Shown here in pieces: positions 1 through 32,727 of a DNA stretch of 32,727 bases. The notes under the pieces were generated by a model, which searched no databases, was not told the origin of the DNA, and was given only the letters and a program-made list of their open reading frames with translations. Within the stretch, counting starts at the first letter, position 1, and every line of letters starts with the position of its first letter. This stretch comes from Deltaproteobacteria bacterium (GTDB lineage: Bacteria > Desulfobacterota > JADFXK01): assembly GCA_015233625.1 (NCBI GenBank), contig JADFXK010000006.1:522-33248 (forward strand). Reading direction: 5' to 3'. The position numbers were made by a program, and so were the translations under genes.

Positions 1-2
1 TC

Positions 3-356
3 AACACCTTAGAAACGACGATTATTGCGGCTAAAGGAGATAATTCTTTATTTCCCAATCACTTACCGATAAACATCCGAATCGAAGCCGCCCGCGTTTC
101 ACTCCAAAAGGCTTCGCCGGAAAATATCACCCAATTAGACAGACTATCCCCGGATTGTTCACGTAAAGAGGCCTATGATAAGGACAACTTACCTCCTTTG
201 CGAGAAGCCCGGGCCGCCTTCGAAAAGCAGTATTTTCAAGACGTGATGCAGGTTGCCGCCAGAGATACGGATAAGGCCGCTAAAATATCAGCTATTTCCA
301 GATCCCGTTTGTACGTCTTGCTGAAAAAATACGATATTCCCTACTATCAGCCTTGA
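3..356 (+). CDS. C-terminal fragment of NtrC-family sigma54-dependent response regulator (end of AAA+ region plus Fis-type HTH); 5' end outside window
   Basis: Open frame from nt 3: NTLETTIIAAKGDNSLFPNHLPINIRIEAARVSL...LREARAAFEKQYFQDVMQVAARDTDKAAKISAISRSRLYVLLKKYDIPYYQP*; typical NtrC C-terminal layout ending in an HTH_8/Fis-like helix pair. Confidence 0.8.
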   Translation, partial: NTLETTIIAAKGDNSLFPNHLPINIRIEAARVSLQKASPENITQLDRLSPDCSRKEAYDKDNLPPLREARAAFEKQYFQDVMQVAARDTDKAAKISAISRSRLYVLLKKYDIPYYQP

Positions 357-480
357 GGATGTAACCGATCAGCCATCAGAGGATATCTTTCATCTTAAAT
401 AGTAGCTCAGTGATTTCTCACTATGATCTGATGCGCGTCCAACTATGTTTACACTTTGGATCCTCGAAAAGGAATTTCAT

Positions 481-1107
481 ATGGACGACATAGCAGGAGA
501 TAAATCAGCTAGATCAATTGAACACCAACAATTAACGGATAGAATCCACGAGTTGGAGAAAGTTAAGCAAGATTTTGAAAGGCAGTCATTTGAATACAAT
601 TCTCTGCTGGAGCGATCGCCTGATCCAATTGTGATATATGATGAGTCCGGACAGGCCAGATATATTAATCCCGCTTTTACAACGGAGTTCGGCTTCACCA
701 GGAATGATGTTCTCGGCAAGAGAATTCCCTTTGTGCCGGACGAGGAAAAAGAAAGAACGGCCTGGATCATTCATGAAATTATTAAGGGCCGACAGTTGTC
801 TGGATTTGAGACCAAGAGGCTGACCAAAGATGGCCGCAAAATCGATGTTAGCTTGTCCACCTATCGCTATTATAGCCCCGAAGGAGGGTTTGCCGGTACA
901 ATTGTCATATCCAGGGATATAACAGAACACAAAAAGATGGAGAAAGAATTAAGGAATGAAATAGCCAAACGAAAACAGGTTGAAGCAGAGTTGAGAACGG
1001 CGCATGATGAGCTAAAAACTTTGCTTGACGATCGGACGGCAAGAATTATGAAGGCCAGTGAATTGATGAAAAGGAGCGCCGAACGTTTGAAAAAGGGCTT
1101 AGAGTAG
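481..1107 (+). CDS. PAS-domain (S-box) protein with coiled-coil tail and no visible kinase or output domain
   Basis: PAS core SPDPIVIYDESGQARYINPAFTTEFGFTRNDVLG...GTIVISRDITEHKKMEKEL; ATG 481 preceded by AAAAGGA; the ORF-track start at 445 is an alternative. Confidence 0.75.
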   Translation: MDDIAGDKSARSIEHQQLTDRIHELEKVKQDFERQSFEYNSLLERSPDPIVIYDESGQARYINPAFTTEFGFTRNDVLGKRIPFVPDEEKERTAWIIHEIIKGRQLSGFETKRLTKDGRKIDVSLSTYRYYSPEGGFAGTIVISRDITEHKKMEKELRNEIAKRKQVEAELRTAHDELKTLLDDRTARIMKASELMKRSAERLKKGLE

Positions 1108-1639
1108 CCACGGAAAAAGTTTCTTGGCGTGGTTGAGAACAATTCTGGTCAGGCTTGACTCCAGCCAAATTAATATCCTCATTCATCCTCCAGGCAAAGA
1201 CTCCCCTTTCCTCTTTTGAAGAATCATTCTTTCTTTCAAGACTGCCTCAGGAAGCCCTCAAGTTTCGCCCCGGTCACCCGCCCGTTTGCCTAACAAATTG
1301 AAATTTAAACAATATATACCTCACGCTTTAGACCTGACCAAACAAGATATCATCTCCGTTTTCCATCCTTAGGCCCGCGCCCCGGATAACGGTTCGGTCC
1401 GCCCCGGTCTGATTTTACCAGGCACCCATCCCCATCCTCAAGACATAATTCAACTAACTCTTTTCTGCCCGGCCACCCGGGTAATTGGCACGTTTGTTGA
1501 TACAGAAACAGTCAGCCAGGTCTGCTGGACCTCATGTGAATTATAGCACTTGAATCAATACATCAAAAACTAACTGGTAGAAGCGCCACCTGGCTCCTGT
1601 CATTAAGCCCAATCGTACCGGTTGAAAGGAGAAGCGAAT

Positions 1640-2053
1640 ATGAATCTGTTATTCTACGCCAAGACTGATGACGGCCTTGCGGGACGGCTCCGGTCAGAGA
1701 TTGAAGCTCTGGTCCCCAAGTCAGACCTCGAGATTTGTCGGACCATGGACGGCATGTCCCTCCGGCTTCGTCAACCCCTTAAGGACATGACACTCGGCAT
1801 CGTGTTTACCGACAGTAAAGAAGACTTGTTGGGGTTGTTGCTGATTCGTGATCTTCTCCTGGATATCAAAATGATCCTTATTCTCCCTGACAGAGACGAG
1901 AATACTGTGGCGGTCGGACATGCCTTGTATCCGCGCTTCATGAGTTACGCGGATGGCGATCTTCAAGATGTCGTGGAGGTGATCAGGAAATGCCTGGCCA
2001 TCAGTGCCCGAAATGGACAACCGCAATATTACGGTTATGCCGCCATGGGCTGA
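1640..2053 (+). CDS. Receiver-like (probably degenerate) small protein
   Basis: ATG 1640 preceded by GAAAGGAGAAG; alternating hydrophobic strands/helices (LGIVFTDSKEDLLGLLLIRDLLLDIKMILILPDRDENTVAVGHAL) resemble a CheY-like fold, but the canonical phospho-acceptor motif is not evident. Confidence 0.5.
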   Translation: MNLLFYAKTDDGLAGRLRSEIEALVPKSDLEICRTMDGMSLRLRQPLKDMTLGIVFTDSKEDLLGLLLIRDLLLDIKMILILPDRDENTVAVGHALYPRFMSYADGDLQDVVEVIRKCLAISARNGQPQYYGYAAMG

Positions 2054-2296
2054 AATTATTTCATGCCGCCAGGATTGCCTTGCAGTTCAAAGCGGAGGCA
2101 AGACGGCCGGCACCTTGTCTCAGACCTGCAGGCACCCAAATCTATTAACATATCTAAATATTTTGAGGACTAATGACCACCACTGACATCCTTCGGGTGG
2201 GTGGGATGGTCATTTCTTAACCGGAGTTCGGTGAGTACGCCGGGCGATTAGTGCCAAGGGCCATGATTCAATCCGCAGATGGCGCAATTCGCACAA

Positions 2297-2455
2297 ATGA
2301 ACAAATACAAAGTGCTTGAATCCAGGCCTCGATCGGCCAAAGTTCAACAAATGATCGGATGGCCTGTGGGTCTCCTTTATCTGCTTGAACGGCGAAATCA
2401 GCGGATATATTTCTTTCTCTCAATTAATGAGACTCATCTAGGTCAGATTTATTAA
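2297..2455 (+). CDS. Possible 52-aa small ORF abutting the chemotaxis receptor GTG start
   Basis: ATG 2297 to TAA 2453-2455 (MNKYKVLESRPRSAKVQQMIGWPVGLLYLLERRNQRIYFFLSINETHLGQIY); no clear SD, no recognised family. Confidence 0.15.
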   Translation: MNKYKVLESRPRSAKVQQMIGWPVGLLYLLERRNQRIYFFLSINETHLGQIY

Positions 2456-4480
2456 GTGTCCAACAACGGGAGTCTTCCAATGTATAATCCGAAATTAGGG
2501 GTAAAAATCGGAGGAGCTTTTAGCGCCTTTATCGTGGTCGCCTGCGTCCTGGGCGGCGTGGCAGTGTGGCATATGGGTCGGGTCGAAAATAGCTCCGAAA
2601 AGCTGTCTAAAGAATTCGTCCCGGAGGTGGCCATCGCCAACAACCTGGAGAGATCCGCCCACTCGACCATGCTGGCCATGCGGGGCTATTCCATGAGCGA
2701 GAATGAAAGCTATCTGGCCGAGACCAAAAAAAACCTGACTCTGGTCAAGCAATACCTGGTGGAAGCCACAGACCTGGTCGACAAGTCGCCCCATTTGACC
2801 TTGCTGAGGGAGGCGGTAACGAAAACAAAAGCCAGAGTCGCTGAGTATGAAAAAATGGTCGCAGAAACCGTGACCAGAAATCAGGAATTAGCCCATATCA
2901 GAATAACCCTTGACCGGGCGGCCGCCGCTTACTTGCAAAACTGCAGTGAATTCTCGACCAGCCAATACGAGACCATGAGAAAGGAGATCGACGAAGGTGC
3001 GACCAAAGGCATGTTGGAGCAGCGGTTGGATAAAATAATTCTGGCCAACGACATCACCGGCCTGATCAATAAGGCTCAAGTGGCCAATTTTAGGGCTCAA
3101 GCTCTGAGCGATCCGAAGTTGATCCAAGAAGCCGCAAAGACTTCGGACAGCATCGAACAAAAACTCCGCGACCTCAAGTCCATCACCCGGCAGGAAATCA
3201 ACCTCCGGGAGATCGAGGAGAGCCTTCAGGCAGGCCGCGCTTACAAAGACGCCCTGACCAACCTGATCCATAACTGGTCGGCTCAACAAGAACTTAACAA
3301 AAAGCGGGCTGCCGTGGCCATGGACGTTCTTGACGCGGCCAAAGCCATGGCTGAAAAAGGCATGGATGAAACTCTGACGATCTCATCAGACGCCACCTCG
3401 GCCCTGTCTCTGACTTCCCGGATGATGGTCGTCGGACTCCCCGTGGCCGCAGTGCTGGGCCTGGTGATCGCCCTGATCATTACCTTGAGTATTACCAAAC
3501 CCATCAACCGGATAATTGTCGGGCTAAATGAGGCGGCCAACCAGGTCGCCTCGGCGTCCGTCCAGGTCTCCACGGCCAGTCATTCTCTGGCTGAGGGCGC
3601 CTCGCAGCAGTCAGCTTCCATCGAAGAAACATCATCGGGCATGGAAGAAATGTCGGCCATGATTAAACGGAACGCCGACAGCGCCAATGAAGCCGATAAG
3701 CTGATGCAAGCGGCCGGAAAAATTGTGGCCACGGCCAACAATTCCATGAACCAGTTGACCCAGTCCATGACCGAGATCACCCGGTCCAGCGAACAGACGG
3801 TCCGGATTATCAAAACCATTGACGAGATTGCCTTCCAAACCAATTTGCTGGCCTTGAATGCCGCCGTGGAAGCGGCCCGGGCGGGTGAGGCGGGAGCCGG
3901 ATTTGCCGTGGTGGCCCAAGAAGTCCGGAGCCTGGCCCGCAGGGCGGCCGAAGCAGCCAATAACACCGCTGAGATGATTGAAGACACCACCAGGAAGGTC
4001 AAAGAGGGGTCGGAGTTATTATACGAAACCAATGATGCCTTTAGCCAGGTGGCCAGGAGCGCTGATCGGGTGGCGGAATTGATCAGTGAAATAGCCGTGG
4101 CTTCCGCGGAGCAGGCTCAAGGAATCGATCAAGTTAACGTGGCCATCGGGGAAATGGAAAAAGTGACTCAGCAGACGGCTTCCCATGCCGAACCATCGGC
4201 TTCCGCCTCGGATCAATTGCACGATCAGGCGGTGGAAATGAAGGATTTTGTAACCCAGATGACGGTCTTGGTGGGCGGCCGTCGGAATAACGGGGGGCAA
4301 AAGACTGAATCAAGCCATAACCGACCGTCACTCCAGATCATTAAACCCAATCAGCCGCTCCAAACGGCCGAGGCCGAGGTTAACCGCAACCGTTGCGAAC
4401 AGCCGATCTCGGCAGCCCGAACCGGAGCCATCCGACCAGCCGAAATTATTCCCCTGGACGGCGACTTCAGTGAGTTCTAA
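2456..4480 (+). CDS. Methyl-accepting chemotaxis protein with helical-bundle (HBM-like) periplasmic sensor, HAMP-like region and MCP signalling domain
   Basis: N-terminal TM ([20 protein letters not shown]), second TM ([24 protein letters not shown]), hairpin tip [47 protein letters not shown]-terminus [14 protein letters not shown] 2480 is an alternative start. Confidence 0.92.
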
Positions 4481-4493
4481 CCGCGGCAGGCGA

Positions 4494-7265
4494 TCAGTCC
4501 ACCACCGGTTCGCGCATGATCAGATCGACAGCTTCGGCCGCGGTGGCCGCCAGGGCCGGGTGGGTGTCCCTAAGCGAGGCCACCTGTCGCAGGTTATCCG
4601 CCGTCCGAAAAATGAGCATGGCCAGGTCACCTTCATCGATCCCGGCCAGGGCCAGGGTGTCTTCCCAGGAGGTGTTGGACGCCCAGGCATACATGGTCGC
4701 GGCCGGCCAATACTGAATGGCCGGACCAGGAAAACCGGCTTCCTTCATCCGTTGGTGGAGCGGCTGAATTGAGCTGACCATCCTGGTGAAGGCCGGAACC
4801 AGCAAGTCTTCTCTAAATCCTTTGCCCAGAGGCACAGCCATCTCCGGGCCCCGGTCTCCCACAAATGGAGCAATCAGCCCGGCCAATAGAGCCGGATTTT
4901 TCTGGGGTAAGGTATTCCGGCGGATGAGTTCCGCAATTAACAGCGGCTGGTCCAATCGTAACCGACAGGCCCAGACGCCGTCGAAAGTCAGGTTATCCTC
5001 GTCATCCACGAAGCCCTCGGCCTTAAGAAAATTCAGATGCCGGAGAAAACTGTGCCATAAAAAATTCTCTTTGAGATCGAACTGCCGACGATAATAGGAA
5101 ATTCTGGCGATAGTCCGTCGGATGGCCTTGTCCTGGCCCAGCAAACACTGATCGATTAAGGCGCATTCGTGGCATTGATGTTTTTCCAATTCGGCCTGCT
5201 TCTGAGTCAGGCCGTTCCTGGCTTTCAGGGCCTCCTCCGGGGACCAGCCGCGGGCGGCCAGGGCGCCCAGGTGCTTCAATGACTGCCCCTCCAGCAGTCG
5301 GTCCACGTCTTTGGCTCCAGGCGATTTGGGCAGCGGCAGCGTCAAATCATAGATCACAGAAATCATGGGACCTTTTACTCTAGTTGCCCGTCGCCGGGCA
5401 GGTACGTCCTTGTCCTCTTCGGAATACAGTCTGACCGCCTTAAAAATCAGTTCTCCTTGAACTGGAGCATGATAATCCTCCAAGATGCAATATTTCCGTC
5501 GTCCTTTGGTCTCAACCACTTGCCCCGCGGTGATGAACCTGATGGCCGGATGATGGGTTTCGATCCGGCTCAACTGGCCGGCCAATTCAGCCGCGTCCTC
5601 GGCCAGGCGCTCTCTTTCGGCCATCCTGATCAGGACTTCCTCCGCAGACCCGCAGTTTCCCCCTTCCAGTAAGGCAGACAAAGCGGCCGTCAGGTTTTGC
5701 AACCGCCGCTTGTCCTCCTCAAAGCTATCCCGCCGTTGAAAGGTAGAAAAAGAAAGTACGAACAAATCTTTAATTTCGGCCGGGGTCATGGACAGGAGAA
5801 GGTTTAGAACCATCGAAAAATTGATTTTGATTTGGCTGGTTAAAGGTTCAGAGGGACTTTGAAGCAACACTTCGAGGTAAATCGGATCCAGAAATGGATT
5901 TCCCACCAACAAAGCGAAACCAATCTTATCCATCCCGCGCCTACCGGCCCGACCGGTCATCTGGTGCAGATCCGTGGCCGAGAGATTGACAAACTCATGG
6001 CCGTTAAACCGGTCGCTTTGCATCAGGACCACGGTTCGAGCCGGAAAATTTACACCTGCGGCCACGGTGGAAGTGGAGAATATGGCCTCTAAGAGTCCTT
6101 CCTTCATCAGGGTCTCGATAAACAACTTCCAAAGGGGCAATTGCCCGCCATGATGGGCGCCGGTTCTGGTTTTCATGAGCTGTTTGTATTGCGGGTTTTC
6201 AGCCAGGTAGGGATATTGCTCGGTCAAGCCTCTGATTCGGTCGAAGAATGTCTTAGCCGTACTTCGACACAGCCGCTGATCAACTCTCTGGCAGGATTTA
6301 ACGGCTTCGTTACATTCCTTTCGGGATTTCAGGAAGAAAATGGCCGGGAGGAGAGTGAACTCCCGCAACAGGCTGATGATCTTGGGATAAGGTGGAATCC
6401 GCTTAAGTCCGCCCGACCAGCGCTGTCGCTTGTTGGACCATTGCTCAAGTATCTTCGGCGCCAGGTCGTCCCCTTTTCTTAAAGAAGTGACCTCGCCGTG
6501 GGGAAATAAGTAAATAGCGTGGAGCGGGACGGGTCTGTCTTTGTCCAAAACCGTCTGGCAGGTTGTGCCGCGGATATGTTGGAGCCAGGAAGCTATTTCG
6601 GTGGCGTTTTCTATGGTGGCGGACAGGAGCAGCAGCTTAACCCGACTGGGCAGGTAGATCATGACCTCTTCCCAGACCACACCCCGGTCCTGATCCCCCA
6701 GGAAATGGGCTTCGTCCAAGATGACCAGGTCCGCTCCCAGGTTCGTCCCCTGGTACATCACGTCATAGAGTTGGTTTCGCAATATCTCGGTCGTGCCCAC
6801 AATCACCGGGGCAACCGGGTTTTCCTTGCGATCACCCGTGACTATGCCGACTTGTTCCGGCCCGAATAGTTCGCAAAAATGGGCATAGATGGAGTTTGAC
6901 AGAGCTTTCAAAGGAGAGGCGTACCAGGCTCGCTGTTTTTCTTGGAGGATCCTGGAGATAGCCTGTTCGGCAATCCAGGTTTTACCCGAGCCCGTCGGCG
7001 CCGAGACCAAAACATCACCATATTCAACTTTGTCCAGTGCTTCTAATTGAAACGGGTCCGGTTTGAAGTTTGCTTTATCAGGTGTGCCAATCTCTTTAAA
7101 TATCTTTAGCAGTTCTTCAGGGACATCGGCCTGGAATGGTAAATCATTCCCCAGGCACTTATCATACTTATTTTTTTTCGCCTTGGCGTCGACCGGTTGA
7201 TCCTTTTTCTTTTGACGGCGGGCGTTCTTGATCTTGGCCAGAATATGATGCGGAATAGGGGCCAT
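4494..7265 (-). CDS. Ski2/Mtr4-like DEAH-box helicase
   Basis: Walker A APTGSGKTW, DEAHFLGD, SAT motif LLLSATIENA, QMTGRAGRRGMD motif VI, DSHCT-like C-terminus ending AAEAVDLIMREPVVD; internal CHECALIDQC cluster. Confidence 0.88.
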   Translation of the reverse strand: MAPIPHHILAKIKNARRQKKKDQPVDAKAKKNKYDKCLGNDLPFQADVPEELLKIFKEIGTPDKANFKPDPFQLEALDKVEYGDVLVSAPTGSGKTWIAEQAISRILQEKQRAWYASPLKALSNSIYAHFCELFGPEQVGIVTGDRKENPVAPVIVGTTEILRNQLYDVMYQGTNLGADLVILDEAHFLGDQDRGVVWEEVMIYLPSRVKLLLLSATIENATEIASWLQHIRGTTCQTVLDKDRPVPLHAIYLFPHGEVTSLRKGDDLAPKILEQWSNKRQRWSGGLKRIPPYPKIISLLREFTLLPAIFFLKSRKECNEAVKSCQRVDQRLCRSTAKTFFDRIRGLTEQYPYLAENPQYKQLMKTRTGAHHGGQLPLWKLFIETLMKEGLLEAIFSTSTVAAGVNFPARTVVLMQSDRFNGHEFVNLSATDLHQMTGRAGRRGMDKIGFALLVGNPFLDPIYLEVLLQSPSEPLTSQIKINFSMVLNLLLSMTPAEIKDLFVLSFSTFQRRDSFEEDKRRLQNLTAALSALLEGGNCGSAEEVLIRMAERERLAEDAAELAGQLSRIETHHPAIRFITAGQVVETKGRRKYCILEDYHAPVQGELIFKAVRLYSEEDKDVPARRRATRVKGPMISVIYDLTLPLPKSPGAKDVDRLLEGQSLKHLGALAARGWSPEEALKARNGLTQKQAELEKHQCHECALIDQCLLGQDKAIRRTIARISYYRRQFDLKENFLWHSFLRHLNFLKAEGFVDDEDNLTFDGVWACRLRLDQPLLIAELIRRNTLPQKNPALLAGLIAPFVGDRGPEMAVPLGKGFREDLLVPAFTRMVSSIQPLHQRMKEAGFPGPAIQYWPAATMYAWASNTSWEDTLALAGIDEGDLAMLIFRTADNLRQVASLRDTHPALAATAAEAVDLIMREPVVD

Positions 7266-7284
7266 CGCCTCTCTTTCCTTTTCA

Positions 7285-7695
7285 TTAGGGGTTATCGGAT
7301 TTAGCTTGCTCTAGTAGATGCAACAGCCGTTGCTCCACCAGGGCGGGATCCAGGCCCCTAAGCAGAATTACCTTTTCTCGTGACTTAAATCCCCTAACAA
7401 CTTCAACCGAGGACTTGGCCACCCCGAGCTGTTTGGCCAAAAATTCTCCCAAAAGCCTATTGGCCAACCCCTCGGCCGGCGGCGCAGTCACCCTGACCTG
7501 GAGGACATTATTCCTGATCCCTTCAATGCCGTTCCGTGAGGCCTTGGGAGAGACCCGAACCGACAGAAGAGCTCCTTCCGATGAAGCCGTGATTCTCATA
7601 AAGCCATCCGTCCCGTCAGAGCTGTGAAGACTGGTCCGGATAGCCGGTTCAGCCTGCGTAGTTGTCGCTTTAGTATCATAATAGCCCAGACTCAA
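7285..7695 (-). CDS. DUF167 / YggU-family protein
   Basis: LLSVRVSPKASRNGIEGIRNNVLQVRVTAPPAEGLANRLLGEFLAKQLGVAKSSVEVVRGFKSREKVI; true start may be the internal Met of MRITASSEG. Confidence 0.85.
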   Translation of the reverse strand: MSLGYYDTKATTTQAEPAIRTSLHSSDGTDGFMRITASSEGALLSVRVSPKASRNGIEGIRNNVLQVRVTAPPAEGLANRLLGEFLAKQLGVAKSSVEVVRGFKSREKVILLRGLDPALVEQRLLHLLEQAKSDNP

Positions 7696-7708
7696 TTATA
7701 GTGGAAGC

Positions 7709-7733
7709 CAAAAAAAGAGCCGCCTAAGGCGAC
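7709..7733 (-). terminator. Rho-independent terminator downstream of pgsA
   Basis: Minus strand GTCGCC-TTA-GGCGGC then TCTTTTTTT; 6-bp stem (one G-T pair), 3-nt loop, U-tract. Confidence 0.7.
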
Positions 7734-7956
7734 CCAAGAAATGTAACTGTTAACCTGTTGTTATGAAGGTGAATATATTTCAGAGTCAATATTAACTTCT
7801 CTTTTCCCGCATAGGTTAAATTAAGAAAACCAGAGCGACGGCCCAGCCACAGATGCGATCCCAATGCTGTTGAATCAAGAATGCAGCCTGACCATCCTCG
7901 GTCGTGATAAGATTCCTCACTTCCCTGCGGATGATCCACGGAGGCGGTCAAAAAAA

Positions 7957-8541
7957 CTAATTTCGACCGGTAGTCGGGTGGAACAATGACAGAAAGGCTA
8001 TAAAGTAGCTGACACCGGACCAGACCGTCAAGACAAAGGCGACGATAAACAGGATCATCCCGTAAAAATGAAAATGTAAATAGAAATATTGGTAATGCAC
8101 CATCAACGCGGCAGTGGCGGCGGTTTGAGCCAGCATCTTGGCCTTACCCAGGCTTTCAGCTTGAATCACGATGCCCTCAACCGCGGCGATGCCCCTTAGA
8201 CCGGTGACCGACATTTCACGGGCAATGATCACAAATACGGCCCAGGCCGGCACCCGGCCCAGCGGGATGAGCATAATCAAACCGGCCGAGACAAGCAGTT
8301 TATCCGCCAGGGGGTCTAACAACTTACCTAGCTTGGTCACGATATTCCGCCGCCTGGCCAGGTATCCGTCCAATACGTCCGTTCCCGCGCCGACAATAAA
8401 AAAGATGGCTGCCAAAAAATTAGGCAGCTTGCCCGGTGACTGAAGACAGACAATAACCAGGGGAATACTAAGTATCCGGCACATGGTCACGCAATTGGCG
8501 ATATTCCAGTTGCTGACCCGTTTGAGTTTTCCTTCCGACAC
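7957..8541 (-). CDS. pgsA: CDP-diacylglycerol-glycerol-3-phosphate 3-phosphatidyltransferase
   Basis: CDP-alcohol phosphatidyltransferase signature DVLDGYLARRRNIVTKLGKLLDPLADK; multiple TM segments. Confidence 0.92.
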   Translation of the reverse strand: MSEGKLKRVSNWNIANCVTMCRILSIPLVIVCLQSPGKLPNFLAAIFFIVGAGTDVLDGYLARRRNIVTKLGKLLDPLADKLLVSAGLIMLIPLGRVPAWAVFVIIAREMSVTGLRGIAAVEGIVIQAESLGKAKMLAQTAATAALMVHYQYFYLHFHFYGMILFIVAFVLTVWSGVSYFIAFLSLFHPTTGRN

Positions 8542-8566
8542 AGCTTCCCCTGGGAGAAATAGGTAA

Positions 8567-9274
8567 TTATTTGGCGGCGACTTGTCTAAAAGCCGAATTG
8601 TTGGACTTGTAACTCTGGTAGTATCCCAACACTCTTCTCACGTAATCCTGTGTTTCGGCGTAAGGGGGGATGGAGTAATTATATTGGACGACCCGTTCCG
8701 GTCCGGCGTTATACGCCGCCAGGGCCAGTTTTATGTCATTACTAAATTGGAAAATCAGCCCCTTAAGATAGCGAGCGCCACCGAAAATGTTTTCCGTGGG
8801 GTCAAAAGTGTTTAAGACCTTCATCTCCGTCGCCGTTTGCGGCATCAACTGCATTAACCCCCTGGCCCCTTTAGGTGAGACAGCCTGATGGTTAAAGCCT
8901 GATTCCGCCTTGACTACGGCTTTGACCAGAGCCGGGTCCAGGTCATGATAGGCCGCCGCGGAGAGGATGACATCATCAAACTTATTGGAATCGTGTGATG
9001 TTCTTATCGCCGGATAGTAGGTGGTCGGAGCGCCGCGCACATACAGCCGGTACTTGGGAGATACGGGGACGTTGGAAAAGTGCATAACGCCAGAGGCATC
9101 CACGTACTTGTAGATTTCTCCCCAGACCGGAGATGTACCCAACACTACGACCGCCAGGGTGACAAATCCTAACCCGGTTATCCTGTGGAAAATATTCCAC
9201 CCAGGTCTCTTAGCCTGCGAATGCATTCGATCAGCGTGATGGAGCTTCATATAGATTACCCAGAATGAGTTCAC
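8567..9274 (-). CDS. Lytic transglycosylase (SLT domain) with N-terminal DUF4124-like segment
   Basis: GEIYKYVDASGVMHFSNVP; VKAVVKAESGFNHQAVSPKGARGLMQLMPQTATEMKV...GARYLKGLIFQFSNDIKLALAAYNAGPERV. Confidence 0.92.
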   Translation of the reverse strand: MNSFWVIYMKLHHADRMHSQAKRPGWNIFHRITGLGFVTLAVVVLGTSPVWGEIYKYVDASGVMHFSNVPVSPKYRLYVRGAPTTYYPAIRTSHDSNKFDDVILSAAAYHDLDPALVKAVVKAESGFNHQAVSPKGARGLMQLMPQTATEMKVLNTFDPTENIFGGARYLKGLIFQFSNDIKLALAAYNAGPERVVQYNYSIPPYAETQDYVRRVLGYYQSYKSNNSAFRQVAAK

Positions 9275-9341
9275 TGCAGAATACCTATGGCGTCGGCAGA
9301 TATTTGATCTAAAATGAAGTGGCCGGCCACGCCAATTGGGG

Positions 9342-9989
9342 TTAGCTTTGAGTTACCTTCTTCCAGTCTTCCAAAAACTTTTGGAGTCCCTTGTCCGTTA
9401 GAGGATGATTGGCCAGCTGGGTAATCACGTTGAATGGAATGGTGGCGATGTGAGCACCCATGGAGGCCGCCTCCAAGACGTGAATAGGGTTACGGACGCT
9501 GGCCACAATGACCTCTGTGTTAAATCCGTAATTCTCATAAATAGTTAATATTTGAGAGACCAGTTCCATTCCCGAAGCGGCAATGTCATCCAGCCGGCCG
9601 ACAAACGGACTAACATAGGTCGCACCGACCTTGGCGGCCAACAACGCCTGCAGCGGGGAAAACACCAGTGTGACGTTGGTCTTGATCCCTTCTTGGGTTA
9701 AAATCTTGGTGGCTTTAAGTCCTTCAATGGTCATGGGGATTTTAACCACGACACACGGCGAGATCTTGGCCAGTTGTCTGGCTTCCGGGACCATGTCCTC
9801 GGCCTGCTGGCTGACGGCCTCAACGCTGATCGGTCCATCCACAATCGAGCAAATCTCTTTAATCAGATCTTGAAACGGTCTTTTCTCTTTAGCCACCAGA
9901 GAAGGGTTGGTGGTCACACCATCGACCAAACCCGTCTTAAGTGCCTCGGTTATTTCTTTGATATTAGCAGTATCGATAAAGAATTTCAT
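9342..9989 (-). CDS. Transaldolase (fructose-6-phosphate aldolase/TalC type)
   Basis: [13 protein letters not shown]...[16 protein letters not shown]...[15 protein letters not shown]...[32 protein letters not shown]. Confidence 0.95.
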
Positions 9990-10202
9990 TCAGAAAGACT
10001 CCTTTAGCGGTTACCTAAACGGCTCGCAGCTCGTAGGTAGATCAGAGTTATTTTAGACCGAGTTTAACAATTTGCAACCAAATTCATTCAACCTGGGCCA
10101 GGTTTTTGTTTTCTTTATCCCGACCACCTCGGATTGTAACAGTCATCAAAAGCGCATGACCGCAGATTCCCAGACACATTTAAGACAGGATCGGGCAGAC
10201 GG

Positions 10203-10466
10203 TCAAGAGTTATTCTTGAGATATCTGTCCCGGCACTCCCGGCTACAAAAATAATGGGTCTGTTCGTTGGTCTTAACCACCAGCGCCTGCCCCTTGGGCA
10301 CATAGACCTGGCAAATAGGATCTTGCACCATAGTGTCTTCCACAGGGTGTCCGATGCCCTTGTTATATTGTGGAGGAGGAGGCACTTGTCTGGTTCCGAA
10401 AATGTTTTTGACGGCCCGGTATGAAACATAGCCGATCACGATAAACATAATCAATCGCAGCAACAT
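10203..10466 (-). CDS. Small membrane-anchored YHS/TRASH-like protein
   Basis: N-terminal TM MLLRLIMFIVIGYVSY; MVQDPICQVYVPKGQALVVKTNEQTHYFCSRECRDRYL (C...CxxxC metal-site pattern). Confidence 0.75.
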   Translation of the reverse strand: MLLRLIMFIVIGYVSYRAVKNIFGTRQVPPPPQYNKGIGHPVEDTMVQDPICQVYVPKGQALVVKTNEQTHYFCSRECRDRYLKNNS

Positions 10467-10559
10467 AATGTTTTCCTATCCTAGGTCGAGACTACCTCGA
10501 GGCGTTATTCAAGCATTGTCCAAGCATTGATTAATAAATAAAGCAACTATTATGCCATC

Positions 10560-10976
10560 TCAGGTGACGGCATTGATCAACCTCTTTATTCCCGATTTTA
10601 ACTGGCTGTTAGCTTCCATGAATTTCAGGCCCATTTCATAGATGATAGTCTGGCGGTCTTCATCCCAACTGGTATTGTACCAGCAAATCGTGGACCCGGT
10701 GATGACTACCTCGCCGTCGGGTGAAGTCATCGACACCTCTATGATCAAATTGTCCGACATCAACGCGGCGGTAGCCAGGTTGACCCGGTCGATGAAGATC
10801 TGTTTGGACCGGACATACACCCCGCCCGTGGAAATATTAGCCACACTGGCCGAGATGAACTGGGAGGCCGGCAGCTTGTTTTCCTGGTCAACTAAACGAA
10901 TGCTGGCCGGAATATCCACCCTTACCCGCCTGAATCGGCGGCGCTCCGGGCCGGTTTTAAAAAAAGGAGGCGTCAT
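10560..10976 (-). CDS. PilZ-domain protein
   Basis: RRRFRRVRVDIPASI and NISTGGVYVRS match the RxxxR and (D/N)xSxxG c-di-GMP-binding motifs. Confidence 0.8.
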   Translation of the reverse strand: MTPPFFKTGPERRRFRRVRVDIPASIRLVDQENKLPASQFISASVANISTGGVYVRSKQIFIDRVNLATAALMSDNLIIEVSMTSPDGEVVITGSTICWYNTSWDEDRQTIIYEMGLKFMEANSQLKSGIKRLINAVT

Positions 10977-11024
10977 GGACGATTCCGTCTATCAGGTCTG
11001 GTTCGATGGCGGTCACATGCCCTT

Positions 11025-11507
11025 TCACCCCATAGGGATAACTGGGGATAAGTCGGATAGAGCACCAAGTAATTCCCGGATGGATGCCTGGAGGATCGGG
11101 TGCTTGACCTCGGCCGCGATCTCGCTTAACGGTACCAGCACAAACCTGCGCCGGTGCATCTCGGGATGCGGAATGATCAAGGTCTCAGAAGATATTACCT
11201 GATCACCGTAAAGCAAAATGTCCAGATCGATAGCTCGCGGCCCCCATCTGAAGCTGGGACGCCGCCCCAGGTCATTTTCGATCGTCTTCAAGGCGCGCAG
11301 GAGTTCTTCCGGTTTCCACACCGTGGTCCCCTGGACCGCGGCATTAACGAAGTCGTCTTGATCCTTCACCCCCACCGGAGCGGTGCGGTAAAGAGATGAG
11401 ACCCGGCCAAAAATGAACCCGGGTAGCTCCTTTAACCGGGCCACGGCCGACTGAATCTGGCTAACCTTATCTCCCAGGTTAGAGCCCAGCCCTAAATAGA
11501 CCGTCAC
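11025..11507 (-). CDS. folK: 2-amino-4-hydroxy-6-hydroxymethyldihydropteridine diphosphokinase
   Basis: VYLGLGSNLGDK...SSLYRTAPVGVKDQDDFVNAAVQGTT...RWGPRAIDLDILLYGD...IPHPEMHRRRFVLVPLSEIA. Confidence 0.95.
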   Translation of the reverse strand: MTVYLGLGSNLGDKVSQIQSAVARLKELPGFIFGRVSSLYRTAPVGVKDQDDFVNAAVQGTTVWKPEELLRALKTIENDLGRRPSFRWGPRAIDLDILLYGDQVISSETLIIPHPEMHRRRFVLVPLSEIAAEVKHPILQASIRELLGALSDLSPVIPMG

Positions 11508-11527
11508 CGGATCGGGTTGATCCCGGC

Positions 11528-12706
11528 TCAGAACCCCACCCCCTTGATGCGGTTAACGGCTTCCCGCAACCGCTCGACGGGTAAGCAGAGGGTCATCCGA
11601 ATGTAGCCTTCACCGGGGGCGCCGAAACCGTTCCCCGGAGTGGTGACAATCCCTGTTTTTTCCAATAAGAGCATGGTAAAGTCATTAGATGACCAACCCG
11701 ACGGAACCTTGACCCAGAGATAAAACGTCGCTTTGGGCGGTTCGACATGCAATCCAGCCTCATTCAACCCCGAGACCAGGACGTTCCGGCGTTCGGTGTA
11801 GATTTTCATCAGGTCGGCCACCACCTTCTGATCACCCGTCAGAGCCTCGATGCCGGCCCATTGGACCGCCTGAAAGGCCCCGGAATCAATATTACTCTTT
11901 ATTTTACCCACGGCCGCCACGATTTCAGCCCGACCTACGGCAAACCCGATTCGCCATCCAGTCATGTTATACGTCTTGGACAGAGAATGGAACTCGATTC
12001 CGACCTCCATGGCCCCAGCCGCATTTAGAAAGCTGACCGGCTTGTATCCATCAAACGCCAATTCTGAATAAGCCGCGTCGTGGCAAACGATGATGTTGTA
12101 TTTCTTGGCGAACGCAACCACCTCATTGTAAAAATCTATCCCGGCCACCGCGCCGGTCGGATTGTTGGGGTAGTTGATAAACATTATCTTGGCCCGGTCA
12201 GCCACATCCGACGGGATGGCCGCCAGGTCCGGCAAAAAGTTGTTTTCAGCGGTTAACGGCATAAAAAATGACTCGCCCCCGGCGAACATAGTCGCCACAC
12301 TATAGACCGGATAGGCCGGACTGGGGACCAGGGCGATATCACCTGGATCAATGAAGGCTAAGGGAAAGTGAGCCAGTCCCTCTTTGGAGCCGATCAGGGT
12401 GATGACCTCGGACCGGTAATCCGCCTTGACCCCGAAGCGGCGAAGATACCAATCAGCCACGACCTTGTTGAATTCGTTCATCCCGGAATAGGAGGGATAC
12501 CGGTGGTTGGCCGGATCCGCGGCCGACCTGGCCAACGATTTAATGATGTGGGCCGGAGTAGGCAAATCCGGGTCGCCCACGCCCAGGTCGATTATGTCAA
12601 CCCCTTTTGACCTGACCTGTTCTTTTAATCGGTCGATTTCCATAAACAGATACGGGGGAAGGTTCTTGATTCTATCAGACAGAGCAACGGAAAACATAAT
12701 TAGCAT
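11528..12706 (-). CDS. dapL: LL-diaminopimelate aminotransferase
   Basis: Class I/II PLP aminotransferase: IIDLGVGDPDLPTPAHII, INYPNNPTGAVA, HSLSKTYNMTGWRIGFAVG. Confidence 0.88.
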   Translation of the reverse strand: MLIMFSVALSDRIKNLPPYLFMEIDRLKEQVRSKGVDIIDLGVGDPDLPTPAHIIKSLARSAADPANHRYPSYSGMNEFNKVVADWYLRRFGVKADYRSEVITLIGSKEGLAHFPLAFIDPGDIALVPSPAYPVYSVATMFAGGESFFMPLTAENNFLPDLAAIPSDVADRAKIMFINYPNNPTGAVAGIDFYNEVVAFAKKYNIIVCHDAAYSELAFDGYKPVSFLNAAGAMEVGIEFHSLSKTYNMTGWRIGFAVGRAEIVAAVGKIKSNIDSGAFQAVQWAGIEALTGDQKVVADLMKIYTERRNVLVSGLNEAGLHVEPPKATFYLWVKVPSGWSSNDFTMLLLEKTGIVTTPGNGFGAPGEGYIRMTLCLPVERLREAVNRIKGVGF

Positions 12707-12994
12707 TGTCTCCTGTGGGGATTGGGGTAGAAAAGAGATCGCGCGCGTACACCCGAAAATGCTTACAGGTTTAGCTTATGCACTGATAGGGCCGTTCCTT
12801 AACTTAGATCGAACCTGCCAGGCATCAAAATAAGTCAGGATGAACAATGAGTCAATGCTTTTTTCGTCCGTCACGAGGTCGCATCCCTGGAGAATCAAGG
12901 CGGCTGAGCAAGCTAACCAGTTGACCACAAACAAGTTCCCGGTCACATTTTTTTTGCTGCTCGTCTGGTTCCGCCAACCCGAAACCCGGAATAT

Positions 12995-13753
12995 TCAGCG
13001 CACAATCCGGTTGACCAGAGAGCCAATCCCGGCAATCCGAACCTCCACCTCATCGCCCGGAGTCATCGGGCCAACCCCCGAAGTAGTCCCGGTGGCGATC
13101 ACATCACCCGGTTGCAGGGTCATCACTTTGGAAATAAAAGAAACTAATTCAGCCACATTGAATAGTAGATGGCGAGTGTTGGAAGACTGCTTGACCTGAC
13201 CGTTCAGCAGACACTGGATATCCAGGTCAGCCGGGTCCAGGCCGGAGACGACCCAAGGCCCCAGGGGGCAAAAAGTGTCAAAGCTCTTGGCCCTGGTCCA
13301 CTGCTTGTCTTTAGCTTGCAAATCTCGGGCCGTGACGTCATTCAGGCAGGTATAGCCGAAAATATAGTCAGCCGCATGAATGAGTCCGACATCCTCGGCC
13401 GGCTTACCGATAACTACTCCCATTTCAGCTTCATAGTCAACCTGCTGGGACATGGCCGGATAGATGATATCGTCACCCGGTCCAATCACCGAGGAGGAAG
13501 GCTTCAGAAAGAGCAACGGTTCTTCCGGCAGCTTAAGCCCCATTTCCTGGGCATGATCGCGGTAGTTCAGGCCGATGGCCACCACCTTGGATGGCGTCAC
13601 CGGGGCCAGCAGGCGCACGTCGGACAAAGAGATCTCCGGCCCGGTGACCTGATATGGTTCCAGGAAATTACCGCTAATCCGGCGAAATCCGGCGCCTTCG
13701 TCTACTCCAAAAGAAATGGCGCCATTCTTGTCTTGGTATCTGATGTATTTCAT
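12995..13753 (-). CDS. Fumarylacetoacetate hydrolase-family protein
   Basis: VVAIGLNYRDHAQEMG, FLKPSSSVIGPGDDI, VDYEAEMGVVIGKPA, GYTCLNDVTARDLQ, GDVIATGTTSGVG. Confidence 0.93.
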   Translation of the reverse strand: MKYIRYQDKNGAISFGVDEGAGFRRISGNFLEPYQVTGPEISLSDVRLLAPVTPSKVVAIGLNYRDHAQEMGLKLPEEPLLFLKPSSSVIGPGDDIIYPAMSQQVDYEAEMGVVIGKPAEDVGLIHAADYIFGYTCLNDVTARDLQAKDKQWTRAKSFDTFCPLGPWVVSGLDPADLDIQCLLNGQVKQSSNTRHLLFNVAELVSFISKVMTLQPGDVIATGTTSGVGPMTPGDEVEVRIAGIGSLVNRIVR

Positions 13754-13792
13754 ATCTTTGGTGAATTCTCCGTCATGCGGTTGAGAGGTTAA

Positions 13793-14053
13793 TTAATCAC
13801 TTTCAACGCCGTCAATGATTCTTTGAAACTCTTCCAACGAACCGACGACCCATGCTTTCTTGCGCAAATCTTTTAGCACGGCAGTGTCGGCTATGGCATT
13901 TATCTGATCTTCAGTCATTGAAGGAACCTGGCCAAATCTGTTTCCGAGGATTTCAATAATAGTCTCGCGCATCGTCGCTTGCACATCTCGGAGACCTTCT
14001 TGGAGACCTTCCTGGAGACCTTCTTGGAACCATGTTTCGGCTAGACCGGGCAT
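13793..14053 (-). CDS. Candidate intragenic in-frame ORF (86 aa) encoding the Rpn C-terminal domain alone
   Basis: Minus strand CCAAGGAGGTGGTGCTATGCCCGGT: AAGGAGG 7 nt before an in-frame ATG; product MPGLAETWFQEGLQEGLQEGLRDVQATMRETIIEILGNRFGQ...IIDGVESD. Confidence 0.55.
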   Translation of the reverse strand: MPGLAETWFQEGLQEGLQEGLRDVQATMRETIIEILGNRFGQVPSMTEDQINAIADTAVLKDLRKKAWVVGSLEEFQRIIDGVESD

Positions 14054-14800
14054 AGCACCACCTCCTTGGTTGTTAAAGACATCGTCCAGCGCCTCCCTCA
14101 ACTCCTGCGAGCTTATTCTTTCCTTATTGGCCAGTAAGTAATGGATAACTTTCCCCAGGTGATCCTGGTGAGAATATTCCTCTTCAGGCCTTCTCAATAA
14201 CTCCAATATGGCTCGAATGCGGGCTCGTAGTTCATCGCTATGAAATATGTATTTCAGGATCAGCAAAACCGCTCTGAGTATCTCCTGACCTTTGATATCC
14301 TCATCCCGGTAAATGGACAAGTCATAGAGAAGATAGCTGAAATCAGGTAGAAATGATCGGAGACAAAAACGCTTGACAAACAGCTTCCGAAAGCTCTCCG
14401 GGATATTCCACCGGTTAACTCCGTGGTACAACACTATCGGCACAATATGCGGGAGGATCCCATCCCAATCCTGGCCCATGGTATGCTCCCATATCCGAAT
14501 CATATAACGGAGCAAATGAAAAGCGACCAATGGTTCAGGATAGCTCTTGTGCTCAAACAGAATGTAGACCAAAACCCGGCCGCCATCCGTCGTGTCCACT
14601 TCATACAGGAGATCGGACAGTCTCTCCTTCAGATTGTCATCGACAAAAGTGTCCTTGCGCGGCTTGAGTGTCTCCAGATTAAGCTCTTGAACCACCTCAC
14701 CAGGAAGATAATTCAACAAAAAATCTGCGGCCTCCTCTTTGTTGGAGAAGACACTCTTGAAAAACCGATCATGGCTGTTGACAATTTCATCCGAAGTCAC
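13793..14800 (-). CDS. Rpn/YhgA-family (PD-(D/E)XK) recombination-promoting nuclease/putative transposase
   Basis: HDRFFKSVFSNKEEAADFLLNYLP, YEVDTTDGGRVLVYILFEHKS (candidate D...ExK), HIVPIVLYHGVNRWNIP, C-terminal QEGLQEGLQEGLRD repeat. Confidence 0.9.
   Translation of the reverse strand: MTSDEIVNSHDRFFKSVFSNKEEAADFLLNYLPGEVVQELNLETLKPRKDTFVDDNLKERLSDLLYEVDTTDGGRVLVYILFEHKSYPEPLVAFHLLRYMIRIWEHTMGQDWDGILPHIVPIVLYHGVNRWNIPESFRKLFVKRFCLRSFLPDFSYLLYDLSIYRDEDIKGQEILRAVLLILKYIFHSDELRARIRAILELLRRPEEEYSHQDHLGKVIHYLLANKERISSQELREALDDVFNNQGGGAMPGLAETWFQEGLQEGLQEGLRDVQATMRETIIEILGNRFGQVPSMTEDQINAIADTAVLKDLRKKAWVVGSLEEFQRIIDGVESD
13990..14025 (-). repeat. Three 12-bp in-frame tandem repeats encoding QEGL-type units
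   Basis: Plus strand ggagaccttctt/ggagaccttcct/ggagaccttctt. Confidence 0.9.
14061..14067 (-). promoter_or_regulatory. Internal Shine-Dalgarno AAGGAGG within the Rpn gene
   Basis: Plus-strand cctcctt; correctly placed for ATG at 14053. Confidence 0.6.
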
Positions 14801-14821
14801 GATTACGCGCCCTCTTCAAGC

Positions 14822-17800
14822 TCAATAATAGGTTATCACCACCCGATCCAGGTAATCCGCAAAGACGGCCAGGTGGTCGGCGATAGCCGCGGTGTCGGCC
14901 CTTTTGGCGGCCAGCTCAATGGCCAGACCGAGTTGGCCCAAATAAAGGAACCCGTAGCTCCCGGCGGAACCCTTGATGCTATGGGCGATCCGCTTCAAAG
15001 TATCAAAATCCCCTTCGGCCAACGACTGGTGCATGGAGCTGATATAATTCCGATAGTCAGTTATAAATTCTGGGATCAAGTCTTCCAGAATCGAATTCAC
15101 CTTGACCACATAGTCTATCTGCGGCTCGATTCCCGCCGGAGTCGGCGGTTCTTCTGTCGCCGGTCGGACAGAGGTCATCTCTCGCGGCCGATCGGTCTTG
15201 CCGGCCAGCGTAATAGAAGTCGTGTTTGCGGCACCGCCGTCGCCTCTCCTTTTCATGACAAAGTTTTGAATTGTCTTGAACAGCCTGTCTTTATTAATCG
15301 GTTTGGTCAAATAATCATTACAGCCGGCGTCGAGACATCTTTGTTTATCCTCTTTGAAAGCATGGGCGGTGAGAGCCACGATTTCGGTGGAAGGCCTGGA
15401 GTTGGCTTTTTCCCATTGTCTGATCCGTCTGGTCGCTTCAAACCCATCTATGACCGGCATGACTATATCCATTAACACCAAATCGTAATTGCCAGCCACG
15501 AATTTTTCCACGGCCACCTGGCCATTTTCGGCCATGTCGAGACGACACAAGGTGTTCTTGAGGTAGAGTTCGATAATTCTTCGGTTACTAGGATTGTCTT
15601 CAACCAACAAAATGTTTAGGGCGGGCAGGTTGATATTCCCGCTCTCCCGGAGTTCCCTATTGACCTTATTGTCCATACGATCCAGGTTTCCAGTGACATG
15701 CAACACTGCGTCCATCAATTCCGATCGTCCGACCGGCTTGACCAGATAGCCAGTCAGGCTGGCCCGGTCATCACAAGGATCGTCAGCAGTTATCATCATG
15801 ATTATCCGCGGGGCAGCCTCCTGATTCCCTTTGATTCTCTCGACCAAGTCAAATCCGTCCATATCCGGCATCCGTCGGTCAACCAGCAGTAAGTCATAAG
15901 GCGCCCCATCCTCGTGGGCCTGAGCCAGGAAATCTATGGCCTGAATACCATTGCCTACCTCGGTTACCACCGCGCCCCACCCAGAAAGCGTTTCGTTTAG
16001 AACCATCCGGTTGGTCGCATTGTCGTCCACGATCAAGGCCTTGAGTCCATTTACGTTCATTTCAAGTTGTGGCCTCTGATCTGAGCATCCTTCCCTAACA
16101 CCCAGTTTTACCGTAAAATAAAAAGTAGATCCCCGGCCGGGATAACTCTCCACCCAGATCCGGCCACCCATCATCTCCACCAGCTTCTTGGAAATGGTCA
16201 GCCCCAAACCAGTGCCGCCATGTTTACGAGTGGTGGAAGAGTCCGCCTGGGCAAAGCTTTCAAAAATCAACTGTTGATGCTCCACGGCAATACCGATGCC
16301 CGTGTCCTCGATGGAAAACAATAGGGCCCCTGGTTCCCCGACCTGTTTGTCTGGAACCACCCGCAACCCGACTTCCCCCGTCTCGGTAAACTTAATTGCG
16401 TTGCCGATCAGGTTGACCAGTATCTGTCGTAACCGCGTCGGATCACCGACTAAGATGTTCGGAATTTCAGAAGAGACCTGGCAAGGCAGCTCCAATCCTT
16501 TTTCGTGTGCTCGCATAGCCAATATCTTGTTTGTTTTTTCAACCAGTTGGCGAAGATCAAAATCAATTGACTCCAATTCGAACTGACCGGCTTCAACCTT
16601 GGATAGATCAAGTATATCATTAATGATATCCAACAAATTTTCACCAGCCGATTTGAAGGTATGAACATACTGTCGCTGGTCCGGACTGAGATTGGTCTCC
16701 CACAAAATATCGGCCATCCCCAGAATGGCGTTCATGGGTGTGCGGATTTCGTGGCTCATGCTGGCCAAGAATTCACTCTTGGCCCGGTTCGCCGCCAGGG
16801 CTGCCTCTCGCTCCTTTTCGGCTTTTTCCTTTTCCTTTTGTTCCGTGATATCTACCAACGATCCTTCGTAATAAAGCACCTTCCCGGACTTACTCCGGAC
16901 GACCCGGGCCGAGATAGAGACATAGATGATCGTGTCGTCCTTTCGCCGAAAAGGGGCTTCTAACCCGATGACCTGACCTTTTTCAAGGAGGAGTTGGGTA
17001 AACATCCGTCGATCATCAGGATTAACATAGACTTGCCGGGCCATGTCGGTGATGGCTGAGACCAGTTCTTCAGGAGATTCATAACCTAAGATTTTGCTCA
17101 TGGAGGGGTTGGCACTGAGATAACGGCCGTCGGGAGTGCTCTGAAAGATGCCTTCGATGGCATTTTCATACAAAGATCGGTATTCTTTTTCTGAGGCCTT
17201 GAGATCATGATATAATCTCGAGTTCTCGATAGCTACTGCGGCTTGGGCGGCCAAGGTATTGATCAGCTTCAAGTCCCGGGCGGTGTATGGCATGGGTTCC
17301 CGGCTACTAATACTGATGACGCCAATTATTCTGTGCCCTGTTTTGAGTGGGGCGCAAATCATGGAGCTGACCGGGAAAGCACTGGGAATATACCGGGGGT
17401 CATGAACCACGTCGTTGATAATTTCAGCTTTGCCGGACAGGAAGACATCTCCAGCGATGCCCAACCCCGGTCGCGTAAACATCTTCTCGGGAGGGTTTTG
17501 CCCAACCGCCGCCAGCATCTCTAATACATCAGTTTCTTTATTCAAAATCATAATCGAGACAGCGTCGGCCGTGACCACTTCCCGGGCATGTTCAATGACC
17601 AGGCCGGCCACGCTTTTTAAATCAAGGGAGGCGGCCAGATTTTCGGCCATCTTGTGGAGCAATGTAATTTCTTTATATGTATCTAGTGTTTCGGCAACTA
17701 ATTCTTTTTTTTCGTGCTCCCGACCAGCAATATAGGTCAGCACCGAGGCGAACAATGAACTTTGCGGCCCGCCCCGAACCCACCCCAAGCGTACTCCCTC

Positions 17801-17968
17801 CATATCAATCGGATGCAGGTCTGAGGCTTCACCACCGGGCCGCCCGAAAATAATCGCTCCCTGCTCGTCCAAGATTTCCACATCATCGTGCAGTACCTGG
17901 GCGAGACTCTCCAATATGGAACCAATCTCTTTTTTTTTCAGAATTTTCTTGAGGTGGATGGCGTTCAT
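14822..17968 (-). CDS. Hybrid histidine kinase: GAF-PAS-HisKA-HATPase-REC-REC-Hpt
   Basis: GAF region, PAS (YRSLYENAIEGIFQSTPDGRYL), FLASMSHEIRTPMNAILGM, N/G boxes (NLIGNAIKFTE, DTGIGI, GGTGLGL), two REC (LLLVDRRMPDMDG; LVLMDIVMPVIDG), Hpt AHSIKGSAGSYG. Confidence 0.95.
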   Translation of the reverse strand: MNAIHLKKILKKKEIGSILESLAQVLHDDVEILDEQGAIIFGRPGGEASDLHPIDMEGVRLGWVRGGPQSSLFASVLTYIAGREHEKKELVAETLDTYKEITLLHKMAENLAASLDLKSVAGLVIEHAREVVTADAVSIMILNKETDVLEMLAAVGQNPPEKMFTRPGLGIAGDVFLSGKAEIINDVVHDPRYIPSAFPVSSMICAPLKTGHRIIGVISISSREPMPYTARDLKLINTLAAQAAVAIENSRLYHDLKASEKEYRSLYENAIEGIFQSTPDGRYLSANPSMSKILGYESPEELVSAITDMARQVYVNPDDRRMFTQLLLEKGQVIGLEAPFRRKDDTIIYVSISARVVRSKSGKVLYYEGSLVDITEQKEKEKAEKEREAALAANRAKSEFLASMSHEIRTPMNAILGMADILWETNLSPDQRQYVHTFKSAGENLLDIINDILDLSKVEAGQFELESIDFDLRQLVEKTNKILAMRAHEKGLELPCQVSSEIPNILVGDPTRLRQILVNLIGNAIKFTETGEVGLRVVPDKQVGEPGALLFSIEDTGIGIAVEHQQLIFESFAQADSSTTRKHGGTGLGLTISKKLVEMMGGRIWVESYPGRGSTFYFTVKLGVREGCSDQRPQLEMNVNGLKALIVDDNATNRMVLNETLSGWGAVVTEVGNGIQAIDFLAQAHEDGAPYDLLLVDRRMPDMDGFDLVERIKGNQEAAPRIIMMITADDPCDDRASLTGYLVKPVGRSELMDAVLHVTGNLDRMDNKVNRELRESGNINLPALNILLVEDNPSNRRIIELYLKNTLCRLDMAENGQVAVEKFVAGNYDLVLMDIVMPVIDGFEATRRIRQWEKANSRPSTEIVALTAHAFKEDKQRCLDAGCNDYLTKPINKDRLFKTIQNFVMKRRGDGGAANTTSITLAGKTDRPREMTSVRPATEEPPTPAGIEPQIDYVVKVNSILEDLIPEFITDYRNYISSMHQSLAEGDFDTLKRIAHSIKGSAGSYGFLYLGQLGLAIELAAKRADTAAIADHLAVFADYLDRVVITYY

Positions 17969-17997
17969 GTCCTATTGCTTCCCATCGGCTGCGGTTG

Positions 17998-18139
17998 GTT
18001 GCTGGTTACTCGTTTCTGGTTGCTTGTTGCTCGTTGCTACTTTCCCGAAAGTATTACATAAATTTCAAGTCTAAAAAAATATGTGCATGTAAAAGGGAAC
18101 CCAACAACCAGTAACATGCAACGAGCAACAAGCAACCAG
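17998..18139. repeat. Inverted arrays of heptamer repeats (GTTNCTN / NAGNAAC) with 22-bp perfect arms
   Basis: 17998-18039: gttgctg gttactc gtttctg gttgctt gttgctc gttgcta; 18102-18136: caacaac cagtaac atgcaac gagcaac aagcaac; 18016-18037 is the exact reverse complement of 18118-18139. Confidence 0.9.
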
Positions 18140-18142
18140 TTG

Positions 18143-19969
18143 TCAAACTGGGGCAGACGTCTGATCTATTATCTTCTCCTCATCCCAGTCCAGTTCCGGA
18201 TACAACCGTCTGGCGCAGTCCGGACAAATACCATGCGTGAAGTCGACTTGAGAATGAGCCCTAATATAGGTCTCGATCTGAGTCCAATACCCGTGGTCGT
18301 CTCGGATCTTCTTACAGGCGGCGCAAATAGGCAGCAGCCCGCTCAAAGTTCTTACCTCAGCCAAAGCCGTCTGCAGTTCTGCGATCAAGTCGTCGCGTCC
18401 TTTTTCTTCTTCCCTTCTGGCCGTGATGTCCTCATAGGTAATGAATTGCTTGCCCCCTCTAATGGTCACGGGGCGATAAACAATATTCCGCAAATTGCCA
18501 TCTTTACACCTGGTCATAAATTCGCGGGACCGGGCTTCACCGATCACTCCTTCCCGCAGATCCTTAAACCAGATAGAAATTATTTCTTCCCGGTAATCCA
18601 GGCCGGGGAAGGCCAATCGAAAAAACTCGCGACCATTTGGAATATCATCAAGGTTGTACCCGAAAACGTCGACAAACTTTTGGTTCACGTACGAGTAATT
18701 GCCATTGGCTTCAATAATCGAAATGGGGAAAGGCGACAGCTCGGCCAGATATCGAAACTGCTCCTCATTTTCCAATAGAGCCTTCTCAATCAACTTCCGC
18801 TTAGTGATATCCTGAAAAATTGCCACCGTCCCGGCCGGTTGATTTTCCCGGTCCCGATACATCGACCCGCTCAAAGAAACGAAGATGACATTGCCCTTCT
18901 GGGTGTACCGACGAGTTTCAATCCCGGAGAAGCTTTCCCCGGCCAGCACCTTCGCCAACAACTGCCTGGTCACTGGCCAACTGTCCTCGGGCACAAAAGC
19001 ATTCATCTTCGCACCTCGGCATTCCTCCAAGGTCCAGCCAAAAACATGAGTAAAAGCCCTATTGAAGTAGACCACTTTTCCTTCAATGTCATACACGATA
19101 ATCGGGTCTGGTGAACTATCCATCACGGCCCGGTGCATTTCCTCACTCACCCGTAACGCTTCTTCAGTCTGTTTTAGTCTGGTAATTTCCCGGTGAATGA
19201 CCAGGCTGGCCGTGTGTCGGCCGCGCAGGTCGCGCAGGATGCTGGTATTGACCTGAACATCCAACAGCCGTCCATCTTTGGTGAATCTCTTGGTTTCGAA
19301 ACAAACCTTTTCTCCAGCCAACAGCCGCACCCAGGCATCTTCCGTTTTACCGACTTCATCTTCGGGAACGAAAGGCACCGGACCGCGCAACAGGTCTTCT
19401 TTGGACCAACCATAAGTTGTCAAGAACGCTTCGTTGGCAAAGGTGATTCTTCCCGCGGGGTCATACACGACTAAAGGATCAGGAATGGTATCCAGGAGAA
19501 AACGATAGCGGATTTCGCTTTCCTCAAGCGCCTCTTCCGCCCACAACCTGGACAACATTTCTCTGTGCCGGCGCACCTCATTGGTCAAAACCAGGGGCAG
19601 GAGTCCCGAATAGCCTCCCTCATCATCCTTGATCAGATAATTGTTGACCCCAGACTTAAGGGCAATCACCGCCAACTTTTCCGAACCGGCCCCGGTTTGC
19701 AGCACTACCGGAAATTTATGTCCACGATCTCTAATTATTTTAAACAGTTGAAGGCCATCAAAAACCGGCAGATAATAATCTATCACGGCGATATCGAATG
19801 ACTCGCGGTTTGAATCCAATATGGCCAACGCCTCTTCCGGGTTGCTTACCTCAGTAACCTGATAAGGCGTTTGACTTTTCCTTAAGGCCCGAGAAAAAGC
19901 CACCCGATCATGAGGATTGTCTTCAACCAGAAGAACATTGATTAAGTCGCGGGGCACGTCGGTGGGCAT
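18143..19969 (-). CDS. REC-PAS-PAS-PAS protein with C-terminal CxxC...CxxC module, no kinase domain
   Basis: LLVEDNPHDRVAF...IAVIDYYLPVFDG receiver; three PAS segments; C-terminus LSGLLPICAACKKIRDDHGYWTQIETYIRAHSQVDFTHGICPDCARRLYPEL. Confidence 0.9.
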   Translation of the reverse strand: MPTDVPRDLINVLLVEDNPHDRVAFSRALRKSQTPYQVTEVSNPEEALAILDSNRESFDIAVIDYYLPVFDGLQLFKIIRDRGHKFPVVLQTGAGSEKLAVIALKSGVNNYLIKDDEGGYSGLLPLVLTNEVRRHREMLSRLWAEEALEESEIRYRFLLDTIPDPLVVYDPAGRITFANEAFLTTYGWSKEDLLRGPVPFVPEDEVGKTEDAWVRLLAGEKVCFETKRFTKDGRLLDVQVNTSILRDLRGRHTASLVIHREITRLKQTEEALRVSEEMHRAVMDSSPDPIIVYDIEGKVVYFNRAFTHVFGWTLEECRGAKMNAFVPEDSWPVTRQLLAKVLAGESFSGIETRRYTQKGNVIFVSLSGSMYRDRENQPAGTVAIFQDITKRKLIEKALLENEEQFRYLAELSPFPISIIEANGNYSYVNQKFVDVFGYNLDDIPNGREFFRLAFPGLDYREEIISIWFKDLREGVIGEARSREFMTRCKDGNLRNIVYRPVTIRGGKQFITYEDITARREEEKGRDDLIAELQTALAEVRTLSGLLPICAACKKIRDDHGYWTQIETYIRAHSQVDFTHGICPDCARRLYPELDWDEEKIIDQTSAPV

Positions 19970-20058
19970 CCCATTACCTCATCAAAAAATGCGATGATTC
20001 CTCTTTTTCTCTGTGTAGTGCCATCTATATTTTCATTTTTGGGTCAAACGCCTCAGGG

Positions 20059-20442
20059 TTAGGATAGCCCTAGCAGGTCCTTGGTCAGGGTCAAGATCTC
20101 ATCAGGGTCAAAAGGTTTGGTCATGTATATTAACGCACCCACCGCGATCCCCTGTTTGCGATCTATTTCTTGTCCCTTGGCGGTGAGCAAAATGATGTTT
20201 ATCCCGATAAGGCCCGAGTCATGGCTGACACATCGACAGACCTCATAGCCATTAATTCCAGGCATCATGACGTCGAGAAAAACGACCTGGGGACTTTCCG
20301 CTCGAATCAGAGCCAGGCCCTCGGCCCCATCGGAGGCGGTCAGCACCTCTACCCCATAGTCATCCTCCAGGTCCTCCAAGGTCTGTTCCAATAAAGACCG
20401 GATGTGCCTTTCATCATCAACGATCAAAACCTTCTGCCCCAT
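20059..20442 (-). CDS. Single-domain response regulator (REC)
   Basis: MGQKVLIVDDERHIRSLLEQTL...PQVVFLDVMMPGINGYEVCR...IILLTAKG...MTKPFDPDEIL; ORF-track start at 20568 gives a low-complexity N-terminus, ATG 20442 preferred. Confidence 0.88.
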   Translation of the reverse strand: MGQKVLIVDDERHIRSLLEQTLEDLEDDYGVEVLTASDGAEGLALIRAESPQVVFLDVMMPGINGYEVCRCVSHDSGLIGINIILLTAKGQEIDRKQGIAVGALIYMTKPFDPDEILTLTKDLLGLS

Positions 20443-20684
20443 GCTTCCAGGTCCTCCACTGTTGGTCGGCATTACGGGATATCCAGACGCCGGCTTTGAA
20501 AAACCAGCCCGGCCCGCCGGGAAAACGGACCGGCCCTCACGGTTAGATCGCAGTCGGCTTGAGGCCACGACCTTTATTCCCGATTTATTATATACACCAT
20601 TCTCGCGTCCTTGAAAAAGAATTATTTTCTTATTAACGAGGAATTCCTGGACTGGTTCTCATAAGGTCAAGTATGCACTATTCG

Positions 20685-23600
20685 TTATAGACCTGGGCCG
20701 GCCGGCTTGGCCATCCGCTCATCCAGGTCTCGCAGCCGAACCGATACCATCTTGGATATGCCCGGCTTTTCCATGGTCACCCCGTGGAGTTGATCGGCCA
20801 CCTCCATGTTCTTTTTATTATGGGTGATCAGGATAATCTGTGAGCTTTTGCTTATTGATTTTAACAACTTGTTAAATCGATCCACATTGGCGTCATCCAA
20901 TGGTGAGTCGATTTCATCAAACAAACAGAAAGGGCTGGGCTTAATCAGGTGAATGGAAAATAACAAAGACAAAGCGGTCAATGCCTTCTCCCCGCCGGAG
21001 AGGAGACGCAAGGTGGAAATCCTTTTTCCCGGCGGTTGGGCGATTATCTCCACGCCAGCCCCCAGGGGATCGTTTTCATCGGTCAACTTCAATTCCGCCC
21101 GCCCGCCGTTAAACATAGCCGGAAAGACAACCTGCATCTTCTTGTTAATCTCATCCAACATGGCCAGGAAACGTTCCTTGGTCGTCTTGTTGATCTTCTT
21201 GATGGCGGCGGCCAGGTCTTCCATGGAGGTCATCAGATCTTCCCGCTGGGCAGTGACGAAATCGAGCCTTTCCTGGACTGCTTCATATTCGGTAATGGCC
21301 ATCAAGTTAACCTGGCCGATGCCCTCCAGTTGGGTGATCAGGTCTTCAATTCGGGCTTTAATTTCAACTTCGCTCAAGCTCGCCCAGGCATCGGTTTGGT
21401 CAGGTGGAGTCTGGTTAACGGAGGAACCATATTTCTCATTGACCAATTGATCAAGATGGTCCAGCTTCAACTTTAGCTCAGATACCTGAAGATGATAGGA
21501 TTGGAGCTGTTCCTCTTTTTTCCGATGTTCTCCCTCCATGTCTTTGAACACTTGTTCCTCTTTGGCTAATTCTTCCCTCAAGGACCCAAATGCCTCTCGC
21601 AGGGAGGCCGTCTCTTCGGTCAGCTCTTCCACTTCCCCATACAAAAGGTTCAGGCTGGTATCCACCTCTTGCTTCCGGGCAGCCAACCTGTTCATCTCCT
21701 CCTGGCCGTCCTGGGCCTGGGATAGAGCCCTATCCAACCTCCGGGCCAGTTCTTTCTTATCCGAACGGGTTCTATCCAGGTCCCGAACCAAACCTTTAAG
21801 TTCGGCCTGCATGGCGCTTTGGCGTAGTCTTCGCTGCATTAGTTGTTCTTTGACTCGGTCAAACTCGGCCCGGTGTTCGTGCAAGTCGCCGGACAACTGG
21901 TAGAGTTCCTCATTGATCAACTGGTGTTCCTCATGACTCTGGGCCAGCTTTCCTTCCAGGCCTTCGATCTTTGTCTCCAGCTCAGCTATTTCCTCGCTGA
22001 ATCTAACGCCTTCCAATTCTATAACCTCAAGACGTTCCCGGGCGAATCTAATTTCTTTTTCCTTAATCAGAACTTGTTTCTCGGCCTCGGCCTTTTTCTG
22101 TTCCAATTCTCGCCGGGTTAATTCCCTTTCTCGCAGCAGTTGATCCCCGTCCTGGACAAGTTTCTCCAACTCTTCAGCCTGATTGGCGACTTGTTTTTTG
22201 TCTCGGTCCAAATCAATCAGGCGGACAGTCAGGTCCTGCATCTCCCGTTTCTTAGCCAGCAATTTGTCTGAGGGCAGTTCGCCCCGGCCACCGCTGAGAA
22301 TACCCGCGGCCGAAATAATGTCGCCCTCCAGGGTCACAATCGTTTGAGTTTGACCATGCTGACGCCAGGCCACCAGCCCCTGAGTCAGATTCTCCACCAC
22401 CTTGACGCCGTGGAATAGATGTCCGACCAGGTTGTGAAATCCATTCTTGAGAGATACCTGTTGGGCCAGGGGCAGACCAACTTCCGGGTGCGACGGGACC
22501 TGGTCAATAGCCGCCGGATCGGGTTTCCGCATGTCGGCCAGCGGAATAAAGACGCTGCGACCGGAAGCCTGCCGCTTGAGATATTCAATAGCCGACACTC
22601 CGGCGTTCTGATCGGTCACGATGACGGATTGCAGCGTCTCACCCAAAACAGCCGACACCGCCTTTTCGTATTGAGGCGCTACCTCGATATTCTCCGCCAC
22701 CAGTCCCAGAATATTCTCCGCCTCCAGCCGGCCATCCGCCCGAGCCTGCATGACCGCTTTGACTCCCGTTTGATACCATTCAAATTTGTTGCTCAGGTCG
22801 TTCAGGACTTGAAGCTTTGAGGAGACCTGGGAGAACTCCACGTCCAGGGCATTCCGCCTGGCCTGGGCCTGATTTCTGTCCTGCCGTAGGGCTACCAAAC
22901 GGGATCGGTCTTCTTCCATCTGCCGGTCCAAGACAGATATCTCTTCTGCCGACTGCATCAGGCCTTCCCTGGCCCCGGCCAGTTCCTCTTCCGTCTGACA
23001 AATTCTTTCAGCCAGTTCCCGTCGATCCGTGTCCCCCGTTTTTTGCCGCCACTGCAACTCATTGACTCTCTTCCCGGCATTGGTCAACTCATTTTTTAAT
23101 GAGGATTGCCGGGTCATCAAATCGATCAGGTCGGACTTGCGGACCTGAACCATCTCATCCAATTCGTTTATCTGACTTCGAGAAGTCTCTAAGGCGGCGT
23201 CTTCCCGAGCCAGGTCTTCCTCCAGATCCCGGATATCCAATTGAAACCGATCTATCTTTTGCTGCGACAAGACGATCAATTCATCGGCCTGGTCCATCTT
23301 GACGGTCAGACCGGCGACTTCCTCCTGCGCCTGGACCAACTGTTTGGCCAGACGTTCCGACTCACGAACGGCAAACTTGACTTCGTTTTCGGATTCCCTA
23401 ATTCTTCCCTTCTTGGCCCCCAGGTCATCCGTCTTGTCTTTCAGTTCTTCGGCCCGTTCCGCAGCCAGCAGACGTTGTTGCTCTAACCTGGCTCCGGCGG
23501 CCGTAATCTTCGATCTCAATTCTAAATCAGCGTCGCGGATAATCGCCAGTTCCGCCTCAGCCTGTCCCAATTGCTCGGCTAGATTCATGCGTCTTTTGCC

Positions 23601-24299
23601 GGCCAGGGCCATCTCCAGTCCGGTTCTATCCTTACGCAGACCACGGTAGCGTTCCGCTTTTTGGGCCTGTTTTTTTAGCGAAGCCGCCTGCTTCCGGACC
23701 TCAGATAAAACGTCCTCGACCCGGACCAGATTCTGTCGGGCCTGGTCCAATTTCAGTTCGGCTTCATGTTTTCGCACCTTGTACTTAGTGATCCCGGCAG
23801 CCCCTTCCACAATGGCCCGGCGGTCCGCCGGCCGAGATTCAATAATCGCGCCGATCTGTCCTTGTTCGATGACCGAATAGGCCTTGGCCCCGACTCCTGT
23901 ATCCATAAACAAAGAAATGATATCCTTAAGGCGGGTGATGGCCTTGTTGATTCGGTATTCGCTTTCACCAGACCGGAAAAGCCGCCTGGTTATTTCGACT
24001 TCGGAGTAAGCCGCGTATTCCGGGGGACAACTCTGGCCATCATTCTCCAAAACAAGGGTTACCTCGGCCAGGCCTGGTGATTTCCGGTCACTTACGCCAC
24101 AGGAGATGACATCTTCCATGCTCCTTCCCCTGAGCTGCTTGGGGGATTGCTCACCCATCACCCAGCGCAGGGCATCCAAGATATTGCTTTTGCCGCATCC
24201 GTTGGGACCGACAATGGCATTGATTCCTTCACCGAGAGTGATCACGGTCTTTTCGGAAAACGACTTAAACCCACTTAATTCCAGTCTTTTTACCTTCAT
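20685..24299 (-). CDS. smc: Chromosome segregation protein SMC
   Basis: MKVKRLELSGFKSFSEKTVI, GPNGCGKSNILDALRWVMGEQSPKQLRG, hinge, long coiled coils, LSGGEKALTALSLLFSI, FCLFDEIDSPLDDANVDRF; ATG 24299 preferred over the 24374 ORF start. Confidence 0.96.
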   Translation of the reverse strand: MKVKRLELSGFKSFSEKTVITLGEGINAIVGPNGCGKSNILDALRWVMGEQSPKQLRGRSMEDVISCGVSDRKSPGLAEVTLVLENDGQSCPPEYAAYSEVEITRRLFRSGESEYRINKAITRLKDIISLFMDTGVGAKAYSVIEQGQIGAIIESRPADRRAIVEGAAGITKYKVRKHEAELKLDQARQNLVRVEDVLSEVRKQAASLKKQAQKAERYRGLRKDRTGLEMALAGKRRMNLAEQLGQAEAELAIIRDADLELRSKITAAGARLEQQRLLAAERAEELKDKTDDLGAKKGRIRESENEVKFAVRESERLAKQLVQAQEEVAGLTVKMDQADELIVLSQQKIDRFQLDIRDLEEDLAREDAALETSRSQINELDEMVQVRKSDLIDLMTRQSSLKNELTNAGKRVNELQWRQKTGDTDRRELAERICQTEEELAGAREGLMQSAEEISVLDRQMEEDRSRLVALRQDRNQAQARRNALDVEFSQVSSKLQVLNDLSNKFEWYQTGVKAVMQARADGRLEAENILGLVAENIEVAPQYEKAVSAVLGETLQSVIVTDQNAGVSAIEYLKRQASGRSVFIPLADMRKPDPAAIDQVPSHPEVGLPLAQQVSLKNGFHNLVGHLFHGVKVVENLTQGLVAWRQHGQTQTIVTLEGDIISAAGILSGGRGELPSDKLLAKKREMQDLTVRLIDLDRDKKQVANQAEELEKLVQDGDQLLRERELTRRELEQKKAEAEKQVLIKEKEIRFARERLEVIELEGVRFSEEIAELETKIEGLEGKLAQSHEEHQLINEELYQLSGDLHEHRAEFDRVKEQLMQRRLRQSAMQAELKGLVRDLDRTRSDKKELARRLDRALSQAQDGQEEMNRLAARKQEVDTSLNLLYGEVEELTEETASLREAFGSLREELAKEEQVFKDMEGEHRKKEEQLQSYHLQVSELKLKLDHLDQLVNEKYGSSVNQTPPDQTDAWASLSEVEIKARIEDLITQLEGIGQVNLMAITEYEAVQERLDFVTAQREDLMTSMEDLAAAIKKINKTTKERFLAMLDEINKKMQVVFPAMFNGGRAELKLTDENDPLGAGVEIIAQPPGKRISTLRLLSGGEKALTALSLLFSIHLIKPSPFCLFDEIDSPLDDANVDRFNKLLKSISKSSQIILITHNKKNMEVADQLHGVTMEKPGISKMVSVRLRDLDERMAKPAGPGL

Positions 24300-24594
24300 A
24301 TAGTCACTTTGTTCAATGTGCCCAAAAACCTGCCTCGTCTCCCCGCACGTCACCGCACGTGGCCCAGTCACCACGGAAGAGTCTGCAAATACGTCATCAG
24401 TTGTTTGAGAGTAACAGAAAATGCAGAGTGCTGTAAACTGAAAAATACCATACTGTGTGGTAGGACTGGATAAACCACAACATCTAGTCTTTGCGTATTT
24501 CCATCGAACGAGAGCGTAAATAGAGGCCCCGAATCCTCCCGGCGACAGAGATAACCCGATTGGCCTGAGCCGCAGACGCGGAGCAAGAAAAGGC

Positions 24595-24624
24595 TTGACA
24601 TCGTGGTCGGATTATTTTTATGAT
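24595..24624 (+). promoter_or_regulatory. Candidate sigma70 promoter upstream of the LysM gene
   Basis: TTGACA (24595-24600), 18-bp spacer, TATGAT (24619-24624); about 260 nt upstream of ATG 24885. Confidence 0.45.
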
Positions 24625-24884
24625 AGCCGATCAAACTTACTAACAGCACAATTTACTTTGCTAAATAACGGGGCATAACCGGCCGTCGGTATATTAGAAA
24701 ACTTTCTTATAATATCGGCAGTTGATCCCAGATCACCACATCTCTCGCCCTAATTGAAATGCTTCCTTTATTCAATGATATAGAGGCAAAGTCCCTTGCG
24801 CTGCCGGGACGGACCTTCTAATATCCAAATACCGACCGTCGCATCTCATTCGAGTCTTTTCTTTATTCCCAAAGGCACAGGAAT

Positions 24885-27800
24885 ATGAATTATATCATTT
24901 TCTTTTTCATTTTCATTTTTTCGCTGTCAACATTTAACCCCGGAGCCATCCAGGCCCAGCCGAAGAGTTCTTCGGCGGCTAAGACCAAGCCAACCAAGAC
25001 CAAGCCGGCCAAGGCCAAAGAAGCAAAGACCAGGCCGACCCAAACCAAACAGGCAAAGGCCAAGGCCCAAAAGACAGAGACCAAACCGGCCAAAGCTAAA
25101 CTGGCCGCGACAAAACCAGCTAAGACCAAAGAAATCAAGACGAAACCGGCCAAGACAAAAGAGGCCAAGACCAAGCCGACAGGAACAAAACCGACCGTAA
25201 CCAAGCCAGCCGCGACTAAGCCGACCGAGGCTAAACCGACCGAAGCTAAACCGACCGAAGCTAAACCGGCCAAAACAAAAGAAACAAAAAACAAGCAGGC
25301 AGGAACAAAACCGGCCGAAGCCAAGTCGACCGAGACAAAACCGGCCAAGACCAAGCCGACAGAAATAAAACCGGCCGAAGCCAAGCCGGCCGCAACAAAA
25401 CCGACAGAGACAAAACCGTTAGAGGCCAAGTCGACAGAAACAAAACCGGCCAAGACTAAAGAGGCCAAAACCAAGCCGACAGGAACAAAACCGGCTGCGA
25501 CAAAACCGACCGAGGCCAAATCGACCGAGACAAAACCGGCCAAGACTAAAGAAGCCAAGACCAGGCCGGCAGCGACAAGACCGGCCGAGGCTAAGTCCCA
25601 AAAGGTGACAAAAACATTCAAGAATAAACAGGTCATCTGCCAAAAGATAACCGTTGCATCCGGCGAAACCACCTGGTCCATAACCAGGCGCATGGGCTTT
25701 AACAAGGGTCCGGGCAGCGGCAGTTATATGGCCATGTTTCAAGGAGTGAATCCCGGAATACGATTAGATCGGGTGAAGCCGGGAGAAGTCATCTATGTCC
25801 CCCTACCCGACACAGCTAAGCCAGTCACGGCCGCGGCCCCTTCTGCCCCAAAAGAAGCAGTAAAGGCGGTACCTCAAAAAGCCACGGGCAGCGTCGTCGC
25901 ATCTGTTCCAAAAACCGTCACCACGCCGGAGACCGCGGCTCCAGCCAAGACAAAGGCACCAGCGGCCGTTAGCCAGGAACCGGCTGCTTCTCGGGGTAAA
26001 TCCCCGACTGACGCTGATTCCGACGAAGAACAGTCTATTCCTAAGCCCCAGAAGGTAGCCGGTCCGACTCCAACTAAACTGGACAAGAAGACCCAGGTTG
26101 TTCGAGAACCCGCGCCGGTCGTAGATTCTGTTCCCAAAACCGTGGCTTCGGCCAAAAAGACCGGCCCCGGAGAAGCCCCGAAGCGGGCCACGGCAGTCTC
26201 TCCCAGCCCGGAAAAGGCTTCCGTCTCCCCACTTAAACCCACTGCTGCGCCTTCCAAGGAGACTCGCCCGGAGGCCGGGCCTGATCAAAAGAAGCCACCA
26301 GTCCCGACGCCGGCTCAGGCCGTGGCCGCCGTACCTAAAACCGTCACCAAGGCCAAACCGGCAGACACAAAATCCGCCTCCGGACCGGCCGCCGAACCCA
26401 GGCCCTCCAAGGAAACGGCAACCGGCCCAGCCGAACCGGCCTCTCAAGCAACCTCGTCTATCGTCGCGTCGGTGCCTAAACCAGCCGGAAGCTTGCAAAG
26501 AGCCCCAGCTCCACCCGCCTCGGAAACGACTTCCGAGTCCTATCCAGGCCGAGCCCCAAATTTTGTTCCGGATAGCCGGAGTGCCCAGCCCCAATCCATC
26601 ATGACTGACTGGGCCGCCCGTTTTCAGCTCGGCCAGCGAGCCCATATTGTCAGAGAAGGCGACACCCTGGTCGGACTCATGAAGGCGGACGCCAGTCTCC
26701 CGGCCGGGATGAGATATCAAGACTACCTCAAAGACTTCCATAAGCTGAATCCAGTCCGGGAGGGCACTACTAACTTCATGTCTGGAGAAATGATCTTTCT
26801 GCCCGAATATATCAAGAAAGATGACGTCCCAGCCACAGAGAAAGACCTTAGCCCGGTGCAGTCCCAAAAGACGGAAAAAACGATTTCTCCCGCGGCCCCT
26901 CCGGCCGAAGACTCAGGAGTGATCACCGCGGCTGTTTCTCCGCCGTCTGAGCCTACTCCTGCGACCGAGCCGACCGCGCCGCCCAGGACCGAACCCGGGA
27001 CCGAAGCACGCACCCCCGTTGCATCTGTTTCAACGCCTTCCTTCGGGCCGGCTCCGGTGACCCAGCCGACCACACCGTCCAAGACCGAGGCCCGGTCCGA
27101 AGCGGGAACCATGACCACGGCAGTTTCAGCACCTGCCTCTAAGCCTACCGCTGTAGTCCAACCGACCGCGCCGCCCAAGACCGAAGCGGGAACCATGACC
27201 GCGGCTCTATCAGCCCCCTCCGGGCCGGCCCCTGTAGTCCAACCGGGCTCGCCCCCCCGGACCGCAGAAAGAAAAGGGCTGGCCGAATTAACCCATAACC
27301 TGGCCATGATATTCCGCAGCCTGGGGGATAACATGATCATTTCCGGAGAGCGCCGGCTGCTCCAAAAAGACGGTAAACGGCTGGTGATAGATGCCTCCAC
27401 CTCTCCGATTATAGAATTAGCTTCGGGCCGCAAGGTGATTCTGGATTTCATGAATCAACTAAGTCCGGAAGAATTGACCGAAATCAATGCGCAGTCTGGT
27501 TCCTACCGGCTGATCAAGTTCGGCTCCAACCCTGACCTCCAGGCTTGCCTAAACCAAACATTTGAAGAAGCGGGATACGTTGAACTCAACAAGGGAGGCC
27601 GCCCCTTCACCCTGGACCGGGAAATCAGGATGACCCTAAATGGAGACGCAGTGGTCTCTAAGGTGCCCGACCCAACTCCGACAGATCCCATTTTCGTGAT
27701 TAATTTCATTTCGGATAAATCAAAGCGAACCGCTCCCTACGTCGTCCTTTATCTTAAGGGACATAATATCAAGGTGCTGGATTTCTTACCAAACGGTCTT

Positions 27801-28352
27801 ATCCTTCCGCCCGAACCGATCAAGGATCTGGGTTACAAATGTCCTTTGATTAAGACCGAAACACCCATTGGTACCCTTAGTGATTTTCTAGACTTCATCC
27901 GGGTCCCCTACCGGCGGGGCAACCCCGTGGTTTCTGTAGATGGCCAAACGGCTCCGGATAAGGCCCAACCAACGTCCAAGACACTTTCCCTTAAACATAG
28001 CGGACAAGATTATCTGATCTATTTGGACAACGTCACTCCCAGCGAAAAAGAATTGTTAGACGAGAAGCACATCAATGTGATCAGCATCTTGCCCGAAGAT
28101 CAGACGGAAGCCGCCTTATCTAAGCTGCTGAACGGATTATCCATTCAATACACGGAAACCACATCTAAACTCTGGGGATCCACCCGCCCGGCCAACAAAA
28201 ACATCCAATTCTTCCTCCCCGGTACGGGCTTCGAAAAAGACAAAACCAGGTACATGATCACCCAGGTGGCCATACCCACTGCCCTGGCCATCTTCTGGAA
28301 AGACAACGGCATCATGGTCGCCCAATTGATTTCGGGGCAGCGCAAATTTTAG
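24885..28352 (+). CDS. Secreted/periplasmic repeat-rich protein with two LysM-like domains and uncharacterised C-terminal domain
   Basis: Signal peptide MNYIIFFFIFIFSLSTFNPGAIQAQP; K/T/A/P pentapeptide region; LysM-like ITVASGETTWSITRRMGF...VKPGEVIYVPLP and HIVREGDTLVGLMKADASL...MSGEMIFLPEYI. Confidence 0.88.
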   Translation: MNYIIFFFIFIFSLSTFNPGAIQAQPKSSSAAKTKPTKTKPAKAKEAKTRPTQTKQAKAKAQKTETKPAKAKLAATKPAKTKEIKTKPAKTKEAKTKPTGTKPTVTKPAATKPTEAKPTEAKPTEAKPAKTKETKNKQAGTKPAEAKSTETKPAKTKPTEIKPAEAKPAATKPTETKPLEAKSTETKPAKTKEAKTKPTGTKPAATKPTEAKSTETKPAKTKEAKTRPAATRPAEAKSQKVTKTFKNKQVICQKITVASGETTWSITRRMGFNKGPGSGSYMAMFQGVNPGIRLDRVKPGEVIYVPLPDTAKPVTAAAPSAPKEAVKAVPQKATGSVVASVPKTVTTPETAAPAKTKAPAAVSQEPAASRGKSPTDADSDEEQSIPKPQKVAGPTPTKLDKKTQVVREPAPVVDSVPKTVASAKKTGPGEAPKRATAVSPSPEKASVSPLKPTAAPSKETRPEAGPDQKKPPVPTPAQAVAAVPKTVTKAKPADTKSASGPAAEPRPSKETATGPAEPASQATSSIVASVPKPAGSLQRAPAPPASETTSESYPGRAPNFVPDSRSAQPQSIMTDWAARFQLGQRAHIVREGDTLVGLMKADASLPAGMRYQDYLKDFHKLNPVREGTTNFMSGEMIFLPEYIKKDDVPATEKDLSPVQSQKTEKTISPAAPPAEDSGVITAAVSPPSEPTPATEPTAPPRTEPGTEARTPVASVSTPSFGPAPVTQPTTPSKTEARSEAGTMTTAVSAPASKPTAVVQPTAPPKTEAGTMTAALSAPSGPAPVVQPGSPPRTAERKGLAELTHNLAMIFRSLGDNMIISGERRLLQKDGKRLVIDASTSPIIELASGRKVILDFMNQLSPEELTEINAQSGSYRLIKFGSNPDLQACLNQTFEEAGYVELNKGGRPFTLDREIRMTLNGDAVVSKVPDPTPTDPIFVINFISDKSKRTAPYVVLYLKGHNIKVLDFLPNGLILPPEPIKDLGYKCPLIKTETPIGTLSDFLDFIRVPYRRGNPVVSVDGQTAPDKAQPTSKTLSLKHSGQDYLIYLDNVTPSEKELLDEKHINVISILPEDQTEAALSKLLNGLSIQYTETTSKLWGSTRPANKNIQFFLPGTGFEKDKTRYMITQVAIPTALAIFWKDNGIMVAQLISGQRKF
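24981..25599 (+). repeat. 15-bp coding repeat array (pentapeptide [A/T]K[P/E/S][A/T]x, roughly 40 units)
   Basis: Direct reading, e.g. aagaccaagccaacc aagaccaagccggcc ... gaggctaaaccgacc gaagctaaaccgacc gaagctaaaccggcc. Confidence 0.93.
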
Positions 28353-28440
28353 GCAGCATCCCCTGGTTCCGGCATCCTAACTACTGGAGGCAGCCGGTCT
28401 TTCTTGGACATGAAATTTTATCTAAACTTTGGAGTAGATT

Positions 28441-28989
28441 ATGTGGGAGAGCGAATTCGACAAATACTGCCGCCAGACAATAGAAACCTTCGGGGCGGAG
28501 GTGAAGCAGATTTTGCCGGATGATGTGGTCACCTCCGACTGGGTCCGGTGGAAGTGTCAATATGGGTGTCCCGGTTATGGCCGCGGGTATTCTTGCCCGC
28601 CGCATTCACCCAGCCCCGACCAAACCAGGGCCGTCTTAAATGAATATAGTCGCGCCCTGTTATTTCATCTCGAGTTGCGGGAGGAAGATGGAAAAAATCG
28701 AAGGGAAAAATCCATTTCTTTTCTCGAACATCTGGTGACCTTAGAAGGGGAGATGTTTAAGGATGGTTATTATAAGGCCTTTATCTTCCTGGCCGGCCCC
28801 TGCCATTTATGTGAAGAATGCGCCAGCCTGACCGGGGCGCCATGCAAATTTGCCATGAAGGCCAGGCCGTCCATGGAAGCTTGCGGCATCGACGTCTATC
28901 AAACGGCCCGGACCAATGGCTTCCCCATAGAACCTCTTAAACAAAAAGGCGATCCTCGAAATCAATACTGCCTGATGCTGGTGGACTAA
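28441..28989 (+). CDS. DUF2284 cysteine-rich metal-binding protein
   Basis: KWKCQYGCPGYGRGYSCPPHSPSPDQTRAVL...GPCHLCEECASLTGAPCKFAMKARPSMEACGIDVYQTARTNGFPI. Confidence 0.9.
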   Translation: MWESEFDKYCRQTIETFGAEVKQILPDDVVTSDWVRWKCQYGCPGYGRGYSCPPHSPSPDQTRAVLNEYSRALLFHLELREEDGKNRREKSISFLEHLVTLEGEMFKDGYYKAFIFLAGPCHLCEECASLTGAPCKFAMKARPSMEACGIDVYQTARTNGFPIEPLKQKGDPRNQYCLMLVD

Positions 28990-29095
28990 GGGATGACGGA
29001 ATTGGGTTTTAATCTGGCTCTGGCATGGGACCTCATTCTATTCGGCGGTCTGGCCATCCCATGAAATGCCGCAGCACTTAGACGTCAGCCAATTG
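28981..29095 (+). repeat. 115-bp exact direct repeat, internal copy
   Basis: gtggactaagggatgacgg...cagccaattg, identical to 32613-32727. Confidence 0.95.
28993..29064 (+). CDS. Short 23-aa ORF directly after DUF2284, possible truncated gene start
   Basis: MTELGFNLALAWDLILFGGLAIP*; begins 3 nt after the DUF2284 stop; hydrophobic segment, no downstream continuation. Confidence 0.2.
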   Translation: MTELGFNLALAWDLILFGGLAIP

Positions 29096-29881
29096 GGGAC
29101 CTGATGTGCAGCTTAGTATTCCATCGCGAAGTCGGTACCTCTCTGAGTAACCGACTGAGTCAAGATATGGGTATTGTTCCATCACCTTTAGGCACCAGGC
29201 GAACATCGTCCTTAGATAAGCACAGGTGTCAGATCGAGACAACACGTGTTCAAGGTCAAGGCTACTCAGGATCTTCCCGCCGTCCTCGATTTCCTCGTAG
29301 CTGGGATGAATTGACTTTAGCTTGCCTTTCGGATTGCGAATATCTTCCACATCCCCATCAAAATCTTCTAACGATGGATTCAATCCTAACGTGCTGTTCA
29401 GGCACGCGGCATCGGCAAAAAAGTACGCCTCCAGCATGTTCACCAGAAAATGTACCGCCGCCCTGAACCTCTGCTCCTCTTTCAAGACAACATCCAGGGC
29501 GGCTCTGTAACGTTTGTAAACGTGATCCACACTTTCTCTACGATCACCTTCCAAGTCATCAATTAAAATGACAAAGTGACATCGGTCATTCCCGAGGAAC
29601 CTCCTGGCCGGGAGTCCTATTTCCATTTCGTCCTTGTCTGGTATCAGCTTGCCGTTCCCGGCCATTCTAAGTTTTCTTTTTTCTGAAGAGATAGAGCTTC
29701 TCTGGTCGACGCGCCTGAGAACCTCAAAACTGCAAACTCGAGAATCCATGAGCGACTTGAACAGCTTCGGCAGGTGCTTCTCCTCCGCTTCACCGGTCAC
29801 GATCAAACCAACCTTGATGTAATAGCAGGCTGTTTCTTCCGTGGCGGTAACGTTCGGCACATTCACACCCTGACCATTCAT
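29078..29881 (-). CDS. Toprim-like DUF4276/RloB-type protein (putative nuclease partner of the AAA ATPase)
   Basis: KVGLIVTGEAEEKHLPKLFKSL, HFVILIDDLEGDRRESV, FLVNMLEAYFFADAACLNSTLG; ATGA overlap with upstream ATPase gene. Confidence 0.65.
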   Translation of the reverse strand: MNGQGVNVPNVTATEETACYYIKVGLIVTGEAEEKHLPKLFKSLMDSRVCSFEVLRRVDQRSSISSEKRKLRMAGNGKLIPDKDEMEIGLPARRFLGNDRCHFVILIDDLEGDRRESVDHVYKRYRAALDVVLKEEQRFRAAVHFLVNMLEAYFFADAACLNSTLGLNPSLEDFDGDVEDIRNPKGKLKSIHPSYEEIEDGGKILSSLDLEHVLSRSDTCAYLRTMFAWCLKVMEQYPYLDSVGYSERYRLRDGILSCTSGPQLADV

Positions 29882-31071
29882 AGTCCCCCCTTGGCCGCCA
29901 AGCTTTTGCTCTGGGCCGCGATGGCTTCAGCCATATAAAGAGAACCTACTGCATATTGCTCAAGCAAGTCTTTGATGTCCTCCATATCACTCACCCGCGT
30001 CACCACTGTTTGCCCTTGCTCTCCTAATTCCACGGCAAGAATGTTTTCCGGCTCGAACTGACTGATCAGGACAGGTGAATGAGTGGCGATCAAGACCTGC
30101 TTGTTCCATTCCTTGGTGGCCAGTTCTACCGCTTCTGCAAAAACCGCCAGGGCATAGGGGTGAAGGGATATTTCTGGTTCGTCGAAAAGTATCAGCGAAT
30201 CACGCTCCTTTCCTTCAGAGAAAAGGGCTGTCAACAGGGCGATCATTTGAATATGGCCATCTGACACCCCGGAGGCGGCAATGGGTTGGCGGCGGCCTTC
30301 TTCAACGAAGCTGCAGTAGACGGAGCTTGGGCTGGTTGGCTCAATCAGGACACCGCGGAAATTGGGAAAAGCCTTCTTCATAAAGCCCATAATGGTCTCA
30401 AACCGGTTATCTACAATTCGCCTTCCCAATAAATTCTGTAATACCGACCATAGGTTTTGGCATTTGTCAAATAAGAAGGTGTGATGACTGATATCCGAAC
30501 CGCGCCTCTTCAAAATGTTCAGATTGACTGCACGTGAATGATAAAAACGTGTCTGGTGAAGCAAATTATCTAATTCAACAGGGCCCTTGAAGCTATTGTC
30601 AAAGTCTAAATATCTGGAGAGAGATAATTTTTCCGGCTCTCTCAGGGAAAACTTTAAAGACTCTTGCTTTTTATCGTGATAAAGGAAAGCCGTATCACTG
30701 CCGACATTCCGGTCTATCAGTGGCGTATTTTGTCCGTCAAAGAGTAATGTCTCTCCCGCGTATGGTTTAATTCTTCCAGAAGAATAATCAAACGAAACCT
30801 CATATTTTGTTGTTCGTGTCTCAATTTTTACAGAGGTGTTATCGCCTTCGTCGGCCCTGTCCCAAAGCATGCCAATGCCATGATCGCGAGAAGAGGAAGC
30901 CAGGTCAACCCCGTGAACGGTGCAATCACGCACAAACCAAATTGCGTCCAACAGGTTTGATTTCCCAGAGCCATTTGGTCCAAACAAGAGATTCAGGGGA
31001 CCCAATTTTAACCGGACGTCAGCCAATGACCTGAAGTTCTTGATTTCTAGCCCGATCAATCTACTATCCAT
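29878..31071 (-). CDS. AAA_21-type (OLD/RecF-like) ATPase
   Basis: LIGLEIKNFRSLADVRLKLGPLNLLFGPNGSGKSNLLDAIWFVRD, ASGVSDGHIQMIALLTALF, LILFDEPEISLHP, IATHSPVLISQF; GGAGGAATC-ATG SD at 31071. Confidence 0.9.
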   Translation of the reverse strand: MDSRLIGLEIKNFRSLADVRLKLGPLNLLFGPNGSGKSNLLDAIWFVRDCTVHGVDLASSSRDHGIGMLWDRADEGDNTSVKIETRTTKYEVSFDYSSGRIKPYAGETLLFDGQNTPLIDRNVGSDTAFLYHDKKQESLKFSLREPEKLSLSRYLDFDNSFKGPVELDNLLHQTRFYHSRAVNLNILKRRGSDISHHTFLFDKCQNLWSVLQNLLGRRIVDNRFETIMGFMKKAFPNFRGVLIEPTSPSSVYCSFVEEGRRQPIAASGVSDGHIQMIALLTALFSEGKERDSLILFDEPEISLHPYALAVFAEAVELATKEWNKQVLIATHSPVLISQFEPENILAVELGEQGQTVVTRVSDMEDIKDLLEQYAVGSLYMAEAIAAQSKSLAAKGGL

Positions 31072-32542
31072 GATTCCTCCCACTCTTCCCGGTAAAATAA
31101 TCCGCGAATCCTTTCAATCCGAAGAGTTTACGCTTCAAGTCCTCGAAGCTTCTGATGGCCGCGAGCATCTTGATCATCTGAGTCGGTCGGAGGTAGAACC
31201 GCTTCAGCCCCAGGTCGATGAGCTGATCAATCTCTGGTTTGGACAACTGGGGATAGCTGAGCAGGGTGACCTGTTCGCAATCGGGGCCGACCCATTCGGT
31301 CCAGTCCTGGGGAATCAAATAGCCCTGCTGTTTGGCCCAATCGTACATCTCCGTGCCGGGGTAGGTGCAAATGCCGGAAAACTGCACGGTGTCCATTGGC
31401 AAGGACCGGGCGAATTCGATGGTCTTCAGGGCCGACTCCCGAGTTTCGCCTGGAGCGCCAATCATGAAACAACCATGAATGATTAAGCCTGCCCGCTTAG
31501 CCGCCTGGGCAAACCGCCGCGCCTGCTCTAAGGTGGTCCCTTTCTTGACCGCGTCTAAGGCCTCCTGAGTCCCGAATTCAAACCCAACCATCAGCATCCG
31601 GCACCCGGCCCGCTTCATCAGCGGCATGAGCTTCACGTCCATGTCCACCCGGGCATTACAGCTCCAGGTGATCTTCAGACCCCGCCTCAGAATTTCCTGA
31701 CATACTCCGGTGACGTGGCTCCCGATGGCGGTGAACGTGTCCGTCTCGAACATGATCTCCTTGAGATTGGGGAATTGTTGCAGATCCGAGACCATTTCAT
31801 CCACCACCAGGTCAGGGCGACGCATCCGCAACTTTCGGCCTTCCATGAGCTTCACGTCCCGGCAAAAGGTGCACCGACCATGACATCCCCGCCCGGAAAT
31901 CAGGGTCAAAAATGGAAACCGTTTCCCCGCGTCCTGATACCACTCCGGCCGAATGTGATGCCAGGCCGGAAAGGGCAACCAGTTGACGTCCAAAGGCGGC
32001 CGGTCGGGACTATGAACCACCCGGCGGTCGGCATCCAGGTAAGTCAGGCCGGGGATTTGGCGAAGCCGATCCAGCACCTCATCCCGGGTCGTGGTCTCCG
32101 TCCCGGCCAGGGCTTCGGCCATCTCCAGCAGAGTTTCGTCATATTCCCCACGGGCGATAAAGTCCACTCCGGGATGTCCCATCAAGATAGTCTCTCCGGG
32201 CAAGGCCGTTACATGGGGTCCGATCAAGACCGTTATCCCGCCGGAATCTTCTTTGGCCTGGGCGGCATAGGTCAAGTCATTATAGATCGATGGAGTCGTG
32301 GTGTGGAGCACGGTGAGCTGGGGGCGAGTGTCCTTAAGCCGGGCGGCCACCTGGGCCTGAGTCAGGTTAAGGGCCGCCCCATCCACAAAGGTGACCTCAA
32401 ATCCAGCCCTCTCTAGAACTGCGGCCGCAATCAGCATCCCATCGGGGTGCCGCTGCACCCGGCCCCGAGACTTGGCCGCCCACCTGGCCGAGCGACAGAA
32501 CCCGGCCACATAGGGTGGATTTAGCATAAATATCTTGATCAC
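31064..32542 (-). CDS. B12-binding-domain radical SAM protein
   Basis: VIKIFMLNPPYVAGF N-terminus, GRGCHGRCTFCRD (CxxxCxxC), VGFEFGTQEALDAVKKGTT, IHGCFMIGAPGETRES, YPGTEMYDWA; GTG 32542 preceded by AAAGGTG. Confidence 0.9.
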   Translation of the reverse strand: MIKIFMLNPPYVAGFCRSARWAAKSRGRVQRHPDGMLIAAAVLERAGFEVTFVDGAALNLTQAQVAARLKDTRPQLTVLHTTTPSIYNDLTYAAQAKEDSGGITVLIGPHVTALPGETILMGHPGVDFIARGEYDETLLEMAEALAGTETTTRDEVLDRLRQIPGLTYLDADRRVVHSPDRPPLDVNWLPFPAWHHIRPEWYQDAGKRFPFLTLISGRGCHGRCTFCRDVKLMEGRKLRMRRPDLVVDEMVSDLQQFPNLKEIMFETDTFTAIGSHVTGVCQEILRRGLKITWSCNARVDMDVKLMPLMKRAGCRMLMVGFEFGTQEALDAVKKGTTLEQARRFAQAAKRAGLIIHGCFMIGAPGETRESALKTIEFARSLPMDTVQFSGICTYPGTEMYDWAKQQGYLIPQDWTEWVGPDCEQVTLLSYPQLSKPEIDQLIDLGLKRFYLRPTQMIKMLAAIRSFEDLKRKLFGLKGFADYFTGKSGRNHG

Positions 32543-32616
32543 GACGTCACCTTTGCTTCCATTGGGTGAAGGTGACGTCGTGATCAAGATATTTATGCTA
32601 AATCCACCCTATGTGG
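32506..32616. repeat. Perfect 48-bp inverted repeat with 15-nt loop (fold-back) at window end
   Basis: 32506-32553 is the exact reverse complement of 32569-32616; loop tgcttccattgggtg (32554-32568). Confidence 0.95.
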
Positions 32617-32727
32617 ACTAAGGGATGACGGAATTGGGTTTTAATCTGGCTCTGGCATGGGACCTCATTCTATTCGGCGGTCTGGCCATCCCATGAAATG
32701 CCGCAGCACTTAGACGTCAGCCAATTG
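32613..32727 (+). repeat. 115-bp exact direct repeat, terminal copy running to the last base
   Basis: Identical to 28981-29095; joined to the fold-back through shared GTGG. Confidence 0.95.

Follow-up and report, generated by a model that had tools for sequence, protein, structure and literature searches.

An rpn nuclease gene in the window (the whole 32,727-nucleotide stretch of DNA analysed, from a Deltaproteobacteria bacterium of the Desulfobacterota) very probably encodes a toxin and its intragenic antitoxin, RpnL and RpnS, in one reading frame, as judged from its sequence and by analogy with E. coli. The initial annotation had proposed such a pair in a distant lineage, and the proposal is supported at the sequence level by the protein family, the active site, the internal start and the repeats. 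RpnL/RpnS is a kind of system that is already known; the evidence for selection is unusually clear here. This evidence is statistical and independent of the bench; it points to selection on the Rpn internal antitoxin start across a phylum distant from that of E. coli, and extends to nuclease families that are not filed as Rpn.

In the arrangement we propose, RpnL (335 aa) would be a DNA nuclease of the PD-(D/E)XK type whose C-terminal module contains a long helix, and RpnS (86 aa) would be this module alone, initiated independently at the ATG at 14053 from AAGGAGG. With an internal start much stronger than the RpnL GTG, RpnS would be made in excess, pair with the same module of RpnL by way of the long helix that bears the repeats, and keep the nuclease inactive until their balance changes, for example upon phage infection. 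The anatomy of the gene and the conservation of its internal start are confirmed; by analogy, we infer the translation of RpnS, its dimerisation and its inhibition of RpnL. Toxicity and phage defence at the window locus would be extrapolations from E. coli, with phage defence the weakest step.

An internal start within an Rpn nuclease gene

The RpnL open reading frame runs on the minus strand from a GTG at 14800 to a stop ending at 13793 (13793–14800). Matches to PF04754 (6e-59; 199 bits against a curated cut-off of 21) and to TIGR01784 (Rpn family; 3e-19, over the cut-off) bear out the earlier assignment of this nuclease to Rpn, and the active-site residues are retained: D11, D63 and E83 are nearly invariant among 31 homologues, and K85 is present. 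Around the internal start the minus strand reads ...AACAACC AAGGAGG TGGTGCT ATG CCC GGT..., placing AAGGAGG (14067–14061), as first read, 7 nt before an in-frame ATG (14053–14051) that is Met250 of RpnL. Initiation there would yield the 86-aa C-terminal protein that had been predicted, the putative antitoxin RpnS (13793–14053, minus strand), beginning MPGLAETWFQEGLQEGLQEGLRD; the open reading frame confirms that such a product would start before the QEGL repeats. These repeats (13991–14026, minus strand; three copies of a 12-nt unit, with a copy number that differs among orthologues) begin at residue 10 of RpnS, which fits the placement of 4-aa repeats 8–20 residues past the internal Met. The position homologous to this Met is occupied by Met in at least 90% of 20 aligned C-terminal modules.

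E. coli rpn genes have internal transcripts. By contrast, a promoter scan found no minus-strand promoter-like site inside the window's rpn gene and so gave no support for an internal transcript. No intrinsic terminator-like site was seen in the region.

Strength of the internal Shine–Dalgarno sequence

We scored Shine–Dalgarno (SD) strength as the ViennaRNA duplex energy with ACCUCCUU, assuming the canonical anti-SD sequence, and took as background 108 open reading frames (43,636 codons) from 20 contig stretches of the same genome. The 694 internal in-frame ATGs in this background averaged −2.7 kcal/mol, with 4.5% at −7. Only one reached the −12.2 kcal/mol of the RpnS start, and this was the RpnS start itself (0 of the 693 others); likewise, AAGGAGG followed by ATG in frame after 5–9 nt occurred twice in the sample, once at this site. 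The initial annotation was thus right that the SD is stronger than a chance site in coding sequence, as no other sampled internal ATG is as strong.

Chance would nevertheless have a route here, namely a Gly-rich linker, N-Q-G-G-G-A-M, that happens to read AAGGAGG. Gly-Gly codons resemble an SD, and synonymous recoding of the seven-codon linker N-N-Q-G-G-G-A gave a mean of −9.3 kcal/mol and a p value of just 0.021, suggesting that the linker supplies part of the signal, although not all of it. For the single gene, chance is a poor account of the internal SD; the family test settles the matter, as conservation there extends over different peptides and codon phases. On the family-level result and the background test together we reject chance, which we rate as highly improbable.

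Selection on the internal start across the family

PF04754 matches numbered 8, 11 and 7 in the window's genome and two congeners, and the scan of genome contigs yielded two congeners only. The C-terminal module had 29 matches in the window's own genome, which is 68% complete. To this we added other members of the phylum and assembled a family set blind to the SD, comprising every non-redundant open reading frame that was 200 aa or longer and matched the module, with the profile as the sole criterion.

An in-frame ATG occurs at the junction in every one of the 63 cases, and for 62 of these at least one such ATG has an SD scoring −6 kcal/mol or better. With the threshold at −7, the count is 57 of 63, compared with 4.5% of background internal ATGs; a whole-gene control at −7, in which a wider C-terminal window was used, returned 93% of Rpn genes and 8.6% of unrelated genes. 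The linker peptides vary widely (NNQGGGA, KDIKEGD, SGKGGEI, TREEVVA, HDKRRDI, SEPGRSI), and the SD occupies all three codon phases (25/18/8), being coded, for example, as KGGEI, KEGD, EEVVA or RRDI. It is therefore the DNA sequence that is kept, and not the peptide.

A synonymous null gave the same answer. Every one of 52 unique linkers lay below its own synonymous mean. In a selection-corrected test, codon usage was weighted to each gene, the minimum over all junction ATGs was taken in real and recoded sequences alike, and one gene was used per 50%-identity cluster. This test gave a Fisher p of ~1e-10 over 27 clusters, which still share ancestry and for which the anti-SD was taken as canonical. 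The proposed alignment of homologues, asking whether SD and ATG are conserved beyond codon needs, thus has a positive answer. Outside the sampled set, an Acetoanaerobium gene has an ATG internal start with an SD of −7.2 and a Leptospira plasmid gene a GTG internal start with an SD of −7.8 kcal/mol (a single gene checked in each case). In a Leptospira phage gene and a Vibrio plasmid gene the Met is present, but an SD at −6 is not reached, so the feature is not universal there.

Predicted output and structure

The RpnL start is weak. Its GTG lies behind the upstream kinase gene and is served by a ribosome-binding site, GAAGAGGG, in the intervening gap (14801–14821, minus strand), at −6.3 compared with −12.2 kcal/mol for the internal ATG. 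The long-form starts of family genes are generally weak and often GTG or TTG, and in 25 of 26 genes the internal start is the stronger of the two (median −10.45 versus −6.3). From this difference RpnS should exceed RpnL, and on the simplest reading of these start sequences RpnS would be overproduced and buffer the nuclease.

The AlphaFold2 model of RpnS has helices at residues 5–40, 45–53, 57–69 and 73–85 (mean pLDDT 79.8), that is, a predicted helical bundle in which the first helix is long and three short ones follow. In the RpnL model, a low-confidence linker (residues 247–250) marks the junction, and the helix at 253–289 bears the repeats. These models are consistent with RpnS being an autonomous module that would pair through its first helix. 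Against PDB structures, the small helical RpnS model gave no significant match (the solved RpnAS is 7TH0), and neither did RpnL, whose best match was the nuclease EndoMS (E 0.09); a PDB sequence search found no Rpn entry. Weak DUF4351 matches were present in 7 of 20 family members.

The SD lies exactly where two domains meet, beside a low-confidence linker, and this position would also suit a translational pause between them that helps RpnL to fold, with no separate protein made. A pause site would work without a start codon, but in 62 of 63 modules the SD is followed by an in-frame ATG, and the homologous E. coli site yields a separate protein (PMC10327210). We consider this explanation unlikely and, as the in-frame ATG is conserved, reject a pause without initiation.

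Comparison with E. coli and other Rpn systems

The closest known system is the E. coli RpnL/RpnS family (rpnA–E and rpnP2; Zhong et al. 2023, PMC10327210). In that study, tagging and start mutation proved that the rpnA internal start makes RpnAS, and loss of this start made RpnL more toxic; RpnAS blocked DNA cleavage in vitro and RpnS blocked toxicity in vivo. The 4-aa repeats after the internal start vary and set specificity, and small-protein copies exist downstream of rpnC and rpnE. Looking in E. coli for a homologous internal start, we found one in rpnA: scored in the same way, Met244 is preceded by AAGGAG (−8.0 kcal/mol) and followed by MTIAERLRQEGEQ, which is homologous to MPGLAETWFQEGLQ here.

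Both systems thus share the PF04754 nuclease domain, an internal SD and ATG at a homologous junction (MPGLAETWFQEG here, MTIAERLRQEG in RpnA), a small protein whose first helix carries variable 4-aa repeats, and several copies with downstream stand-alone small-protein genes. The RpnA catalytic residues D11, D63, E82 and Q84 (PMC5350276) correspond to D11, D63, E83 and K85 of the window protein, so that the third catalytic position is K here (FEHK) and Q in RpnA (IEHQ). The tail differs as well, being 86 aa and DUF4351-like here compared with 49 aa in RpnAS; the SD is stronger than that of E. coli rpnA, and about 29 module copies occur in one incomplete genome. The E. coli system was shown at the bench, whereas ours is known from sequence alone. 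An rpn gene of C. difficile, which is from a different phylum than the window gene and is likened to it here by description, makes an internal RpnS from a predicted ribosome-binding site and start when cloned in E. coli, a non-enterobacterial case of Rpn (PMC10327210).

Gene-within-gene products can also be complementary, as with Cas11d (cited in PMC10327210), and an oligomerising helix would fit an accessory subunit as well as an inhibitor. RpnS might then be translated as an assembly or DNA-binding partner, in the manner of Cas10d/Cas11d. The blocking of RpnL cleavage and toxicity by E. coli RpnS (PMC10327210) and the strong excess expected from the internal start, which fits a buffer, argue against this role; it seems improbable, albeit the least so of the alternatives. 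The antitoxin reading predicts a small product in excess and toxicity of start-dead alleles in this environmental lineage, whose genomes hold dozens of module copies each, and it flags genes whose second product annotation misses.

Matches in the phage collection, in Leptospira, Sodalis and enterobacterial records, comprised the nuclease domain alone, and none carried an RpnS of the window type.

Orthologues and gene neighbourhood

The closest intact orthologue, L022, is 86% identical and has ~8 repeat units, compared with 3 in the window gene, a difference that agrees with the reported hallmark of Rpn. The expectation that close homologues conserve the SD held family-wide but only partly for L022, whose SD is weaker (AAAGAGGTGAT, compared with AAGGAGGTGGT in the window; hybrid −7.1 versus −12.2 kcal/mol): one substitution weakens the match and another lengthens its 3′ side, for a net −7.1. 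The synonymous test on the L022 linker was not significant (p 0.43). Around the internal start, ~30 bases (AACAACCAA RGAGGTGRTGCTATGCCCGGT) are nearly identical in all three congeneric loci.

In a further congeneric orthologue (L023:1995–2473), a deletion has removed most of the nuclease part but left the SD, the ATG and most of the small open reading frame. The latter stops ~10 residues early, and the locus is possibly a solitary antitoxin or plain decay.

The window's rpn gene sits in a tight same-strand run (12995–17968), between a multi-domain sensor histidine kinase gene upstream, which ends at 14822, and a fumarylacetoacetate-hydrolase-like gene, which starts at 13753; this kinase–rpn–FAH-like order is common to the three congeneric loci. 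No defence genes were seen among the near neighbours of rpn, and PADLOC models gave no match.

The same module behind other nucleases

Less expected was the same internal start in DUF2887 and Pfam-less nucleases with the same tail. In this genus, DUF2887 domains (PF11103) precede the same C-terminal module with its internal SD and ATG (EEVVA|MLNFDLADT), differing from Rpn in the N-terminal family, which is PF11103 and not PF04754. Of 16 DUF2887 open reading frames scored, 12 reached −10.8 kcal/mol or better, two stood at −6.6 and two end before the module. The same module and start also follow a family without a Pfam nuclease match (L011, L018, L020 and L185).

We consider it rather likely that this C-terminal module, together with its start, forms a portable antitoxin cassette that has been joined to PF04754, DUF2887 and Pfam-less nuclease families, keeping SD and ATG each time, and that also spawns stand-alone antitoxin genes. 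If so, gene-within-gene control would not be peculiar to Rpn but would represent a general and swappable architecture. An internal start across several nuclease families goes past the main text of PMC10327210, whose supplement may hold prior notice of it, and we found no mention of DUF2887 in the literature searched.

Within the sampled phylum, the DUF2887 loci (L138–L157) were found only in this genus. Stand-alone module genes lie directly downstream of full or partial genes at L017:478–1680, L020 and L075, and those in L017 and L020 each bring a copy of the linker SD and ATG with them. At L038:1372–1926, two different C-terminal modules are fused in a 185-aa open reading frame without a nuclease domain.
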